Shown here: piece by piece, positions 1-64,000 of the stretch | Position numbering within the stretch: the stretch's first letter is position 1 | Layout of the letters: every line of letters starts with the position of its first letter | Origin: Limnochorda sp. L945t | Lineage (GTDB): Bacteria; Bacillota; Limnochordia; Limnochordales; Geochordaceae | DNA: 64,000 nt | Reading direction: 5' to 3' | NCBI RefSeq assembly: GCF_035593305.1 | Contig: NZ_CP141615.1 | Location: forward strand, 744,001 to 808,000 | The notes under the pieces: model-generated | What the model was told of the DNA's origin: nothing | The model's database searches: none | Seen by the model: the letters and a program-made list of their open reading frames with translations, nothing else | Program-made: the position numbers and the translations under genes

Positions 1-162
1 AAGCGCCTGGATTTCCTGTTGGCTGACGTTGCCGGCCTGGCCCATCATGGCGTCCACCGGGTCCCCCGGCAGCAGCCGCAACAGCAAGAACGTCAGCAAC
101 ACGACGCCGGCTGCCAGCGGCACCGCCGATACCAGCCGGCGCACCACGCGCACGCCTTTCAC
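1..162 (-). CDS. Peptide ABC transporter permease, N-terminal part (cut by window edge)
   Basis: First 54 residues of an inner-membrane permease of the DppB/OppB type, which forms half of the channel of a di/oligopeptide ABC importer. The visible part is a basic N-terminus, one hydrophobic helix and the family's LLRLLPGDPVDAM motif, then the start of the periplasmic segment. GTG start at 162 with AGGGAGA a few bases upstream. It lies 31 bp after the substrate-binding protein gene on the same strand, so the two are co-transcribed under the c-di-AMP riboswitch. The rest lies outside the window. Confidence 0.85.
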   Translation of the reverse strand, partial: MKGVRVVRRLVSAVPLAAGVVLLTFLLLRLLPGDPVDAMMGQAGNVSQQEIQAL

Positions 163-193
163 CCGTACTCTCCCTTCTGGGGTGCCGTCGGCC

Positions 194-1768
194 TCACCGG
201 ACGGCGTAGCCCGCCTCCTGCAGGAGCTGGCGCGCCTTGTCGGGGTCGTACGGGTAGGGCTTCAACCGTTCGTCGTAGCCGAAACCGCTCGGCAGCATGG
301 CCGTTGCGACCCGGTGCGCGTACCCCCGGTAAAGGGCTTCGAGGATCTCGTCCCAGTCGACGGCGTAGTTGAGCGCCCGGCGAACCCGGGGATCCTTCAA
401 GCGGTCGTTGTTGAGCTCGATCTCGTAAAGCCGCGTGCCGGGCGCCACCTTGACCTGCACGCCCCGTGCCCTCTCCAGCCGGTCGACCGCGTCGGGCGGC
501 ACCTCCTGGATGATGTGCGCCTCCCCGGCCAGCAGGGCGGCGATGCGGCTGCCCGGTTCGGGCATCATGCGGAAGACGATCCGGCGGATCCTGGCCGGCC
601 CGACCGGCGGGAGTTGGGGCGAACCGCCGTAGTAGCCGTCGAATCGCTCCAGCACGATGTCCCCGTCGAGGCGGCCGCGCACGAACTTGAACGGCCCCGC
701 GCCCACGGGATGCCGGACGAACCCGGCGAGGCCCACTTGCTCCATGTACTTGTGCGGCACGATCTGCGTGTGGACGAGCAGTTGCAGGAAGACGGGGGAA
801 GGGTTTTTCAACGTCATCTTGACGGTGTAGTCGTCCACTTTCTCGACTTTGGACAGGGGCCCCAGCAGCCCGAGCCTGGGCGACGGGCGGCCGTCGAGCC
901 CCTTTGGGGAGAGGATGCGCTCGAACGTGAAGACCACGTCCTCGGCGGTCAACGGGTCACCGTTGTGGAAGCGGACGCCTCTGCGCAATTTGAATACATA
1001 CGTCGTGGCATGGGGCTGCTGCCACGACTCGGCGATTTCCGGGACGACCTCGCCGTCGGGGGTGCGGGTCACCAGCCCGTCGAACATGTTGCGCAGCACC
1101 GTCTCGGTGTCCCGATCCCGGTGATCGGCCGGGTCGAAGCTCTGGATACGATCGGCGCGTAAGCCCACGACGAGGGTGGTGCCGCCCTGGAGTTCCACGT
1201 CGTGGAGATTGATGCGGTTGTCGACCGAGGGGCGCCAGTTGCTCACCCGGGCCGACGCCGCCTCGATGGTGTCGAGGTAGTATCCGAAGATCCAGGGTGC
1301 ATCCTCGTACAGGATGCGCTGCGCCTTCACGTAGGCGTCCCGGGCCTTGGCCTCGTCCATGGTGGTCGACGCTGCGTCGAAGAGCCGGTCGACTTCCGGA
1401 TTGGAGTAAAACGAGAAGTTGCCGCGATCTTGCGTGCGCAGCTTGGGAATGGCCAGATCGAACGGCGAGAACGTGGCGCTTCCCCAGTCGGTGGCGTAGG
1501 CGTCTCGGGTGCCTTCTTGCGCCTCGGCGAGAAGCGTTTGGTATTCCCACACCCGGACCTGGGCGTCCACCCCGATCTGCCGCAGGTACCCTGCGATGGC
1601 CTGGAGCTCGGCCTCCCGGTTCTTGGCTCCGTCGAGCACGAGCCGGAGCACCTTGCCCTGGGCGAGCGCACCACCGGAAACGCTGCTCGACAGGCCTACC
1701 AGCAGGCTCGCCAGGAGCGCGGGCCACGCCAGAGCCTGCCCCCACCGGGACTGCGTGCGTCGAGCCAT
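194..1768 (-). CDS. Peptide ABC transporter substrate-binding protein (SBP_bac_5), circularly permuted
   Basis: Extracytoplasmic binding protein of the OppA/DppA family (524 aa) that should deliver peptides or similar ligands to the adjacent DppB-type permease. Signal peptide about 1-37. The domain order is unusual. Residues 39-194 match what is normally the C-terminal end of the family (IGVDAQVRVWEYQTLL, NPEVDRLFDAA, RILYEDAPWIFGYY). Residues 198-524 then start like a normal mature N-terminus (TLVVGLRADRIQSFDPADH), continue through SWQQ and LRRGVRFHNGDPLTAEDVVFTFERI, and stop exactly at LLQEAGY, where the normal C-terminal segment would begin. All parts of the fold seem present in permuted order. 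ATG start with GGGGA upstream. The family call is firm; permutation is inferred from motif order. Confidence 0.88.
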   Translation of the reverse strand: MARRTQSRWGQALAWPALLASLLVGLSSSVSGGALAQGKVLRLVLDGAKNREAELQAIAGYLRQIGVDAQVRVWEYQTLLAEAQEGTRDAYATDWGSATFSPFDLAIPKLRTQDRGNFSFYSNPEVDRLFDAASTTMDEAKARDAYVKAQRILYEDAPWIFGYYLDTIEAASARVSNWRPSVDNRINLHDVELQGGTTLVVGLRADRIQSFDPADHRDRDTETVLRNMFDGLVTRTPDGEVVPEIAESWQQPHATTYVFKLRRGVRFHNGDPLTAEDVVFTFERILSPKGLDGRPSPRLGLLGPLSKVEKVDDYTVKMTLKNPSPVFLQLLVHTQIVPHKYMEQVGLAGFVRHPVGAGPFKFVRGRLDGDIVLERFDGYYGGSPQLPPVGPARIRRIVFRMMPEPGSRIAALLAGEAHIIQEVPPDAVDRLERARGVQVKVAPGTRLYEIELNNDRLKDPRVRRALNYAVDWDEILEALYRGYAHRVATAMLPSGFGYDERLKPYPYDPDKARQLLQEAGYAVR

Positions 1769-1882
1769 GGCCGTCCCCTCTTTCCGTTGATGGCGTCGCG
1801 TGCTGCCCGCGGACGTGCGCGGCTCTGGGGAACCGGCGCGAGGTACGGGTGCGGCTGGGGCAGCGACTCGGCGAAGCGTACG

Positions 1883-1909
1883 AAAAACCCCGGGTCACGG
1901 ACCCCGGGG
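1883..1909 (-). terminator. Intrinsic terminator of the riboswitch expression platform
   Basis: On the minus strand a GC-rich stem (CCCCGGGGTC pairing with GACCCGGGG, loop CGT) is followed directly by TTTTT. It lies between the c-di-AMP aptamer (ends near 1946) and the binding-protein start at 1768, so it can only act as a leader attenuator for that operon, not as the end of another gene. Confidence 0.85.
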
Positions 1910-1945
1910 CGCTGGCAACGAGCCCCGTGGGCACGCCCCTCTGCC

Positions 1946-2073
1946 ACGCCTGCGAGGTTAGCTGACGGGCTCGGGCAGCCGAGGTTGCCCTATCGACCTT
2001 ACGGTCGAATTCGCCCCGACCTTGGGTCCCCCGCTCCGCCGGGCCGAGCTCCGGACCCGGCGGATTCGGCGAT
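1946..2073 (-). promoter_or_regulatory. c-di-AMP riboswitch (ydaO/yuaA class)
   Basis: The minus strand carries the conserved core of the ydaO aptamer: GGAGCGGGGGACCCAAGG at about 2038-2021, GGGGCGAAT at about 2017-2009, a variable hairpin (CGACC..GGTCG), then GAGCCCGTCAGCTAACCTCG ending near 1953 and GGCG closing the outer stem with CGCC at 2071-2068. It lies between a promoter at 2169-2140 and a terminator at 1909-1883. In known members, c-di-AMP binding favours the terminator and switches the gene off. Here it would make the peptide importer respond to c-di-AMP, the second messenger of cell-wall and osmotic state. Class is clear from sequence; the OFF direction is inferred. Confidence 0.92.
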
Positions 2074-2139
2074 CAGGTGGCCGCACGTGTGCGGGCGCAC
2101 TATCCAGTTGTGGGTGTCACTGCATACGATACCATCCCC

Positions 2140-2169
2140 ATTTTACGCCATCGGGCGCGACCGGGTCAA
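2140..2169 (-). promoter_or_regulatory. Promoter of the peptide transporter operon
   Basis: On the minus strand TTGACC (2169-2164), an 18-bp spacer and TAAAAT (2145-2140) form a sigma-A-type promoter. Transcription would start near 2133 and enter the c-di-AMP aptamer about 60 bases later, giving a leader of roughly 365 nt. Confidence 0.7.
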
Positions 2170-2331
2170 ACGACGGGCGGACGGGAGCAGACGGGGGAGG
2201 ACGGAGGGGTGCCGGGAAGCTCGAGGGCATGAACGCTTCGCGGTTTCGCCATCCGAAGGTAACACAGGGGAAGCGCGAAGGCTCGATGCTATGACCATAA
2301 ACATGGCAGGGAAGGTGGACGCCAACCACCC

Positions 2332-3501
2332 ATGCGGCCGCTGCATCGGTGGGCCATGGCCGCTGCCACCCTGGCCATCGGGCTCGCGCAGGCCCTGGCG
2401 CTGGCCGCCCCGCCGGCTCCTCCCCGACAGCCGGCCAGCGGTCCCGGGGGCCGGGACTACTCGCACGCCCGGGTGGTCATGAGCCGGGGCGGGGTGGCCG
2501 ACCGCGAGTACTGGATCTTCGAACCGGCCGACCCGGCGCCGGTGCAGGCGCCCGTCGTCGTCTTCCTGCACGGGTGGGGAGCGATGCTCCCGGATCCATA
2601 CGGTGCCTGGATCGAGCACCTGGTGCGCAAGGGCAACATCGTGGTCTTCCCGCGCTACCAGGCCACGTTGACGACGCCTCCGCGGTCCATGACCGACCAT
2701 GCCGTGGCAGCGGTGCGGCAGGCCCTGGGCCAGCTCTCTTCCGGCCGCCACGTGCGGCCCGATACCCGGCGCTTCGCCGTGGTGGGCCACTCCCTGGGCG
2801 GCGTCCTGGCCGCCAACCTGGCCGTCCGCGCACGCTACGGGCAGCTGCCTCTCCCGAAGGCCGTCATGGTGGTCGAGCCGGGCGATCCGCCCGAGACCGC
2901 CATCTGGTTTGCCCGCAAGCAGCCCAGCATCATGGAGGATTACGCCGGGATCGACCCCGGCACGCTCTTGCTCGTGGTCGCCGGTGACGCCGACCGGACA
3001 GTGGGAGAGCGGACGGCCCGTACGGTGTTTACACTAGCTCAGGTCGCGGCCGGTAACAAAAACTACGTGATCGTCCACAGCGACCGGCACGGTCGGCCGG
3101 CCCTGGTGGCCGATCACTATGCCCCCGCCGCCTTGGTGCCGCAAGACGCGCCCGAGGCCCCGGAGATCACCGTGGTGCCCGCCTGGATGCAGTCCGTCGC
3201 GTTGCGCCTGCTGGGTCTCGTCACGGGCCGGGTCGACGTCACCCGAAGCGTGGGGCCGCCCGACGCGCTGGACTATTTCGGGTTCTGGAAACTCCTGGAT
3301 GCCCTGCTCGACGCCGCGTTCTACGGGCGTTGCCGGGCCGTGGCCCTGGGAGACACGCCGGAGCAGCGGTTCATGGGCACGTGGAGCGACGGGGTGCCCG
3401 TCCGGCCCCTCGAAGTCTACGTGACCCTCCCGCCAGCCGCCCTGCCGGGGGCGCCTTCCCGGGCTCACGCCGGCGCGCCCGAACAGGCCGGAGCGCCCTG
3501 A
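2332..3501 (+). CDS. Secreted alpha/beta-hydrolase (esterase/lipase-like)
   Basis: 389 aa with an N-terminal signal peptide (about 1-26), so probably exported. Oxyanion motif FLHGWG at 78-83 and nucleophile elbow GHSLGG at 152-157 (Ser154) are clear. Chlorophyllase/PAF-acetylhydrolase-like enzymes have this layout, but the substrate cannot be told from sequence. The tail (about 300-389) has no recognised motif and is Ala/Pro-rich at its end. The upstream GAAGGTGG lies rather far from the ATG, so the internal ATG at 2356 is an alternative start. It is divergent from the riboswitch operon and convergent with the next gene, whose stop is 3 bp away. Confidence 0.75.
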   Translation: MRPLHRWAMAAATLAIGLAQALALAAPPAPPRQPASGPGGRDYSHARVVMSRGGVADREYWIFEPADPAPVQAPVVVFLHGWGAMLPDPYGAWIEHLVRKGNIVVFPRYQATLTTPPRSMTDHAVAAVRQALGQLSSGRHVRPDTRRFAVVGHSLGGVLAANLAVRARYGQLPLPKAVMVVEPGDPPETAIWFARKQPSIMEDYAGIDPGTLLLVVAGDADRTVGERTARTVFTLAQVAAGNKNYVIVHSDRHGRPALVADHYAPAALVPQDAPEAPEITVVPAWMQSVALRLLGLVTGRVDVTRSVGPPDALDYFGFWKLLDALLDAAFYGRCRAVALGDTPEQRFMGTWSDGVPVRPLEVYVTLPPAALPGAPSRAHAGAPEQAGAP

Positions 3502-3504
3502 CCG

Positions 3505-4773
3505 TCACGCGGCGAACCGGGCCGGGACACAACGGTCCAGGATCCACTGGGCGGCCTCGTCGAGCACCTCGTGCAGGTGGGAGGCGAGGGAGTGGTCGGC
3601 ACCCTCCAGCCACCGGAGCGTGAGGGGCGCCCGCACCCGAGCAGCGTGTCGCTCCACCTGCGCCGGGTCGGCCAGGGGATCCTGCGTACCGGAAAACCAG
3701 AGCATGGGCGTCTCGATGCGGTCGAAGGTATCCTCGGCCGCCGGGAAGCTGCCGTCCGGCATGTGCAACGGAAAGCCGAACAACACCAAACCGGCAAACG
3801 GCCGCCGGGAGGCCGCCATGACCGAGACCCGGGCGCCGAGCGACTTGCCGGCGAGCACGGTCCGTTCGGGAGGCAGACCCAGCCGGGTGCCGACCCAGTC
3901 CAGCACCGCGGCCAGATCCTCCCCCTCCGGATGGAGCGTGGGCGTCGTCTCGCCCCGCACCCGGTAGCCGAAGTCGAAGCGTACGGCCGCCAGGCCCCGT
4001 TGTGCCAGGCGCTGGCACAGGTGGAAGCTCAACGGGTGAGATGCGTCGTGGCTGGCCCCGTGCATGGCGACGACCACGGCTGCCGGCGTCACCTGGTACG
4101 GCAGGTGGAGAAAGACGGGCAGCGGCGTGCCCCGGCTGCCCGCGACCCGGGCCTCTTCGATGCCTCCCCCGATCATGGCGTCCAGCTCGGCGACCATGGC
4201 GTCCCGCAGCGACCCGTCGGCGTATGCCTGGAGCAGCTCACGGCCTGCGTCCCTGCCTGCCCGGGACGCCTCGGCGATGAGCGCGTTGGCCCTGGCCGGC
4301 CGTTCCACGAACCGGCCCACTTCCTGCCACGGTCCTTCCGGGGCCTCGCGCACCGCCACGGCCAGCGGGATCTTGGGGCGGCCAGCGGTCAGATGGCGCT
4401 CCCGCAAGTCGGGCCGTTCGTCACGGCGAAACAGCCGGAGCGGCACGCCGCCGGCCTCCGCCAGGCGGGCCAGCACGGGCACGGTGGCCATGCAGTCCGG
4501 GCACCACGCTTCGGCCAACGCGTACAGCCGCCCTCCCGAGGCGGCGAACGCTCTCGCCCGCTCCCGTACCGCCTCGGGGATGTCCGGTGCCTGCTCGTAG
4601 TACCGGCGCATCCGGCGGGCCGAGGCTGAGGGCGACGCTTCGACGAACGACTGGAACGAAGTACCAGACTCCCATTGCGAACGATCGATGAGCGACGGCA
4701 AGACCACGCTGCCCAAAGCCCGCACCCCTCTCGTACCGGCCGGTGAACCGCCGGCCTCCCAGGAGCCACTCAC
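3505..4773 (-). CDS. Thioredoxin-like domain fused to alpha/beta-hydrolase
   Basis: 422 aa with two domains. The first (about 30-175) is thioredoxin-like with a redox-type CPDC motif at 91-94 in the context AEAWCPDCMATVPVLARL. The second (about 220-418) is an alpha/beta-hydrolase of the dienelactone-hydrolase/KANL3 type, with a GKSLGA elbow (Ser311), an acidic residue in TQDPLAD and a His in GADHSLASH. No signal peptide, so cytoplasmic. The start is uncertain: the GTG at 4773 gives the longest frame but has no good ribosome site, and in-frame starts nearer residue 23 are possible. I do not know a named family with this domain order; function unassigned. Confidence 0.75.
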   Translation of the reverse strand: MSGSWEAGGSPAGTRGVRALGSVVLPSLIDRSQWESGTSFQSFVEASPSASARRMRRYYEQAPDIPEAVRERARAFAASGGRLYALAEAWCPDCMATVPVLARLAEAGGVPLRLFRRDERPDLRERHLTAGRPKIPLAVAVREAPEGPWQEVGRFVERPARANALIAEASRAGRDAGRELLQAYADGSLRDAMVAELDAMIGGGIEEARVAGSRGTPLPVFLHLPYQVTPAAVVVAMHGASHDASHPLSFHLCQRLAQRGLAAVRFDFGYRVRGETTPTLHPEGEDLAAVLDWVGTRLGLPPERTVLAGKSLGARVSVMAASRRPFAGLVLFGFPLHMPDGSFPAAEDTFDRIETPMLWFSGTQDPLADPAQVERHAARVRAPLTLRWLEGADHSLASHLHEVLDEAAQWILDRCVPARFAA

Positions 4774-4852
4774 TTCTCGGAGTCAGAGGAGGCGCGCCCC
4801 ACGCGCCGGATCCATTCTAGTCCGGCCTCGAGCCGGGTGCAGGAAAGGTGAG

Positions 4853-5620
4853 GTGGCAACGGTGGGGTTCGGTGCGCAATGCCGTGGGATGAGGCACGTC
4901 GTGGCGCTGGCCGCCGGGCTGTCGCTGGTGGCGGGCGCGGCGCTCGTAGCCCGGGCGCAGTCGGACGAGACGTGGGAGACGCCCCCGGGCGAGGAGATGC
5001 CCTCCGGGATGAGCGACGTCCTGCCCGCCGAAGGAGGGGTGGCCGGGGTTTACGGTGAGGCCGGTTACCAGCGGTTCAACCTCGACGAGATCAACTCGGC
5101 CTTGGCAGGAAAAGGGCTCCCCCAGTTCCAGCAGGATGGGTTGACGCTCGCTTGGGGCTTCGTCGCCGGGGCGGACTCCCTGCAGATCCGGGGCGGCGGC
5201 GCGCACTCCCGGTTCGAGAGCAGGGAAGAGGGGAAGGGCTTCAGCCGGCTCACCATCGACGACGGGTATCTCGGGGTACACTGGACCCTCGCCGGCAACC
5301 AGACCGTGCGGCTGACGGGTGGCGGCAACGTGGGGCTTGCCCAGGTGGCGCTGGAGACGTATGCAGCCAGCGCTCCTGTGCAACTGGGCAGCACCGGCGG
5401 GTCTCGCTACACCCGGTTCATGCTGACGCTCGAGCCGCAGGCCGCCGTGCAGGTCTACTTCACCCCGCGGGTGGGGCTCGAGCTGCGGGCGGGCTACCGG
5501 CTGGCCACCGACTTCTGGAACGCCAAGTGGGCCAGGGCCGACGGCCAGACTGTCGATCAGACCCCGGCCGTCCTCAACGGCCCGACGCTGCGGCTGGGGC
5601 TGCTGCTGGGGAGCTTCTGA
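4853..5620 (+). CDS. Predicted outer-membrane beta-barrel protein
   Basis: About 255 aa. A signal peptide is followed by an acidic linker and then alternating hydrophobic/polar strands rich in Gly and aromatics, ending in TLRLGLLLGSF, the terminal-Phe pattern recognised by outer-membrane insertases. The GTG at 4853 has AGGAAAGG four bases upstream; the ATG at 4889 gives a more usual signal peptide and is the alternative. No enzymatic motif. Architecture resembles small OmpW/OmpA-like barrels, but no family can be named. The companion protein at 34456-35217 has the same organisation. Confidence 0.6.
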   Translation: MATVGFGAQCRGMRHVVALAAGLSLVAGAALVARAQSDETWETPPGEEMPSGMSDVLPAEGGVAGVYGEAGYQRFNLDEINSALAGKGLPQFQQDGLTLAWGFVAGADSLQIRGGGAHSRFESREEGKGFSRLTIDDGYLGVHWTLAGNQTVRLTGGGNVGLAQVALETYAASAPVQLGSTGGSRYTRFMLTLEPQAAVQVYFTPRVGLELRAGYRLATDFWNAKWARADGQTVDQTPAVLNGPTLRLGLLLGSF

Positions 5621-5704
5621 GGCGGGCCTCCGAGAGGGGCTGACGGGCGCCGCTCGGGCCAGGGCGAGCGCAGGCGAGGCCGATGGCGGCTGCCGGGCGT
5701 TCGA

Positions 5705-5733
5705 TTGACACGATCGGCCGGGCACCGTATCAT
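5705..5733 (+). promoter_or_regulatory. tRNA promoter
   Basis: TTGACA (5705-5710), 17-bp spacer, TATCAT (5728-5733): a near-consensus sigma-A promoter about 50 bp before the tRNA-Gly/tRNA-Arg pair. Confidence 0.85.
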
Positions 5734-5789
5734 GGTGCTCGGCTGCAAGGCTGTCGAGCACGGCAGCCGAGCGGCCTCTCGGCCGGCAG

Positions 5790-5863
5790 GCGGGTGTAGC
5801 TCAATGGTAGAGCACTGGCCTTCCAAGCCAGGTACGGGGGTTCGATTCCCCTCACCCGCTCCA
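5790..5863 (+). tRNA. tRNA-Gly (anticodon TCC)
   Basis: Complete cloverleaf: acceptor GCGGGTG/CACCCGC, D arm GCTCAATGGTAGAGC, anticodon stem CTGGC/GCCAG with loop CTTCCAA (anticodon TCC), T arm with TTCGATT, and an encoded 3' CCA. Confidence 0.97.
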
Positions 5864-5871
5864 CTCCCGGG

Positions 5872-5947
5872 GCGCCCGTAGCTCAGGGGATAGAGCAGGT
5901 GCCTTCTAAGCACAAGGCCGCAGGTTCGAATCCTGCCGGGCGCACCA
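5872..5947 (+). tRNA. tRNA-Arg (anticodon TCT)
   Basis: Acceptor GCGCCCG/CGGGCGC, anticodon loop CTTCTAA (anticodon TCT, reads AGA), T arm GCAGG/CCTGC with TTCGAAT, encoded CCA. Eight bp downstream of tRNA-Gly, so processed from the same transcript. The first anticodon-stem pair (27-43) is a G-A mismatch. Confidence 0.96.
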
Positions 5948-6288
5948 GTCGTGGCCCGGGTTTGTTCCAACCGAGCTGGATGGCTCCTGCCACGACGCGG
6001 GCCGTGGGCCCGAAACCCGCCAAGGCGCCGGAAGCAAGGTCGTCACCAACGAGTTGCGCACCACGGCCACTTGCCTCGTGCCTGCTTTCCGAGAGCCGCC
6101 CCGCCCATGGCCACGAGATCCACCGGTGGATCCGGATCCGGCAAATGGGTCGCTGATCCAGCGTCCTTCCCGGCGGATGGGCTCGTGGACCCAGGTCAAC
6201 AGCGCCACCATGGCGTGGATGACAGCCGCCACCTCGTAGTCCGGTCGGACGTCCACGTCCGCCAGCAACGCCATGACGCCGCACCAGC
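5948..6288. other. Gene-free stretch, possibly holding a methylase scrap
   Basis: No intact gene seen. One minus-strand frame spells REGRWISDPFAGSGST near 6190-6120, which looks like motif IV of DNA methyltransferases with its usual preceding context. Nothing else of such an enzyme is present, so this is at most a remnant. The + strand ends with the promoter of the MarR gene. Confidence 0.35.
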
Positions 6289-6316
6289 TTGACAGGAGTG
6301 ACCGGCGGCATATATT
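6289..6316 (+). promoter_or_regulatory. Promoter of the MarR gene
   Basis: TTGACA (6289-6294), 16-bp spacer, TATATT (6311-6316). The -10 box lies inside the 29-bp palindrome described separately. Confidence 0.75.
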
Positions 6317-6336
6317 TTGGAGTCCGAAACATATGC
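6308..6336 (+). promoter_or_regulatory. 29-bp palindromic operator at the MarR promoter
   Basis: Near-perfect inverted repeat centred on 6322: 12 of 14 positions pair, with outer arms GCATAT/ATATGC and inner TTT-GGA/TCC-AAA blocks. It covers the -10 box and the expected transcription start and ends 17 bp before the MarR ATG. Length and position are typical of a MarR-dimer autoregulatory operator. Confidence 0.75.
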
Positions 6337-6352
6337 TCTGCGAGGGAACGGC

Positions 6353-7021
6353 ATGGCGGCGCAGCACGCGGACTCGGTGGCTGCCCAGGTGGCGGCGGGG
6401 CTGGTCAAGCTCAGCCTGGCGTTGCGGCACGAAGCGTGGAAGGAGGCCAGGGGCGGCGGCCTCACGCCCACCCAGGGGCAGGTGCTCAGTTGGCTGCTCC
6501 TTCAGGCCCCCGGGCAGTGTCCGACTCCCGGAGAGCTCGCGAAGGCGCTGGCGCTGAGCCCCGCCACGGTGAGCGAGGCGCTCAGGACCCTGGAGGCGAA
6601 GGGGCTGGTGCGCCGCCGGCAGTCGGGCGACGACCGCCGTTCGTTTCAGTTGGCGCTCACCGGTGCCGGAAGCCGGGTCGCGCAGGCCAGTGCGGGGTGG
6701 GCCGACTTCCTGGCGGTGGCCGTGGATAGCCTGCCACCGGCGGATCAGGTGGCCCTGCTGAGGGTGCTGGTACGCCTCATCCGCACCCTGCAGCTCCAGG
6801 GCAAGATCTCCGTCGCCCGCATGTGCGTGAGCTGCACGTACTTCCGCCCGTTCGCCCACCCGGATCCGGAGCGCCCCCATCACTGCAATTACGTCGATGC
6901 GGCCTTCGGCGACGGGCGGCTTCGGTTGGAATGTCCGGATTACGAGCCCGCACCTGATGGGCGGCAGGAGACCGCGTGGGAGGCGTGGGCGGGGAGGTGG
7001 GAGAGGGCGGCCGAGACTTGA
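6353..7021 (+). CDS. MarR-family regulator with C-terminal Cys/His metal-binding-type extension
   Basis: 222 aa. Residues about 10-150 are a MarR winged helix (TPGELAKALALSPATVSEALRTLEAKGLVRRR, then the DDRR wing). A C-terminal extension has Cys158-x2-Cys161, His176-His177-Cys178 and Cys194, a spacing that suggests a bound metal or Fe-S cluster. I recall MarR-like proteins with the same tail in Proteobacteria; its ligand is unknown to me. The ATG at 6353 is chosen for its upstream GAGGGAAC; an in-frame TTG at 6317 would overlap the operator. Probably autoregulated through the 29-bp palindrome. The cupredoxin gene follows on the same strand. Confidence 0.85.
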   Translation: MAAQHADSVAAQVAAGLVKLSLALRHEAWKEARGGGLTPTQGQVLSWLLLQAPGQCPTPGELAKALALSPATVSEALRTLEAKGLVRRRQSGDDRRSFQLALTGAGSRVAQASAGWADFLAVAVDSLPPADQVALLRVLVRLIRTLQLQGKISVARMCVSCTYFRPFAHPDPERPHHCNYVDAAFGDGRLRLECPDYEPAPDGRQETAWEAWAGRWERAAET

Positions 7022-7121
7022 GGCAGGGTTGGGGGCTGTTGACCGTCCGGCTTTAGGACACACGTGCTGGGCCCGTCGACGGGCTTTCGCCGAAGGCGTG
7101 ATTCGAGGAGGAGGCGTTGAG

Positions 7122-7553
7122 GTGAACAAGCGTCCAATCCGGCTGGCAGCTCTGGGAGTGGGCTTGGCGGCCCTCGCCGCCGTGAGCGTGGTGGGGCTGG
7201 TGCGTTACGGCAGCGGGGGAGAGGCGGCGTCGCCGCCCGTCCGAAGTTACACGGTGACGATGAAGTTGACGAAGGCGACCGTCGCCGACGTGCCTACCAT
7301 CGCCGTCACCAATCTGCCTGCCGACGCCATCGCCTACGAGGGCGACGGCGTCGAGTTCACCATCGTCAACGAGAGTCCCATCGACGAAGGGTTCGCCATT
7401 GACGCTTACGGGATCAAGGAGGTACTGAAGCCGGGGGAGACCCGGAGGGCGCGCATCCAGCGGGTGCGGGCCGGCGCGTACCCCATCTACTGCCAGCTTC
7501 ATCCTTTGAGCGTCCACCAGAGCGGCACGCTGCTGGTTTTGCCGAAGCCGTAA
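7122..7553 (+). CDS. Membrane-anchored cupredoxin-like protein
   Basis: 143 aa: an N-terminal hydrophobic anchor or signal (about 7-27) and a cupredoxin fold related to the CuA domains of COX2 and N2O reductase (EGFAIDAYGIKEVLKPGET, then YPIYCQLHPLSVHQSG). The copper loop keeps Cys124 and His132, but the second CuA Cys is missing, His127 lies in the loop, and the upstream His ligand before GF is Glu. A mononuclear or altered copper site is therefore more likely than CuA. GTG start with GGAGGAGG at ideal distance. It lies 100 bp behind the Cys-rich MarR gene, suggesting a redox or copper link. Confidence 0.75.
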   Translation: MNKRPIRLAALGVGLAALAAVSVVGLVRYGSGGEAASPPVRSYTVTMKLTKATVADVPTIAVTNLPADAIAYEGDGVEFTIVNESPIDEGFAIDAYGIKEVLKPGETRRARIQRVRAGAYPIYCQLHPLSVHQSGTLLVLPKP

Positions 7554-7582
7554 CGGAGTGCCGCGCGGCGGAACGGCGCGTC

Positions 7583-8053
7583 ATGTTTTGGTTCGAGCCG
7601 AAAGGCGGCACAGAGCCGTTCCTCGTAGGCCGGTTCCCCATCTTCATATGGGAGGCGGAAGACGGTCAACAATTCTATGGGTTCCCGGCCGAGACGCACG
7701 AGCGGGGGGTAAAGGTCGCCTTGCATGGGGTGGGTCCGCCCTGCAGCCCGGAGACGATCGACCGAGCGGTTCGGGAAGAGGAGATCGACGTGATGCGCTC
7801 CTATCTGGCGGATCGCATCCCTGCCCTCGACAGCACGTGTCTTGAAGCGCAGACGTGCATGTACACCAATACCCCGGATAGACACTTCGCGATCGGGTTG
7901 CATCCGCATCACTCGGGGGTGGCCTTGGCAGTGGGGTGCTCGGGGCACGGCTTCAAATTCGCCAGCGTCATCGGAGAGATTCTCGCCGACCTCGTAATCA
8001 ACGGGAATACCCGGCACCCCATCTCGTTGTTCGATTTAAATCGGTTTGCCTGA
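7583..8053 (+). pseudogene. Sarcosine oxidase-like FAD enzyme, C-terminal remnant
   Basis: 156 codons matching only the last ~40% of monomeric sarcosine/N-methyl-amino-acid oxidases: CMYTNTPDRHFAIGLHP and VGCSGHGFKFASVIGEILADL are the family's C-terminal FAD and substrate motifs. The N-terminal GxGxxG dinucleotide-binding half is absent, and upstream sequence belongs to the intact cupredoxin gene. A functional oxidase is not possible from this piece. Confidence 0.8.
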
Positions 8054-8248
8054 GAGCGACACGGTGCTGCACTGCTTCGGGGCTCGTCCAGGTGCGCGGG
8101 TGTTCTCCCGGACGCCCCGACGCGAACTGGAAGCGTTTATACCCGACCGGCTCGGGCCGGGGGCCACGCCAGACGGCCACCGGTCGCTGCCCGGTCCCGG
8201 GGCGGAGCAGGGGGAGACCGTCAGGCTCCGAGAGCAGGAGGGAGAGAG

Positions 8249-8578
8249 ATGCGGGACCTTGCCATCCATGCAAGGCTGGCCGCGCGGCCCGTTGCCGCCA
8301 TGGCCGGCTTGTTGTTGCTCGTCGCAGTGTTGCGGGTGTGGGACACCTTCTGGCTGCGGTCTGACCAACGGTTCGGCGAGCAGGTGGTTGCCAAGGGAGC
8401 GGGGTTGTTGCTGGTCCTAGCCTACCTGTGGCTTTCGGGCGTCGGGATGGCCGGGATCGGCTTTCAGGGCCGCAACTGGCAGCACGCCGTCCTCGTCGGC
8501 GGCGGGGTCATGCTGGCGGGCCTGGGGGCAGGGTACCTCGTCGAGTGGCTGTCCCTCGCGGCCTCAGGGGCCCGTTTG
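8249..8578 (+). pseudogene. CPBP-type membrane protease, N-terminal remnant
   Basis: ATG with a strong GGAGGGAGAG ribosome site opens a frame with about three membrane segments and the phrase GMAGIGFQGRNWQHAVLVGGG, typical of the N-terminal half of CPBP (Abi) intramembrane proteases. The catalytic EExxR and HxxxN helices are missing; the frame runs into Arg-rich noise at about 8579 and then into another gene's remnant. The start signals still look intact. Confidence 0.55.
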
Positions 8579-8656
8579 AGCCGGTGGCGGCGCTCTCGCG
8601 ACTCCTGTAGGCGTCGAACTCCGCGTGGAGCGTGCGCTGGGGCCTATCGACTTTCG

Positions 8657-8893
8657 TTGCGCCGGCTTGTGGACGTGGTGTTGGGCGTCGGTCTCGCATC
8701 CTCCTTTGCCGTGGCAGCCGGCGTCTTCATGATGTCGCTGCCGGTTGAGAACGCGCCAGGCGTCTCTCCGGAGGACATCGGTCTGGCCTACGAGGACGTG
8801 GTGATCGACGGGTCCCGTGGGGCAGACCTCCGCGGCTGGCTCCTCCCCGCGCGGGGTGCGCGGCGGTCCGTGATCCTGGCACCGGCGGCGATC
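8657..8893 (+). pseudogene. Membrane-anchored alpha/beta-hydrolase, N-terminal remnant
   Basis: In frame with the CPBP remnant, a new hydrophobic segment (VVLGVGLASSFAVAAGVFM) is followed by GLAYEDVVIDGSRGADLRGWLLPA, the usual first strands of exported alpha/beta-hydrolases. It breaks off before the HGxG oxyanion motif. An 18-bp unit (8873-8890) is tandemly duplicated at the break (8891-8908). Confidence 0.5.
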
Positions 8894-8908
8894 CTGGCAC
8901 CGGCGGCA
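8873..8908 (+). repeat. 18-bp tandem duplication
   Basis: Two adjacent copies of ATCCTGGCACCGGCGGCG, differing only in the last base (17/18 identical). It lies at the break point of the hydrolase remnant. Confidence 0.85.
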
Positions 8909-8954
8909 GGCGAGAATCGAGCCGAGATCGGCGGCGATACGTCCTTGCCGCTAA

Positions 8955-9651
8955 TCAGTAGACGAACGTATCCTCGACCGTATCCGGGCCGACCCAGTGA
9001 AAGAGCGGGGTGATCCGGTCGCCCGGGCAGATCGGGATCAGGTCCCTGGCCGCTACGTGGCTACCCTCGGCGGTCCCGGGCCAGGCGCCGACGACCTCCC
9101 CCTCCCAGGTCTCCGGGTCGAGGACCACTAGGAGGTCGACCTCACGCCCGTTGAGCAGCACCGGGACCGTCCACTCCACCGCCGTCTCGCTGGCGTTTTG
9201 TTCAAAGAAGGAGATGAGGTATCCGTTGAGCGCCGGCAGCTCGTTGGGCAGGTACCGGATGACGTCACCCGTCTCCTGGTCGTACAGGGCCCCCCTGACG
9301 ACGCCTCCCGGTCGTCTCCGGCCACGGTGACGACGTAGTACTCGTCGCCCTCGTCATCCACCAGTATTTCGGGTTGGGTTGATACCAGCCTCACAGGGGG
9401 CCCGGCGCGAACAGGTAGCGGGCGTAGGTCTCCACGAAGTCGTGATACGCACGAGTAAACGGCGTCTGGTCGTGATACCTGGCGAGGTTTTCTTCCACCC
9501 CCTCCTTGTCCCTGAACAGGAGCCACACGCTGGTACGCAAAGTACTCGCGTGCCCCCGCGTCATCCCGCAGATCCCCGCGACGCTGAGTACCGCCGCCAA
9601 CGAGGCGACAAGCAACAGCAGGTGGACAGGCATTCGGTTCATACGATGCAT
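8955..9651 (-). pseudogene. Clostripain-like (C11) peptidase remnant with frameshifts
   Basis: A minus-strand frame starts at 9651 with a good signal peptide (MPVHLLLLVASLAAVLSVAG), continues through TPFTRAYHDFVETYARYL and stops at 9391. The next piece (STQPEILVDDEGDEYYVVTV) is in a second frame, and the last (VPVLLNGREVDLLVVLDPE, then GDRITPLFHW) in a third, with shifts near 9390 and 9300. The final piece matches the C-terminal region of peptidase C11 proteins; the catalytic His/Cys core is absent. Signal peptide and tail survive and the centre is lost. Confidence 0.65.
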
Positions 9652-9805
9652 TCCAGTCACTCCCTGCTCGCCAACAGCTTGGCGCACACTGGGCTCAACG
9701 CCGACAACCATGAGGGGGACGGTTCCGGTCCGGCCGGCATACGCGAACCGGGCTTCCGAGCAGCCTTTAACCGGGACGCGACCCACCTTGACGAGGAGGA
9801 CGCCG

Positions 9806-11224
9806 TTGGCAGCGCGGCCATGGAACCTTCCAGCCTGGGTCGGGGAGCTCTTCCGTACCAAGTCACGGCTGCAGATGCTGGAGGTCTCCCGAGAGGCAGG
9901 CCGGAGGCTGCGCCGGCAGCTGACGGCCCTTGACCTGACCGTCTTCGGGGTCGGGGCCATCATCGGGACCGGCATTTTCGTGCTTACGGGCGTGGTGGCC
10001 GCCCGCTTCGCAGGACCTGGCGTCATCCTCTCCTTCGTGCTGGCGGGGGTGGTCAGCGCCATGGCTGCTTTCGTCTACGCGGAGCTGGCCGCCATGGTGC
10101 CGGTGGCGGGCAGTGCTTACACGTACGCGTACGCTGCCCTGGGCGAACTCGCCGCCTGGGTCATCGGCTGGGACCTCATTCTGGAATACACCGTTGCGGC
10201 GGGTGCCGTGGCCATCGGGTGGTCCGGCTACTTCGCCGACGTGCTGGAAAGCCTCGGGCTGCCCATCCCGCACGCGCTGATCGCCGGCCCCCTGGAAGGG
10301 GGTGTGATCAACCTCCCTGCCGTGGTCATCGTGGCCGTGCTCACGGCCCTGCTGATCCGGGGTACCCGGGAGAGCGCCGAGGCCACCCATCTGGCCGTGG
10401 CCGTCAAGCTCCTGGTGCTGGCGCTCTTCCTCGCCGTGGGCATCCCCCGCATTCACCCTGCTCGCTGGCGGCCGTTCCTCCCCTTTGGGCCGGAGGGCGT
10501 GGTGCGAGGCGCCGGCTTGATCTTCTTCGCTTACATCGGATTCGACGCCGTCTCGGCGGCGGCTGAAGAGGTCAGGCGGCCGCAGCGGGACCTCGCGCGC
10601 GGCATTCTCGGCTCCCTGGGGCTGTCGAGCCTGCTCTACGTGGGCGTGGCCGCCGTGTTGACCGGGATCGTGCCCTACACGGAGCTGAACGTCCCCTCTC
10701 CCATTGCGGCGGCGCTTCTCCGGGTGGGACTTCGTTGGGCGGGGGGCCTCGTCGCCGTGGGGGCTCTGGCCGGGCTCACCAGCGTGCTGCTCGTCAACCT
10801 CTACGCTCAAAGCCGGATCTTCTTCGCCATGGCCAGGGATGGGCTGCTCCCGAGCCTCTTCGCCAACACGGGGCGAGGTCAGACGCCCCGCTGGGCGGTG
10901 CTGTTGACGGGCGCCGGGGTGGCCGTGCTGGGGGCGCTTCTGCCCGTGAGGGTGGTGGCCGAGCTGGCCAATATCGGTACCCTGGCTGCGTTCATCATCG
11001 TCTCCGTCGGGGTCATCGTGCTACGGCGGGTCCACCCCGAGTGGGATAGGCCGTTCCGCGTGCCTTGGGTGCCGTGGCTACCGGCCCTGACCGCTCTCGC
11101 CTCCTTCTACCTGGCTCTACAGCTTCCCCGGCTGACGTGGATGCGCTTTGCTGCCTGGCTCGCCATGGGCCTCATCCTCTATGCCACCTACGGGCGACAC
11201 CGGTCGCGCCTCGCTGCCGGCTAA
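9806..11224 (+). CDS. Amino acid permease (APC superfamily, CAT-like)
   Basis: 472 aa, the usual length of cationic-amino-acid-transporter-like APC permeases in the inner membrane. N-terminal RRLRRQLTALDLTVFGVGAIIGTGIFVLTG contains the TM1 unwound substrate motif. About 12 helices follow, including FFAYIGFDAVSAAAEEVRRPQRDLARGI (TM6 and the next loop) and the conserved PRWAVLLTG region. Start TTG at 9806 is chosen because AGGAGG lies six bases upstream and the first in-frame ATG (9875) is already inside the conserved cytoplasmic N-terminus. Amino-acid:proton symport or exchange is expected; the specific substrate is unknown. Confidence 0.9.
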   Translation: MAARPWNLPAWVGELFRTKSRLQMLEVSREAGRRLRRQLTALDLTVFGVGAIIGTGIFVLTGVVAARFAGPGVILSFVLAGVVSAMAAFVYAELAAMVPVAGSAYTYAYAALGELAAWVIGWDLILEYTVAAGAVAIGWSGYFADVLESLGLPIPHALIAGPLEGGVINLPAVVIVAVLTALLIRGTRESAEATHLAVAVKLLVLALFLAVGIPRIHPARWRPFLPFGPEGVVRGAGLIFFAYIGFDAVSAAAEEVRRPQRDLARGILGSLGLSSLLYVGVAAVLTGIVPYTELNVPSPIAAALLRVGLRWAGGLVAVGALAGLTSVLLVNLYAQSRIFFAMARDGLLPSLFANTGRGQTPRWAVLLTGAGVAVLGALLPVRVVAELANIGTLAAFIIVSVGVIVLRRVHPEWDRPFRVPWVPWLPALTALASFYLALQLPRLTWMRFAAWLAMGLILYATYGRHRSRLAAG

Positions 11225-11239
11225 CGTACGGCATCGACG

Positions 11240-11790
11240 GGCCGCCGATGAGCCTGCGCGACGTCTACGACGCGGACATCCTGTTCATCATCGGCTTCAA
11301 CGCGGCCGAGACGCTCCCCCGGGTGGGGGGGCAGACGTCGCGCTGACCAACGCCCTGGCTGACGTCATCATCTACGAACTGGAAGGGGTCGATCAGCGCT
11401 ACAGCGGCGACGTCGAGCGGTGGCTAGAGGACATCCAAGAGGGCGCAGTCCGGCCCGTGCACGTGGACGCCGACGTCATCCAGCGATACGCCTACGTCTT
11501 CAAGGGCGATTACGGTGCCCTCAGCAGGCTTGCGAATGAGGCCCGCGTATCTTCACGGAGATAACGGAGATATCCGTAGGTCCAGGTCCGGGCGGGTTGA
11601 GAGCCTACGCCCGCTTTCTCGCCAGGTTCAAGCCGGAAAACGTTGCCTCACGAGCCGGCATTTCGCCAGAGAAGATCCGGGAGCTGGCCCGGCTTTATAC
11701 CACTTGCGCGGACGCCATCGGTCCATGTACCTCCTCAGGGCCCGGTCCTCTTCTGGCGGGCTACGAGGCCGGGCTCATGCCGGTCTACTC
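11240..11790 (+). pseudogene. Molybdopterin oxidoreductase remnants
   Basis: Three short pieces in different frames in the right order for a molybdopterin oxidoreductase: DGPPMSLRDVYDADILFIIGFNAAETLPR (11240-11325), VALTNALADVIIYE (11337-11380), and AYARFLARFKPENVASRAGISPEKIRELARLY (11600-11697). The first is the cofactor-domain motif with the usual GxNxAET, the last the ENVAxxxGIxPexIRExA segment. Large parts are missing between them. The stretch from about 11390 to 11560 is open but unrecognised. No functional product is possible. Confidence 0.6.
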
Positions 11791-12714
11791 GAACAGAGCG
11801 CTGACCGACTCGCCCGTGCTGATACGCCGGATAGTCTCGGCGAGCAGGGGCGCCACGGACAGCACGGTCAGGGCGTTCCACCGCTTGGAGGGCGGGACGG
11901 GGACCGTATCGGTCACCACCAACTCACGAATGGGGGCCTTGGACACGCGTTCGGCCGCGAGGCCGGAGAGAACGGCGTGGGTGCATGCGGCGTAGACTTC
12001 TGCAGCACCGCGCTCCAGGACGAGCTCCGTAGCCTCGAGCAAGGTCGTACCCTGATCGACCTCTTCGTCGAAGAGAATGACCGGCCGGCCCCGCACGTCC
12101 CCCACCACTGCTGTCGCCCGCACGCCGGACGTCGCCGGCAGCCGTCGCTTGTCCACGAAGGCTACCGGGACCCCGAGGCGCTCGGCAAAGCGCTGCGCTC
12201 TCTTGACCGCACCTGGGTCCGGAGCGACCACCACCGCGTCGGTCAGGTGTTTGCTGCGAAAGTAGCGAGCCAGCACAGGCTGGGCGGTGAGGTGGTCGAC
12301 CGGTATCGTGAAGAAGCCCTGGATCTGGTCGGCCGTCAGGTCGATGGTGACGACCCGGTCGGCCCCGGCGGTCACCAGCAGATCGGCGACCAGCCGCGCG
12401 GTGATGGGTACCCGTGGCTGGTCTTTCTTGTCGGAACGGACGTACGGGTAGTACGGGAGTACCGCGGTGATGCGTCCGGCCGAGGCGCGGCGCAGGGCGT
12501 CGAGCATGATCAGAAGCTCGACCAGAGCTTCATCGACGGGGGGGACCGATGTCTGGACGACGAACACGTCGGCCTCCCGAACGTTTTCGAGGATCCGAAC
12601 GAACGTGTTGTCATTGCTGAATTTGAAGATGTCAGCGCGGCCCGCGTGAACGCCCAGATGCTGGCAGATCGCGACCGTGAGCTCCTGCGTGGCACGTCCC
12701 CCGAAGATCTTCAC
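11785..12714 (-). CDS. Ribose-phosphate pyrophosphokinase-like protein
   Basis: 309 aa, normal length for PRPP synthetase, which makes PRPP from ribose-5-phosphate and ATP in the cytoplasm. Two phosphoribosyltransferase-like lobes are clear: KIFGGRATQELTVAICQHLG at the N-terminus, YYPYVRSDKKD (88-98), VAPDPGAVKRA, and the DKRR flexible loop. Departures from the canonical enzyme: DLHADQ is DLTADQ (Thr127 replaces the catalytic-region His), and the PRPP loop is FDEEVDQGTTL instead of VDDMIDTAGT. It could be a paralogue with altered activity. GTG start at 12714 with GGAGGG six bases upstream; the frame is open further upstream but without a signal. Confidence 0.8.
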   Translation of the reverse strand: MKIFGGRATQELTVAICQHLGVHAGRADIFKFSNDNTFVRILENVREADVFVVQTSVPPVDEALVELLIMLDALRRASAGRITAVLPYYPYVRSDKKDQPRVPITARLVADLLVTAGADRVVTIDLTADQIQGFFTIPVDHLTAQPVLARYFRSKHLTDAVVVAPDPGAVKRAQRFAERLGVPVAFVDKRRLPATSGVRATAVVGDVRGRPVILFDEEVDQGTTLLEATELVLERGAAEVYAACTHAVLSGLAAERVSKAPIRELVVTDTVPVPPSKRWNALTVLSVAPLLAETIRRISTGESVSALFE

Positions 12715-13023
12715 GTCGATCCCTCCCGTCCGTCGGCGGTAGCGGAGCCCGGCCAGGACGAACCCCTCTGGGAGACCTCTTGCGAGAATGCAGAACTCCG
12801 TTAACAAGATGGTAACAGGAATCAGGTGGCGGCTGGAAGTACACCCATCGCGTGACGGGGCCGGTGAGGGCCTGCGGAGTCAAACAGCGACGGACGAGGC
12901 GTTGCGACTATCCACCCCAGGCGGCCGCCACGTTGATGGCCATCATGTTCGTTTCGCTGCTCCTGGTCGTGCTCTGGCCGCACTTGCCCGAGCCAGCCTC
13001 GGGCACGGTGTGGCTGGCCAGGG
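12715..13023. other. Intergenic stretch with a membrane-segment scrap
   Basis: Holds the 5' region of the PRPP synthetase-like gene (minus). On the plus strand, near 12935-13040, one frame encodes a single hydrophobic segment (ATLMAIMFVSLLLVVLWPHL) and stops at 13040. It may be the N-terminal part of the membrane fragment that follows in another frame. Nothing else recognised. Confidence 0.4.
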
Positions 13024-13326
13024 GTGCGGTGTTCTCCTAACACCGTCACCGTCGGAGAGCCGCCACAGGACATCGGTTCTCTCCTGGAGTTCTTTTCCGG
13101 CGGGCTTGCCTTCCTGGTTGCGGTCGGGCTTGCCTTCCGGTTCGGGCGGAAGTTCGGGTTCGGCAGAACGTCGCGCTGGGTGCCCGTGCTGACAGGCCTG
13201 GCCGCGGTGCTGGCCGTCGGGGTGCTGTGGTGGTTCACCCATCCCATCGACCAGAGCCAACCCGGTGCGCCCGGGTGCATCCCCGGAAACGTCCTGTATA
13301 ACCTCTTTCATCAGCCCTGTCCATAA
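13024..13326 (+). CDS. Small membrane protein or fragment, unrecognised
   Basis: 100 codons with two clear membrane helices (FFSGGLAFLVAVGLAFRF and WVPVLTGLAAVLAVGVLWWFTH) separated by a basic loop. Together with the hydrophobic piece just upstream in another frame it resembles a frameshifted three-helix protein, so it may be a pseudogene. No ribosome-binding site is obvious. It ends 22 bp before the broken epimerase gene. Confidence 0.35.
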   Translation: MRCSPNTVTVGEPPQDIGSLLEFFSGGLAFLVAVGLAFRFGRKFGFGRTSRWVPVLTGLAAVLAVGVLWWFTHPIDQSQPGAPGCIPGNVLYNLFHQPCP

Positions 13327-13348
13327 CGAAGGAGATCAGCTCAAGACC

Positions 13349-14261
13349 ATGCCTTCCAGCCTCGACCTCCGCCGGGCAGCGATCTTCGGGGCGAGCGGGC
13401 CCACGGGGCGCTACATCGGGGAAGAGCTCAGCCGGCGCGGGATCCCGTTCCGGGTGGTAGCCCGGCGACGGGAGGTTCTCGCGAGCGTGTTTGGAGAGAT
13501 GCCCGGCGCGGAGGTGTACCCGGCGGACCTCGCCGACGCGCAGGCCGCCGTGCCTCCACCCGCCGCTGGCCAGAAACGCCGTGGCCGCCGCCGCTGCCGC
13601 AGGCGCCCGAGCCGTGCTGATCACCAACGTGTACAGCTACGGCCCGCCCCGCACCCGGCCGGTCGGGGAAGACCATCCCCGGGAGCCGCAAGCTTTCAAG
13701 GGGCGGATGCGCAAGGAGCAGGAAGATGTCTTCTTCGAGGCCCACCGCCAGGGGCGGGTACGCACACTGGTGGCCCGCCTGCCCGACTTCTACGGCCCGT
13801 GGGCGGACAATTCCTTCGGCAACATCAGCCTGCGGGCGGCCGTGTCAGGCCGGGCCGCCGTCTGGCTGGGGCCGCTGGATGTGCCGCACGAGTTCGTGTA
13901 CGTGCCGGATGCGGCACGGGCCATCGTCGAACTGGCGCTGCACGACGACGCTTACGGCCAGGCGTGGAACGTCCCCGGCCCCGGCCCCATCAGCGGCCGG
14001 GAGTGGCTGACCCTGGCCTACGAACGAGCCGGCCACCGTCCCCGCTGGCGAAGGGTGGGGCGGACCGGCCTACGGCTGGCGGGTCTGTTCGTGCCCTTGC
14101 TGCGAGAGTTGGTCGAACTCTCCTACCTCTACGAGACCCCGCCGATCCTGGATGGTGCCAAGCTACGGGCTCGCCTGCCGGCGTGGCAGCCGACGCCCTA
14201 CGCCGAGGGCATCCGGCAGACAGTGGAGTGGATGCGGAGCCATCCCTCGTCGGAGGCGTGA
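13349..14261 (+). pseudogene. NAD-dependent epimerase, frameshifted with a central gap
   Basis: AAGGAG and ATG at 13349 open a frame with a Rossmann start (AAIFGASGPTGRYIGEEL, then FRVVARR and EVYPADLADAQAAV). Near 13555 it loses register, and the rest of an extended SDR/epimerase continues in the next frame (ARNAVAAAAAAGARAVLITNVYSYG, RLPDFYGPWADNSFG, HEFVYVPDAARAIVELAL) to the stop at 14261. The two halves do not abut cleanly: about 25 residues expected between ADL and the 'ARNAV' helix are missing as well as the frame. The 3' end has a near copy at 38630-38700. Confidence 0.75.
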
Positions 14262-14464
14262 GCGACTCCCGGCGCGTTTCGTTGCGAGAGCCGCCGGGGC
14301 TTAACCGCGCGGTAACCCGGCAGACGCACCCGGGTAACGGGTCCGCAACGTGGCGGTCAAGTACGACCCGGATGCTTGTCCCGGAGTCGGCCGACTCGCT
14401 TCGCCGCTTCCCGGGCGTTTGAGGCAAATGATCGAATGCCAGACGAAACGGGGGAATCTGTCGC

Positions 14465-16282
14465 ATGTCGAGCACGGTCATGCAGAGAAGCCGCGGCCGG
14501 GTCTTGCTGTTGGCGGCCGCGCTCGTCGCCCTCGCTGCCGTGGCGTCACCCCTGAGCCAGGCGGCCCCGGCAGCTCCGGAAGTGGTCGTGTTGCCCATCG
14601 ACCGGGCACAGTTCCTGGCCGGCCAGCGGTTCGACCTGCGGGTGGAGGTGCTCAACGCTCCGAGCCCCGTCCAGACCCTCTCCGTGCTGATCAACGGCCA
14701 GCCGCTCTCGTCGGTTTTCCCGGGTAAGAAGGTCGAGGAGGTGCGAAGCGGCCTCCAGGCTCCCCTCAGCGCGCTCGTCACCGTGCGGGACGTCACCCTG
14801 GCTCCGGAGGGCACGTACACGGTGAGCGCCGTGGCGGCCGGCAGCGGCTGGCTCGCGCAGAAGGCGGCCTCCTGGCAGGTCGTGCGCCCGGTCGCCGAGG
14901 GGCCCCGGGCCAAGAACGTGATCCTCTTCATCGGTGATGGCTTCTCCCTTCCGGTGCGCACGGCTGCCCGCATCCTCTCCAAGGGCCTCACGGAGGGCAA
15001 GTACCGTGGGTGGCTCGAGATGGACCAGCTCGAGTACCATGGGTTCGTCACCACGTCGGGCATGGACGCCCTGGCCACCGACTCGGCCAACTCCGCGTCG
15101 GCGTACGCGACCGGCCACAAGAGCGCGGTGAACGCCATGGGGGTCTACCCCGATCACACCCCCGATCCCCAGGACGACCCCAGGGTGGAGAACATTGCCG
15201 AGCTCGCCAAGCGGGTGCGCGGCATGGCGGTCGGACTTGTCACGACGGCTGATATCACCGACGCCACGCCGGGCGCGTTCGTCGCTCACACCCGGCGCCG
15301 GTCCGAGTACTTGACCATCCTGGATCAGATGGAAGCGCTGGAGCCGGACGTCATCATGGGCGGTGGCTCGTCCCGGTTCTTGCCGAAGAGCACCCCCGGT
15401 TCCCGGCGCAACGACAACCGCGACGTCATCGCCGAATTCGAGCAGCGGGGCTACGCCTTCGTGGACAGCGCCGCGGCCCTCGCGCAGGTGGGCACGCCGA
15501 AGAAGCTCCTGGGCCTGTTCCATCTCGACAACATGGACGTCTACCTCGACCGGGGCCTGCTCAAGAACCCGCAGGTACTGAAGAACTTCACCGACCAGCC
15601 CAACCTGATGCAGATGACGGCCAAGGCCATCGAGATCCTGTCGCAAAACCCCAACGGGTTTTTCCTGATGGTGGAGGGCGCCTCCATCGACAAGCAGCTG
15701 CACCCCCTGGACTGGGAGCGGGGCGTCTACGACGCCATCGAGATGGATCAGGCGGTGGGCGTCGCCAGGCGGTTTGCCGCCGAGCGTGGTGACACCCTCA
15801 TCATCGTGACGGCGGACCACAGCCACAGCATGAGCATCACCGGCACCTACCACGAGCTGGACGGGAAGACAGGCCGGGACGCGGTGCGGGTGTACCAGGA
15901 GGCCATCTACCCGACCTTCGAGGACAAGGACAAGGACGGCTTCCCCGACGACCCGTGCCCCTCGGTGACGCTGGCGGTGGGCTTCGCCAACCATCCCGAC
16001 TACAAGGACGATTTCAAGTGCAACCCGGTGCCTTCCAGCCCGACCGTGAGCCAGGGCAATCGCTGGGTGCCCAACCCGCAGCGGGACCCCGACGGCGTGC
16101 TGCTCACGGGTAACTTGCCGTACAGCGAACCTCAGGAGGTCCACACCGTCGAGGACGTGCCGGTGTCGGCCGGCGGGCCGGGTGCGCGCTACTTCGGCCG
16201 GGTGATGGACAACACGGACGTGTTCTTCGCCATGGTGCAAGCTCTGGGGCTCGATCCTCTCCTGTCGGCAGCCAAGCGCTAG
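14465..16282 (+). CDS. phoA: Secreted alkaline phosphatase (PhoA family)
   Basis: 605 aa. Signal peptide about 1-33, then an approximately 100-residue beta-rich N-terminal domain, then the alkaline phosphatase core. Metal and catalytic signatures: NVILFIGDG (153-159), ATDSANSASAYATG with nucleophile Ser207, GLVTTADITDATPGAFVAHT, FFLMVEGASIDKQLH, and TADHSHS near 450. The enzyme hydrolyses phosphomonoesters outside the membrane and supplies phosphate. ATG with GGGGGAAT upstream. Possible insertions near the C-terminus (DKDKDGFPDD, a calcium-loop-like stretch) are typical of large extracellular forms. No Pho box could be recognised in the 200 bp upstream. Confidence 0.93.
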   Translation: MSSTVMQRSRGRVLLLAAALVALAAVASPLSQAAPAAPEVVVLPIDRAQFLAGQRFDLRVEVLNAPSPVQTLSVLINGQPLSSVFPGKKVEEVRSGLQAPLSALVTVRDVTLAPEGTYTVSAVAAGSGWLAQKAASWQVVRPVAEGPRAKNVILFIGDGFSLPVRTAARILSKGLTEGKYRGWLEMDQLEYHGFVTTSGMDALATDSANSASAYATGHKSAVNAMGVYPDHTPDPQDDPRVENIAELAKRVRGMAVGLVTTADITDATPGAFVAHTRRRSEYLTILDQMEALEPDVIMGGGSSRFLPKSTPGSRRNDNRDVIAEFEQRGYAFVDSAAALAQVGTPKKLLGLFHLDNMDVYLDRGLLKNPQVLKNFTDQPNLMQMTAKAIEILSQNPNGFFLMVEGASIDKQLHPLDWERGVYDAIEMDQAVGVARRFAAERGDTLIIVTADHSHSMSITGTYHELDGKTGRDAVRVYQEAIYPTFEDKDKDGFPDDPCPSVTLAVGFANHPDYKDDFKCNPVPSSPTVSQGNRWVPNPQRDPDGVLLTGNLPYSEPQEVHTVEDVPVSAGGPGARYFGRVMDNTDVFFAMVQALGLDPLLSAAKR

Positions 16283-16464
16283 GGCGCGTGCCCCGAGGGG
16301 CCGACCGAGCCAGAGCGCGGACTCGGGCATCCGGCGGAAGCGACGCTCGCTGGGCGAGGTTGTGCGTGCCGCCGGGTGCCCGCGAGCACGGGTGAGGGAT
16401 GCACGGCATGTGCGGACAGAGTCGTGACGGCGCACCTGCCGGACCGTACGGGAGGCAAGGTTCG

Positions 16465-17007
16465 ATGGCCTGGGCGCGACGGGCGGAAGCGGTGCATACG
16501 CGGGCGGGGCCGGCACGGGCAACACGGCGCAAGGCCCGAGCCCGGGTAGGGTGGGCGGCGGTGCTCGCCTTGCTCGCGTGCGCGGTGGCGGCGGGCTTGC
16601 CGGCGGCGGGCGAACCCGTACCCGGCGCACGTGCGGCAGCCGTAGAGCTGAAGTTCTCGGAGCTGTACGCAGGACAAAGCGTGCGGGGGCTCGTCTTTTC
16701 GGACAAGGTGAAGCGCCTGGCCGGCCAGACGGTCACCATGGTCGGCTACATGGCGCCGCCCGTGAAGCCCAAGTTCACGTTCTTCGTGCTGACGCGCGTG
16801 CCGCTCACCGTCTGCCCCTTCTGTTCCAGCGATGCCGACTGGCCCGCCGACATCGTGCTCGTGCTGCTTCCCAAGGGGCAGGAGACGTTACCGACCTCGT
16901 CGGCCCTGCGCGTGACGGGGCGGCTCGAGGTCGGCAGCCATACCGACCCCGAGACCGGCTTCGTGAGCCAGGTGCGGATCCTCGCCGATCGAATCGAGGG
17001 CTTGTGA
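16465..17007 (+). CDS. Exported DUF3299-like protein
   Basis: 180 aa with a long basic N-terminus, an export helix (about 30-48) and a compact domain: FSELYAGQSVRGLVFSDKVKRLAGQTVTMVGYMAPP (GYMAPP 94-99), FFVLTRVPLTVCPFCSSDADWPADI (Cys117, Cys120), then a C-terminal strand pair. This fits DUF3299-type periplasmic proteins found next to MacB-like transporters; the CxxC may bind metal. ATG at 16465 is preferred for GGGAGGCAAGG upstream. It is followed after 1 bp by the ABC ATPase, so it is the first gene of an operon. From memory, Pseudomonas aeruginosa PA4063-PA4066 has a similar zinc-regulated set. Confidence 0.7.
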   Translation: MAWARRAEAVHTRAGPARATRRKARARVGWAAVLALLACAVAAGLPAAGEPVPGARAAAVELKFSELYAGQSVRGLVFSDKVKRLAGQTVTMVGYMAPPVKPKFTFFVLTRVPLTVCPFCSSDADWPADIVLVLLPKGQETLPTSSALRVTGRLEVGSHTDPETGFVSQVRILADRIEGL

Positions 17008-17008
17008 G

Positions 17009-17767
17009 ATGGACATCGTGCGCATCCAGGGCCTCGTGAAACGTTACCCTGTGCCCGGCGCCGGCCGAAACGGCGTGAGCGCCTCGGGGATCACCGTGCT
17101 CGAGCTCTCTCACTTGTCCGTGGGGCCGCGCACGGAACTCGTGGTGGCGGGTCCGAGCGGCTCCGGGAAGACCACGCTGCTCAACATCCTCGCCGGGCTC
17201 GTGCGCCCGAGCGAGGGGAGGGTGGAGCTGCTCGGCCAGGACCTGTTCGCCCTGCCGGAGGGGCGCCGGGACGCGTTTCGGGCACGCCACGTCGGGTACG
17301 TCTTTCAGACGTTCAACCTCATCGGCTCGCTGTCGGCCCTCGACAACGTGCTGCTGGCGATGGCCGTCGCGGGCTGCGTACCGAAGCGGGAACGGGGGCG
17401 GCGCGCCTCGGGGTTGCTGGAGCAAGTGGGCATGCACCACCGGCTGCGCCACCGCCCGGCGCAGCTCTCCGTGGGCGAGCAGCAGCGGGTGGCCGTGGCA
17501 CGGGCGCTGGCAAACCGGCCCGAGCTCGTGCTCGCCGACGAGCCCACGGCCAACCTCGACCGCAGGAGCGCCGGGGCCGTGCTACGGGTGTTGCGGGACG
17601 CGGTAGCGGCCGAGGGAGCGACGCTCATCATGGCCACCCACGATCCGCGAATCATCGAGTCGGCGCAAGAGGTGCTCTCCCTCGACGCCCCTGCCGGAGC
17701 TCCGGTACAAACGGCTCCCTCCGGCACGTCGCCGGCCGGTGAGAGGGCGGTGAGCCCGGCGTCATGA
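17009..17767 (+). CDS. ABC transporter ATP-binding protein (MacB/LolD type)
   Basis: 252 aa cytoplasmic ATPase that drives the FtsX-type permease encoded next. Walker A GPSGSGKTT (48-56), Q-loop FQTFNLIGSLSALDNV, signature LSVGEQQR, Walker B LVLADEP, D-loop NLD, and the switch His in ATHD are all present, so it should hydrolyse ATP. LolD/MacB-type ATPases work mechanically on the outside of the membrane rather than by channelling solutes. Starts 1 bp after the DUF3299-like gene and overlaps the permease by ATGA, which implies translational coupling. The last ~35 residues are a non-conserved Pro/Ala tail. Confidence 0.92.
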   Translation: MDIVRIQGLVKRYPVPGAGRNGVSASGITVLELSHLSVGPRTELVVAGPSGSGKTTLLNILAGLVRPSEGRVELLGQDLFALPEGRRDAFRARHVGYVFQTFNLIGSLSALDNVLLAMAVAGCVPKRERGRRASGLLEQVGMHHRLRHRPAQLSVGEQQRVAVARALANRPELVLADEPTANLDRRSAGAVLRVLRDAVAAEGATLIMATHDPRIIESAQEVLSLDAPAGAPVQTAPSGTSPAGERAVSPAS

Positions 17768-19056
17768 CCTGGATACGTCTTGGGTGGAAAAACGTGTGGG
17801 CACGGCCGGTGCAAGCGATGCTGACGGCGGCCGTGGTCGCCCTGGCCGTGGCGCTGGGGGTATCCGTGTACCTCGTGGCGGACGCGAGCCGCCGGGCGAT
17901 GCAGCAGGCTGCGCTGCCCTTCGACGTGGTGGTGGGAGACCGTGGCAGCGCCATGCAGCTCGCCTTCAACGCGGTCTTCCTGCAGGACGTTCCCATCGGC
18001 AACGTGCCGTACGAGCTCTATGCGCGCCTGCGAGAGGATCCCCGGGTCGCATGGGCCCTGCCGCTGGCGCTCGGCGACAACTACCGCGGCTTTCGAGTGG
18101 TGGGCACCACGGCGGAGGCCTTCGAGCGGCTGCGGCGTGACGGGACCCCGGACGGGCCACCGCTGCTTTCCGTGCAAGAAGGGCGAACGTTCGGTGCGCC
18201 CTTCGAGGCCGTGGTGGGGGCCGACGTGGCCCGGGCGCTGGGCATCCGGGTGGGCGATACGTTCCAGGCAGCGCACGGCGTCACGGCGGCCATCGAGCCC
18301 GAGGTGCACGCGGACGTCTACCACGTGGTCGGCGTGCTCGCTTGGTCCGGGCACCCGTACGATCGGGGCATCTTCGTGGACATCCGCTCGGTGTGGGAGG
18401 TGCACCACGAACACGGCGCCGGGGAGCAAGGCGGGGCGGGGCACGGGGCCCCCGGCGCGCCGGGGGCTGAGCCGCCGGCGTCCGCGGCGTCGGCACCCGA
18501 GCCGCCCGGTGACGTCACCATCGTGCTGGTGCGCCCGACCAACCTCATGGCGGCCTACCAGATCTATCAGGAGCTCAACAACGGCGATGTGGCCCAGGCG
18601 GTCTTCCCGGGGCAGGTGCTGGGGCAGATATTCCAGCTGCTGGGCACCGGCCAGGAGGTGCTCTCCGGGGTGGCCCTCAGCACCATCGTGATGGCAGGGA
18701 TCACGGTGCTGCTCTCGCTCTCGTGGGCCACGCTCGCCCGCGAGAGGGACGTGGCCGTGCTGCGAGCCGTGGGTGCTCACCGGCTTGCCATCCTGGCGGT
18801 GACGCTCGTCGAGTCGCTCGTCATCACGCTCCTGGGCGCCGCCGCAGGAGTCGGCGCAGGATACGGGGTCGCCGCGTTGCTGGCGCGCAGCGTACGGGCG
18901 CAGACGGCCATCGCAGCCTCTCTGGGCTGGCACCCCGGTGCTGGCTGGATGGCGCTCGCCGCCGTAGGCATCGGGCTTCTCGCGAGCTTGTGGCCCGCGC
19001 TTGCCACCTATCGCCGCAGCGCCGGCGAGGTGCTCGCCCGTGCCATGGGGAACTGA
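17764..19056 (+). CDS. FtsX/MacB-type ABC transporter permease with His-rich linker
   Basis: 430 aa: one N-terminal membrane helix (about 18-38), a large extracytoplasmic MacB_PCD domain (about 40-300), and three C-terminal helices in FtsX order (VALSTIVMAGITVLLSLSWATLARERDVAVLRAVGA, then two more). In the periplasmic domain, after FVDIRSVWEVHHEHG, there is a low-complexity Gly/Ala/Pro/His stretch (about 217-250) that could bind metal. Partner of the upstream ATPase (ATGA overlap). Role in mechanotransmission or metal-related export is inferred from family and neighbours. Confidence 0.88.
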   Translation: MTWIRLGWKNVWARPVQAMLTAAVVALAVALGVSVYLVADASRRAMQQAALPFDVVVGDRGSAMQLAFNAVFLQDVPIGNVPYELYARLREDPRVAWALPLALGDNYRGFRVVGTTAEAFERLRRDGTPDGPPLLSVQEGRTFGAPFEAVVGADVARALGIRVGDTFQAAHGVTAAIEPEVHADVYHVVGVLAWSGHPYDRGIFVDIRSVWEVHHEHGAGEQGGAGHGAPGAPGAEPPASAASAPEPPGDVTIVLVRPTNLMAAYQIYQELNNGDVAQAVFPGQVLGQIFQLLGTGQEVLSGVALSTIVMAGITVLLSLSWATLARERDVAVLRAVGAHRLAILAVTLVESLVITLLGAAAGVGAGYGVAALLARSVRAQTAIAASLGWHPGAGWMALAAVGIGLLASLWPALATYRRSAGEVLARAMGN

Positions 19057-19066
19057 GCCGGCGCGA

Positions 19067-19660
19067 GTGCCCCCACGACGCCTGCTCGCTCTCCTCGTCC
19101 TGGCGGTCGCGGCGGCAGGGGGTACGCTGCTCGTGACCAGGCTTTCCCCCCGGGCTTCCCCGGAGCCGGCGAAACCGGCGGAGCCGCCTCCCTCGGTGGC
19201 CGAAGCGCCCTGGACGGCACCCGACGCCGAGGGGGACATCGTATGGCCGCCCGAGCAGGCCGGGCGGCGTTTCCGCCTGAGCGCGCTGCGCGGCCGCACC
19301 GTGGTGCTCAACTTCTGGGCGAGCTGGTGCGGCCCGTGCCGAGAAGAGCTGCCACTGCTCGACCGGTACGCCGCCCGACAGGGTGTGGGACGGGGTGACC
19401 CGGATGCGCCTGGGGCGGACCGCCAGGCGGGGCCTGTCGTCGTAGCGGTCAATCTGGCGGAGAGCGCCGAGACGGTGCGGCGCGCTGCCCGATCCTTCGG
19501 CCTCCGGTACCTCCCCCTCGTCCTCGACCCGCGTGGAGAGGTGGCTGACGCTTACCACGTGTGGAGCCTGCCCACCACGTTCGTGATCGACCCTGCGGGC
19601 ACCGTCGCCGCCCGCTGGGTCGGGGCCGTCGATGAGGAGAGGCTGTCGGCCCTGCACTGA
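19067..19660 (+). CDS. TlpA/ResA-like thiol-disulfide oxidoreductase
   Basis: 197 aa, N-terminal membrane anchor or signal (about 5-25) and an extracytoplasmic thioredoxin fold. VLNFWASWCGPCREELPLLDRY carries the CGPC active site; VVAVNLAESAETVRRAARSFGLRYLPLVLD and LPTTFVIDPAGTVAARWVG (cis-Pro) complete the TlpA pattern. It should reduce or rearrange disulfides outside the membrane, for example to keep the CPFC cysteines of the DUF3299-like protein or cytochrome precursors reduced. GTG start at 19067, 10 bp after the permease stop, with a weak ribosome site; fourth gene of the operon. Confidence 0.85.
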   Translation: MPPRRLLALLVLAVAAAGGTLLVTRLSPRASPEPAKPAEPPPSVAEAPWTAPDAEGDIVWPPEQAGRRFRLSALRGRTVVLNFWASWCGPCREELPLLDRYAARQGVGRGDPDAPGADRQAGPVVVAVNLAESAETVRRAARSFGLRYLPLVLDPRGEVADAYHVWSLPTTFVIDPAGTVAARWVGAVDEERLSALH

Positions 19661-19680
19661 AGGTGTCGGTCGACCACGCG

Positions 19681-20628
19681 TCAGCCTCCGGAAAGCCCCG
19701 GCGGCGATTGCGTGGACAAGAACGCGGTCAGCGCCAGCACGGCAAGCAGCAACGCGGCTTCCACCCGTACCGAGCGCCGCAGCCGCCAGAGCGCGGCCGG
19801 CACGGCCGCAGGACCGTCGGGCTCCGTGGCCGCGCCTGCCAAGGGTAGCAGGCGCCAGCGGTTGATGGCGGCCGCTGCCGCGACGAGCACCACGACGAGG
19901 ACTTTGAGTCCGAGCCACCGGCCGTACCCGGATCCCAGCAGGTCTCCCCGGCGGCCCGTCAACGCTGCTCCCAGGTAGATCCCCGCGATGACGAGCACCG
20001 GGAAGACCACGCCGGCCATGGCCGAAAGCCTCCGAACCGGCTCGACCATGCGGCTGGCATCGAACGGTCGCTCACGTTCGCTCCCCGGCTTCGCCTCCGG
20101 TCCGCGCTTCCATCCGGGGAACCAGGCAAGAGCCAGCAACGTGCCACCCCACGTGCTGACGCCCGCCAGATGCGCTGCGTGCGCCAGCATGAGGTCGAGC
20201 CGCGCGCTCGGGTGCCCGGTGAGACCGACGGTGACGATCAGCACCAGGGCGAGGCAGACCCAGGCGACCTGTCGAAGGGGGCGGGAGGGAAGCCGGGTGA
20301 TCCCCAGACCTGCGAGCATCGCCAGGACGACAAGCCGGGCGGCCAGGACGGTTCCCTGCCGGGTGCGCGTCAGGTAGACGGGGAGGAGTGCCAGCAGGCC
20401 GTAGCCGAGCTGGTGCGCCACCTGCACGGGCACGAGGAACGTCGCCACCCCGATGGCAGCTGCCCCGGTGCCGGCGAGCAGGCGAGGGTACCCGGGTACC
20501 CGTCGCGTGATTTCGGGGGCGACCCACCCGGCGAGGAGACCACTCCCGACCAGGCTCGCCAACCCCACGTAGAGCAAACCCCGTGTGGCCAGGACGAGCA
20601 AGATTCCCGCAACGCGGTCAGCGTGCAT
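19681..20628 (-). CDS. CopD-family copper transport/resistance membrane protein
   Basis: 315 aa with about eight membrane helices. Sequence shows the CopD/YcnJ layout: GLASLVGSGLLAGWVAP near the start, then GHPSARLDLMLAHAAHLAGVSTWGGTLLAL (the conserved His-containing helices) and IAGIYLGAALTG and GRWLGLKVLVVVLVAAAAAINRWRLLP toward the end. CopD proteins are thought to move copper across the inner membrane together with CopC. Its start overlaps the end of the CopC gene by 11 bp. Last gene of a minus-strand copper operon. Confidence 0.88.
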   Translation of the reverse strand: MHADRVAGILLVLATRGLLYVGLASLVGSGLLAGWVAPEITRRVPGYPRLLAGTGAAAIGVATFLVPVQVAHQLGYGLLALLPVYLTRTRQGTVLAARLVVLAMLAGLGITRLPSRPLRQVAWVCLALVLIVTVGLTGHPSARLDLMLAHAAHLAGVSTWGGTLLALAWFPGWKRGPEAKPGSERERPFDASRMVEPVRRLSAMAGVVFPVLVIAGIYLGAALTGRRGDLLGSGYGRWLGLKVLVVVLVAAAAAINRWRLLPLAGAATEPDGPAAVPAALWRLRRSVRVEAALLLAVLALTAFLSTQSPPGLSGG

Positions 20629-21112
20629 ATACGAAAACGACGAAGCCCTGCGTGGGATGGGTGTCGATCGAGAGCACCCGCCACATCACGACATAGGCAC
20701 CGGGCTTCAGGCCGGGCTTGAGGCGGATCGTGACGCTGGCCGTCGGAGTCGCCTTGGTACCCAGCCCCGCGTCGGCCCGTTGGGCCTCGTCGCCCTTTCG
20801 GGAGAGGACCTTGGAGACCAGCTCGGCGGCCATGCCGTTCAGCCGCTCCAGGTCGGCCAGCGCGTCCGGAGGGGCCGGCACCGGGTACACCTTGAATACC
20901 GATAGAGCGGTCTCCACCGGTTCGGTGAAGGTCAACTCGACGGCCTGGGGCATCTCCTCGAGCCGGGCCCCGTCGGCGGGCTTCGAGCTCTTCAGGGCGC
21001 TGTGCGCGCCCGCCAGGACAGCCATGCCCAACACCACCGCGAACGTGACCACGAAACGGGCGATCACGATGCCGGCTGCCCGGCGGGTCCCTGGCGCTCC
21101 ATCGACAGGCAT
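20618..21112 (-). CDS. CopC-domain copper-binding protein
   Basis: 164 aa. After a signal peptide ending near 35, the mature protein begins AHSALKSSKPADGARLEEMP, the typical CopC start whose first His is a Cu(II) ligand. The beta-sandwich follows (QAVELTFTEPVETALSVFKVY), and the C-terminal SIDTHPTQGFVVFVYAR supplies the second D-x-H Cu(II) ligands. The Met-rich Cu(I) loop of Pseudomonas CopC is not evident, so it is a Cu(II)-only type. Partner of CopD (11-bp overlap). Confidence 0.88.
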   Translation of the reverse strand: MPVDGAPGTRRAAGIVIARFVVTFAVVLGMAVLAGAHSALKSSKPADGARLEEMPQAVELTFTEPVETALSVFKVYPVPAPPDALADLERLNGMAAELVSKVLSRKGDEAQRADAGLGTKATPTASVTIRLKPGLKPGAYVVMWRVLSIDTHPTQGFVVFVYAR

Positions 21113-21113
21113 G

Positions 21114-21722
21114 TCACGTCTCCTTTCCTGCGTGACTCACGTGGTTGAGAGCCATCTCGGCCCGTACCCACTCCACCGCCTGCTCCAGCGGCAGGACGCG
21201 CCCGCCGAAGCCCTGGCAGAATCGTTGGGCGTCGTCGCGTCGCCCGAACGGCAGCACCGCCGGCGCGCAGCAGACCACCAGGTCGGGCCCGGCCACGTAA
21301 TAGGCGGTTCGGGCGCTGATGGTGTGGCCGAACAGGAAATCCGATGCCATGGCCGTACGCGCCCGGTCGCCGAGCATGAGCAGCCCGCAATGGGCACAAC
21401 AGGCGAGGGACAGGGGAGCCCCCTCCCTGTGCACGACGAACGTGTTACGTCCCCCGACGGGCTTGCCGCAGACACTGCACCGGTCGGCGGAGGAAGGGGC
21501 TGCGGCGGGCGCCTGCCTGCCCGCCGACGCCGGCTGCCACCGGGCCGATGCGATGGCGCCACCCCGCACTTTCCGTGCATACCCCTGCCGTACCAGCTCG
21601 TCGATGTCGCGGTGGAGCGTCATGGCGGACACGCCCAGCTGCCGGGACAGGGCAGCGACGTGGATGGCGCCCCGCTCTGCGAGCTCCTGGAGCAGCCGGG
21701 TGCGCCGTTCGACGGGTAACAT
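21114..21722 (-). CDS. DeoR-type regulator fused to a NosL-like copper-binding domain
   Basis: 202 aa. Residues about 1-60 are a DeoR helix-turn-helix (RRTRLLQELAERGAIHVAALSRQLGVSAMTLHRDIDELVRQGYARKVRGG). After a Pro/Ala linker there is a Cys-rich domain: CSVCGKPV, then CCAHCGLLML, then further Cys pairs (VVCCAP, RFCQGFGG), ending in FGGRVLPLEQAVEW. The last parts follow NosL-type copper-chaperone domains (metal from periplasmic or cytoplasmic pools). No sugar-phosphate effector domain is present, so the inducer is probably Cu(I). ATG at 21722 has GAAGAGG upstream; 21737 is an alternative start. It lies 1 bp before CopC. Confidence 0.75.
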   Translation of the reverse strand: MLPVERRTRLLQELAERGAIHVAALSRQLGVSAMTLHRDIDELVRQGYARKVRGGAIASARWQPASAGRQAPAAAPSSADRCSVCGKPVGGRNTFVVHREGAPLSLACCAHCGLLMLGDRARTAMASDFLFGHTISARTAYYVAGPDLVVCCAPAVLPFGRRDDAQRFCQGFGGRVLPLEQAVEWVRAEMALNHVSHAGKET

Positions 21723-21763
21723 TCTCGCCTCTTCCATCGGCTAGAACCCCGCTCTCGAACGCC

Positions 21764-22213
21764 CTACCCCTGCTGCGCCGCCGCCGGGAAGCGCAGCTCC
21801 GAAAGTGGCCGGACCTCGTGGCTCGAGAACGTCTCGTCGATCGCCTGGCTGCCCACGTATCCGAAGACCCGGATGCGGTAGACGCCGGGCTGGGTGAGCA
21901 GCCAGTCGGCGGTGTAGCGGCCGGGTTGACCGAACTGGGCCCGTAGCGCGTATGAACGCTGCTGCCCGTCCGGGGCCGTCAGCTCGACCCTGAGGCTCTT
22001 CTCCAGCCCCTCGACCGGGCTGTCGTCGCTGGTCCTCTTCACGATGAGGTCCAGCCCGTTGCGCTCGTCCGTGTAGGGCGGTTCCACCCGCATGCCCACC
22101 GAGATCCGGTAGCCCCCCACCACCTTGGTCTCGTGGGCTGCCGCAGTGGCCCCGAGCAACGCCGCGACCAGGGTCACTGTGAGGGCGGGAACGACAAAGG
22201 CTCGTCTCGACAC
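21764..22213 (-). CDS. Secreted beta-sandwich protein of the copper operon
   Basis: 149 aa. Signal peptide ends at ATAAAHETKV, so the mature N-terminus would be His, as in CopC. The rest is beta-rich (GYRISVGMRVEPPYTDERNGLDLIVKR, LRVELTAPDG, YTADWLLTQPGVYRIRVFG), resembling FixH/YtkA-type immunoglobulin-like proteins that sit beside copper genes. Copper binding through the N-terminal His is inferred. GTG start with GGAAAGGAGC; first gene of the operon, 41 bp before the regulator. A 25-bp imperfect palindrome lies 65 bp upstream. Confidence 0.65.
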   Translation of the reverse strand: MSRRAFVVPALTVTLVAALLGATAAAHETKVVGGYRISVGMRVEPPYTDERNGLDLIVKRTSDDSPVEGLEKSLRVELTAPDGQQRSYALRAQFGQPGRYTADWLLTQPGVYRIRVFGYVGSQAIDETFSSHEVRPLSELRFPAAAQQG

Positions 22214-22657
22214 GAGTTCAGCTCCTTTCCGCCCGGCCCGTCACGCCGGTCGAGGTTGGGACGCTGATGCTCTTCGTCACGGAAGCTAACGTTTCCTCCG
22301 TGGTAACACACCTTATCTGATGCCGAGGATTCGCCGTCCTGGCGCTCGGGCGTGCCGTTGGGGCATCGCCGGCCCGTGGGGATCCTTCGTCGACGGCCAA
22401 ATGGCCGGGCGTGATGTACTGGGAGATAACGCGATGTGAAGCAAGGGCCATCCCAACGGCCGAGCCCGCGTCCCTCCCGTCGTCGGGCTGCGCACCCCGC
22501 CAGGTGCATCAGGAGCCGCCGGCGCCTGGGTGGCCGGCCGCACGCGGCCCGCGGGGTACGAACCCACACGCTGCCGGGCAGGAATCCTCCGGCAAGGCTC
22601 GTACACTGCTTGCCGCTGTCAAGAGGGGCGGAACGCTGACCTGACGGAGGTGGGAGG
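22214..22657. other. Intergenic region between the copper operon and the methyltransferase gene
   Basis: Divergent region of about 440 bp. It holds the palindrome at 22278-22302 for the copper operon and the strong ribosome site (GGAGGTGGGAGG) of the plus-strand methyltransferase. No gene is supported in the middle. Confidence 0.5.
22278..22302 (-). promoter_or_regulatory. Candidate operator of the copper operon
   Basis: Imperfect 25-bp palindrome: outer arms CACGGA/TCCGTG are perfect, with 8 of 12 positions pairing overall. It lies 65 bp upstream of the first gene of the copper operon, in an otherwise gene-free region. Candidate binding site for the DeoR-NosL protein; no promoter hexamers could be fixed. 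Confidence 0.4.
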
Positions 22658-23284
22658 GTGAAACCCGTGCTCGTACGGAGGTCCCGGGGAGCGGACTACG
22701 GCATCGACGCCCCTTACGTGGTGCGCAACTTGACGGCGATGGGAGTAGGTTTGTTCGTCCTCGCTCTCGCCGCTCTGTCCCTGCGGGGTGCCCTGCGCCC
22801 GGTTGGGCAGGCGGTGGGAAGGGCGTTGCTCGCAAGCTTCGCCATCGGTGTCGTTGAGGGCGCCTACATGGTGTGGAGCAGCAAGGTCGGCAAGTTGATG
22901 GAATCGGGCAATAGCCCGCAAGCCACATGGGCCAACGCCAGGGCGGAAGGCGTGGCGGGTCGGATCCAGCTGGTGACCGGCGACGTTCGCCGCCTTCCGT
23001 TTCGCGACGAGAAGTTCGACGCCGTTGTCTCCAGCCTGGTCCTGCACAACCTGGGCGGCGCGGAAGAACGCCGGCGTGCACTGGGCCAAATCATGCAGGC
23101 CCTGAAACCCGGCGGTCGTTTCGCCATCCTGGATTTCCAGCACGTGAAGGAGTACGCAAAGGTCCTTCGCGAGCTCGGCGCCCTGGACGTACACGTTACC
23201 GGCCTGCGTTTCCTCATGTTCCCTCCGGTACGGGTCGTGGCCGGGCGCAAGCCCGCGCAGGCGTGTACCCGCCCGCTTCCGTGA
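22658..23284 (+). CDS. Class I SAM methyltransferase lacking the SAM-binding motif I
   Basis: 208 aa. N-terminal membrane helix (GLFVLALAALSLRG) and the family phrase MVWSSKVGKL are followed directly by MESGNSPQATWANARAEGVAGR and IQLVTGDVRRLPFRDEKFDAVVSSLVLHNLGG, then LKPGGRFAILDF. In complete relatives about 45 residues lie between VGKL and SGNSP and contain the glycine-rich motif I (E/DxGxGxG). Their clean absence, in frame, predicts no SAM binding. Excellent ribosome site (GGAGGTGGGAGG, GTG start), so the gene may still be expressed. Probably a recent deletion pseudogene. Confidence 0.7.
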   Translation: MKPVLVRRSRGADYGIDAPYVVRNLTAMGVGLFVLALAALSLRGALRPVGQAVGRALLASFAIGVVEGAYMVWSSKVGKLMESGNSPQATWANARAEGVAGRIQLVTGDVRRLPFRDEKFDAVVSSLVLHNLGGAEERRRALGQIMQALKPGGRFAILDFQHVKEYAKVLRELGALDVHVTGLRFLMFPPVRVVAGRKPAQACTRPLP

Positions 23285-23306
23285 CGACCACCCGGAGGTG
23301 ATACCC

Positions 23307-24587
23307 GTGAACGGCGTCTCCCTGCTGCTCCGGCTCCCGGCCGGCATCCAACGGGCCCTCTTCGAGCTGGCCCTCCGCACCGCCGGGCTGGGCCGGTTGC
23401 CCCACCTGGGTATGCTCGTGCGCTACTTCCGGCTCCTGGGTGCCGACGAGGGGGAATTCTTGCGCACGGTCTCCCGCATCCGATCCTGGAGCGCCTGGCC
23501 CGAGCGGTGGAGGGAAACGGCGGGGCAGGCGCTCGAGGAGGCCCGGGCGCAAGAAGCGGCCGGTCACCCGGTGACCGCCCGGGATCGCTACCGCCAGGCG
23601 GCGCTCTATTTCGCCCTGGCCAACTGGCGGACATGGGACGCCCGGGAGCGGGCCCGTACGTACGAGCAGCTTCTGGCCGCCTACGGGGGCTTCGCTCGCC
23701 TTGTGGACCCGCCGGCCCGGAGCGTCGACATCCCGTTTGCACCGGCACCGCTACCGGGCTACCTGCGGCTTCCGCGGGGCCCGGGCCCCCATCCCGTGGT
23801 CGTCGTCGTGCAGGGGATGGACACGGTCAAGGAAGTCTGCCCGGTCCTGGTCGAGCAGCCGCTTCTCGAGCGCGGGCTTGCCACGCTCACGGTGGACCAG
23901 CCGGGCACGGGTGAAGCGCAACTGCGGGGCGTCCTGTTCGTCGGCCCCGAGATGCTGGCCGGAGCCGCCCGGGCCATCGCCGACTTCGTGGCCTCCTGTC
24001 CCGAGCTCGACGCGGCCCGGCTGGGCATCATCGGGTTCAGCTGGGGCGGGTTTGTCGCCCCGTACATGGCAGCCGCGGAGCCCCGGGTGCGCGCGGGTGC
24101 GATCCTGAGCGCTCTCTGGGAGTTTCCCGAGCCGGAACGGGCGGTACGGACGCCCTTCTACGGGCCCAGCCTGAGGTTGATGACCGGCATCGAGGAGCCC
24201 ACCGAGCTCGTGGCGCTGCTGCGGCGGGTGCGCCTGGAGCCGGTCGCCGCCCGCATCCGGTGCCCCCTTTGCATCGTGCACGGCGAGCAAGACGCCATCG
24301 TCCCGGTCGAGTTCGCCCGCCGCCTGTACGACGCCGTCTCCGGCCCTCGCCTCTTGCACATCATCCCGGGGGCCGACCATGCGGCCAGCCTGCACCTCAC
24401 CCATCTCGCCTTGCTCGGCGACTGGCTCGCCGACCACCTGCGGGCCGAGAAGGACACCCGTACCCACCGGTCTACTGCCTGCCCGGGGCGGTTCCCACCA
24501 GCGGGCACCCGGCCTCGGCCAGCGTATCGCGCAGGCGATGGGCGGACGCCACGGGCACGACGGAGTCCTGCGCGCCCTGGAAGATGA
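23307..24587 (+). CDS. Alpha/beta-hydrolase (FrsA/DUF1100-like)
   Basis: 426 aa. A helical N-terminal region (about 1-120, containing ARDRYRQAALYFALANWRTWD) precedes a hydrolase fold: PVVVVVQGMDTVKE, then GIIGFSWGGFVAPYMAAAEP with the nucleophile Ser in GFSWGG, Asp in HGEQDAIVPVEFARRLY, and His in IPGADHAASLH. This order matches FrsA-type and 2,6-dihydroxypseudooxynicotine-hydrolase-type enzymes that act on small esters or C-C bonds. GTG start at 23307 with GGAGGTG six bases upstream. The last ~36 residues run over antisense esterase remnant and look non-native, so the original stop may be lost. Confidence 0.8.
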   Translation: MNGVSLLLRLPAGIQRALFELALRTAGLGRLPHLGMLVRYFRLLGADEGEFLRTVSRIRSWSAWPERWRETAGQALEEARAQEAAGHPVTARDRYRQAALYFALANWRTWDARERARTYEQLLAAYGGFARLVDPPARSVDIPFAPAPLPGYLRLPRGPGPHPVVVVVQGMDTVKEVCPVLVEQPLLERGLATLTVDQPGTGEAQLRGVLFVGPEMLAGAARAIADFVASCPELDAARLGIIGFSWGGFVAPYMAAAEPRVRAGAILSALWEFPEPERAVRTPFYGPSLRLMTGIEEPTELVALLRRVRLEPVAARIRCPLCIVHGEQDAIVPVEFARRLYDAVSGPRLLHIIPGADHAASLHLTHLALLGDWLADHLRAEKDTRTHRSTACPGRFPPAGTRPRPAYRAGDGRTPRARRSPARPGR

Positions 24588-24932
24588 GCGTAGGCGGGCT
24601 ATCCGGGCTCACATGGTGGATGGGCGAAGCCAGGTTGTACATCTCGGGCACCTCGTCCGGCATCCCGCCCAAGAGTTCCCCTTCTCGGGGTTGACTCCGT
24701 AGCTCGCCGCCTGGCTCTTCACCCAGGCGACTGCCCGCCTGGCGTCGCTCACCATGCCGGGCACGTCGGCCTCGGGGCATGGCCGGTAGGCCACGTCCAA
24801 CGCGGCTCGGGCACGGCGGGCACCTGCCACGTCCACCGGCGCCGGAGCACCCGCCGCTCGGGCTCCGCCGGTATCCGGAGCTTCCACTCGGGGCCGAAGG
24901 CCCGCCCAACGGGCACCCCAGAAGTCGCTCAT
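24472..24932 (-). pseudogene. Carboxylesterase (BD-FAE-like) with the active-site core deleted
   Basis: One minus frame begins MSDFWGARWAG and runs through LDVAYRPCPEADVPGMVSDARRAVAWVKSQAASYGVNPEKG, the standard lead-in to the GGSAGGHLA nucleophile motif. That motif and about 80 residues after it are missing; the sequence jumps, with a frameshift, to EMYNLASPIHHVSPDSPPTLIFQGAQDSVVPVASAHRLRDTL, the normal C-terminal part with the catalytic Asp. Not functional. Confidence 0.7.
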
Positions 24933-24989
24933 GACCAGGTACCCGCCCCGCAGCTCTAGCGCCAGGGGTTCGAAGAGGACCCACCGGAG

Positions 24990-25105
24990 CCCTTGATGCG
25001 CAGTTCCTCCGGCCCCCGCTCGGCCGCCACGTCGAGGATGGCCTGCAGCACCGACCGCTGGCGCTCGGGGTCCAGCCGACGGAACGTACGCCGTACGAGC
25101 CCACG
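24990..25105 (-). pseudogene. TetR regulator, N-terminal scrap
   Basis: About 36 codons on the minus strand reading RTFRRLDPERQRSVLQAILDVAAERGPEELRIK, which is the first helix and the beginning of the HTH of TetR-family regulators. The rest of the HTH and the ligand domain are absent. It lies between the esterase remnant and the Dph6-like gene. Confidence 0.5.
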
Positions 25106-25109
25106 GCGC

Positions 25110-25913
25110 TCAAGTTGCAGGATATGGTCGTAATCGGGCGCTACGACGCGGCCCGCCGGGCCCGGCTCCACGCAGGCGGGTAATCCCTGGCCCACGCCCC
25201 GCAGGCGTGACAGGCGGTTCGTCGAGCAAGTCGGCGAAGGCGAACCCGTCGCGCTCCACCACGGCGCCCCGCCGAAAGGCCACGGGCTGTGCGAACACCG
25301 GCCCGTCGTAGACGCAGGTGTGGAATTCGCCCTTCTCCCCGCACGGGTCGACCCCGGCAGGCAGCGCCGCCAGGAATGCCTCATCGAACTCCCGTCCTGC
25401 CCATGACGCGTCCAGACGGGCGAGGTCGACGCACACCACCACCGCCCGGAATCCGGCCCGTAGGAACTCTCGAGCTACGGCCCCTGTATCGCGCCCCCAC
25501 AGCGGAAACCGGGCCTCCATCCCGGCCCGGGCCAGCTGGCGCTCCCGGTATGCGCGGACATCGGCCAGGAAGATGTCGCCGAAGGCCACCGACCGGATGC
25601 CCCGAGCCTTCAGGTGCTCCAGGGCCTCCGCCATCCGGGCTTCGTAGACGGCGTTGGTGCACCGGGGCGGGATCGGCACCTCGAGCACCGGTACACCCAC
25701 AGCCCGAGCCTGCGCCCGGAGGAGGCTCCGGCGCACCCCGTGCATGCTCACCCGTTCATGAGTCTCCGTAACCGTCGTCAGCAGCAAACTGGCTCCGCCC
25801 AAAACGTACAGCGCCATCGCGCTGTCCTTCCCGCCGCTCCACGCGAGGGCAGGTCCGGGTTCGCCAGAGGACGGCCAGATGGGGGTCTTTCGGGATGCTG
25901 AGAGTCTGTTCAC
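25110..25913 (-). CDS. Diphthine-ammonia ligase-like ATP-binding protein (Dph6/MJ0570 family)
   Basis: 267 aa. PP-loop motif AWSGGKDSAMALYVL near residue 25, then VLEVPIPPRCTNAVYEARMAEALEHLKARGIRSVAFGDIFLADVRAYRERQLARAGMEARFPLWG and CGEKGEFHTCVYDGP, the hallmark regions of the ATP-pyrophosphatase family that includes eukaryotic Dph6 and the archaeal enzyme. Bacteria have no diphthamide, so the substrate here is unknown; it should adenylate a carboxylate or similar group. Start is uncertain: GTG 25913 is the last good start before the PP-loop, and the frame stays open upstream. Confidence 0.8.
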   Translation of the reverse strand: MNRLSASRKTPIWPSSGEPGPALAWSGGKDSAMALYVLGGASLLLTTVTETHERVSMHGVRRSLLRAQARAVGVPVLEVPIPPRCTNAVYEARMAEALEHLKARGIRSVAFGDIFLADVRAYRERQLARAGMEARFPLWGRDTGAVAREFLRAGFRAVVVCVDLARLDASWAGREFDEAFLAALPAGVDPCGEKGEFHTCVYDGPVFAQPVAFRRGAVVERDGFAFADLLDEPPVTPAGRGPGITRLRGAGPGGPRRSARLRPYPAT

Positions 25914-26058
25914 GGCCGCTTGCTCACCCCCGGCAGGATGACCGCTCCCGGGCCGGACGTCAACAGCGCCGCGGGAGGCCTCTGGCTTTGCCGTCTCCAA
26001 GGAGCCGCCACTCACCTCCACACACTCGGGAATGGACATGCCGGAGGTCAAGAGCGAG

Positions 26059-26436
26059 ATGCAGACGACCGGAGCACCGCGAACCACGGACCGGGGGGAG
26101 GACGAGACCATACCACCCCGGACCGGCGTGACGGCCCAGGTCGATTACTACGCGCTCACATCGGCACGGTGGGGCGATTTCGAGCGGCTCATGGGTGCCA
26201 GGTTGACCGACGGCCTGGTCGCCTGCGTCGTGCCGCTAAAATCGGGCACGTGGGGCGTCGCCCTGTGGCGGCAGGCCGGCTCCGACCTCCGGTCGGTGGT
26301 GGCGGTGAAACATTGCGTCGTCCGGGACGGCCGCATCCCCGAGCATGACCTCACCGAGGGCGACTCAGCGTTGGCGGAACTGGCTGAGAGCGGGAGGGCC
26401 GGTTACACGGGGCCTGTGGTACGCTGGACGACATGA
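26059..26436 (+). CDS. Hypothetical protein
   Basis: 125 aa, unrecognised. Core about residues 22-120 (VDYYALTSARWGDFERLMGARLTDGLVACVVPLKSGTWGVALWR) looks like a small cytoplasmic alpha/beta domain; no signal peptide, membrane helix or Cys cluster. The ATG at 26059 is chosen because GGAGGT lies ten bases upstream; a GTG at 26128 is closer to the compact part. It stands alone between two minus-strand genes. Confidence 0.5.
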   Translation: MQTTGAPRTTDRGEDETIPPRTGVTAQVDYYALTSARWGDFERLMGARLTDGLVACVVPLKSGTWGVALWRQAGSDLRSVVAVKHCVVRDGRIPEHDLTEGDSALAELAESGRAGYTGPVVRWTT

Positions 26437-26482
26437 CCTCTGCAGCAGCCGGCGCTCGATGGCTGTCGTATGGCCCCTAGCC

Positions 26483-27307
26483 TCACACTCCCCGCAGCAG
26501 GGGAGGGCCCAAGAGCTTCCGGAGCATGGCCTCCCGGGCCTGGTGTTCCACGGTGTCGTCCAGTGGCGGGAGCCGGATGCCTTGTCCGTACCGGCGGTCG
26601 ACGGCTGCCTGGAGCAGCCAGTCGGCCAGGGTAGGGTTTTTCGGCAGCAGGCTTCCGTGCAGGTAGGTGCCGATGGCGTTGCGGTAGCGCGCCCCCTCGG
26701 TGCCGTCGGAGCCGTTGTTGCCGTACCCGTAAAGTACCCGCCCGAGCGGCCGGGCTCGCGCGCCCAGGGTCGTGCGTCCCGAGTGGTTTTCGAACCCAAC
26801 CAACAGGGGCCTGGCGTCGCCCAGCTCGGCGCGGACCGCCACGTTGCCGATCATGCGGCGGCCACCCGCCTCCGTCCACGCGTCGAACAGCCCCAGCCCC
26901 TTCATCTCGGTGCCTTCCGCCGTTCGGTAGAAATGGCCCATCAGCTGGTAGCCTCCGCAGATGGCGAGCACGGGGCAGCCGGCCTCGACGGCCTCGATCA
27001 GCGACGGGCCCTTGCTGCGGCGAAAGTCCTCGGCGACGGCCTGCTGGGCCCTGTCCTGCCCTCCGGCCACCAGCACCAGGTCGAAGTGCGTCGCATCTAC
27101 CGGCGTGCCCACGGAGGCCTCGGTGACCGTGGTCGGTAGGCCCCGCCAGCGGGCGCGTTGCACGAGCGCGGTCAGGTTGCCCCGGTCCCCGTACACGTTG
27201 AGGAAGTCGGGGTACAAGAAGAGGATGCGAAGGGGCGGGAGGTCGCGCGGGAGATGGATCCCGTTGCCGTCAACCGGCGGTGACGGGGGCCGGGCGTGGG
27301 AGCCCAC
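26483..27307 (-). CDS. gatD: Lipid II isoglutaminyl synthase, glutaminase subunit GatD
   Basis: 274 aa class-I glutamine amidotransferase of the CobB/CobQ type. It releases ammonia from glutamine for MurT, which amidates the D-Glu of lipid II in the cytoplasm. LAICGGYQLMG holds the nucleophile Cys117; the catalytic His is in IGTYLHGSLLPKNP. RILFLYPDFLNVYGDRGNL is the family's N-terminal signature. The start (GTG 27307) overlaps the MurT gene by 38 bp, so the first ~25 residues may not be translated and a later start is possible. MurT/GatD pairs are typical of Gram-positive lineages. Confidence 0.93.
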   Translation of the reverse strand: MGSHARPPSPPVDGNGIHLPRDLPPLRILFLYPDFLNVYGDRGNLTALVQRARWRGLPTTVTEASVGTPVDATHFDLVLVAGGQDRAQQAVAEDFRRSKGPSLIEAVEAGCPVLAICGGYQLMGHFYRTAEGTEMKGLGLFDAWTEAGGRRMIGNVAVRAELGDARPLLVGFENHSGRTTLGARARPLGRVLYGYGNNGSDGTEGARYRNAIGTYLHGSLLPKNPTLADWLLQAAVDRRYGQGIRLPPLDDTVEHQAREAMLRKLLGPPLLRGV

Positions 27308-28718
27308 TGCTGACCAGCACCTTTCGGGCTGAGAGCATCGCCGTGTACGTGGCCAGGATCCAGACGGGCTCGTCCGAGGTCGCCCGCTCCAGGCATTGCC
27401 GGATGGCCTCCCCCAGGCGAGTCTCGATGACGAGCCGAGGCACCTCGACCCCGGCGTACTTCAGGCGCACCGCCATGTCGGCCGCCCGCCGGCCCGTGCA
27501 GATGACCGGGATGCCGGCCGGAAGGCGCGGGACGAGCCGCCCTTCGAAGTCGACGTCCCAGATCCAGGAGACGTCCCGCCCGTCGGCCGCCAGGTCGTTG
27601 AGCGCGATCGCCACGCAGCGCCACGGGCGCAAGGGGGCGACGGTGGCCAGCACCTGGTCGAAGCTCGTGGGGTTCTTGACCAGGCTCAAGACCACCCGGC
27701 GGCCGCGCACCCATACCTCCTCGGTGCGGCCGAACGGGACGGTGGCCTCTTCGAGCCCCTGCGCGATCTCGTCGGGCCCGAACTCGAGGGCAAGAGCGGC
27801 GCTCGCGGCAGCCAGGGCGTTGTAGACGTTGTGGATACCCGGCAGGCGCAAGCGCAGCTGCAGCTGGCCGGTGGAAGTCGAGACACCCACGACGGCAGCT
27901 CCGTCTTCACCGAACTGCTCGACGTCGCCCTGGACCTGGGGAAGGGGTCGCCGGTGACCGCAGTTGGGGCAGGCGTAATGCCCCAGCTGCGCGTAGAAAA
28001 GCCGCTCGTACCGGTAAGGCGTGCCGCAGCGCACGCACTGGGTCCCGTCCGCCGACAGGGGCGGCCTGGCTCCGCTCGGACCCGCAGGTGCCGGGAGCTC
28101 CGGCGCCCGCTGCACGCCGAAGTAGGTGACGCGCTGGCCGGCGGAGGCGGCCTCTTCCCCGAGCCACACGCTCAACGGGTCGTCCGCGCAGATGAACCAG
28201 TGCACTGCCTCTCCCGCGCGGGCGATGCCCTCGCGTACCCGGCGCACCGTCCCGTCGACCTCTCCGTACCGGTCCAGCTGGTCCCGGAAGAAGTTGGTCA
28301 CGATCACCGCTCTGGGACGCAGGGCGCCGACCACCGACGGAAAGGCCCCCTCATCGACCTCCAGCACCGCCAGATCCTGCGCCTCGGCCCGCCACCAGCC
28401 GGCGCCCTCGATGAAGGCCGCGAGCAGCCCGGCGGGAAGGTTGGCCCCGGCGACGTTGTGAATGAGGCGCAGGCCCCGGCGAGAGGCAATGCGATGCAGA
28501 AGCAGGGCCGTGGTCGTCTTGCCGTTGGTGCCCGTGACCACGACCGTGCCCTGCCTGGGCAAGCGGGCGACGTGGTCCAGCAAATCAGGGTCAATCGCCG
28601 CGGCCACCCGGCCGGGCCAGGCGGTACCCCCGCGCCCGAGCTGGCGCGAGGCTACCATGGCCACCTTGCCTGCCCACAAGGCGAGACGCAGCGGATGCAT
28701 GTTCATGCGTACCGACAC
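27270..28718 (-). CDS. murT: Lipid II isoglutaminyl synthase, ligase subunit MurT
   Basis: 482 aa Mur-ligase-fold protein. ATP site VTGTNGKTTT (61-70); ALRPRAVIVTNFFRDQLDRYGEVDGT is the Mur central motif; a zinc ribbon is inserted as CVRCG ... CPNCG near 227-254, characteristic of MurT; C-terminal Mur ligase domain contains LVKNPTSFDQVL. Together with GatD it converts D-Glu to D-isoglutamine in lipid II, which strengthens cross-linking. First gene of the pair, overlapping gatD. GTG 28718 and ATGs at 28706 and 28700 are all possible starts; no clear ribosome site. Confidence 0.94.
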   Translation of the reverse strand: MSVRMNMHPLRLALWAGKVAMVASRQLGRGGTAWPGRVAAAIDPDLLDHVARLPRQGTVVVTGTNGKTTTALLLHRIASRRGLRLIHNVAGANLPAGLLAAFIEGAGWWRAEAQDLAVLEVDEGAFPSVVGALRPRAVIVTNFFRDQLDRYGEVDGTVRRVREGIARAGEAVHWFICADDPLSVWLGEEAASAGQRVTYFGVQRAPELPAPAGPSGARPPLSADGTQCVRCGTPYRYERLFYAQLGHYACPNCGHRRPLPQVQGDVEQFGEDGAAVVGVSTSTGQLQLRLRLPGIHNVYNALAAASAALALEFGPDEIAQGLEEATVPFGRTEEVWVRGRRVVLSLVKNPTSFDQVLATVAPLRPWRCVAIALNDLAADGRDVSWIWDVDFEGRLVPRLPAGIPVICTGRRAADMAVRLKYAGVEVPRLVIETRLGEAIRQCLERATSDEPVWILATYTAMLSARKVLVSSGLPRPAPVTAG

Positions 28719-28877
28719 GCGAGCGTGACGAGCATCGTGAACGCCAGCTTCGACGCGTGCCTCCGAGGCGATTGTACACCCGGACAGGACCTTTCATTCC
28801 TCAAATCTCCAGCATGGCCGGACCCAGCTTTACTTGGAGCACAGCGTGCGCCAGTTCGGTCACACAGGGCGCCACCT

Positions 28878-30857
28878 TCAGCGCAGCATGACACCGCCCG
28901 AACGCAGGCTGCTCGTGAGTTGCCACACCACCTCGGCGACCCGGCCGCGCCGCACGAAAGGGGGATTTCCCCGGTGATCCCGTTCGAGGTGGCGGGCCGC
29001 CTCATCTCCTGCCGGCCCCAGCAGCCGGAGGATGGCCACGGCGTCCGCGTCGACCAGCCACTGGTTGCGGCGCGATTCGAAGGAGCGCCACGCTTCTTCC
29101 AGGCGCGGCGCCTGGAAAGCGTCCAGGGACCGGAGCAGGTGCTCGAGGTCGTCCAGGAACTCGCCGATCGTCGCCGGCTGCGCGAGGTAAAGCCCTCCGC
29201 GCTCGACGTAGGAGCCTGCGAACAGCCCCATGCGAAGCAGGGCGATGGCCTCGGGGTAAGCCGGATCGGCCTCGTCCTGGGCCGGCACGACCCCCCTCCA
29301 TCCACCTGGCGGCTGGAGTCGCGCGCCGACGGCACCGGCAGGCTCTTGCGGCCCCGCTGCAAGGCGGGCTCCCCGGCGTGCCAGGAGCCGGCGTACCTGC
29401 GTGACGTCTTCCGGACGGAGGACGAGCTCGTCCAGGGGCTCTCGTCGCGTGCGCGCCACCCAGGCCGCGACACCGGCGGCCTCCCCGAGCGCCACTTGCA
29501 GGGGCACCACGCGCGCCGAGAAGGCGGCCGTCGAGTCGAAGGAGGCCGCCTGGGAAACCACCAGGAGATTGTGCAGGTCGGCGGGCACCAGGGTGCGCAG
29601 CGGCACGCCGAAGGGGGCGGGCACCCCGAGGAGGTACGGGGGCTCGCCAGGGACGTATGTCTGGCCGTCGAGGGGATAACCCCCTACTGCCACGGAGTCC
29701 GGGAAGTATCGCCCGTATAGCACGTCGTCCGCCCGCAGGCGGTAAAGCCCGACGAGGTGCCTGCTCTCCCTCAGGTAGAGCCGGGGCGCCACGCCATCGA
29801 GCACCGCTCCGGCGAACACCGCCGGATCGGCCTCCCGGAGGTACTGAACGACTCGGGGAGCCTCGAGGGCGGCGGCGCGATACGCCTCGTCGACCGAAGC
29901 CGGGCTCGTGGCGTCGACGCCGTAGATCTCCAGAGCGTCGACGAGCAGGCTCCCGTCGTCCTGGCGTGCGACGTTGAGCCCGCGCAGGTGGAAGCGGGCA
30001 GGATCGCCGGGACGATACCCGGCGGCCAGGCGTCCCCAGCCCCAGGCGCTCCTTCCGGCGCAGCCGGAGCCGTCGTGAGCCCGGCGCGAGGTCTCCCTGG
30101 CGTGCGTGCACAAGACGTCCCACGGTACGCCGCGCAGGCGTAGCACGAGGCCGGCGGCCATCTGGCGACGGTCGAGCGTCGTGTCCTCGCGGCCCACGGT
30201 GAAGCGGGCGCCCGCTGCCCGGGCCAGGTCGGCGGTATCGCTGGCATCGATGAACAGAGGAGCCTGCAGTACTTGCTGCCCATCCGGGCCGTCCAGCACC
30301 ACGGCCTGGATCCAGCCGTCGCGCTCCAAGACCCGGACGAGACGCCGCTCGAGCTGCAGGGTGATGCCCGGGCGGGTCGCCCACTCGTCCATCACGGCCG
30401 CGGCTTGCCCCACGTCGAAGGACGGGTCGTGCCCGAGGTCCCGGTAGAGCTCGGCGAACAACCCTTGTTGCAGCAGGCCCCCCCTGTCGTCCCGGGCTAC
30501 GTCCAGCGTCGCGAGCCATCCTCGGGTCAGGACGCCTCCGACCTCCCTGTCGGGCTCCGCCAGCACCACGCGCAAGCCCTCCCGGGCTGCGGCCACGGCC
30601 GCTGCGATGCCCTGCGGGGTGGCCCCCCAGACGACGAGGTCCGGGAAGGTGCCGGAGGATGCCAGCGATGGGAGGCGCTCCAGGCCGAGCGGGTCGCGCA
30701 TGCCGAAGGCAGGGGAGGCCGAAGTCACGAGCGGGCCCGGCGCCAGCACGGGTACCAATGCCAGCACCAGGGCCCGTGGGCCAAGAGCCGCAGGGAGCCG
30801 GCCGTCGCGAATGCGTGATCGACCCCTTCCCGGGCTGATGGTTCTCGGCGGTATCAT
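28878..30857 (-). CDS. Exported FAD-dependent oxidoreductase (FAD_oxidored family)
   Basis: 659 aa. N-terminal export sequence (RALVLALVPVLAPGPLVTSA), then a dinucleotide-binding start DLVVWGATPQGIAAAVAAAREGLRVVLAEP and the family motif VGGVLTRGWLATLDV. Further signatures: PLFIDASDTADLARAAGA (FAD), GVDATSPASVDEAYRAA, DDVLYGRYFPDSVAVGGYPLDGQTY, and VSQAASFDSTAAFSARVVPLQVALGEAAGVAAWVA. This follows PF12831-type flavoproteins, mostly of unknown substrate, some acting on polysaccharide-derived compounds. The ATG at 30857 is chosen; it lies within an imperfect GGTATC..GATACC palindrome. The C-terminal ~150 residues include S-layer-like EAIALLRMGLFAG and may be a small accessory domain. Confidence 0.8.
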   Translation of the reverse strand: MIPPRTISPGRGRSRIRDGRLPAALGPRALVLALVPVLAPGPLVTSASPAFGMRDPLGLERLPSLASSGTFPDLVVWGATPQGIAAAVAAAREGLRVVLAEPDREVGGVLTRGWLATLDVARDDRGGLLQQGLFAELYRDLGHDPSFDVGQAAAVMDEWATRPGITLQLERRLVRVLERDGWIQAVVLDGPDGQQVLQAPLFIDASDTADLARAAGARFTVGREDTTLDRRQMAAGLVLRLRGVPWDVLCTHARETSRRAHDGSGCAGRSAWGWGRLAAGYRPGDPARFHLRGLNVARQDDGSLLVDALEIYGVDATSPASVDEAYRAAALEAPRVVQYLREADPAVFAGAVLDGVAPRLYLRESRHLVGLYRLRADDVLYGRYFPDSVAVGGYPLDGQTYVPGEPPYLLGVPAPFGVPLRTLVPADLHNLLVVSQAASFDSTAAFSARVVPLQVALGEAAGVAAWVARTRREPLDELVLRPEDVTQVRRLLARRGARLAAGPQEPAGAVGARLQPPGGWRGVVPAQDEADPAYPEAIALLRMGLFAGSYVERGGLYLAQPATIGEFLDDLEHLLRSLDAFQAPRLEEAWRSFESRRNQWLVDADAVAILRLLGPAGDEAARHLERDHRGNPPFVRRGRVAEVVWQLTSSLRSGGVMLR

Positions 30858-30933
30858 GGATGAGATCGCGATACCATGACAAGCCTGTGAAGGGCCCGTG
30901 CGCTCCAGCGGCGACGCCGCTGGAGCGGCGTGT

Positions 30934-30962
30934 TTGACAAGTCCAGAGCCGCGGGCTATTCT
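30934..30962 (+). promoter_or_regulatory. tRNA promoter
   Basis: TTGACA (30934-30939), 17-bp spacer, TATTCT (30957-30962), about 20 bp upstream of tRNA-His. A perfect 12-bp stem (30901-30927) lies just before it. Confidence 0.85.
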
Positions 30963-30981
30963 GGGATGCGGCGGCACCCGC

Positions 30982-31059
30982 GGTGGGCGTAGCTCAGTTG
31001 GTCAGAGCACCAGGCTGTGGACCTGGGGGTCGTGGGTTCGAGTCCCACCGTCCACCCCA
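30982..31059 (+). tRNA. tRNA-His (anticodon GTG)
   Basis: Extra G at -1 paired with C73, the His identity element; acceptor GTGGGCG/CGTCCAC, anticodon stem CCAGG/CCTGG with loop CTGTGGA (anticodon GTG), T arm GTGGG/CCCAC, encoded CCA. Confidence 0.97.
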
Positions 31060-31106
31060 TTCACCCCATCGCAGCGCCGCAGCCCGCGCCGCGGGTTCGC
31101 CGGTTT

Positions 31107-31183
31107 GCGCCCGTAGCTCAGGGGATCAGAGCGGGTGGCTTCGGACCACCAGGTCGTGGGTTCGAATCCTACCGGGCGCACCA
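31107..31183 (+). tRNA. tRNA-Arg (anticodon TCG)
   Basis: Acceptor GCGCCCG/CGGGCGC, anticodon stem GGTGG/CCACC with loop CTTCGGA (anticodon TCG, reads CGA), T arm GTGGG/CCTAC with TTCGAAT, encoded CCA. Second tRNA of the transcript. Confidence 0.97.
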
Positions 31184-31197
31184 CCAGCTGAAGGCAG

Positions 31198-31228
31198 GGC
31201 TCCTGGCGTGAAAGCCGGGAGCCTTTCT
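31198..31228 (+). terminator. Intrinsic terminator of the tRNA-His/Arg transcript
   Basis: Stem GGCTCCTGGC / GCCGGGAGCC (one T-G pair), loop GTGAAA, followed by TTTCT, starting 15 bp after the tRNA-Arg CCA. Confidence 0.75.
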
Positions 31229-31312
31229 CCATGGCCGGTCGTGTGTACGGTATGCGGCTCGAAGGGCGGCCTTCGACCGGGCAAAGCGTGACGACCGGCC
31301 GGAGGGCCCGAC

Positions 31313-32362
31313 GTGCTCCCCGGCGGGGGCGGGAACCCGGCGAGAGCTGAGGGATGTCCATTGAGCGCGACGGTGCGAGGGGGGCGACAGGCGGAGCCGG
31401 GGGCCGGAGGCGGGGCCGGTGCCGGTGCGCCTCTCGTCGAGCTGGGGCGCACGGGGATCCGGGTCAGCCCCGTCGGCATCGGGACATGGGCATGGGGCGA
31501 TCGGATGGTCTGGGGCTACGGCCGCGAGTACGCGGACGACGCCCTCGCGGAGGCCTTCCAGGCGGCCGTGGCAGCCGGGATCAACTGGTTCGACACCGCC
31601 GAGATTTACGGTAACGGGCGATCGGAGCGGCTGCTGGGAGAGTTCCTCGCCAGGATGCCGGATGGGCACTCCCGGGTGCTCGTCGCCAGTAAGTTCATGC
31701 CGTTTCCATGGCGGCTGCGCCGGCGCTCGCTTCTGGGTGCCCTGCGAGCGAGCCTCAGGCGCCTGGGCGTGGAGCGGATCGACCTCTATCAGATCCACTG
31801 GCCCTATCCGCCGGTGCCGGTGGAAACGTGGATGGAAGCCCTGGCGGAAGCCAGAGCGGAGGGCCTCATCCGCTCGGCCGGCGTCTCCAACTACTCCGCG
31901 GGCCAGATGCGCCGGGCCTACGAGGTGCTGGCTCGTCACGGCATCCCGCTGGCCTCCAACCAGGTACACTACAGCCTGCTTCACCGCGAGCCGGAGCGAA
32001 ACGGCGTGCTCGATGCCTGCCGGGAGCTCGGCGTGAGCCTCATCGCGTACAGCCCGCTCGAGATGGGCCTGCTGACCGGCAAGTACCGGGGGGAGCGCCC
32101 GAGGGGCGTGCGTGGCGCCATGCTGGCGCGTTCGGGGGCGCTCGGGCGGCTGCCCTCCGTCCTCGGCCTGCTGCAGGAGATTGGACAGGCTCACGGGGGC
32201 AAGAGCCCGGCCCAGGTCGCCCTGGCCTGGCTGGTCGCCAAGGGATCCTTGCCCATCCCGGGAGCCAAGTCGGCCGCGCACGCCCGCCAGCACGCACAGG
32301 CCATGACCATCTGCCTGGGCCCGGACGAAGTCGACGCGCTCGACCGGGCGGGCCGGCCGTGA
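31313..32362 (+). CDS. Aldo/keto reductase
   Basis: 349 aa NADPH-dependent oxidoreductase with a TIM barrel. Signatures: VSPVGIGTWAWG, NWFDTAEIYGNGRSERLLGEFL with catalytic Asp and Tyr, the catalytic Lys in VLVASKFMPFP, IDLYQIHWP with the catalytic His, IRSAGVSNYSAGQMRRAYE, and the cofactor region IPGAKSAAHARQ. The first ~35 residues are Gly/Ala-rich and not part of the fold: GTG 31313 (GGAGGG six bases upstream) and TTG 31361 (GAGGG seven bases upstream) are both plausible starts. Substrate unknown. Follows the tRNA terminator, so it has its own promoter. Confidence 0.88.
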   Translation: MLPGGGGNPARAEGCPLSATVRGGRQAEPGAGGGAGAGAPLVELGRTGIRVSPVGIGTWAWGDRMVWGYGREYADDALAEAFQAAVAAGINWFDTAEIYGNGRSERLLGEFLARMPDGHSRVLVASKFMPFPWRLRRRSLLGALRASLRRLGVERIDLYQIHWPYPPVPVETWMEALAEARAEGLIRSAGVSNYSAGQMRRAYEVLARHGIPLASNQVHYSLLHREPERNGVLDACRELGVSLIAYSPLEMGLLTGKYRGERPRGVRGAMLARSGALGRLPSVLGLLQEIGQAHGGKSPAQVALAWLVAKGSLPIPGAKSAAHARQHAQAMTICLGPDEVDALDRAGRP

Positions 32363-32441
32363 AGGATAGGCTTGCCAGGCGGCGAAGCGCGCATCTCGAG
32401 GCCCGGCTTGGGCCTGCTTCCCAGGGAAGGCGGGGTGCTCG

Positions 32442-33467
32442 ATGAGTGCCAAGGTGCGCCGCAGGGTCGCCGTCGTCACGGACAGCGTGGCCAATCTGCC
32501 CCAGGCCCTGGCCCGCTCGCTGCGCGTGTGGGTCGTCCCGCTCCTGGTCGTCTTTCGAGACAAGGTCTTTCGCGACGGGGTGGACCTCTCTCCGGCGCAG
32601 TTTTATCGCCGGCTGCGGGAAGGCCAGGTGGCCTCCACCTCCCAGCCCAACCCGGATGCGTTCCTGGAGGCTTACCAGGCGGCCGTGAAGTCTTCGGCAA
32701 GCGCGGAGCCGGCCGAGAGCATCCTGGTCATCACCATCTCCTCCAAGCTCAGCGGCACGTTCCACAGCGCCACGCAAGCCGCGCAGCGCTTCTCGTCGGC
32801 GGCGGTACGGGTCATCGACTCGCTGACCGCCTCCTTCGCGGAGGGGTGGCTGGTCACGGAGGCGGCGCGCCTGGCGGAGCGGGGCGCATCGCTGGGCGAA
32901 GTGGCGGACAGGGTACTGGCCCTGAGAGAGAAGGTGCGGATCTTTGCCGCGGTCGACTCGCTCGACTACCTGCGGCGGTCGGGCCGAATCGGGCGGGCCG
33001 TGGCCATGGCCGGCTCGCTGCTCAAGGTCAAGCCCATCCTGACGGTGGGCCGCGACGGGGTGGCGGAGGGGGTGGACCGGGCGCGCACGCTCGAGCGCGC
33101 ACTGGATCGCCTCGTGGAGTTCGTCGCCGAGGACGCACCCCAGCTCGTGCCCACTGCGCGAACGGCGCAGGCGACGGCCGGTGGGAGGGCCACGGAAGGC
33201 TCGGCTCAAGACGCGGGCGAGGAGCGGGGGCGGGGGTTTCAGCCCCAGCAGGTCGGGGCTCCGGAGAGCGGCCGTGGCCCCTTGCTCCATGCGGCGGTGG
33301 TTCACGCTGACGCGCTCGAAGCCGCCCATGCCCTGCGCCGGCGGCTGATCGAGCGTTTCCGGTGCGCGGAGCTCTTCCTCGAATACATCACCCCTGTGCT
33401 GGGGGCCCACGCGGGCCCCGGCACCACAGGGGTGGCGTACTGGTGGGAGCAGGAGGCGACGAGCTGA
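32442..33467 (+). CDS. DegV-family fatty-acid-binding protein with an insertion
   Basis: 341 aa; DegV/FakB proteins are usually about 280 aa and present a fatty acid to the kinase FakA. N-terminal VAVVTDSVANLP, TSQPNPDAFLEAYQ and ITISSKLSGTFHSATQAA are the lipid-binding signatures; SLDYLRRSGRIGRAVAMAGSLLKVKPILTV is the second lobe. About 50 low-complexity residues (VPTARTAQATAGGRATEGS...) are inserted before the last strand pair (AELFLEYITPVLGAHAGPGT). ATG with AAGGCGGGG upstream. The TauE gene begins right after its stop, so both are translated from one transcript. Confidence 0.9.
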   Translation: MSAKVRRRVAVVTDSVANLPQALARSLRVWVVPLLVVFRDKVFRDGVDLSPAQFYRRLREGQVASTSQPNPDAFLEAYQAAVKSSASAEPAESILVITISSKLSGTFHSATQAAQRFSSAAVRVIDSLTASFAEGWLVTEAARLAERGASLGEVADRVLALREKVRIFAAVDSLDYLRRSGRIGRAVAMAGSLLKVKPILTVGRDGVAEGVDRARTLERALDRLVEFVAEDAPQLVPTARTAQATAGGRATEGSAQDAGEERGRGFQPQQVGAPESGRGPLLHAAVVHADALEAAHALRRRLIERFRCAELFLEYITPVLGAHAGPGTTGVAYWWEQEATS

Positions 33468-34310
33468 ATGAGGCAGGCCGCAGAGGCTCAGGCCGCAGGC
33501 CAGGGGGTGGCCTGGAAGGCGGCCGTGGGCATCCTCATCGGGGTCGCGGGGGGCACCTTCGGGGGGCTGGCGGGCCTTGGCGGGGGCGTGCTGATGGTGC
33601 CCATGATGACCGCCTTTCTGGGGCTCACGCAGCACGAGGCCCACGGTTCGAGCATGCTGGCGGTGCTGTTCACGGCGGTATCCGGGGGGCTGGGGTATGC
33701 CCGGCATGGTGGGGTGGATTGGGTGGCGGCGGTGGCCGTGGCCTTCTCGGCGGTGGTCATGGCCGGCTACGGCGCCCGCCTCAGCCATCGGGTGCCGGCG
33801 CGGCGGCTGCGCCGCTACTTCGGCTACTTCCTCGTCGCCATGGCCCTCATCGTGGTGGTGAGCCGCTATCTCATGACCCATGCCGCAGGCGGTGCCCTTC
33901 CGGCGACGCCGGTCGTGGCGCTGGGAGGCATCCTGACCGGCCTGGTGAGCGGTTTTCTGGCGGGGATGATGGGCATGGGCGGCGGCGCCATCGTGGTACC
34001 CGCCCTCGTGGTGGGGCTCGGCTTGCCCCAGCACGTGGCGCAGGGTACTTCCCTCGTGCAGATGATCCCGACGGCCATCTCGGGCACCTTCACCCATCAC
34101 CGCCTCGGGCACACCCGCTGGGACGTGGCCCCGTGGGTGGGGGCCGGGGCGATCGCCGGCGGGTGGCTCGGCGCGTTCGTGGCCGCGTTGCTCCCGACGG
34201 ATACGCTGCGGTGGGTGTTCGCCGCGTTCATCTTCTTGATGGGCCTCAACTACGTTCGCACCTCGGCGCCGGTCAGGCCGGGGCACCCGTCCGGGACGGG
34301 CGGAGCATGA
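33468..34310 (+). CDS. TauE/SafE-type anion exporter
   Basis: 280 aa, about eight membrane helices. Two TauE repeats are visible: LIGVAGGTFGGLAGLGGGVLMVPMM near the N-terminus and GILTGLVSGFLAGMMGMGGGAIVVPALVVGLGLPQHVAQGTSL in the second half, both with the conserved GGG-x-VPxL pattern. Family members export sulfite, sulfoacetate or related organosulfur anions. ATG directly follows the DegV stop codon (no gap). Confidence 0.88.
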   Translation: MRQAAEAQAAGQGVAWKAAVGILIGVAGGTFGGLAGLGGGVLMVPMMTAFLGLTQHEAHGSSMLAVLFTAVSGGLGYARHGGVDWVAAVAVAFSAVVMAGYGARLSHRVPARRLRRYFGYFLVAMALIVVVSRYLMTHAAGGALPATPVVALGGILTGLVSGFLAGMMGMGGGAIVVPALVVGLGLPQHVAQGTSLVQMIPTAISGTFTHHRLGHTRWDVAPWVGAGAIAGGWLGAFVAALLPTDTLRWVFAAFIFLMGLNYVRTSAPVRPGHPSGTGGA

Positions 34311-34455
34311 TCCGGCCGACCGCCGGGCGAAAGACGGCCGGGGCGGGAAGCTGCCCCGAGTTTCGCTCCCCTCGCCCCGGCTGGCGGTCGGCCGTTCGGA
34401 CCCTCGCGCGGGTCTCCCGATCCCGTTCGACGTTGCGAGGTGCCCTCTAGCGCCG

Positions 34456-35217
34456 TCAGAAGGCGATGCTCAGGCCTCCCCGCAACCTCAGCCCGGTGAA
34501 GTCCAGGGCCGGGCCGGGGTTACGATCCTTGTCCATGGTCTCGGGCACCTGCAGCCACCCGTAGCCCACCGTGGCCAGCAGCGCTGCTTGCGGCCCGAGC
34601 GCCGAGCGCAACTCGAGACCGGCCTCGTAGCCGTCGGCGTTGCCCTGGTACGTGTGGCTGAACTCCGCCGCGTCCGGGTCTTCCACCTGGCCCCGGATCT
34701 GGCCCCGTTCCGCGTAGGAGGCCTTGTACCGGCCGTAGCCCGCGAAGAAGCGCACCGAGGCCGGTTCGGCCAGCGGAGTGCCCAAGAACACCTTGAGCAT
34801 GGGGCCGTGGGCCGTCGGCGTGTAGGACTGGGTATAGTGGCCCGACACGCTGCCGGTCTGCACCGACAGGTCGGACGAGGTCGTGCCGGTCAGGTACTGG
34901 TACCCGAGCCCGACGCCGACGAGTCCCTGAGACGACAGGACGAACCCGGCTTCGGCCGAGATGCCTGCGCCCAGCCGGCCTGCGGGCGTGCACTCGGCGG
35001 TGACGCCGGCATGATTGAGTTCTCGAGCGATCTCCGCACAGTTCTGGCTGCCGGCATCGACCCGTTCGTTGACGGCCTCCATCTGGAACAGCCCCAGGCC
35101 GCCGCTCGCGTAGAAGTCGACGGCGGCCCGCGCGGACGGCGCCAGCATCACCGCTCCGGCCAGCACGACCAGGGCGGCTACGCCCTTGGGACTCCTGCCG
35201 AACCCTACCCTTCGCAT
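34456..35217 (-). CDS. Predicted outer-membrane beta-barrel protein
   Basis: 253 aa. Signal peptide ends at SARAAVDFYASGG. The mature part shows alternating strands with Gly and aromatic residues and predicted turns (VGVGLGYQYLTGTTSSDLSVQ, VRFFAGYGRYKASYAE, YEAGLELRSALG, AALLATVGYGWLQV) and ends LRLRGGLSIAF, a terminal-Phe barrel signal. Two Cys about 16 residues apart (NCAEI, ECTPAG) may form a disulfide in an N-terminal plug or loop. GGGGGG upstream of the ATG. Similar in plan to the barrel at 4853-5620 but not obviously homologous. Confidence 0.6.
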   Translation of the reverse strand: MRRVGFGRSPKGVAALVVLAGAVMLAPSARAAVDFYASGGLGLFQMEAVNERVDAGSQNCAEIARELNHAGVTAECTPAGRLGAGISAEAGFVLSSQGLVGVGLGYQYLTGTTSSDLSVQTGSVSGHYTQSYTPTAHGPMLKVFLGTPLAEPASVRFFAGYGRYKASYAERGQIRGQVEDPDAAEFSHTYQGNADGYEAGLELRSALGPQAALLATVGYGWLQVPETMDKDRNPGPALDFTGLRLRGGLSIAF

Positions 35218-35429
35218 CCGTGCATCCCCCCGTAAGGATTTGGAGTTCCTACGGGGCCGGGCACCCGTGGTTCATCCAGACCGTTCGGCCGGCGCCGGGG
35301 TGGTACGAGTGTCGAGAGGATGCCACGTTCTGGGTCGCATGCCGGATCGCACCATACCGGGCTCTGGTATACTGGGGGCTGTGTGCGCCGGGCTGCTCGC
35401 TGCGGGGGAGCGGAGGTCTCGCGGAACGG

Positions 35430-35891
35430 ATGGGCTGGAATCGCTGGTTGTTGCTGGTGGTCCTCACGTGGGTGCCGTGGCTCGAACTCCGGGGCACGAT
35501 CCCGCTGGGGCTGGCGTGGGGCATGCCCTGGCTGCCGGTGGTGCTGGTGGTCCTGATGGCCAACGTGTTGCTCTTCTGGCCGACCTGGCTGGTGATGTCG
35601 CTCTTTTATGAACGGTGGCTGCAGCACACGTTCGTGCGCGACCTGCTCGAGCGCGCCCGGCGCCGGAGCGAGGTGGCCGTGGAACGCTTCGGGCCCATCG
35701 GGCTGCTGCTCTTCGTTGCGCTGCCGTTTCCGGGGACGGGGGCGTACACGGGCACGGCGCTGGCTTACCTGGCCGGGATGCCGGTCATGAAGGCGTTTCG
35801 GTCGGTGGCCGCCGGGGTGCTCGTGGACGGCGTGATCATCACGCTTCTCAGCACGGGGGTCATCACCGGGGTGAGGTGGCTGTCGGGGTGA
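35430..35891 (+). CDS. Small multidrug-export membrane protein (Sm_multidrug_ex family)
   Basis: 153 aa with about four membrane helices: WLLLVVLTWVPWLELRGTIPLGLAWGMPWLPVVLVVLMANVLLFWPTWLVMSLFYERWL, then a basic cytoplasmic loop (RARRRSEVAVERFG), then LLLFVALPFPGTGAYTGTALAYLAGM and VLVDGVIITLLSTGVI. The ELRGTIPLG and PFPGTGAYTGT phrases are family hallmarks. Transport role is only a family annotation. ATG 35430 is chosen at the start of the conserved part; the frame is open upstream. Confidence 0.8.
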   Translation: MGWNRWLLLVVLTWVPWLELRGTIPLGLAWGMPWLPVVLVVLMANVLLFWPTWLVMSLFYERWLQHTFVRDLLERARRRSEVAVERFGPIGLLLFVALPFPGTGAYTGTALAYLAGMPVMKAFRSVAAGVLVDGVIITLLSTGVITGVRWLSG

Positions 35892-35938
35892 CCCGGGGCT
35901 GTGCCGCGTGCCGGCGGAAAGCGACAATCCGTCCCGCG

Positions 35939-35967
35939 TTGCCCGGTTTGCTCGTGCGTGCTATACT
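35939..35967 (+). promoter_or_regulatory. tRNA-Lys promoter
   Basis: TTGCCC (35939-35944), 17-bp spacer, TATACT (35962-35967), 12 bp before the tRNA. Confidence 0.75.
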
Positions 35968-35979
35968 TCCCAGTGCCGT

Positions 35980-36055
35980 GGGCCGCTAGCTCATCTGGCA
36001 GAGCATCGGACTTTTAATCCGAGGGTGCAGGGTTCGAGTCCCTGGCGGCCCACCA
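35980..36055 (+). tRNA. tRNA-Lys (anticodon TTT)
   Basis: Acceptor GGGCCGC/GCGGCCC, anticodon stem TCGGA/TCCGA with loop CTTTTAA (anticodon TTT), T arm CAGGG/CCCTG, encoded CCA. Confidence 0.97.
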
Positions 36056-36057
36056 GG

Positions 36058-36112
36058 TAACCGCCTCGGCGTCGCCGCCCCGGCCGGCAAGATTCATGCG
36101 ATACGGAAATCC
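36058..36112 (+). repeat. Dispersed ~50-bp repeat, copy 1
   Basis: ACCGCCTCGGCGTCGCCGCC and the ~30 bases after it recur at 37704-37755 with only a few changes (CAAGATTCATGCGATACGG here, CAAGGTTCCTGCGACACGG there). Copy 1 lies directly behind tRNA-Lys. Nature unknown. Confidence 0.6.
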
Positions 36113-36237
36113 GGGTCATCGTGGTCGGGGATGCTCGCTCGCCCAGTGGCCAGGTGGGTGCCGTAGTCCAGGGGGCGCCGTCGCTTCACACCGAAAGGGC
36201 GGCGCGCCGCAACGCACGGCTGTGCCGTCCCGTCTAG

Positions 36238-36886
36238 GCGCGCCAGCGGATGTAGTACCGTTCAAATGCCTGCTTGAGCCAGCGTGGGATGGCCCCCGTC
36301 GCTGCGAAGACGGTCCTGGCGTCACCTGCCCCTGGGTGCGGCCGGCGCATGACCAGGAGCCCCTGCCTGCGCGGATGAGGGGCGTACCCGGGCTCGCCAG
36401 CACGACCAGGTGGACGACGGCCCGTCCCCCGCGCGGCTTTCGCCCGGATGGGCCAAGGATCTCCGCGAGGCTGTGCGCCGCAAAAAGCGTGGGCTGCGGC
36501 CACAGGATGGAGGCCGTGAACCGCTCGGCGCCGGGCCAGGGTAGGTGCGCTTCTGCGCCCAGAGCGACCAGCAGGTAGTCGTAAGGCAGCGGGGCCGTCG
36601 CTGTGGACAGCAGGTCGCCAAGCAGCCGCTCGCCGTGACACTTCGTGACGGTGCTTCCGCCTCCTCTCAATCGCACCATCCCCAGCCAGAACCTGGAGCG
36701 ATACCGTGCCGAACGCCTCGACGGTGACGACCTCCTAAACGCCTCCGCAAGGGGAGCCGAACGAGGCTGCATGGCCCGTTCAATGGAGCCACGCGCTGCT
36801 GCAGAATGGGCTGGGGGGCGGCCCCCGCCGCGCCGCCGGCATGCAAGTGACGATCTCCGACCCGGACCTCGGCCCGCACGGGACAA
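36238..36886 (-). pseudogene. FAD/NAD disulfide-reductase-like (SQR/NDH-2 type) remnant
   Basis: In one minus frame LPYDYLLVALGAEAHLPWPGAERFTASILW and LFAAHSLAEIL match the central region of sulfide:quinone reductase or NDH-2 proteins (the YDYLVVAxGxE motif). A second frame near 36300-36240 ends FAATGAIPRWLKQAFERYYIRWRA, like the C-terminal membrane-binding tail of the same family. The first GxGxxG motif and the cysteines were not found, and the two parts need a frameshift. Non-functional. Confidence 0.55.
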
Positions 36887-36910
36887 TCGGCGCCAGGTTC
36901 ACCGACGCGG

Positions 36911-37078
36911 CTCGAGCGCGTCGTCATGGAGGTCGGTCCGCCGGCCCATGTGGCGACGGCTGACCCTGAGTGCGTGGCCCGCTCCCTTGGCCTGAGTGTC
37001 TCCGGTCTGGCCGGCGGCGACCTGCCGCCCGAAGTAATGGCCTCGGGGGTGCAGCATCTCATCGTGCCGTTGAAATAA
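36911..37078 (+). pseudogene. PhzF-type isomerase, C-terminal half-domain scrap
   Basis: 56 codons reading LERVVMEVGPPAHVATADPECVARSLGLSVSGLAGGDLPPEVMASGVQHLIVPLK then stop; the end is the inter-domain signature of PhzF-like epimerases (normally ..VSTGVPHLIVPL). No start and no catalytic Glu region; the preceding sequence is in other frames. Confidence 0.45.
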
Positions 37079-37209
37079 AGGCCCGCCAGCGTCCGGATGC
37101 CAAGGGGACGATCCACGAAAGGACGTGTCGCATGCCGCCGTAGTAGAAAGCGCCGAAGGGTGAGGTTTCTGGTACGCCAGCGTCTACGCGTGGCGCCCAC
37201 GTGGGCCGA

Positions 37210-37614
37210 ACGGAGAGGTTGGTTCGGGGCCGGAGGGGCAACGGCCGCAAGGACGTTCGTTGCCGAATGGCTGCGGATCGTGGGGGTCAACCTGGCAACC
37301 GCGGGCCTGGTGACCGGCCTGGCGAGCCTCATGGAGACCGAAGGGGGCTTTTCGCTGGGCTACCTGGTGCCCCTGTGGAACGCGATCCTGTACGGCGCGT
37401 CCTTATTGCCGCGTACGCCCTGCTGGTGGTCTCCCTGCGCGGGCTGGCCCGCTATAGAATCCGTGGCCGCTGGTGGTCGTTCCGGCAGCAGCTGGTCCGG
37501 ATCGAGCCGCCGGGCCTGCGCCGCCAGGAGTGGCTTGGCGTGGTGCTGGCGCTCGTCGTGCTCCTGGCTGCCAACGCCAGAGAGGCGCTGCAGGTTATGG
37601 AAGTCACGAGGTGA
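37210..37614 (+). pseudogene. Membrane protein remnant with frameshift
   Basis: TFVAEWLRIVGVNLATAGLVTGLASLMETEGGFSLGYLVPLWNAILYG in one frame is continued after about 37395 by AYALLVVSLRGLARYRIRGRWWSFRQQLVRIEPPGLRRQEWLGVVLALVVLLAANA in another, ending at 37614. Both parts are hydrophobic, with a family-like GxLVPLxNAILYG phrase. The break suggests a single-base shift; the protein family is not recognised. Confidence 0.45.
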
Positions 37615-37703
37615 GGTCAGCCGTACCGTGACATGCGACACGACGTCGCCTCAGCACCCGAAGCCGGTTGTCCGTCTCGTAGAGCGTGGACACCCGCCCG
37701 AAG

Positions 37704-37755
37704 ACCGCCTCGGCGTCGCCGCCCCGTCGGGCAAGGTTCCTGCGACACGGATCGC
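37704..37755 (+). repeat. Dispersed ~50-bp repeat, copy 2
   Basis: Second copy of the element at 36058-36112, same orientation, 1.65 kb away. The two copies flank the decayed SQR, PhzF and membrane-protein remnants. Confidence 0.6.
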
Positions 37756-37890
37756 CCGACCTGTTGACTCTCCCGTCGCGGGAGGCCCTACGCTGCCCGC
37801 AGACGGCGGACAGGGCAGGGAACGGAGGCGGTCGGCATGCCGGCGTAGCTGAGCGCCCTGGCCGGATGCCGGGAGGAGGCGGAAGGTCCG

Positions 37891-38586
37891 ATGAAGCAGT
37901 ACGACGTCCAGGTGGAAGAGGTACGGCCGGTGACGGCCATGATGGTGCGCAAGGTGGGGGCCGTGCGAGAGGCTGGCCCCTGGGTCGCGGCGGTCATGGC
38001 GTACCTGGCGCAACAGGGGCGCCGGCTGGACGGCCCGCCGGTGGCCGTCTACTTCGATGAAGAGTTCGACCCCGAGCGAACCGACTTTGCTGCCGGATGG
38101 CCGGTCGGCCAGCCCCTTCCCAGGGGCGACTCGCCGGCAGGGCCGGTCGAAGTCCTGACCCTTCCGGGCGGGCAAGTGGCCTGGGTGAAGCACGTGGGGC
38201 CGTACGGTGAACTCGGCGATGCGTACCGGGCGCTGCTCGACCACATCAAGGCGAGCGGGCTGCGGGTGACGGGGCCGCCCCGGGAGTGGTACCTCACGGA
38301 TCCGGCTTCGACACCGGACCCGTCGCAGAACGTCACGCGCGTCGAATTCCCAGCCGTGCGGGCCAACGCGGATCAGCCCGTGGCCGGGCTCATCGAGCGC
38401 CTCGAGGCGGCGCAACGCCGACTCGAGCAACTGGTCGTCGAAGCCGGCGAGCGGGATCTGCCCGGCATCCGTGCCAAAGCCGGAGCGAAACCCCGCGACC
38501 TGCGTGCCACCCTGCTTCGCATGGAAGCCCACGTACGCCAGCACGAGCGGAAGCTCCGAAGGAGCCTGGCGCACCTTGGGCCATAG
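37891..38586 (+). CDS. GyrI-like effector-binding protein with C-terminal helical domain
   Basis: 231 aa, soluble. Residues about 1-155 fit the GyrI/AraC effector-binding (SOUL-like) fold: VEEVRPVTAMMVRKVGAV, GPPVAVYFDEEFDPERTDFAAGWPVGQPL, LPGGQVAWVKHVGPYGELGDAYRALLDHIKASG, REWYLTDPASTPDPSQNVTRVEFPV. Residues about 165-231 form a helical tail resembling a DinB-type bundle (LEQLVVEAGERDL, RMEAHVRQHERKLRRSL). Such proteins bind or hydrolyse small cyclic or cationic compounds. ATG with GGAGGAGGCGGAAGG upstream. It is the only intact gene between 36.1 and 39.7 kb. Confidence 0.8.
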   Translation: MKQYDVQVEEVRPVTAMMVRKVGAVREAGPWVAAVMAYLAQQGRRLDGPPVAVYFDEEFDPERTDFAAGWPVGQPLPRGDSPAGPVEVLTLPGGQVAWVKHVGPYGELGDAYRALLDHIKASGLRVTGPPREWYLTDPASTPDPSQNVTRVEFPAVRANADQPVAGLIERLEAAQRRLEQLVVEAGERDLPGIRAKAGAKPRDLRATLLRMEAHVRQHERKLRRSLAHLGP

Positions 38587-38629
38587 CCAGAGGCGGCGTA
38601 CCGCGCTGCGGGCTCACCTACCGGCATGA

Positions 38630-38705
38630 CAGCCAACGCCCTACGTCGAGGGAACCCCGCAGAAAGTGGAGTGGATGCGGAGTCATCCGTCCTCTAGCAA
38701 AACGG
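38630..38705 (+). repeat. Copy of the 3' end of the epimerase gene
   Basis: CAGCCAACGCCCTACGTCGA and the following ~50 bases, including AGTGGAGTGGATGCGGAGTC, align base by base with 14187-14257, the last codons of the broken epimerase, at roughly 80% identity. No upstream part of a second epimerase gene is present, so this is a remnant paralogue or a transferred fragment. Confidence 0.75.
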
Positions 38706-38833
38706 CTGACAAGGGCATGACAGCTTTCGCGGCGGCCCCGGCCTGGGCAGGAGAACGACTCCAAGAACCTAACGGGCATCGGTACTGAGACCCGGACTGG
38801 GAAGGGGTTCCCCGGGGGTGGCCGAGGGGGGAG

Positions 38834-39290
38834 GTGCGGCGGGAGGGCACCGGGAGCCGTGAGCCGGGATGTGTGCTGGTGTACCCGCCGGCCGGCTTCG
38901 AGTTTCACCACGAGTCGAAGGGCGCTGTCTGGAGGATGGGCCAGCATGCCTACGTCGCTTTCTTCCCCGGGCGCTGGTACTCCGTCGGGCCCCGCTTGGA
39001 CACGAACGGCCGGGTGCTAGAGTAGTACTGGAACGTCGAGACCCCGCCCGTCTGCGAGCCGGCTCGGATCTGGCAGTACGCCGTCGAACTCGACGTGCGC
39101 TGCACCGCCGACCGCACCTGTGAGGTCTGCGACCTGGCGGAGTTCGAGACCAGGCGGGACCTGTATCCCCCCGAGTGGACGGAGTCGTCCTTGCGGGCGG
39201 TCGAGGAGATCGGGGCGCACGGCGGTGAGGCTCGCTGGCCGATGCTCCCGGACGGGGGTAACCCCGAGACCCTCGGTGTGTTCTTGACCT
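38834..39290 (+). pseudogene. DUF402-family protein interrupted by an amber codon
   Basis: First part: PPAGFEFHHESKGAVWRMGQHAYVAFFPGRWYSVGPRLDTNGRVLE then TAG, immediately followed in frame by YWNVETPPV...YAVELDVRCTADRTCEVCDLAEFETRRDLYPPEW. In DUF402 proteins the two are continuous (..G.v.eYYvNve, then DlelDl.v), so the TAG replaces a Tyr codon (TAC or TAT). No good ribosome site is seen. A single nonsense change disrupts an otherwise readable small protein of about 150 aa. Confidence 0.65.
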
Positions 39291-39319
39291 GGCCTGAGCG
39301 CCTCGCGCATCATAGCGCA

Positions 39320-39472
39320 TTACCGAAGCGGAACCGCCCGTGCTCTTCCGAGAAGCGTTGGAGGTCGGGGCTTCCAGAGGAAGCCCCCTTCGGGGAGCTT
39401 GCGGCACAGGTCGAGAAGCTGAAAAGGCCGCTCGCTCACGGCCTTGAGCGCGAACCCGGGAATGATGCCCAC
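39320..39472 (-). CDS. Possible small protein, unrecognised
   Basis: A minus frame of about 50 codons, GTG start at 39472 with GAAAGGGG about ten bases upstream, reads MGIIPGFALKAVSERPFQLLDLCRKLPEGGFLWKPRPPTLLG. No family recognised. It lies in the second decay zone, so it may be a fragment. Confidence 0.25.
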   Translation of the reverse strand: MGIIPGFALKAVSERPFQLLDLCRKLPEGGFLWKPRPPTLLGRARAVPLR

Positions 39473-39685
39473 AGTGGCCACCCCTTTCTACCTAACGGCC
39501 TTCCGGATAGGAGTATGAGAGCCGCTCAGCCCGGAAGACTGCCTGCCCGCCACAAGGGTATCGTGCCGACCTTGACAACAGCATGTCAGCTTTGGCAGGG
39601 TGCTCGCCCCCGCGTGACCGGGAGTGCCGCCCACCCTGTACCGAGCTGTACGGCGGGCATGGCCCGGGGGTAACTGTGTGGCGAA

Positions 39686-39702
39686 TACGTTGCAGGAACG
39701 TA
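39686..39702 (+). promoter_or_regulatory. Candidate operator upstream of the LacI gene
   Basis: Perfect inverted repeat TACGTT-GCAGG-AACGTA about 45 bp before the regulator's start codon. The length (17 bp) suits a LacI-family dimer, but the 5-bp centre differs from the usual central CG. A likely autoregulatory site for the sugar operon. Confidence 0.4.
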
Positions 39703-39744
39703 CCAGAAGCGTGTCGAATGCGCCCTTCGAGAGGAGGAAACGGC

Positions 39745-40812
39745 TTGGAAAGCCGGGGGTCGGGCCAGGCGAACCGGGCGGCATCCCCAACCGTTCGGGC
39801 CATTGCCAGGGAGGCGGGAGTGAGCCCGTCGACGGTTTCTCGCGTCCTGCGCTCGCCGGACGGTGTCAGCGACGAGGCGCGCCGGCGGGTCCTGGGAGCG
39901 ATTGACAGATTGGGCTCGACCCCCGATGAGGTGAGGTTGTCGGCATCGCTGAAGCTGAAGGCCCTCACGAAGTCTGCCCACAGTCAGGCCAGGGGGTTGT
40001 TGGGGCTCATCGTTCCGGACGTCAGTACCGCCTTTTACGTCGAGGTCCTCAAGGGGGTCGAGGCCGAGGCCTACAACAGGGGGTACGGCCTGGTGCTTTA
40101 CACCACAGCAGGGCGCGGGCACGATGAGGTGATTCGCAGATCCCTGGAAGCGGATCAGGCTCAAGGGCTGATCATCATGACCCCTCGCGGTGGCGCGTCC
40201 CGGGCGCTTCTGGAGCGCAACGCACGCGCCATTCCCCCTGTCGTCGTGGTGGACCATCGCAGCGAAGGCAGCCCTTTCCCGCATGTCGCCGTGGACAACC
40301 TCAAGGGGGCCATGGATGCAACCACTTATCTCATCAAAAGAGGCTACCGGCGCATCGCGTTCATCACGGGCGAACTCTCGATCCAGTCTGCCGTTGACCG
40401 TCTCCGGGGGTACCGCCTCGCGCTCGAGGAAGCGGGTATAGGGTTTGACCCGCAGCTGGTGGTGCGCGGGGATTTTCGTACCCCTTCGGGGTATCGGGCA
40501 GCAAGAGAATGGCTCGACCAGAAGCAACCGCTTCCCGACGTCTGGTTTTGCTCCAACGACCTCATGGCTTTTGGCGTCCTGCAGGCCCTTCACGAGGCTG
40601 GCGTGTCCGTGCCAGGGGATACGGCCGTGATGGGTTTCGACGACATTCCCATGGCACAGGCGACGCTGCCGCCGCTCACCACGGTGGCGCAACCCATGAC
40701 GGAGATGGGTGCGCTCGCGGTGCGGATGGTGGCCAGCATGCTCGAAGGAGGGGAGGTGGCCGTTCCCCGAGTCGTCCTCGAAACCCGCTTGGTCATCCGT
40801 CAGTCGGCTTGA
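39745..40812 (+). CDS. LacI-family transcriptional regulator of a sugar operon
   Basis: 355 aa. N-terminal HTH SPTVRAIAREAGVSPSTVSRVLRSPDGVSDEARRRVLGAIDRLGSTPDEVRLSASLKLKAL with hinge, then the periplasmic-binding-like effector domain (GLLGLIVPDVSTAFYVEVLKGVEAEAYNRGYGLVLYTT ... GFDDIPMAQATLPPLTTVAQPMTEMG). Start TTG 39745 is chosen because AGGAGG lies seven bases upstream; ATG 39718 has no ribosome site. It is followed by the sugar-binding protein gene 22 bp downstream and probably represses the operon until the cognate oligosaccharide binds. Confidence 0.9.
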   Translation: MESRGSGQANRAASPTVRAIAREAGVSPSTVSRVLRSPDGVSDEARRRVLGAIDRLGSTPDEVRLSASLKLKALTKSAHSQARGLLGLIVPDVSTAFYVEVLKGVEAEAYNRGYGLVLYTTAGRGHDEVIRRSLEADQAQGLIIMTPRGGASRALLERNARAIPPVVVVDHRSEGSPFPHVAVDNLKGAMDATTYLIKRGYRRIAFITGELSIQSAVDRLRGYRLALEEAGIGFDPQLVVRGDFRTPSGYRAAREWLDQKQPLPDVWFCSNDLMAFGVLQALHEAGVSVPGDTAVMGFDDIPMAQATLPPLTTVAQPMTEMGALAVRMVASMLEGGEVAVPRVVLETRLVIRQSA

Positions 40813-40834
40813 GCCGGAGAGGAGTTGACAGGGG

Positions 40835-42124
40835 ATGGCGATTCTGCGACGCAGCAGAGGGTTGCGCAATCTTGGAACCGGTATTTTGTCGGTTGTGCTT
40901 GTCCTTGCGCTCGGGGCCGGTGCCTCGGCAAAGACCACCATCACGGTTGGGGTGTTTCCTGACCTCGACTCCGTCATCAAGGCGGTCATCCCGGAGTTCA
41001 ACAAGGCGTACCCCGATATCGAGATCAAGCTCCAGGCGCTCGGGTACGCCGACCACCATAACGCTTTGCTCACGGCTCTCGCCACTGGCTCGGGCGCTCC
41101 GGACGTGGTGGCCGTCGAGATCGGCTACCTCGGACGCTTCGCCGTCCAGGGCGGCCTCACCGATCTGAGCAAGCCTCCTTTCAGTGGCGGGCAGTACCGA
41201 GATCTGTTCGTGCCTTACGCCTGGGGCCAGGCCACGACGGCGGACGGCCGGATCGTGGCCATGCCCGCTGACATCGGACCAGGGACCATGTTCTACCGCC
41301 GCGACGTGGTGCAGGCCGCCGGGCTCGACATCAACACGGTGAACACGTGGGACGAACTGGTGGCGTTCGGCCGTAAGGTGACCCGGGATACCAACGGCGA
41401 CGGCAAGCCGGATGTGTTCCTCATCGCGGCTGCCTCGACCATCGCCGACGCCATGTACAGGGGCAACATCCCAGAAGGTGAGGGCGTCTATTTCGATGCC
41501 CGCGGCCGCACCGTCGTGGAGAGCCCCCGATTCGTCAAGGCCTTTACGGTCGCCCAGCAGGTGCGCCGAGCCGGCCTGGACGCCCGTATCGGTTCCTGGA
41601 GCAACGAATGGTACGAGGCGTTCAAGCGGGGCACTGTGGCAGTGGAGTTGTCCGGAGCCTGGCTGGCCGGCCATCTGCAAAACTGGATGGCGCCAGACAC
41701 AGCGGGCAAGTGGGGCGCCCGCGACCTGCCCGAGAACATGTACGTGAGCTGGGGCGGGTCGTTCTACGCCATTCCCGAGCAATCGAAGAACAAGGCTGAT
41801 GCATGGAAGCTGGTCCAGTTCCTGACGACCCGCCGAGACATCCAGTTGCTGGCGTTCAGGACCACCAACGCGTTCCCCGCGCTGCGGGCCGCGCTGGACG
41901 ACCCGACCTTCGACGAGCCCGTGCCGTTCCTTGGTGGACAGAAGGCTCGCCGGATGTGGGCCGAAGCGGCCAGCAAGGTGCACGCATCGGTGATCCATCC
42001 GGGCGACCCCGTCGCCCAGGAGATCGTGACGTCCGCCCTGACCCAGGTGCTCGAGGAGGGCAAGGACGTCAAACAGGCCTTGGCCGAGGCCAAGCAGCTC
42101 ATCGAACGGCGGGTGCGGCGGTGA
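40835..42124 (+). CDS. Sugar ABC transporter substrate-binding protein
   Basis: 429 aa, SBP_bac_1 (MalE/UgpB) type. Signal peptide about 1-32. TTITVGVFPDLDSVIKAVIPEFNKAYPDIEIKLQAL is the family start; GSGAPDVVAVEIGYLGRFAVQGGLTDLSK, AMPADIGPGTMFYRRDVVQAAGLD and SKNKADAWKLVQFLTTRRDIQLL follow. Probably binds an oligosaccharide such as cellobiose, given the beta-glucosidase in the operon. ATG with GGAGAGGAG upstream. Its stop overlaps the next gene's GTG. Confidence 0.92.
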   Translation: MAILRRSRGLRNLGTGILSVVLVLALGAGASAKTTITVGVFPDLDSVIKAVIPEFNKAYPDIEIKLQALGYADHHNALLTALATGSGAPDVVAVEIGYLGRFAVQGGLTDLSKPPFSGGQYRDLFVPYAWGQATTADGRIVAMPADIGPGTMFYRRDVVQAAGLDINTVNTWDELVAFGRKVTRDTNGDGKPDVFLIAAASTIADAMYRGNIPEGEGVYFDARGRTVVESPRFVKAFTVAQQVRRAGLDARIGSWSNEWYEAFKRGTVAVELSGAWLAGHLQNWMAPDTAGKWGARDLPENMYVSWGGSFYAIPEQSKNKADAWKLVQFLTTRRDIQLLAFRTTNAFPALRAALDDPTFDEPVPFLGGQKARRMWAEAASKVHASVIHPGDPVAQEIVTSALTQVLEEGKDVKQALAEAKQLIERRVRR

Positions 42125-43203
42125 AAGCCGTGCAGGGGCCGGGTCACAAGCTGGACGGGCCCACTTCGCATGGGGCCGGGCCGGCTGGCCACCCGGCCCC
42201 GGCCCTTTCGACCCGGGCGGCGGCCGACACAGCGCTCCGCACGAGGCGCTGGGGGGTCAACCGGTCCCGCTGGCAGCGGCGGGCCGCGCCCTACATCTTC
42301 GTCAGCCCGTTTTTCATCCTGTTTGCCATCTTCGGTCTGTACCCCATCGCCTTCTCATTGTACCTGTCGTTTCACAACTGGAACGCCGTGGGCGGGCTCG
42401 GGACGATGGAATGGGTCGGCATTGAGAACTACGCGTTCTTGCTGACCGACCCCTGGTTCTGGAAGTCCCTGTGGAATACCGTGGTGCTGCTGGTCGTATC
42501 GGGCCTGCCGCAGCACGTCATCGCCATTCCGCTCGCTTTCATCCTCAACTCGGGGCTGGTGCGGCTACGCAATCTCTTCAGCTCCTCGTACTTCATGCCC
42601 TACATCACCTCCACCGTCGCGGTGAGCATGATCTTCGCCACCATCTACGGCACCCAGTACGGGGCTCTGAATGCGGCGCTGAGCTGGCTGCAACAGCACG
42701 CCGGGCTTGGATGGCTGTTCGACCTGGTCGGCCTCGAGATGCCGGTCAACTGGCTAGGGCGGGCCCCTTATATCAAGCCGGCTATCGCGATGCTGGTCGT
42801 CTGGCGATGGTTTGGCTGGAACACCGTGCTCTACCTGGCGGGCCTTCAGACCATTCCACGGGAGCTTTACGAGGCGGCCATGGTGGACGGCGCCGGCGTT
42901 TACCAGCAGTTCCGGTGGATCACGCTGCCGCTACTCAAGCCCATCGTCTTCTTCGCGATGACGCTCACCATCATCGGCAACATGCAGCTCTTCGACGAAC
43001 CCTACATCCTCACCAACGGCACGGGCGGTACCAGTGAGGCCGGGTTGACGGTCGCGCTGTACCTGTACCGGACGGGCTTCGAGTGGCTGTACATGGGGTC
43101 GGCGGCGGCCATGTCGTGGGCGTTGTTTCTCGTCATCGTCGGATTGTCGTTTGCCAACTTCCGCCTCATCGGGCGGGCCGGGCTCGAGCGCCGCGGCGGG
43201 TGA
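42121..43203 (+). CDS. Sugar ABC transporter permease (MalF type)
   Basis: 360 aa inner-membrane permease with six core helices. After a ~50-residue Pro/Ala-rich N-terminal extension, PYIFVSPFFILFAIFGLYPIAFSLYLSFHNWN is the MalF-type first helix, and EAAMVDGAGVYQQFRWITLPLLKPI is the EAA loop that docks the ATPase. GTG start at 42121 overlaps the binding-protein stop (GTGA). No ATPase gene lies in the operon, so a shared MsmK/UgpC-type ATPase encoded elsewhere is expected. Confidence 0.9.
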   Translation: MKAVQGPGHKLDGPTSHGAGPAGHPAPALSTRAAADTALRTRRWGVNRSRWQRRAAPYIFVSPFFILFAIFGLYPIAFSLYLSFHNWNAVGGLGTMEWVGIENYAFLLTDPWFWKSLWNTVVLLVVSGLPQHVIAIPLAFILNSGLVRLRNLFSSSYFMPYITSTVAVSMIFATIYGTQYGALNAALSWLQQHAGLGWLFDLVGLEMPVNWLGRAPYIKPAIAMLVVWRWFGWNTVLYLAGLQTIPRELYEAAMVDGAGVYQQFRWITLPLLKPIVFFAMTLTIIGNMQLFDEPYILTNGTGGTSEAGLTVALYLYRTGFEWLYMGSAAAMSWALFLVIVGLSFANFRLIGRAGLERRGG

Positions 43204-43222
43204 GGAAGGGCGGGAACGACCG

Positions 43223-44056
43223 ATGCAGCGTTTGGCTTCGTGGCCGGCGAAGGTAGTCATTTACATCTTGCTCGGAGCCATGGCGGCCCTGACCGCGTTC
43301 CCGTTCTACTGGATGTTCGTCCTGGCCAGCCACGACCGCTCGACCATCTTCCGGGCGCCGCCGCCCATGTGGTTCGGGGACGCCGCCTCGGCCAACTACC
43401 ACCGGCTCGTGGGAACCCTCCCCTTCTGGCGCAACGCGTGGAACAGCCTCTACACGGCCCTCATGGCCACGGCCACGACGCTGTTCTTCTGCAGCCTGGC
43501 CGGGTTCGGCTTTGCCATGTACGACTTCAAGGGGCGGGATGCGCTGTTCGGGTTCTTGCTGGCCACCATGATGGTGCCGGGGCTTTTGGGGATCATCCCG
43601 TACTACCTGATCATCAAGTGGTTGGGCTGGCTCAACTTCCCCCGGGCGCTGTACGTCCCGGGGATGGCTTCCGCGTTCGGGATCTTCCTGATGCGCCAGT
43701 ACATCGCAAGCGCCGTGCCGGCCGACCTGCTCGACGCCGGGCGCATCGACGGCCTCAGCGAGTTCGGCCTGTACCGCACGGTGGTGGTCCCCCTGATCAA
43801 GCCCGCGATGGGCACGCTCGGCATCATCACCTTCGTCGGGCAGTGGAACAACTTCATGGGCGCCCTCATCGTGCTAAAGGAGCGGGAGGCCTACACGCTC
43901 CCGCTGGCCCTGCGGTCGCTGCAGGGGCTCATCTCGACGGACTGGGGCGCCCTCATGCTGGGGACGGCCCTCAGCGTGCTGCCGCTGCTGATGGCTTTCG
44001 TCGTGGGGTCTCGCCGGATCATCGAGGGGCTCACGGCAGGCGCTTTGAAGGGGTGA
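43223..44056 (+). CDS. Sugar ABC transporter permease (MalG type)
   Basis: 278 aa with six helices: MAALTAFPFYWMFVLASHD (first helix with the family's PFYWM), LLATMMVPGLLGIIPYYLIIKWLGWL, and the EAA motif DLLDAGRIDGLSEFGLYRTVVVPLIKPA. ATG 43223 with GAGGAAGGG upstream, 19 bp after MalF. Forms the channel with the MalF-type subunit. Confidence 0.92.
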   Translation: MQRLASWPAKVVIYILLGAMAALTAFPFYWMFVLASHDRSTIFRAPPPMWFGDAASANYHRLVGTLPFWRNAWNSLYTALMATATTLFFCSLAGFGFAMYDFKGRDALFGFLLATMMVPGLLGIIPYYLIIKWLGWLNFPRALYVPGMASAFGIFLMRQYIASAVPADLLDAGRIDGLSEFGLYRTVVVPLIKPAMGTLGIITFVGQWNNFMGALIVLKEREAYTLPLALRSLQGLISTDWGALMLGTALSVLPLLMAFVVGSRRIIEGLTAGALKG

Positions 44057-44062
44057 GAAGGG

Positions 44063-45412
44063 GTGCTCCGCTTTCCGGAGGGGTTCCTGTGGGGCTGTGC
44101 GACGGCGGCATACCAGATAGAAGGCTCTCCGCTCGCCGATGGTGCCGGCCCGTCGATATGGCACCGGTTCAGCCACACGCCGGGAAACGTCGAACGCGGC
44201 GACACCGGCGACGTGGCCTGCGACCACTACCGCCGGTGGCGGGACGACGTCGCCCTCATGCGGGAGCTGGGGTTGAAGGCGTATCGGTTTTCGGTAGCCT
44301 GGCCCCGAGTGCTGCCGGACGGGCGGGGGGCGGTCAACGAGACGGGCCTGGCTTTCTACCATCGCCTGGTGGACGCGCTGCTCGAAGCCGGCATCGTTCC
44401 CTTCATCACGCTGTATCACTGGGATCTCCCGGGCGCCCTGCAGGACCTCGGTGGCTGGGCCAACCGGGACGTGGCCGGGTGGTTCGCCGACTACGCGGCG
44501 CTCCTGTTTGACCGGTTGGGGGACCGGGTGCGCCATTGGATCACCCTGAACGAGCCGTGGTGTGTGGCGCACCTGGGGTACATCGCCGGCGTCCACGCCC
44601 CCGGGATGCGGGATCTGTGGGCGGGGCTCAGGGCGGTTCACCACCTGCTGCTGGCTCATGGCCGGGCGGTGCAGGCGTTTAGGGCGAGCAACGTCAAAAA
44701 GGGTCGAATAGGCATCACGCTCAACCTGGCCCCTCAGTACCCGGCGAGCCGGTCGGAGGCGGACCTCGCCGCGGCCCAACGCGCCGACGCCTATCACAAT
44801 CGTCTCGTTCTCGACCCCATCTTCAGCGGTCGGTATCCGGAGCTCCTGGTCCGCCGCTTCAACGACGCCTGGCCTGACGCGCCGCAGGCGGACCTCGAGA
44901 CCATTGCCACCCCCATCGACTTTCTCGGCATCAACTACTACAGCCGGGGTGTGGTGGCCCACGCGCCCGGGGCGGGGTTCCTGGAGACGCGGAGCGTTGC
45001 CCAGCCTGGCCCGCACACGGCCATGGGCTGGGAGATCTATCCCGAGGGGCTCTTCGAACTGCTGGTCCGGATCCACGGCGAGTACGGGGGTCCCACCCTC
45101 TACATCACGGAAAACGGCGCGGCTTTCGATGACCGCCTGGAGCCGTCGGGCGGCGTCCATGACACCGACCGGCTCGACTACCTGCGACGGCACTTCCTAC
45201 AGGCGCACCGGGCCATCGAGGCGGGGGTACGGCTGCAGGGCTACTTCGTTTGGTCGCTCATGGACAACTTCGAGTGGGCGCACGGCTATTCGAAGCGCTT
45301 CGGAATCGTCTACGTGGACTACGAGACCCAGCGGCGCGTTATCAAGCAAAGCGGGCACTGGTACCGCGAGATCATCGCTCGAAACGGGCTGGAGAATGGG
45401 GATGCGGTCTGA
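44063..45412 (+). CDS. bglA: Beta-glucosidase (glycoside hydrolase family 1)
   Basis: 449 aa, normal GH1 length, cytoplasmic. N-terminal FPEGFLWGCATAAYQIEGSPLADGAGPSIWHRFSHTPGN is the family signature; acid/base Glu164 lies in TLNEPW and the nucleophile in LYITENGAAFDD near 350; GYFVWSLMDNFEWAHGYSKRFGIVYVDY is the aglycone-site region. It splits beta-glucosides or cellobiose imported by the transporter encoded just upstream. GTG start six bases after MalG's stop. Confidence 0.95.
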   Translation: MLRFPEGFLWGCATAAYQIEGSPLADGAGPSIWHRFSHTPGNVERGDTGDVACDHYRRWRDDVALMRELGLKAYRFSVAWPRVLPDGRGAVNETGLAFYHRLVDALLEAGIVPFITLYHWDLPGALQDLGGWANRDVAGWFADYAALLFDRLGDRVRHWITLNEPWCVAHLGYIAGVHAPGMRDLWAGLRAVHHLLLAHGRAVQAFRASNVKKGRIGITLNLAPQYPASRSEADLAAAQRADAYHNRLVLDPIFSGRYPELLVRRFNDAWPDAPQADLETIATPIDFLGINYYSRGVVAHAPGAGFLETRSVAQPGPHTAMGWEIYPEGLFELLVRIHGEYGGPTLYITENGAAFDDRLEPSGGVHDTDRLDYLRRHFLQAHRAIEAGVRLQGYFVWSLMDNFEWAHGYSKRFGIVYVDYETQRRVIKQSGHWYREIIARNGLENGDAV

Positions 45413-46887
45413 TGGGAGCCGTTGTTCGCCACCGCGCCCTGCTTCCCAGCCGGATCCGGGGCTGGCTCTCCCTGGCTGCCGCGTTGGCCGGCGGGTGGGC
45501 GCTGGCTGGAGCGGGAAGCCGAGCGTGGGAGCCGTCGGAAATCCAGGCGGGGGCGAGCGGGCTTCCTTCCGCCGACGGGGCAGCCGTCACCGCGACCGAG
45601 TGGCCGAGCCGGCCTGTGGGGCGGCTGCCCGAACTGGCCGTGTCGGGCTTCAACTTTGCCAACTTCATGCAGGTGGTGGGATTCGAACGGGAACTGGGCG
45701 AGCTTCGCATCCGTTCCATACGCTTCCCCGCCGGCAACCTTGGGGACCAGAGGGATCGTACGCCGGCCGACCTCGACCTGCTGCGCCGGCACTGGCTGCT
45801 GCTCGGGCGGCCTCAGGTCGTGATGCAGGCGCGGGTCTTCGGCGGGACGCCCCAGCAGGCGGTGGAGGCCGCGCACTATGCCGCGAGCATCGGCTTGCCC
45901 ATCGCTTACTGGGAGATCGGCAACGAGCCGGATCTCTATCCGCCGGCCGGATCCTGGACGCCGGAGGGGTACTGTGAAACCTTCCGCGCCTTTGCCGACG
46001 TCCTCCGGCCTGAGGCCCCACAAGCCCGGTTTGCCGGTCCGGCTGTCTCGGGGGGCAGCCACAAGATGGAGTGGGTGCGCCGGTTCGTCTTCGCCTGCGG
46101 GGACGTCGTGGACGTGGTCACCTGGCACGTCTACCCGACCGACGGCTCCTGGCGCGAAGACGAGGCGCTGGCCACCTCCGCCGAGGTGTCGTCCGAAATC
46201 GAGCTCGTGCGGAGCTGGCTTCGGGACCCCGTGACCAACCCCCGAGGCTGGCGGCGAGCAGGGGAGGTTGGACTTGGCGTCACGGAGTTCGGGCTGTCGT
46301 GGCGTTCGGCCAGCTTCCGCCACCTCGCCGACTTCACGGCCGCGCTGTGGACGGCCGACGTGGCGGGCCGGCTGATGGCCGGAAGGGTCGAACTCGCCCA
46401 GTACTTCGCCTTGCAGGATACCGGGGGCCATGGCCTGCTCGATGGGGCGGGGTTCACCCGGCCCACCTACTACGTCTTCCGGATGCTGAGCGATTTCCGC
46501 GGGAGCGTCGTTCCCGTACGGCTTAACGGTGCCAGGGCCACGGTCTCGGCGTACGCGGTGGCCGGCGACGACGGCATTCTGAGGGTGCTCGTGGTCAACA
46601 CCGATGCTTCGTCGGCGTTCCGGATGCACCTCGAGGCTGCCGAGGGAACAGGTACGCGGGTCCTTTCGGCGGAGCAACTGACCCAGACATCTCTCGAGAC
46701 ATACGATGACGTGGTTTCACTGCCTGCCACCCTTCCTGCCCTGATCGCGCCGCGCTCGGTGACGGTGGTCAGGCTCGGGGTCACGGCGCGCCGTGACCTG
46801 CGCTATGAAGTGGGTAGACGAGCAAGACCACTCGACGCCTGTTCTGAACCGACAGGGGAGCTGCACTTGCGCCTGGAGCGGCTCTAA
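45412..46887 (+). CDS. Secreted clan GH-A glycoside hydrolase (GH39/GH79-like)
   Basis: 491 aa. Signal peptide about 1-40 (LSLAAALAGGWALAGAGSRA). TIM-barrel with YWEIGNEPDLYPP (acid/base Glu in NEP) and GVTEFGLSW (nucleophile Glu), spaced as in clan GH-A families such as GH39 and GH79. Family and substrate cannot be fixed by eye; a beta-xylosidase, heparanase-like or similar exo-enzyme is likely. A C-terminal beta-domain (about 380-460) includes ARATVSAYAVAGDDGILRVLVVNTD. ATG overlaps the GH1 stop by 1 bp (TGATG). Last gene of the operon; it would release oligosaccharides outside for import. Confidence 0.8.
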   Translation: MGAVVRHRALLPSRIRGWLSLAAALAGGWALAGAGSRAWEPSEIQAGASGLPSADGAAVTATEWPSRPVGRLPELAVSGFNFANFMQVVGFERELGELRIRSIRFPAGNLGDQRDRTPADLDLLRRHWLLLGRPQVVMQARVFGGTPQQAVEAAHYAASIGLPIAYWEIGNEPDLYPPAGSWTPEGYCETFRAFADVLRPEAPQARFAGPAVSGGSHKMEWVRRFVFACGDVVDVVTWHVYPTDGSWREDEALATSAEVSSEIELVRSWLRDPVTNPRGWRRAGEVGLGVTEFGLSWRSASFRHLADFTAALWTADVAGRLMAGRVELAQYFALQDTGGHGLLDGAGFTRPTYYVFRMLSDFRGSVVPVRLNGARATVSAYAVAGDDGILRVLVVNTDASSAFRMHLEAAEGTGTRVLSAEQLTQTSLETYDDVVSLPATLPALIAPRSVTVVRLGVTARRDLRYEVGRRARPLDACSEPTGELHLRLERL

Positions 46888-46958
46888 CCGAGCGGACGGC
46901 GTACCCGTGCGGGAAGATTGCGCTGTTCGGCTGCGAGGGTGGCGCTTCAGTCGTCACG

Positions 46959-47078
46959 TTAGCTGCCGGGGGATCCGCAGCCTTCCCTGCTGAGGGCGTC
47001 GATCATGCGCTGGAGGTAGGCCTCGAACCGGCGGAAGGCCTGCTCGAGCTCCTGGCGGATGCGGGGCAGCTCCCTCAC
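46959..47078 (-). CDS. Possible small coiled-coil protein
   Basis: 39-codon minus frame, GTG start, reading MRELPRIRQELEQAFRRFEAYLQRMIDALSREG..., a single amphipathic helix with heptad spacing. It follows the response-regulator gene on the same strand by about 105 bp. No family known and no strong ribosome site; coding status is uncertain. Confidence 0.25.
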   Translation of the reverse strand: MRELPRIRQELEQAFRRFEAYLQRMIDALSREGCGSPGS

Positions 47079-47184
47079 CAGGTGCTCCGTTCGTATCGGC
47101 CGCCGCCGTTCTCAAGGATTCCCGTGGATGAGCTCTCCTTCCCGACGGATGCATGCGGCCAGGCCGGGAGAGGAGCTCTCGTGG

Positions 47185-47934
47185 TCAGCGACCTCGGGCG
47201 GGCCGCACCGGTCCCATTGCTCCCAGCCCTTCCCGAGCGGCCAGGAGGGCGGCCTGGGTGCGGTCGGCGACGCCGAGCTTGCGCAGGATGCGGGTGACGT
47301 GGGACTTGACCGTCGCCTCCGAGATGACCAGCTTCCCGGCGATCTCGGCGTTGCTTTGCCCTTCGGCGAGACAGCGCAGCACGTCCCGTTCTCGGGGGGT
47401 GAGACGGTCGAGGGGCGAGGGCGTCTTCGGCCGGGTCAGCTGCCGCACCACGGTACCCGCCACCGTGCTGCTGAGATAGATGTCTCCGGCCGCCACGGCC
47501 AGGATGGCCCGGGCGAGTTCGTCGGGGCTCACGTCCTTGAGGAGGTAGCCGGCGGCCCCCGCCTCGAGCGCGGGAAGGAGCTTGTCCTCGTCCGAGAAGC
47601 TGGTCAGGGCGAGGCACCGCACGGAGGGGAGTTCCCGTTTCAAGCGCCGGATGGCCTCGATGCCGTGGGTGCCCCACGCCGGCCCGGGTGCCTCATCTAG
47701 GCTCCGTGATGACGGTACGGGAGCCGTACCCAAGGGCATCACGAGGTCGACCAACACGACGTCGGGCAGGTACTTGAGGGCAAGGGAGACGGTCTCCTGA
47801 GCGGTGGCCGCCTCTCCGACCACCTCGATCTGCGGGTGGGTGGCCAGGTACATTTGAATGCCCGTTCTCACGACGCCGTGGTCGTCTGCGAGCAACACCC
47901 GGATGCGCCGCCCCGGCGCGTGGCTTTCAGCCAC
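47185..47934 (-). CDS. NarL/FixJ-type response regulator
   Basis: 249 aa. Receiver domain about 10-145: IRVLLADDHGVVRTGIQMYL (acidic pair), DVVLVDLVMP (phospho-Asp), ALTSFSDED (Thr/Ser), AGAAGYLLKDVSPDEL (Lys). After VMP there is an approximately 20-residue insertion (LGTAPVPSSRSLDEAPGPAW) before GIEAIRRLKREL. LuxR HTH at the C-terminus: LTPRERDVLRCLAEGQSNAEIAGKLVISEATVKSHVTRILRKLGV. GTG 47934 overlaps the kinase stop by 8 bp and is chosen for that coupling; the frame stays open upstream. Confidence 0.9.
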   Translation of the reverse strand: MAESHAPGRRIRVLLADDHGVVRTGIQMYLATHPQIEVVGEAATAQETVSLALKYLPDVVLVDLVMPLGTAPVPSSRSLDEAPGPAWGTHGIEAIRRLKRELPSVRCLALTSFSDEDKLLPALEAGAAGYLLKDVSPDELARAILAVAAGDIYLSSTVAGTVVRQLTRPKTPSPLDRLTPRERDVLRCLAEGQSNAEIAGKLVISEATVKSHVTRILRKLGVADRTQAALLAAREGLGAMGPVRPARGR

Positions 47935-49729
47935 CGGCTTCCACCGGCTCCCGGAACGGGGCAGCGGGTTGGTGCCGGAGAGGTACCCACGCCACGGCAA
48001 CGGTGCCGCGGCCGGGCTTCGACTTCAGGCGCAGCCAGCCCCCTGCCAGCGCGCACCGCTCGGCCATGATGGAAAGCCCGTGCCCCGTCCCATGGGAGTG
48101 GACGGAGGCCACGTCGAACCCGGCGCCGTCGTCAGCCACGGTGATGCGAAGCCCGCCGTCGGGCAGCCCGAGGCGGACGCAAACCGTACGTGCGCCGGCG
48201 TGGCGCAGCGCGTTATGCACCGCCTCCCGGCCCACCATCCACATCGTCTCGAACTGCTCGGCGCTCAGACGGGTGGTCCCGCCAACCGGGCGCCTCGGCC
48301 CTTCCACGCGCACCTGCACCCGGTCTCCCCGGGCCAGGGGATGATAGCGTACGAACTCCCCCAGAGCCGCCGCGAGGTCGGCGACGGTGCGGTGGCGACC
48401 GGGCCGGGGCCGCAGCTCGTGAACCAGGCGGCGCATCTCCTCGAGCGCCGCCCGGGCCCGCACTTCTCCCTGCCCGAGAGCCTCCTGCAGCCGGCCGGGG
48501 TCGCCGCCTCGAGCGGCGTGACGGGCGGCGGCCAGCACCATGGTGAGGGAGAAGAGCTCCTGGCTGACGGCATCGTGCAGCTGCCGCGCCATCCGGTGGC
48601 GTTCCTCCTGCCGGGCCAGTTCTCGAGCCCGGATCCGCAGCCGGCAGCTTTCCAGGGCGAGGGCGAGGTGAGCGCCCAGGGCGCGCAGCGCCTCCTCGGC
48701 AGCCTCGGGCCACGGGACCGCCGCCCAACGCTCGATGAGGATGGCGCCCACGCGGCGCGAGCCCACCCGCACGGGGACGGCGGCCCAGCTCCCGGGAGTG
48801 TCGAGCACCCCCACGGAAAGGCGGCGGCGCCGGGAGCCGGCCGCCGACCCGAGGTGCAGCTTCCCGAAGCGCCACGCCAACCCCAGCAAGCTCCGCCCGG
48901 GAACCTCGACGCCCGCCCGCCATGCAAGCGTGTGGCCCTGCGCCTCGGGGCTGCCCGGCCTGCTCCCCGGGCAGCCCCGCGCCGTCGCCGCCGCCGCCAG
49001 GCGCAGCTCCTCCTCGCCGAGCGCTACGCTCACCGCGTCCACTCCCAGGGCGTCCACGCATGCCTCGGCGAACCGGCCGGCCACTTCTGCGAGGGCGTTC
49101 TCGGCATCGTCCGCGGCTCCCGCCCCGGCCGCTGCCGGCGAGCCGGCGGCCAGCGCCCGGCTGACCCGTTCGACCGCCTCGAAGAGGCGTGCCCGCTGGC
49201 GCTCCCGGACGAACAGCCGCGAGCGCTCGAGCGCGGTGCCGAGGTGCTCGCCGGCCGCCGTCAGCAGGTGGAGCGCGGCCGGGTCGAAGAGCGCCCGCCC
49301 GGGCGAGGCCACGTTGAGGATGCCCAGGGTGCCCGAGGTGCCCTTGAGGGGAACGCTCGCATGGTACACGAGCCCCTGGCGGTCGCCCCGGGCCTCGTCC
49401 AGCCGGCTGCACTGGACGATGTTGACGGCCTCACGCAGCTTTCCGTCGTAGAACTGCCGGAAACACTCGCACAGGCCCCGGCGAAGGGGACGCCACTCGC
49501 CGGCCGAGAGCGCCGGAGGGAGGGCGTGGGCAGCGGTCACCCCCAGGCGCCTGCCGTGCGGCGCGGACAAGAAGAGCCAGGCGGTGCGCAGCCTCAACAG
49601 GCGTACCACCAGGGCCAGCACCTCGTCGAGCGCCGCCTCGACATCGGCGCGGGAGTTGAGGAGCCTGGCGATCCGGTCGAGCACCTCCAGGGCATGCAGA
49701 TCCCCGCTCACGGCGCCCGGCCCGTCCAT
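47927..49729 (-). CDS. GAF-domain sensor histidine kinase (NarX/DesK-like, HisKA_3)
   Basis: 600 aa, no membrane helices, so a cytoplasmic sensor. Two GAF-like domains (about 15-180, and 190-390 with long Ala/Gly-rich linkers), then HisKA_3: RHRMARQLHDAVSQELFSLTMVLAAAR (phospho-His), and HATPase_c: VGREAVHNALRHAGA (N box), LRITVADDGAGFD (G1) and GTGHGLSIMAERCALAGG (G2). Phosphorylates the response regulator encoded directly downstream (8-bp overlap). ATG 49729, 55 bp after the QueA-like gene on the same strand, suggesting a shared transcript. Confidence 0.9.
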   Translation of the reverse strand: MDGPGAVSGDLHALEVLDRIARLLNSRADVEAALDEVLALVVRLLRLRTAWLFLSAPHGRRLGVTAAHALPPALSAGEWRPLRRGLCECFRQFYDGKLREAVNIVQCSRLDEARGDRQGLVYHASVPLKGTSGTLGILNVASPGRALFDPAALHLLTAAGEHLGTALERSRLFVRERQRARLFEAVERVSRALAAGSPAAAGAGAADDAENALAEVAGRFAEACVDALGVDAVSVALGEEELRLAAAATARGCPGSRPGSPEAQGHTLAWRAGVEVPGRSLLGLAWRFGKLHLGSAAGSRRRRLSVGVLDTPGSWAAVPVRVGSRRVGAILIERWAAVPWPEAAEEALRALGAHLALALESCRLRIRARELARQEERHRMARQLHDAVSQELFSLTMVLAAARHAARGGDPGRLQEALGQGEVRARAALEEMRRLVHELRPRPGRHRTVADLAAALGEFVRYHPLARGDRVQVRVEGPRRPVGGTTRLSAEQFETMWMVGREAVHNALRHAGARTVCVRLGLPDGGLRITVADDGAGFDVASVHSHGTGHGLSIMAERCALAGGWLRLKSKPGRGTVAVAWVPLRHQPAAPFREPVEAGG

Positions 49730-49784
49730 CGTCTGCCCAGGCCTTCTTTGCCCGGTTGCCACGCTGGTATCATACCGTACCGCC

Positions 49785-50990
49785 TCACTCGATGAGGCAA
49801 AGATCGCCGAACTCGTGCCAGCGGTACCCGCGAGCCATCGCATCCACGTAGGCCGCGCGGAGGAGCTCCGGATCCGCCAGCGCCGCCATCATGGCCAGGT
49901 GAGTGGTCTGGGGGGCGTGCAGTCCCGTGACCACGGCCCCGACCACGCGCGGGAGGTAACCCGGCCCGATGAAGAGCTCGGTCCAGCCGCTGGTGGCCTC
50001 CACCCGCACCCGGCCCCACCTGGCGCGGGCGGCGCTCTCCAGCGCCCGTACCACCGTCGTGCCCACGGCCACCACGCGCCGGCGTTGCCGCAGAGCCCGG
50101 TCGATCTGGACGGCGCTGCTCGCCGGGATCTCGTACCACTCCGGATAGACCGCTCCCGGGCCCGCCTGGCCGGAGCGCAGTTCGTGGCTCGAGAGTCCCG
50201 TGTGGAGCAGCACTTTGGCCAGCTCCACCCCCCTCCGGCGCAGTTCCCACAGGATCCGGTGCGTGAAAGGGCGTGCCGCAGAGGGCATCTCGGCCGAGCC
50301 CGGCACCTCCCCGACGGCCGTCTGGTAGGCGCTGAGAGGCCACGGCGCCTCCACGTAGCCGTAGCGAACGGGCTCGCCGAAGCGGTTCATCAGCTCCATG
50401 GCACGGCCGTGGACCTCCGCCTCCCAGAGCCGTGCGAACCCTCGGTACCGGTGCAGCAGCTCCACGATGGTGCCGTCGGGGGCCTCGAAGCGTTCGGCGG
50501 GACGGACGGCGTCATCGAGCGGCCGGGTGCCCTCGGCGGCGCGGACTTCGACGACCCAGCGTTCCCGGGATGCGTCGAGGCACGTGGAGAAGTGAAGGCG
50601 CACGCGGCTGCCGTCCGTCGGCCGGCGCACGGGGACGGAGGCGGGGAGGGTCTGGGATGCGTTGAAGACCACCAGGTCGCCCGGCCGGAGCAGCGCGGGC
50701 AGCTCGGTGAAGCGATGGTGTTCGAAGCGCCGCCTGGCTCTTTGCACCACCAGCAGGCGCACGTCCTCGCGCTCGCGGCCCTCGGCTTCGGGCGGGGCAG
50801 CCGCCACGGTCCCGTCCGGGAGGACGAGGCCCGAGAGGGCTGGGGGGAGCGGAGGCGGTGCCTCTCCGGGCCGGGTGGCGCCGTTCGTACGGGCCGTACG
50901 GAGCTTGCGTATCCATCCGTCCAGTTCCGCCTGGCGCCTGCGTTCGGCCATGATCTCCTGGGCCAGCCGCAAATCGGGGTAGGGCAACAT
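49785..50990 (-). CDS. QueA-like protein (S-adenosylmethionine:tRNA ribosyltransferase-isomerase family), divergent
   Basis: 401 aa; canonical QueA is about 350. QueA adds the epoxycyclopentanediol part of queuosine to tRNA. The fold is recognisable (LRPGDLVVFNASQTLPASV, LAKVLLHTGLSS, VVAVGTTVVRALESAA, LFIGPGYLPRVVGAVVTGLHAP), but key motifs differ: NNTRV is NASQT, AAPTAGLHF is EMPSAARPF, LHVGxGTFxPV is LHTGLSSHELR, and YGDAM is FGDLC. It has an approximately 50-residue N-terminal extension. No other queuosine gene is nearby. It follows an SDR gene by 9 bp, a pairing I recall from actinobacterial genomes. Its real substrate may not be tRNA. Confidence 0.75.
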   Translation of the reverse strand: MLPYPDLRLAQEIMAERRRQAELDGWIRKLRTARTNGATRPGEAPPPLPPALSGLVLPDGTVAAAPPEAEGREREDVRLLVVQRARRRFEHHRFTELPALLRPGDLVVFNASQTLPASVPVRRPTDGSRVRLHFSTCLDASRERWVVEVRAAEGTRPLDDAVRPAERFEAPDGTIVELLHRYRGFARLWEAEVHGRAMELMNRFGEPVRYGYVEAPWPLSAYQTAVGEVPGSAEMPSAARPFTHRILWELRRRGVELAKVLLHTGLSSHELRSGQAGPGAVYPEWYEIPASSAVQIDRALRQRRRVVAVGTTVVRALESAARARWGRVRVEATSGWTELFIGPGYLPRVVGAVVTGLHAPQTTHLAMMAALADPELLRAAYVDAMARGYRWHEFGDLCLIE

Positions 50991-50999
50991 GGTACCTGT

Positions 51000-51776
51000 T
51001 CACCCCCCGAGCGTGACACGAAGCGGGACGGATGGCCCGGGCGGCGGGGCGGACGGGTCCAGCAGGGACTCCGCCAGATCCGCCATCTTGCGGGCGACCC
51101 GGCGCGGGTCGGCCAGGGCCGACGGATCCGCATCGGGAACGGCCGCCCGGTGCATGGCGGTGTCCATGTCGCCCGGATCCACGGCGACGAACCGGACCGA
51201 GCGCCCGGCCAGTTCGTGCGCGAAGGTGCGGGTCACGAGTTCGAGAGCCGCTTTGCTGGCGCCGTAGACCCCCCACCCGGGGTATCCTTCGAGGGCCGCG
51301 TCCGACGTGACGCTGACCACGAGCGCCCGGGGCGCCGCCTCGAGCAGGGGCCAGGCCAGCTGGATCAGGCGTACCGGCGCCAGCACGTTGGTGCGGAAGA
51401 CGGGTTCGAAAGCCTCGAACGGCACCTCCAAGAGCGAGGGAAGGGGCACCGGCCCCAGGGCCGATGCGTTGTGGACGAGGAGGTCGAGACGGCCCCAGCG
51501 GCGGGCGACCGCATCGACGAGGGCGGCCCGGTCGGCTTCGACCGAGACGTCGGCCCGCCGGGCGAGGAGCCGGGCACCGGGGCATTCCTGCTCGAGTTGG
51601 GCGACTGCGGCGAGCAGCTGCTCCTCATGACGAGCCGCCATGGCGACGACCCACCCCCGGCAGGCGAGTTCCCGGGTCAGCGCGAGCCCCAACCCCTGGC
51701 TCGCGCCGGTGACGAGCGCCACCCGTGCCGGCGTCTCCTGCGGAGACGCTGCGGATGATGAGGCAAAGAAGGTCAT
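51000..51776 (-). CDS. SDR-family oxidoreductase
   Basis: 258 aa Rossmann-fold short-chain dehydrogenase. VALVTGASQGLGLALTRELACRGW (TGxxxGxG), ADVSVEADRAALVD, LLVHNASALG (NNAG motif region), SVTSDAALEGYPGWGVYGASKAALE with the catalytic Ser/Tyr-x3-Lys, and VAVDPGDMDTAMH. Cofactor NAD(P). ATG 51776 with GTGGGG upstream. First gene of a unit with the QueA-like, kinase and regulator genes (9-bp gap to the QueA-like gene); two palindromes lie 40-95 bp upstream. Confidence 0.88.
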   Translation of the reverse strand: MTFFASSSAASPQETPARVALVTGASQGLGLALTRELACRGWVVAMAARHEEQLLAAVAQLEQECPGARLLARRADVSVEADRAALVDAVARRWGRLDLLVHNASALGPVPLPSLLEVPFEAFEPVFRTNVLAPVRLIQLAWPLLEAAPRALVVSVTSDAALEGYPGWGVYGASKAALELVTRTFAHELAGRSVRFVAVDPGDMDTAMHRAAVPDADPSALADPRRVARKMADLAESLLDPSAPPPGPSVPLRVTLGG

Positions 51777-51813
51777 GCAACCCCACGCTCCCGTCCGATC
51801 GGCAATGTCGATG

Positions 51814-51869
51814 GCATCGAGCGATGTCCGGCTCATCGAGCGACCGACATCCGTTGCATCGAACGATGC
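51814..51869. promoter_or_regulatory. Twin palindromes 42 bp apart upstream of the SDR gene
   Basis: GCATCGAGCGATGT (51814-51827) and GCATCGAACGATGC (51856-51869) share the form GCATCG-A-x-CGATGc/t; the second is a perfect 6+6 palindrome. Their centres are 42 bp apart (four helical turns), and a partial third copy (CTCATCGAGCGACC) lies between them. Located in the divergent region between the SDR and the nucleotidyltransferase genes. Probably operators for an unidentified regulator. Confidence 0.5.
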
Positions 51870-52022
51870 CTGCTGCAGGATCGCCCGGGGCACCCGGTGG
51901 GGTCTTCCGGCGCCGGGATGAATCGGTTTACGACCTTCGGATGATGGGTGGGCACCTCGACAGGAGTAGACGAAATCGAGGGGCTCGGCTATACTGCCCC
52001 CGGGCCGAGGGGAGAAAGTCAG

Positions 52023-52469
52023 GTGAGCGAGCAGCCCTGGAGAGACCGGCTCGAGCGATCGCTTCAGAAGGCTGTCCAGCAGATTGCGTCCCGGTACCGG
52101 CCGGCACGCATCATCCTCTTCGGCTCCCTTGCCCGAGGAGACGTCCACGAGGACAGTGACATCGACCTCCTGATCATCAAGCAGACAGACCGGCCGTTTC
52201 TGAAGCGAATCGACGATGTTCTGGCCGTCCTCGATACCGAGGTACCGGTAGAGCCCATTGTGTACACGGAACACGAATTCGAGCGCCTGGCACGCGAGGG
52301 ACGCGATTTCATCGCCACGATCCTCAGGGAAGGCAGGGTCCTCTACGACTGCCGACATGGATCAGAATCGCCGCGAGGCCGAGCGTTGGCTCAGCTACAT
52401 CCCCACCCGCTACCCCGACGCGCTCCCGGACGAAAACCCGCACGAAGCATTCGGGGCCGAGGATGCTGA
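52023..52469 (+). CDS. Minimal nucleotidyltransferase (MNT antitoxin type)
   Basis: 148 aa. ARIILFGSLARGDVHEDSDIDLLII carries the GS-x10-DxD catalytic motif of MNT proteins, which in MNT-HEPN pairs neutralise the HEPN RNase by AMP-transfer or binding. EPIVYTEHEFERLAREGRDFIATILREGRVLYD is the usual C-terminal end; beyond it, about 38 residues (CRHGSESPRGR...) run over the start of the HEPN gene in another frame and look non-native. GTG start with GAGGGGAGAAAG. The HEPN partner at 52357 starts inside this frame. Confidence 0.82.
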   Translation: MSEQPWRDRLERSLQKAVQQIASRYRPARIILFGSLARGDVHEDSDIDLLIIKQTDRPFLKRIDDVLAVLDTEVPVEPIVYTEHEFERLAREGRDFIATILREGRVLYDCRHGSESPRGRALAQLHPHPLPRRAPGRKPARSIRGRGC

Positions 52470-52551
52470 CGACGCCATACGCCGTGCGGACAATGTGCTT
52501 CGGGCCGTGAAGGCGGCGATGGCCTCCCGGGAACCGGGCGCGAATCCATAG
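52357..52551 (+). pseudogene. HEPN-domain protein with the catalytic core deleted
   Basis: 64 codons. It starts MDQNRREAERWL, the standard first helix of HEPN domains, and then jumps directly to SYIPTRYPDALPDENPHEAFGAEDADDAIRRADNVLRAVKAAM, the standard last helices (TRYPDA.p...f..edA..A...a..v). The middle, about 75 residues with the R-x4-6-H RNase motif, is gone in frame. The result cannot act as a HEPN toxin. ATG overlaps the end of the MNT gene. Confidence 0.78.
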
Positions 52552-52622
52552 TGCGAGCAGGGCCCGCAGGTATGGCGGGTGCGAATCGGCAAGGCGGCAG
52601 GCGACCGAGCGGGGGCCGGCTC

Positions 52623-53732
52623 GTGAGTTCGGCGGCCGGCGTGAGAGGCGCGCGGTTGGCGGCCCGAGTGCCGTTCATGGCCGCGGCGGGGCTGGCCCTG
52701 GTGGTGGCGGGCCTGGTGGGGCTCGTTCGCATGGGGTGGGTGCTCCCCGCCCTGTCGCCGGCCCTGGTCGCCCGGCACGGCCCCCTCATGGTGAGCGCGT
52801 TCCTCGGCACCCTCATCAGCCTGGAGCGGGCGGTGGGGCTCGGCAAGAGCTGGGCGTATGTGGCCCCGGCGTTCGGGGCGGCCGGCTCGGTGATGCTCCT
52901 GGCCGGGCTGCCCGACCTGGTGGCGGCCGCCGTCTTCTCGGCGGCCGCCACCACGCTCGTCGCCGCCTTCGGGGCCATCTACCGGATCCGGCCCAACCGG
53001 CCCAACGCCGTCCTGGCCCTCGCCGCCGCCATGTGGCTGGGCGGCAACGTGGCATGGGGCGCCGGCGTTGCCATGCCCCTGGTCGTGGTATGGTGGTCGG
53101 CGTTCCTGGTGCTCACCATCGCCGGCGAACGCCTCGAGCTTGCGCGCATCCGCACGCGCGCTGCGCTCGCCGAACTCGCGTTTTTCGCGGCTTCCGGGGC
53201 GGTCGCCCTGGGCCCTGTCATCTCCCTGGCGACCGCCCCCGCGGGGATTGCCGTCACGGGGGCCGGGCTGGCCGGGCTCGGCGCATGGCTCGTGCGGTAC
53301 GACATCGCGTGGCGCACCGTCCGGCTTCCCGGCTTGAGCCGCTACATCGCCTGGTGCTTGCTGCCCGGGTACTTCTGGCTCATCGCCGGGGGCGTCGCCT
53401 GGGTGCTCGGGCCCGGCGTCTGGGGTGGCGGGGTCTACTACGACGCCATGCTGCACGCGGTCTTCCTGGGGTTCGTGATGTCCATGATCTTCGGGCACGC
53501 GCCCGTCATCGTGCCGGCGCTTCTCGGTGTCCCCGTGCCGTACTCCCGCCGCTTGTACGCTCCGCTCGTGCTGCTGCACGCCTCCCTCGTCAGCCGCATC
53601 GCGGGTGACCTGCTGCTCTGGATGCCGCTCCGCCTCTGGAGCGGGATTGCCAACGTGGTGGCAGTGCTCGGCTTCCTGGCGGTGCTGGCCCTGACGGCAC
53701 GGACGGCGGGGCGCCTCTCTTCCCAGAAGTAG
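52623..53732 (+). CDS. NnrS-like multi-helix membrane protein
   Basis: About 369 aa with 10-12 predicted helices. The region YYDAMLHAVFLGFVMSMIFGHAPVIVPALLGVPVPYSRRLYAPLVLLHASLVSRIAGDLL resembles NnrS-family proteins (heme-copper membrane proteins of the nitric-oxide and denitrification response), with His residues in equivalent places (LHAVFLGF, FGHAP, LHAS). Start uncertain: GTG 52623 has GGGGG seven bases upstream; the frame is open back to 52551, where a GTG overlaps the HEPN remnant's stop. Function beyond the family is unknown. Confidence 0.65.
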   Translation: MSSAAGVRGARLAARVPFMAAAGLALVVAGLVGLVRMGWVLPALSPALVARHGPLMVSAFLGTLISLERAVGLGKSWAYVAPAFGAAGSVMLLAGLPDLVAAAVFSAAATTLVAAFGAIYRIRPNRPNAVLALAAAMWLGGNVAWGAGVAMPLVVVWWSAFLVLTIAGERLELARIRTRAALAELAFFAASGAVALGPVISLATAPAGIAVTGAGLAGLGAWLVRYDIAWRTVRLPGLSRYIAWCLLPGYFWLIAGGVAWVLGPGVWGGGVYYDAMLHAVFLGFVMSMIFGHAPVIVPALLGVPVPYSRRLYAPLVLLHASLVSRIAGDLLLWMPLRLWSGIANVVAVLGFLAVLALTARTAGRLSSQK

Positions 53733-53894
53733 AGGACGAAGCAGAGGACATGACGCCGGCTCAGTCGAACCTGCGTTCCCCGCGGCCTTGACACCCGGCC
53801 GGTGCGCCGGAATGATTGGCAACGAGTGGAAACGACGGATCAGCTACGGCTGGCTGCGGGCGAGTGGCGAGCCTCGAGGAAAAGGTGGTGCGAG

Positions 53895-54812
53895 ATGGCC
53901 GCTATCGTGGTGGAAGGGCTCGTCAAGCGGTATCAGGATCTGGTGGCCGTCGACGGCGCCAGCTTCATGGTCGAGGAGGGGGAGATCTTCGCGCTACTCG
54001 GGCCCAACGGCGCTGGCAAGACCACGACGCTCGAAATCCTGGAGGGCCTGCGCACGGCGGACGCGGGGAGGGTGGAGGTGGCGGGCGTCGACGTGCGTCG
54101 CCACCCGCGGCAGGTGAAGGCGCGTATCGGGGTCCAATTGCAGGACGCCGGGTTCTTCAACTTGCTCACCGTGCAGGAGACGGTGGGCCTGTTTGCCAGC
54201 TTCCATCCCCATCCCCGCCCGGTGGAGAGCGTGCTCGAAGAGCTGAGCCTCCAGGAAAAGCGCCGGGCTCTGGTGCGGGATCTGTCGGGAGGGCAGCGCC
54301 AGCGACTCTCCATCGCGTGCGCCCTGGTGGGCGACCCGCAGATCCTCTTCCTCGATGAACCGACCACGGGCCTCGACCCACAGGCCCGGCGGGCGCTGTG
54401 GGAGGTGATCCGGGAGATCCGCAACCGGGGGCGTACGGTGGTGCTCACCACCCACTACATGGAAGAGGCCGAGGCGCTGTGCGATCGGGTGGCCATCATG
54501 GATCACGGGCGGTTGCTGGCCGCCGGCACTCCCGATGAACTCATCGGCCGGTTCGTGCCGGAAGACCGCATTCACATCGCCCTCGAGCCGCGGGCGGGCA
54601 GCGCCGCCGTCGAGTCGCTGCCGGGCGTCAGCCGCGTGGAGAAGGGCGAGAACGGGACGGTGGTTCTGGTCACCCGGCAGGCCTCGCTCGTGCTGCAACA
54701 CCTGGTCTCGATTGCATCGGACGGCCAGCTGGACCTGGGCAGCCTCCGGGTCGACCGGGGCACTCTGGAGGACGTTTTCCTGCAGCTCACCGGGCGCAGG
54801 TTGCGGGATTGA
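53895..54812 (+). CDS. ABC-2 type transporter ATP-binding protein (CcmA family)
   Basis: 305 aa. IFALLGPNGAGKTTTLEILEGLRTADAGRVEVAGVDV (Walker A), GVQLQDAGFFNLLTVQETV (Q-loop), LSGGQRQRLSIACAL (signature), QILFLDEPTTGLDPQARRALWEVI (Walker B and D-loop), VVLTTHYMEEAEALCDRVAIMDHG (switch His). The C-terminal ~60 residues are the usual dimer extension. Drug, lipid or polysaccharide export is typical for the family. ATG 53895 with GAGGAAAAGGTGG upstream; the permease gene starts 14 bp after its stop. Confidence 0.93.
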   Translation: MAAIVVEGLVKRYQDLVAVDGASFMVEEGEIFALLGPNGAGKTTTLEILEGLRTADAGRVEVAGVDVRRHPRQVKARIGVQLQDAGFFNLLTVQETVGLFASFHPHPRPVESVLEELSLQEKRRALVRDLSGGQRQRLSIACALVGDPQILFLDEPTTGLDPQARRALWEVIREIRNRGRTVVLTTHYMEEAEALCDRVAIMDHGRLLAAGTPDELIGRFVPEDRIHIALEPRAGSAAVESLPGVSRVEKGENGTVVLVTRQASLVLQHLVSIASDGQLDLGSLRVDRGTLEDVFLQLTGRRLRD

Positions 54813-54826
54813 AGGGCGGGCGTACC

Positions 54827-55936
54827 ATGCGAGGCTTTCTTGCGGTCGCAGCCATGAGCTTCCGGGTGTGGTGGCGGGACCGGTCGTCCGCTTTCTGGGG
54901 CGTGATCCTGCCTCTCATGTTGATGGGACTCCTCGGTAGCGCGTTCGGGCGGCCCGAGTCGATGACCTTCACGGTGGCGTTCGTCGGGCCGGCGGCCCCG
55001 GGGGCGGGCAATGTTCCAGGTTCGCTGGAACCGGTCATCCGGCAGGCGCTGGGCGCCGTTCCGGTCCTCAAAGTCGTGGATGAACCCCGGGCGCAGGCCC
55101 TGGCTGCCCTGCGCAAGGGCAACCGGACCCTGGTGGTGGAGGTAGCCCCGGCGACGCCGGATGGGACGGCGGGCGCTGGGCGGCTTCTCAGGGTCGACCT
55201 CTACTTCGACGAGGCGCACGAGCAGACGGGGCAGGCCGCCATGGCGGTGGTACAGGAGGTGCTGCGGCGGATCGAGCAGGCCATGACCGGTGCTCCCCGG
55301 CTCTTTTCCGTGTCGACGCACTCGGTGTCGGGGCGGCAGTTTCGCATGTTCGACTTCCTGCTGCCGGGTGTCATGGCCATGAGCATCATGCAGACGGGGC
55401 TCATGGGCGTGAGCTGGTCCATCGCCGACTACCGGGAGCGAAGAGTCCTCAAACGGGTACTGGCCACCCCCTTTCACCCCATGGGATTCCTGGGAGGGTT
55501 GTTGACCCGGTTCACGCTGGTGACGCTGCTGCAGTCTGCGCTCATCTTCGCCGTCGGCGTGTACGGGTTCGGGGCGAAGGTCGTCGGGAGCGTATGGCTG
55601 CTCTTCTTGCTGGCCGCCCTGGGGTCCATGGCGTTCTTGTCCGTGGGTCTGGCCATCTCCACGCTGGCCCCCACCGCGGAGTCGGCCAACATCCTCGGAA
55701 GCCTGCTCAACTTCCCCATGATGTTCCTCTCGGGCACCTTCTGGCCGAAGGACATCATGCCGGCGTTCATGCAGCCCATCGTGGGAGTACTGCCGCTCAC
55801 GCCGCTGATCGACAGCATGCGGGCGGTCGCCACGGAGGGGGCGAGCCTGGCCCCGTATGCAGGAGGGCTTGCCTACCTGGCGGCGTGGGGAGCGGTAGCT
55901 CTCGCCATGGCCGCCTGGCGGTTCCGGTGGGAGTGA
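54827..55936 (+). CDS. ABC-2 type transporter permease
   Basis: 369 aa. One N-terminal helix (FWGVILPLMLMGLLGSAF), a large extracytoplasmic domain (about 50-170), then five helices typical of ABC2_membrane_3: MFDFLLPGVMAMSIMQTGLMGVSWSIADYRERRVLKRVLATPF, LLTRFTLVTLLQSALIFAVGV, MAFLSVGLAISTLAPTAESANILGSLLNFPMMFLSGTFWP, and PLIDSMRAVATEG. Partner of the ATPase encoded just upstream. ATG with GAAGGGCGGG ahead of it. Confidence 0.9.
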   Translation: MRGFLAVAAMSFRVWWRDRSSAFWGVILPLMLMGLLGSAFGRPESMTFTVAFVGPAAPGAGNVPGSLEPVIRQALGAVPVLKVVDEPRAQALAALRKGNRTLVVEVAPATPDGTAGAGRLLRVDLYFDEAHEQTGQAAMAVVQEVLRRIEQAMTGAPRLFSVSTHSVSGRQFRMFDFLLPGVMAMSIMQTGLMGVSWSIADYRERRVLKRVLATPFHPMGFLGGLLTRFTLVTLLQSALIFAVGVYGFGAKVVGSVWLLFLLAALGSMAFLSVGLAISTLAPTAESANILGSLLNFPMMFLSGTFWPKDIMPAFMQPIVGVLPLTPLIDSMRAVATEGASLAPYAGGLAYLAAWGAVALAMAAWRFRWE

Positions 55937-56540
55937 CAGGCCCGTCGAGCCGCTGGCTGAGCCGTCGCAGCCCGGGCGCCAGGCTCACGTCGCCCACGAC
56001 CTGATACGACGCGGCCGCCGCCGCCAGGTACCCGTCGGCCGTCTGCACCACCGCCGCCGCCACCCAGCGGCCGGCCGGCACCTCGAGCTCCGCCCAGGCG
56101 CTCCCTTCCTGCTGCGTGGGGCCGGCCACCTCCATCTCCGTCGCCGACCCTGGGCCGCCCCACGGCCCCCAGTACAGGCGCACGGACCGCACGGGGCGGT
56201 CGCTCCGAAAGCCCAGGATGACCCAAACCGAGCCGGCCGGCACCGGCTTGTCCTGGGCCGGCTGCAAGAAGCGGATCTGGACACTTCCCGGCGGCGCCAG
56301 CCGTACCTTCCCCTTGGGGTCGGTGGGTTCGATGGCCGCACTGACGCGCCCGTCGGTGCCGCGGACGACCAAGCGGGTGGAGGGCACGAAGTCGAGCAGC
56401 GCTACCAGGGCGACGTCGCCCGGCGGCGGGCTGGCGGCGAAAGAGGGCGTAGCGGCCACCGGGCTCAGGACCAACAGGATGCCGGCGCAGCACCCCAGCA
56501 CCGGTACTCCTCCCGGGTTGCGCCCCAACTTGCCAGGCAT
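55797..56540 (-). CDS. Secreted protein of unknown function
   Basis: 247 aa. ATG 56540 with GGAGG seven bases upstream; signal peptide about 1-35 (VPVLGCCAGILLVLSPVAATPSFA). The mature part (about 36-185) is beta-rich: VALVALLDFVPSTRLVVRGTDGRVSA, SVQIRFLQPAQDKPVPAGSVWVILGF and SAWAELEVPAGRWVAAAVVQTADGYLAAAAASYQVVGD, suggesting two immunoglobulin-like layers. No family recognised. The last ~45 residues run antisense to the end of the ABC-2 permease and are Pro-rich, so the natural stop may have been lost. A perfect AGACGT-CGAA-ACGTCT palindrome lies at 56565-56580 in its leader. Confidence 0.55.
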   Translation of the reverse strand: MPGKLGRNPGGVPVLGCCAGILLVLSPVAATPSFAASPPPGDVALVALLDFVPSTRLVVRGTDGRVSAAIEPTDPKGKVRLAPPGSVQIRFLQPAQDKPVPAGSVWVILGFRSDRPVRSVRLYWGPWGGPGSATEMEVAGPTQQEGSAWAELEVPAGRWVAAAVVQTADGYLAAAAASYQVVGDVSLAPGLRRLSQRLDGPVTPTGTARRPWRELPLPTPPGRQALLHTGPGSPPPWRPPACCRSAA

Positions 56541-56924
56541 GGTCCAACCTCCGTCACGCAGCTCAGACGTCGAAACGTCTCGGACGGGCAGGGACCTTCG
56601 GCGCCTTCGTCGCCGACCCTTCAGCGAGAGCAGAGCCTTGCAGGACGGGCTTCGGGCGACCATGGTCCTCGGCGACCTGGTCGAGCCGGGACGCCTTGCG
56701 GGGCGGTCGTGGACGGGTCACGCAGGAGACTTCGCATTGCCGTCGTAGTGCAAACCGGGCCGGACGAACGTTCCAAGGGAAGTGCCGGGGGGATGCGCCC
56801 GTGCCCAATGACCGGAGCGCCGAGCAGCAGCGCCGGGCGTCCGAGCACCGGCAGGCCGTGGAGACAGTGAAGCGAGCTACCGGCGCCTTCGGATACCCTT
56901 GGTTTGAAGAAGGGGGGCTCCGGC
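56541..56924. other. Intergenic region with a short palindrome
   Basis: 384 bp between divergent genes. The only clear structure is AGACGT-CGAA-ACGTCT at 56565-56580, 25 bp before the minus-strand start codon, a candidate operator or leader hairpin. No gene or RNA is supported. Confidence 0.5.
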
Positions 56925-58076
56925 GTGGCCCAGATTCGGCTCCTGGTGGGCACCAGCAAGGGAGGTTTTCTCTTCACTTCGGACGCGTCCCGGCGGCGAT
57001 GGGACGTAGCCGGGCCGCTGTTCGAGGGGTGGGAGGTGTACCATCTCTACGCCTTGCCAGGCGACCCCGACCGCCTGTGGGCGTCGTTGTGGACGCCCTG
57101 GTACGGCAACGTGATCCAGACGAGCGGGGACGGGGGCCGGACGTGGCAGGTGGCGGGAGGCGAGTTCCGGCTGGAGCCCCCCATTGCCGCGTACAAGAGC
57201 CTGGGCGGCGCCACGCAGCCGTGGCAGTTCCGCCGGGTCTGGCGGTTTGCCTCGCCACCTTCCGCAAGCGGGGACGGGAACGCTCCCACGGGAGGCCCGG
57301 GGGTGCTCTTCGCAGGCGCTGAAGATGCGGCGCTGTTTCGTTCCGAGGATGGCGGCCGGACGTGGCGTGAGCTCGCGGCCCTGCGCCACCACCCGACCCA
57401 CGAGGCCTGGGAGCCAGGCGCCGGCGGCCTTTGCCTGCATACGCTCGGCTTCGACCCTACCCGTCCTGGCCGGATGTTGGTCGCCATCTCGGCGGCCGGG
57501 GTCTTCCGGTCGGACGATGGAGGTGCGACCTGGAGACCGGCCAACCGGGGCCTTTACGCCTCGCATACCGCCGATTCGCAACCCGAGGCGGGCTACTGCG
57601 TGCACTCACTGGTGCTGCACCCGGCCCGCCCGGAGGTCGTCTACATCCAGGCTCACTCCGGCGTCTACCGGAGCGACGACGCCGGGGAGAGCTGGCGTAA
57701 CGTCTCCGAGGGTCTGCCGTCTCCCTTCGGATTTCCGATTGCCGTGCACGCTCATGACCCGGACACCGTCTACGTGGTACCCATGAAAGACGACGAGCGG
57801 CATTTCCCGGTCGACGGAGCGCTTCGAGTGTGGCGCAGCCGGGATGGCGGCGGCACGTGGGAGCCGCTCTCGGACGGGCTGCCCGGCCGGCATTTCTACG
57901 GCAACGTGCTGCGTGGCGCGATGGCAGTGGACACGCTGTATCCTTGCGGCCTCTACTTCGGCACGACGACCGGGGAGGTCTACGCCAGCGCCGACGAAGG
58001 CGACTCGTGGGAGGCCGTCGCGCTGCACCTGCCTCGCATCCTTTCGGTCGAGGCGCACACCGTGGGGGCGCAATGA
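56925..58076 (+). CDS. BNR/sialidase-like beta-propeller protein
   Basis: 383 aa, no signal peptide. At least five Asp-box-type repeats with the SxDxGxTW pattern: TSGDGGRTWQVAGGEF, RSEDGGRTWRELAAL, RSDDGGATWRPANRG, RSDDAGESWRNVSEGLP, RSRDGGGTWEPLSDGLPG, and ASADEGDSWEAVALHLP. This makes a six- to eight-bladed propeller of the exo-alpha-sialidase-like or VPS10-like group; sialidase catalytic residues cannot be confirmed. GTG 56925 has AAGGGGGG upstream. It is translationally coupled to the MoaD-like gene (1 bp between stop and next start), a pairing I recall from other genomes without a known role. Confidence 0.8.
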   Translation: MAQIRLLVGTSKGGFLFTSDASRRRWDVAGPLFEGWEVYHLYALPGDPDRLWASLWTPWYGNVIQTSGDGGRTWQVAGGEFRLEPPIAAYKSLGGATQPWQFRRVWRFASPPSASGDGNAPTGGPGVLFAGAEDAALFRSEDGGRTWRELAALRHHPTHEAWEPGAGGLCLHTLGFDPTRPGRMLVAISAAGVFRSDDGGATWRPANRGLYASHTADSQPEAGYCVHSLVLHPARPEVVYIQAHSGVYRSDDAGESWRNVSEGLPSPFGFPIAVHAHDPDTVYVVPMKDDERHFPVDGALRVWRSRDGGGTWEPLSDGLPGRHFYGNVLRGAMAVDTLYPCGLYFGTTTGEVYASADEGDSWEAVALHLPRILSVEAHTVGAQ

Positions 58077-58077
58077 G

Positions 58078-58422
58078 GTGGACCCACTGCCCGGCAAGAT
58101 CCGGGTCATCCTCCCGGGACACCTGTGCCGCCTGGCCGGGCTTCAGGGGCGCGTGGTCGAGGTCCCCGTCTCGGAGCTCACCCCCGGCGTCCCGGAGCCT
58201 ACCCTCGGGACCGTGCTCGAAGAGCTCGAGCGGGCCCACCCGGCGCTGCGCGGCACCCTCATGGAGATTCGCGCCGGAGCCCCGGCCCGGCTGCGGCCCT
58301 ACCTGCGGGCCTTCGCCGCCTCGATAGACCTCACACCGGCAGGTCTCGACGCCACCCTTCCCCCTGAGGTTGGCTTGGGAGAGGAGCCCCTGCGGGTCGT
58401 TGGGGCCATCGCCGGGGGGTAG
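58078..58422 (+). CDS. MoaD/ThiS-like ubiquitin-fold protein
   Basis: 114 aa with a beta-grasp pattern: KIRVILPGHLCRLAGLQGRVVEVPV, TLGTVLEELERAHPALRGTL, and a C-terminal LRVVGAIAGG ending in Gly-Gly, as needed for adenylation, thiocarboxylation or conjugation. Compared with MoaD (about 80 aa) it has an extra helical section (ARLRPYLRAFAASIDLTPAG). GTG start 1 bp after the propeller gene's stop. No MoeB/ThiF-like activating enzyme is seen in the window; it could be encoded elsewhere. Confidence 0.8.
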   Translation: MDPLPGKIRVILPGHLCRLAGLQGRVVEVPVSELTPGVPEPTLGTVLEELERAHPALRGTLMEIRAGAPARLRPYLRAFAASIDLTPAGLDATLPPEVGLGEEPLRVVGAIAGG

Positions 58423-58540
58423 GCGGGACAACGGCGCGGAGAGGCCGGGAAGGGATCGGGAGCGGCCAACCGAACCCGACGGCATAACGTCGTTCGGGTC
58501 CTTCGAGGATCCGGAGGACCGGCGGATGGCACTCGGCCCG

Positions 58541-58831
58541 TCAGCAGCCCTGGCGGCTCACCACGGTTTCGCAGCGGGAGGCGGGCCACACCTCGACACT
58601 GCCGGCCTGGGCGAACGGCTGCATGAACGCCTCGACCTTCTCCCGCCCGTCCGCCTCGACGATGAGGTAAAGGGTATGCTGCCCGTCGACCACCCCTTCT
58701 CCATGGAGCGTGATGCCGTGCTGCCGGGCATTCGCTTCGCTCAGGTGGCGCAGGAGCATCATCCCCATCCGCGGATCCCTGGCGGGGCAACTCTCGGGCG
58801 GGTGCTGGTGACGCACGACGAAGAGGGCCAT
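58541..58831 (-). CDS. Small cytoplasmic protein, unrecognised
   Basis: 96 aa. MALFVVRHQHPPESCPARDPRMGMMLLRHLSEANARQHGITLHGEGVVDGQHTLYLIVEADGREKVEAFMQPFAQAGSVEVWPASRCETVV suggests an alpha/beta ferredoxin-like (ACT/dimeric barrel) fold with conserved HxHPPESCPA and two further Cys (SRCETVV, SRQGC). ATG with GGAGGTGG seven bases upstream, so well supported as coding. Divergent from the MBL-fold gene. I recall close relatives in other phyla but not a function. Confidence 0.7.
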   Translation of the reverse strand: MALFVVRHQHPPESCPARDPRMGMMLLRHLSEANARQHGITLHGEGVVDGQHTLYLIVEADGREKVEAFMQPFAQAGSVEVWPASRCETVVSRQGC

Positions 58832-58855
58832 GGAACCCACCTCCGTGAACATGGT

Positions 58856-58902
58856 GCCGACAGTATGCCGACAGTATAATCGGTCCCAACGCGGCGCGGC
58901 AA
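58856..58902. promoter_or_regulatory. Divergent promoter region with an 11-bp tandem repeat
   Basis: GCCGACAGTAT is repeated back to back (58856-58866, 58867-58877) and runs into a perfect TATAAT (58875-58880) on the plus strand, with no good -35 on that strand. On the minus strand TTGCCG (58902-58897), an 18-bp spacer and TATACT (58878-58873) form a promoter for the small protein gene. The repeated 11-mer overlaps both -10 boxes and could be a regulator site. Confidence 0.55.
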
Positions 58903-58961
58903 AGGCACGACGCTCCGGCCCGTGCGGACGGAAGACAGGGCAGGTGGAAGGTGAGGCGGGC

Positions 58962-59876
58962 ATGAAGGTAGAGATCTTGGGGAGCGGCGGGGCTTTCCGG
59001 ACGCCCAGGCCCGGGTGCAGCTGCTCCGTGTGCACCCAGGCGAGAGAGCGCGGGGTCCCTTACGCCCGCAGCGGCCCGGGGATCTTCGTCCACGGGCCCG
59101 GCGTGCTCATCGACACGTCGGAAGACATCTACATGCAGCTCGACCGAGCCCGGCTGCCGGCCATACGCGCCGGGCTCTACTCCCACTGGCACCCCGACCA
59201 CACGATGGGCCGGCGGGTGTGGGAAACCCTCAACGCGGACCAGCGACGTTTACCGACGCGGCACCGGCGCACAGACGTGTACGTGCCCCAGGGGGTGCTC
59301 GAGGACTTCCGCCGCTTCGGGCTGATGGGGCACTTCGAATTCCTGGCGGAGCGATGGATCAACCTGCACGCCATGGATCCCTGGCGCCCCTACGACGTGA
59401 ACGGCTACGCCATCGTGGCCGTGCCGCTTGCCATGGAGCGTACCTACGCCTTCCTGATCGAAGGCCCGCTCGAGGTCGCCGTGCCTGGCCCGGCGAGGCA
59501 GACCGGACGGCTTTTCGTGGCCATGGACGAGCTCCACGGGTGGAGGCCCCCCGAGGCCGTCCGGGGAGTCGACCTGGCGGTGCTGCCGGCGGGCATCTTC
59601 GACGTCGACCCGTTCACGGGAGAGCGCAACATGGCGCCCGAGCACCCGCTCCTGAAGGAGGAAGCCACGTTCGACGAGGTGCTCGCTTGCGCCCGGGCGC
59701 TCGGGGCGGGAAAGGTCGTCCTCAGCCACATCGAGGAGCCCGACGGCTTGAGCTATGACGCCCTGCGGCGGCTGGAGGAGAGGGAGGACGTACGGGCGCT
59801 GTCGATCACGTTCGCCTACGATACCCGGGTGATCGAGGTTGCCCGGGGGAGCGCCCCAGCGCTGTCCGGGCAGTGA
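58962..59876 (+). CDS. MBL-fold hydrolase (PhnP-like)
   Basis: 304 aa. MKVEILGSGGAFRTPRPGCSCSVCTQARERGVPYAR is the PhnP-type start, with Cys residues that often bind an extra zinc; SHWHPDHTMGRR is the metallo-beta-lactamase zinc motif; LPAGIFDVDPFTGERNMAPEHPLLKEEATFDEVLACARALGAGKVVLSHIEE completes the fold with the last metal ligand near the end. PhnP hydrolyses cyclic phosphate; here the substrate is unknown. ATG with AGGTGAGG upstream. Confidence 0.85.
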   Translation: MKVEILGSGGAFRTPRPGCSCSVCTQARERGVPYARSGPGIFVHGPGVLIDTSEDIYMQLDRARLPAIRAGLYSHWHPDHTMGRRVWETLNADQRRLPTRHRRTDVYVPQGVLEDFRRFGLMGHFEFLAERWINLHAMDPWRPYDVNGYAIVAVPLAMERTYAFLIEGPLEVAVPGPARQTGRLFVAMDELHGWRPPEAVRGVDLAVLPAGIFDVDPFTGERNMAPEHPLLKEEATFDEVLACARALGAGKVVLSHIEEPDGLSYDALRRLEEREDVRALSITFAYDTRVIEVARGSAPALSGQ

Positions 59877-59945
59877 CGGCGTCACGGGCCCTGGCACCAC
59901 CCGTTCCGGCAGCGGCAAGCCTGCAGCGGCCTGCGCGAGCGCCGG

Positions 59946-60194
59946 CTAGCGCGCCAGTTTGCGCTGCACGAACCCTCTGGCCTGCTCCTCAGTGGGGACG
60001 TGGCCGGCCGAGACGAGCTCGCCGTCGATGACCACTGCCGGTGTGAACATCACCCGGCGCCGCCGGATCTCCAGCGGGTCGGTCACGTGCAGTACCTCGG
60101 CCTGAATGCCGAGTCCGGCGAGCGCCTGCCGCACCACCTGTTCGGTTGCTTTGCACTTGGGGCACCCGGTGCCCAGGATCTCCACGCGCATCAT
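59946..60194 (-). CDS. Small thioredoxin-like redox protein (CPKC)
   Basis: 82 aa: MRVEILGTGCPKCKATEQVVRQALAGLGIQAEVLHVTDPLEIRRRRVMFTPAVVIDGELVSAG. CPKC is the redox motif; the conserved cis-Pro is in FTPAVVIDG. Fits the small glutaredoxin-like family that sits beside DUF318 permeases and ArsR regulators. Probably reduces a cysteine in the permease or a metalloid compound. Last gene of the minus-strand operon, 53 bp after the permease. Confidence 0.88.
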   Translation of the reverse strand: MMRVEILGTGCPKCKATEQVVRQALAGLGIQAEVLHVTDPLEIRRRRVMFTPAVVIDGELVSAGHVPTEEQARGFVQRKLAR

Positions 60195-60247
60195 CCCATG
60201 CTCCCTTCGACGTCAAGGCCGGGTCTGCCCGGCCGCGCCTTTGCGCG

Positions 60248-61333
60248 TCAAAACAGCCAGTTACCCGCCGCCCACGCCCAGGCGGTCGCCAGGGCGACCG
60301 TGACCGCCACGTACACGGTCGCCTTCCTTGCCCCGAAGACTCGGCCGATGGTCAGCATGCTCGGTAGGCTGAGCCCCGGCCCGGCGAGCAGAAGCCCGAG
60401 CGCCGGCCCTTTACCCATGCCGAGCTCCATGAGCCGCGCCACGAACGGCGCCTCGGTCATCGTGGCAAAGTAGCTCACGGCCCCGATGAGCGTGGCGGCG
60501 AACGACGCCCCCAATCCCGACCCGCCCAGCCAGCGCTGCACCCACTCCGGCGGAAGCAGGGCCGCGATGACGCCCACGGCAAAGACGCCGGCGAGCAAGG
60601 TGGGCACGATCAAGCGCACGAACCACCACGTCTCGTGCAGCCACGCGCTCCATCGCTCTCGCTCCAGGCGCCACCGAGCCCATGCGAAGGCCGCGCTCAT
60701 GGGGACCGCCCAGACGGACACCTTTACCCAGTACGGCCCCGTCCGAACCAGGTAGTTAGGAGCCAGGAGGCTGATAGCCAGCAGCGCCATGAGCACGATG
60801 CCGGCCCGGTCCGCAAAGGCGCCTAGGCCCGGGGCGGGCGCGGACTCGCCGGGCGGGTCGAGGGTGGCAGCCGGCTCCGTCCCCGCCGCCCGAGCGGCCT
60901 CCGAGCGCCAGAAGGCCCAGGTCATCACGAACCCTACCACGAGAGCGGTGGACATCGCGGCCACCAGCCGGACGACCGCCATCGAACCCCCGAGCACGGA
61001 AGCCGTGTAGGAGAGCGCCAGGACGTTGGCGGCCGGCGCCACCCATAGCACGATGAACGCCGCCCCGATCCCGGCGCCACCGTAGTAGAGCCCGCTTGCC
61101 ACGGGAATGACGGTGCACGAGCAAGCCGCGACGAAGACGCTGCCGATGGCGGAAGCCACGAACGAGCGCAGGCGATGGGTGGCGCTGCCCAGGTAGGCGG
61201 CAATCGCCTCTTTCGACACCAGGCTCACCATCGCGCCGGCCAGCAGGAAGGCCGGCACGAGGCACGTGAGCACGTGCAGCGCGACGTACTCCTCGAGCGC
61301 TCGCAGCCCGGCGAGGAGGAGTTGCCCGATCAT
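60248..61333 (-). CDS. Permease, DUF318/ArsP type
   Basis: 361 aa with about eight to ten helices. SVFVAACSCTVIPVASGLYYGGAGIGAAFIVLWVAPAANVLALSYTASVLG contains the conserved Cys pair (SCT) seen in permeases that export trivalent organoarsenicals or related substrates; GAVSYFATMTEAPFVARLMELGMGKGPALGLLLAGPGLSLPSML is the second repeat. Overlaps the ArsR gene by 4 bp (ATGA) and precedes the thioredoxin gene. Substrate is inferred from family only. Confidence 0.85.
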   Translation of the reverse strand: MIGQLLLAGLRALEEYVALHVLTCLVPAFLLAGAMVSLVSKEAIAAYLGSATHRLRSFVASAIGSVFVAACSCTVIPVASGLYYGGAGIGAAFIVLWVAPAANVLALSYTASVLGGSMAVVRLVAAMSTALVVGFVMTWAFWRSEAARAAGTEPAATLDPPGESAPAPGLGAFADRAGIVLMALLAISLLAPNYLVRTGPYWVKVSVWAVPMSAAFAWARWRLERERWSAWLHETWWFVRLIVPTLLAGVFAVGVIAALLPPEWVQRWLGGSGLGASFAATLIGAVSYFATMTEAPFVARLMELGMGKGPALGLLLAGPGLSLPSMLTIGRVFGARKATVYVAVTVALATAWAWAAGNWLF

Positions 61334-61707
61334 CCAAGGTCATCTCCTTGCGTGGTGAGCCAACCTGCCGCAGCACCCGCCGCGCACCGCGGGCACCGGC
61401 ACGAAGTGGGACCCGGCGGTGTCGGGGGCACAGGCTGCAGCCCTACGGCATCGAGAAGGGCCGGGACGCGGGGGTTGGCCAGCCGGTAGAGCACGTAAAG
61501 CCCGTCGCGGCGGGCCTTGACGATCCCGGCCCGCCGGAGCACCGCAAGATGCTGGGAGACCGCCGCCTGGCGCAGGCCCAGCGTGGCCGTCAGGTGGCAA
61601 ACGCACGCCTCACTCCTGGCCAGCTCCAGGACGATGCGAAGGCGGTCTTGGTGACCGAGAGCCCGTAGCAGCCGGGCCGCTTTCCGCGGCGAAGAGCTAT
61701 TCAACAT
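61330..61707 (-). CDS. ArsR-family metalloregulator with Cys-rich tail
   Basis: 125 aa. Winged helix: SPRKAARLLRALGHQDRLRIVLELARSEACVCHLTATLGLRQAAVSQHLAVLRRAGIVKARRDGLYVLYRLA, with the ACVCHL metal-binding motif on the sensing helix. The C-terminal tail has CRCPRCAAG, giving extra thiols. It should leave DNA on binding arsenite, antimonite or a similar metal. ATG 61707 opens the conserved part; there is no ribosome site, and AT-rich DNA (CTATATCGTATATT) sits just upstream, so the transcript may be nearly leaderless and the operator may overlap the start. Confidence 0.85.
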   Translation of the reverse strand: MLNSSSPRKAARLLRALGHQDRLRIVLELARSEACVCHLTATLGLRQAAVSQHLAVLRRAGIVKARRDGLYVLYRLANPRVPALLDAVGLQPVPPTPPGPTSCRCPRCAAGAAAGWLTTQGDDLG

Positions 61708-61878
61708 TGCGAATATACGATATAGCTTTTCGATGGGCCTCGGCCAGGGCAAGGTGTCCCGGTCATCGGTCCCTTGGAGCCCCCCCGCTCATGCCCGGGC
61801 GGCCTGCCAGATGGACCGGAGGTCCTGGCGCAACGAGCCGCGCCCCCCGATACCGTGGCAACGAAGGGGGCGACGCAG

Positions 61879-62496
61879 TTGGCGCCAATGGGTGTCTACA
61901 GCTCGCGCTGTGAGGAGTGCATCGACTCGCAGGTCCTGCCCACGCTGGAGCGCCGCGGGGTGGCCGGTCCACCGGGCCCCCCGGGGCCATCCGGGCCACC
62001 CGGTCCTCCTGCCGACGTGTTCGACCCGGCGACGCTGTCCCGGGTCGAAGGCCGTGCGTTCGCGGCCACGTCCGGCCCGCTGCCGGGTAACCCCAACCAG
62101 GTGGCACAAATCGTCCTGGTCAACCCGCCGGGCTCGCCGGTCGTCCTGCAGCTGGTCGAGTGGTCGTTGCTGGCGAGCACGCAGTTCTTCGGCGGCGAGG
62201 GGCGCTTGCGGCTGTTGACGGGGGTCGATCCTTCCGGCGTGCCGTCCATCCCGGTCGTCTCCACCAACACGGCAGTGCCGAGAGCATCGCAGACGTCGGC
62301 TCATGCGGGCGTTGTCGACGCGCTTGCCACGGGGACGAAGCTACTGGACACGGACGTGCTGGGAGGAATCCTCTACCAACCCCAGGTCCCTTCCGTCTGG
62401 GTGGTGGCTCCGGGCACCAACCTCGCCTTCACTTACGAGACGGACGGCACCTTCGTCGCGTACTTCGTCGCGATATGGGTCGAGGTCCCCGTCTGA
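61879..62496 (+). CDS. Collagen-like protein with C-terminal globular domain
   Basis: About 205 aa. The N-terminal part (SSRCEECIDSQVLPTLERRG) has two Cys and then five Gly-x-y triplets (GPPGPPGPSGPPGPP). The rest is a beta-rich globular domain (VLVNPPGSPVVLQLVEWSLLASTQFFGGEGRLRLLTGVDPSG ... NLAFTYETDGTFVAYFVAIWVEVPV), probably a trimerising head. No signal peptide, as in some exosporium or phage-tail proteins. TTG 61879 has AAGGGGG nine bases upstream; the ATG at 61888 is an alternative. Single copy here, no phage genes near. Confidence 0.65.
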   Translation: MAPMGVYSSRCEECIDSQVLPTLERRGVAGPPGPPGPSGPPGPPADVFDPATLSRVEGRAFAATSGPLPGNPNQVAQIVLVNPPGSPVVLQLVEWSLLASTQFFGGEGRLRLLTGVDPSGVPSIPVVSTNTAVPRASQTSAHAGVVDALATGTKLLDTDVLGGILYQPQVPSVWVVAPGTNLAFTYETDGTFVAYFVAIWVEVPV

Positions 62497-62584
62497 GCCG
62501 GACTGCTGCGTGTGGAGGTAACCCGTCGTGGTATCCCCGGCGTTTGCCACAGCAAGCCGGCCCTGGCGACGGGGGACAGGCCCC

Positions 62585-63673
62585 TCACCGGGTGATGGCG
62601 TCGACGCCTTGCTCTAGGTCCGGCCAGGCCGGGGAGGCGCCCGCTCGTCGCTCGATCGCCACGACGGCCCGGCCCGGTACGCAGACGATGACCTGGCCGG
62701 GCCGGTCGATCCACCCGGTGTGAACGCAGACCTGATGCGGGCAGGTGGAGGACTTCACCCGGATCCGCCCGTCGCGCACTTCCAGGACCAGCTCGACGGA
62801 TCCGCTTCGGAGGGCCCACTGCCCGTCGCGATCGAGGGGCACCCTCAAGGTAAGACGGCCTGCACCCTGCTTCCCATGGCCTTCGTCGCCGGCCAGCTGC
62901 ACCACGGCCGCGAGGTCATGGGGGCTCGAGGCGCCCCCTGCCGGCCCGGTCACGGCTCCCGGCAGCCTTCCTGCCCCTGCCGCCACGAGGACCGTCAAAG
63001 CCGTGCACGCCAGCCCTGACAGGGCGAGTCCCACCCATCCCGCCGCAGCCGGCGTCCCGGCCGGCCGTTGGCCCGAGGCCCGCTGCCACGCGCCTGTCTG
63101 CAGGCAGCGGCGGGCCAACTCCCCGGTGACCAGTCCAGCCAGCCCTCCCAGCGGGACCAGGGGACCGGCCAGCGCGCCGACTCCGGGGTGGCTCACGAGG
63201 TAGCGGGCGGCCAGCAGTTGTCCCAGGTTGTGCGCGACCCCTCCCAGCACGCTGGTGACCACCAGCCGGGGAAGGCGTCCGCGAGCCCACGACAGCGCAA
63301 GGGTCATGACGGCGAGGCTGGCCAGCGCGCCTGCGCCGGCCAGCCAGAACCCCGGTGCCCCCAGCTTGCCGGTCAGGGCCGAGCTGAGCAGCACGCGGAC
63401 GAGTGCGAACCGGGCGGCAGCCCCTGGCCCCCACTGCCACAAGACCAGCAAGCCCACGGCGTTGGCCAGGCCGAGCCTGGCCCCGGGCACGGGAAGGACG
63501 ATCACCGCCGACTCGATCACGTGCAGGGCCAGCGCCATCCCCAACAGCATAGCCTCGGTGGTGAGCCGCCGGATCCGGGCGTCGATCCCGGCATGGACCC
63601 CCTCCAGCGCCGCGCTCGCCACGGGCGTGGGCGGAAAGGCCGGAGCCGCCGGCGCCTGGCCGTTACCCGTCAT
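62585..63673 (-). CDS. Gx-type transporter fused to a NusG-II domain
   Basis: 362 aa. First part (about 25-225): membrane helices with GMALALHVIESAVIVLPVPGARLGLANAVGLLVLWQWGP and VTSVLGGVAHNLGQLLAARYLV, the Gx transporter (heptaprenyl-diphosphate synthase component I) family. After a linker with one more helix (about 230-250), the last part reads VELVLEVRDGRIRVKSSTCPHQVCVHTGWIDRPGQVIVCVPGRAVVAI, a NusG domain II-type protein, normally encoded separately. The start (ATG 63673) overlaps the ApbE stop as ATGA. The context points to flavin-based extracytoplasmic electron transfer. Confidence 0.8.
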   Translation of the reverse strand: MTGNGQAPAAPAFPPTPVASAALEGVHAGIDARIRRLTTEAMLLGMALALHVIESAVIVLPVPGARLGLANAVGLLVLWQWGPGAAARFALVRVLLSSALTGKLGAPGFWLAGAGALASLAVMTLALSWARGRLPRLVVTSVLGGVAHNLGQLLAARYLVSHPGVGALAGPLVPLGGLAGLVTGELARRCLQTGAWQRASGQRPAGTPAAAGWVGLALSGLACTALTVLVAAGAGRLPGAVTGPAGGASSPHDLAAVVQLAGDEGHGKQGAGRLTLRVPLDRDGQWALRSGSVELVLEVRDGRIRVKSSTCPHQVCVHTGWIDRPGQVIVCVPGRAVVAIERRAGASPAWPDLEQGVDAITR

Positions 63674-64000
63674 CGTGGCACCTGCCCGATCCGGCGCACG
63701 CGCATGGACGGATCGACCAGGATGGCGCTCGTCCCCGGCCATTGCCGCAACAAGCGCTCTCCCTGCTCCGGCCCGACGATGGCGAGGGCCGTCGAAAGGG
63801 CGTCGGCCACGGCGGCCGAAGTGGGGTGGAAGACCGTGACGGAGATCGCCCGGCGGGATGGCTGCCCGGTGCGGGCGTCGATCAGGTGCGTGTAGCGCAC
63901 ACCCTCGAATTCGAAGTAACGCTCGTAATCTCCGGACGTAGCCGCCGCTCCGTCCTGGAGCGTGACCGTATCCAGCAGCTTGCCGCTCTGGCGCGGGTGC
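63670..64000 (-). CDS. FAD:protein FMN transferase (ApbE), C-terminal part, cut by window edge
   Basis: The last ~110 residues of an ApbE-type enzyme, which attaches FMN covalently to exported flavoproteins. TSGDYERYFEFEGVRYTHLIDARTGQP is the catalytic and Mg-binding motif region; ADALSTALAIVGPEQGERLL and the end RIGQVPR follow. The gene enters from beyond 64000. It overlaps the Gx-NusG gene, forming an ApbE-Gx-NusG-II operon. Confidence 0.9.
   Translation of the reverse strand, partial: HPRQSGKLLDTVTLQDGAAATSGDYERYFEFEGVRYTHLIDARTGQPSRRAISVTVFHPTSAAVADALSTALAIVGPEQGERLLRQWPGTSAILVDPSMRVRRIGQVPR

Follow-up and report, generated by a model that had tools for sequence, protein, structure and literature searches.

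A BNR-type beta-propeller is paired in four phyla with a Gly-Gly-ending ubiquitin-like protein and is a candidate acceptor in sulfur transfer

The two genes studied here lie next to each other in a 64,000-nucleotide stretch of the Limnochorda sp. L945t genome (contig NZ_CP141615.1, positions 744,001 to 808,000; the window, in whose numbering positions are given unless a contig or locus is named). The features of the locus are as follows.

56925 to 58076, plus strand: BNR/Asp-box beta-propeller gene (Pfam matches and a match to PDB 3b7f)
58078 to 58422, plus strand: gene for a MoaD/CysO-like beta-grasp protein of 114 amino acids, with a GTG start and a C-terminal Gly-Gly (assigned from relatives and fold)
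58074 to 58080, plus strand: junction TGA-G-GTG, leaving a 1-bp gap
58414 to 58419, plus strand: terminal Gly-Gly codons (Gly-Gly retained in 131/134 paired relatives)
56907 to 56917, plus strand: Shine-Dalgarno-like AAGAAGGGGGG ahead of GTG 56925 (by eye)

Read from TTG 56904, the propeller frame spans 390 amino acids, and from GTG 56925, 383 amino acids; it stops at the TGA at 58074 to 58076. The GTG is the likelier start, because AAGGGGGG precedes it and because it agrees with the start sites of relatives. The protein matched the Pfam families Sortilin-Vps10, BNR, and BNR_2 above their cut-offs, and no signal peptide was apparent by eye. Its closest solved relative was PDB 3b7f (2e-65), matched over residues 10 to 384, i.e., the whole propeller. 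This structure, Reut_B4987 of Ralstonia eutropha JMP134, belongs to the same propeller family and is titled "putative glycosyl hydrolase with BNR repeats," a title that names no tested function. The small gene ends in the residues AIAGG followed by a stop. A sequence-only reading of this DNA had described a propeller gene and a Gly-Gly MoaD-like gene separated by 1 bp, and the coordinates bear this out (56925 to 58076 and 58078 to 58422, same strand). Judging from strand and spacing, the two genes would share one transcript, and their translation is probably coupled across the gap.

The same reading had seen no molybdenum or thiamine genes nearby, and this held: none of the 10 ORFs scanned on both sides of the pair (52551 to 62493) matched a molybdenum or thiamine family, with 3 of the 10 matching nothing, and none had a Pfam match to cysteine synthase, JAMM, E1, or E2. 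One ORF (61774 to 62493), which matched no Pfam family, contains a run of collagen-like Gly-Pro-Pro repeats. At 51948 to 52469, a nucleotidyltransferase-like frame (GSLARGDVHEDSDIDLL) is followed by a small frame; we presume that the two may form an MNT/HEPN-type pair.

On its own, the small protein matched no Pfam or NCBIfam model at an E value of ≤1, and it was not among the matches when its own genome was scanned with PF02597 (ThiS); the label MoaD-like therefore depends on relatives and fold. Within its family, PF02597 was matched by 52 of the 62 aligned members, and the family profile found the CysO chains 4n6e (2.9e-20) and 3dwg (7e-20). An AlphaFold2 model of the window protein (pLDDT 91.1, pTM 0.84) was compared using Foldseek, and the top rows were SAMP1 of Haloferax volcanii (best, E value = 5.7e-5, and, unlike the window protein, archaeal), CysO, and MoaD-related proteins, with Urm1 weaker. 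With a predicted beta-grasp fold and a C-terminal Gly-Gly, and without a PF02597 match of its own, the protein was filed as a putative divergent relative of the MoaD/ThiS/CysO sulfur-carrier proteins; we refer to it as the carrier.

We placed the carriers in a tree of 76 rows, where ThrC-linked carriers and other carriers of sampled or unpaired genomes formed the comparison set. The propeller-linked carriers fell mostly apart from both (2 label changes versus a shuffled mean of 23.8); this tree rests on 93 columns, its deep forks are poorly resolved, and it settles a single origin neither way. Many of the other carriers from unpaired genomes lie near a JAMM gene, as judged by coordinates. A MoaD/ThiS-like gene adjoins a threonine-synthase-like gene in the window genome itself (L001, 1498 to 3248; G000:C1 at about 825 kb), and a ThrC-like neighbour, named by reading the sequence, is found in 14 more loci (L174, L175, L178, L179, and L181 to L190). 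At another locus (L194, G745:C3), a Gly-Gly-ending carrier domain is continuous with E1-like sequence in one open frame (by eye).

Across 159 propeller genes, a MoaD-like gene lay within 400 nt on the same strand in 134, from Bacillota, Actinomycetota, Chloroflexota, and, in plasmid records, Pseudomonadota; the carrier profile used had been refined on hits from the same loci that it scored. The carrier was downstream in 93 cases and upstream in 41 (30 separate and 11 fused in frame). Among the remaining 25 propellers, 1 was at a contig end and 24 had no carrier within 400 nt, where automatically fetched loci had flanks of only 1.5 kb and a carrier farther off would escape detection; a carrier-like gene lies 919 nt from the propeller at L150 (genome G803). 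For Actinomycetota, 70 of 79 places were fetched, and for Chloroflexota 72 of 129, in each phylum the top 30 together with selected lower-ranking ones. The set was completed by 2 more loci of the window's own phylum and 17 first homologues or plasmids, and the truncated L012 and the duplicates L024, L028, and L057 were excluded from the 159. By group, the pairing was present in 12/17 first homologues and plasmids, 2/2 of the own phylum, 57/69 in Actinomycetota, and 63/71 in Chloroflexota. It is also visible in homologues from public genomes, where the neighbours are annotated as "MoaD/ThiS family protein" and as "exo-alpha-sialidase" or hypothetical.

At an E value of ≤1e-40, the propeller was found in 3/299 genomes of the window's phylum (window genome counted), 77/296 of Actinomycetota (the phylum of G300, a Nonomuraea relative), and 101/251 of Chloroflexota (the phylum of G303, Anaerolineales). 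The best 17 of 28 matching plasmid records included 12 paired ones, 2 from Actinomycetota and 10 from beta- or gammaproteobacteria, with the carrier first in all ten. The 5 unpaired records were one from Streptomyces, three from Rhodobacterales (L015, L016, and L022, with no carrier detected within 6 kb), and one distant Roseomonas match. Two loci have unusual propeller genes: L148 (3001 to 5477) has two in tandem followed by a single carrier gene, and on Paraburkholderia phymatum pBPHY01 (L205, 1495 to 2618) the propeller gene is spread over three frames, being either broken or affected by a sequence error.

In an 80-row tree of the propellers, the fewest changes needed were 4 for gene order, 4 for fused versus split, 6 for paired versus unpaired, and 13 for exact versus extended tail; the tree was built by a quick method with SH-aLRT only and has 26 of 77 inner branches starred, and, with weak support at some of the forks concerned, the true minimum may be lower. 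The pairing is real and widespread, and its persistence through re-ordering and fusion is the strongest evidence for a shared function. The neighbourhood survey that the sequence-only reading had called for thus showed adjacency beyond chance (134/159 relatives, both orders, 11 fusions), and the proposal that it had staked on adjacency in other genomes stands.

Crude ORF calls clustered in 161 loci, with flanks of 1.5 to 6 kb at most of them, gave no third conserved neighbour, and in these flanks conservation next to the pair was found for no E1, JAMM, E2/E3-like, cysteine synthase, or sulfur gene. The largest extra cluster (29 loci) strung together unrelated ABC, sensor, and permease frames, the next ones (10 loci) look like carrier-antisense frames, and the rest hold at most 6 loci; none was retained.

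Gly-Gly is kept at the end of the carrier domain in 131 of the 134 paired carriers, including 11/11 fusion junctions. An exact Gly-Gly end is present in 87, 23 have 1 to 6 extra residues, 10 have longer tails, 11 are fused, and 3 have none; of these last, L035 leaves its contig, and the motif is truly missing from L014 and from L087, which is a second copy in G300. In the near-identical relative L005, a Limnochordaceae MAG (Bacillota in NCBI taxonomy), the G run at the carrier stop (58414 to 58422; about 7510 to 7515 in L005) is one base shorter, which removes the stop there and gives L005 its long tail. This difference is probably a homopolymer error in one assembly, and other long tails may also be sequence errors. 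Over 110 codons, the carriers of the window and L005 differ by 8 nonsynonymous and 3 synonymous changes, and the two propellers differ by 6 nonsynonymous and 10 synonymous changes; at these small numbers, recent constraint on the window's carrier copy is not visible.

All 11 fusions have the order carrier, Gly-Gly, linker, propeller and read A(I/V)SGG ahead of a linker of 4 to 24 residues. Their carrier parts are 37 to 97% identical (in L115, the contig start cuts within the carrier), and they belong to one actinobacterial clade of 26 rows, intermixed with split forms. We modelled one natural fusion, L103 (pLDDT 93.9, pTM 0.80). The sole segment of at least 3 residues with a pLDDT below 50 was 83 to 86, Ile-Ser-Gly-Gly; no docked carrier pose was seen in the model, and a pTM of about 0.80 might be expected if the carrier floated beside a rigid propeller. 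Passages of three papers describe comparable ends: in MoaX, cleavage between Gly82 and Ser83 is required (PMC4326299), MoaD-MoaE is cut by DRJAMM (PMC8832034), and a genome with one JAMM encodes two thioplatensimycin carriers that have a cap after Gly-Gly (PMC6006322).

These ends bear on whether the carrier is activated at all. It could instead be a stable beta-grasp subunit, for which TmoB offers a comparison (passages of PMC1779556), with a Gly-Gly tail that merely docks and no need for a thiocarboxylate at any point. Such a subunit would suit the 11 fusions and 33 extended tails in which Gly-Gly is not C-terminal (one of them, L005, probably a sequence error), the paired carriers L014 and L087 that lack the motif, and the lack of a conserved neighbouring E1. 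Retention in 131/134 is nevertheless above expectation for a floppy tail, and the Ile-Ser-Gly-Gly junction of the L103 model, its only segment below a pLDDT of 50, is undocked; we consider a purely structural role unlikely.

We next turn to the enzymes that activation would involve. The ThiF/MoeB partner whose search the sequence-only reading had suggested does exist in the window genome, as a single E1 gene, and lies outside the window, 19 kb from the pair (C1:821569-822273). The E1 frame contains the motif GAGGLG, and its C-terminus looks rhodanese-like by eye; the gene is less than 3 kb from a ThiS-like gene that itself comes after a threonine-synthase-like gene. The genome's own JAMM match is at C1:915437 (27.9 bits). 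We searched 80 of the 181 propeller-bearing genomes (76 shown paired, 1 unpaired, and 3 outside the pairing check) and 80 of the 369 without a propeller at 1e-40. E1 scored above its cut-off in 79/80 versus 64/80 and JAMM in 76/80 versus 53/80. When only genomes of 2 Mb or more were compared, E1 was no longer enriched (77/78 versus 55/57, P value = 0.57, counted by hand and with kinship ignored), so that E1 presence is not informative, and E1 was rejected as a predictor of the propeller. The JAMM enrichment in this size class was modest (74/78 versus 45/57, P value = 0.006, counted by hand and with kinship ignored). JAMM was present in 43/43 genomes with capped or fused carriers and in 68/74 with exact Gly-Gly ends (one-sided P value = 0.059).

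Close linkage of E1 and propeller is rare: an E1 was within about 3 kb in 2/80 genomes, by coordinates read by eye. In G612 (L167, G612:C7), the distances to the propeller are about 2 kb for E1 and about 4 kb for JAMM, and in G727 (L168, G727:C17), E1 is under 1 kb away. The co-occurrence data agree weakly with activation and processing in trans. MoeZR is described as thiocarboxylating CysO in passages of PMC3227635.

E1 and JAMM could also serve conjugation: the E1-activated Gly-Gly would be joined to lysines, the propeller would be the principal target or an adaptor, and JAMM would remove the modifier, as with SAMP1 and HvJAMM1 in archaea. SAMP1 is the top fold match of the window carrier, JAMM occurs in 76/80 propeller-bearing genomes, and propeller residue 19 is Lys in 147/159; yet it is Arg in 11/159, the flanks clustered above showed no conserved E2- or E3-like gene, and a single dedicated kind of partner suits a client better than a general modifier. 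To our knowledge, SAMP-type systems need no E2 or E3. Taken together, we find conjugation doubtful. Co-inheritance of neighbours without a shared function is highly improbable: 24/159 propellers lack the neighbour, but adjacency outlasts order changes and fusion over four phyla, which passive linkage does not explain.

The propeller itself carries a strongly conserved set of residues. Over the 159 propellers, His179, His234, Gln249, and Arg337 are invariant, and His251 (158), Cys232 (150, with Asp in 7), and Lys19 (147, with Arg in 11) are nearly so. The propeller part of the L103 model matched 3b7f with a Z of 50.6 and an rmsd of 1.8 over 350 residues, and the next fold rows were GH74 at a Z of about 27. 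By its predicted strands, with topology assigned by eye, the conserved residues are near the starts of innermost strands or the ends of the next strands. In propellers, these starts and ends face one side, and the conserved residues may form one site; with a Cys or Asp and three His residues, it would be a candidate metal or catalytic site. Unpaired propellers (24 counted, with the edge case L010 in and the first L148 copy out) keep the site residues at 92 to 100%, and a linked carrier may thus be dispensable for the chemistry; carrier-like genes are encoded in 18/18 unpaired genomes searched.

Several known systems resemble the pair in part. In MoaD-MoaE, including MoaX and DRMoaD-MoaE, a Gly-Gly beta-grasp carrier likewise lies beside or is fused N-terminally to its partner, with Gly-Gly at the junction, but the partner here is a BNR propeller instead of MoaE, and no molybdenum family occurs among the 10 scanned neighbours. 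As for CysO-CysM-Mec+ and BexX/CysO, CysO chains are the carrier's best profile matches and are among its fold matches. E1 and JAMM in most genomes searched are a further likeness to CysO-CysM-Mec+; however, cysteine synthase was not found as a conserved neighbour, and the tree mostly separates the propeller-linked carriers from others. Bacterial ubiquitin-like conjugation operons (E1, E2, JAMM, and Ubl) differ in having E1 and E2 beside the Ubl, which were not found among the 10 neighbours of this pair. Passages of PMC1796856 report a Clostridium protein in which an SLBB beta-grasp domain and a beta-propeller are fused; both folds share one protein, as in the fusions here, but SLBB is of another superfamily and is described there as ligand-binding and at the cell surface, and those passages describe no Gly-Gly carrier pair. 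The terms propeller, WD40, BNR, and sialidase are absent from the text of the archaeal survey PMC2948915, as are propeller, BNR, sialidase, neuraminidase, and glycosyl hydrolase from that of PMC1779556; the lone "propeller" in PMC1949818 is in a figure key. Among the literature matches listed, no title concerned the propeller-carrier pair.

The propeller and the Gly-Gly ubiquitin-like protein probably cooperate in a sulfur-transfer or protein-tagging step. We put at about one half the probability that they form a dedicated sulfur-carrier/acceptor module like MoaD-MoaE or CysO-CysM, with the propeller as acceptor and E1 and JAMM acting in trans. In such a module, the propeller would be the carrier's client, in the place of MoaE or CysM. 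The genome's E1 would adenylate and thiocarboxylate the Gly-Gly end, the thiocarboxylated carrier would dock on the propeller, and sulfur would pass to a substrate at the conserved site (Lys19, His179, Cys/Asp232, His234, Gln249, His251, and Arg337). Carriers with a cap or a fusion partner would first have their Gly-Gly freed by a JAMM protease, as in MoaX and the MoaD-MoaE fusions. Complex formation, thiocarboxylation, and cleavage of the carrier are what we infer. Of the conjugation or sulfur-transfer system envisaged by the sequence-only reading, the link between propeller and carrier is now strongly supported, and the chemistry is only plausible. That reading had offered target, scaffold, or activator as the role of the propeller; activator is the least likely, because the genome has a normal E1, and target, scaffold, and acceptor remain candidates.

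More speculatively, and with little confidence, the propeller could be an enzyme of sulfur (or protein-tag) chemistry that holds a metal or substrate at His179, Cys/Asp232, His234, and His251 and receives sulfur from its own carrier, which in one actinobacterial lineage would be made as a JAMM-processed carrier-propeller precursor. Ubiquitin is similarly made as a fusion to ribosomal proteins. The fusions can discriminate between an activated and a structural tail: if the Gly-Gly is cut free, activation is needed, and if it stays uncut, the tail is structural.

Bacterial ubiquitin-like carriers have a short list of known partners. A propeller partner that occurs in four phyla or more, with the genes in either order or fused, would add a new acceptor fold to that list and would assign a role to proteins that currently carry the labels exo-alpha-sialidase, sialidase family, or hypothetical.
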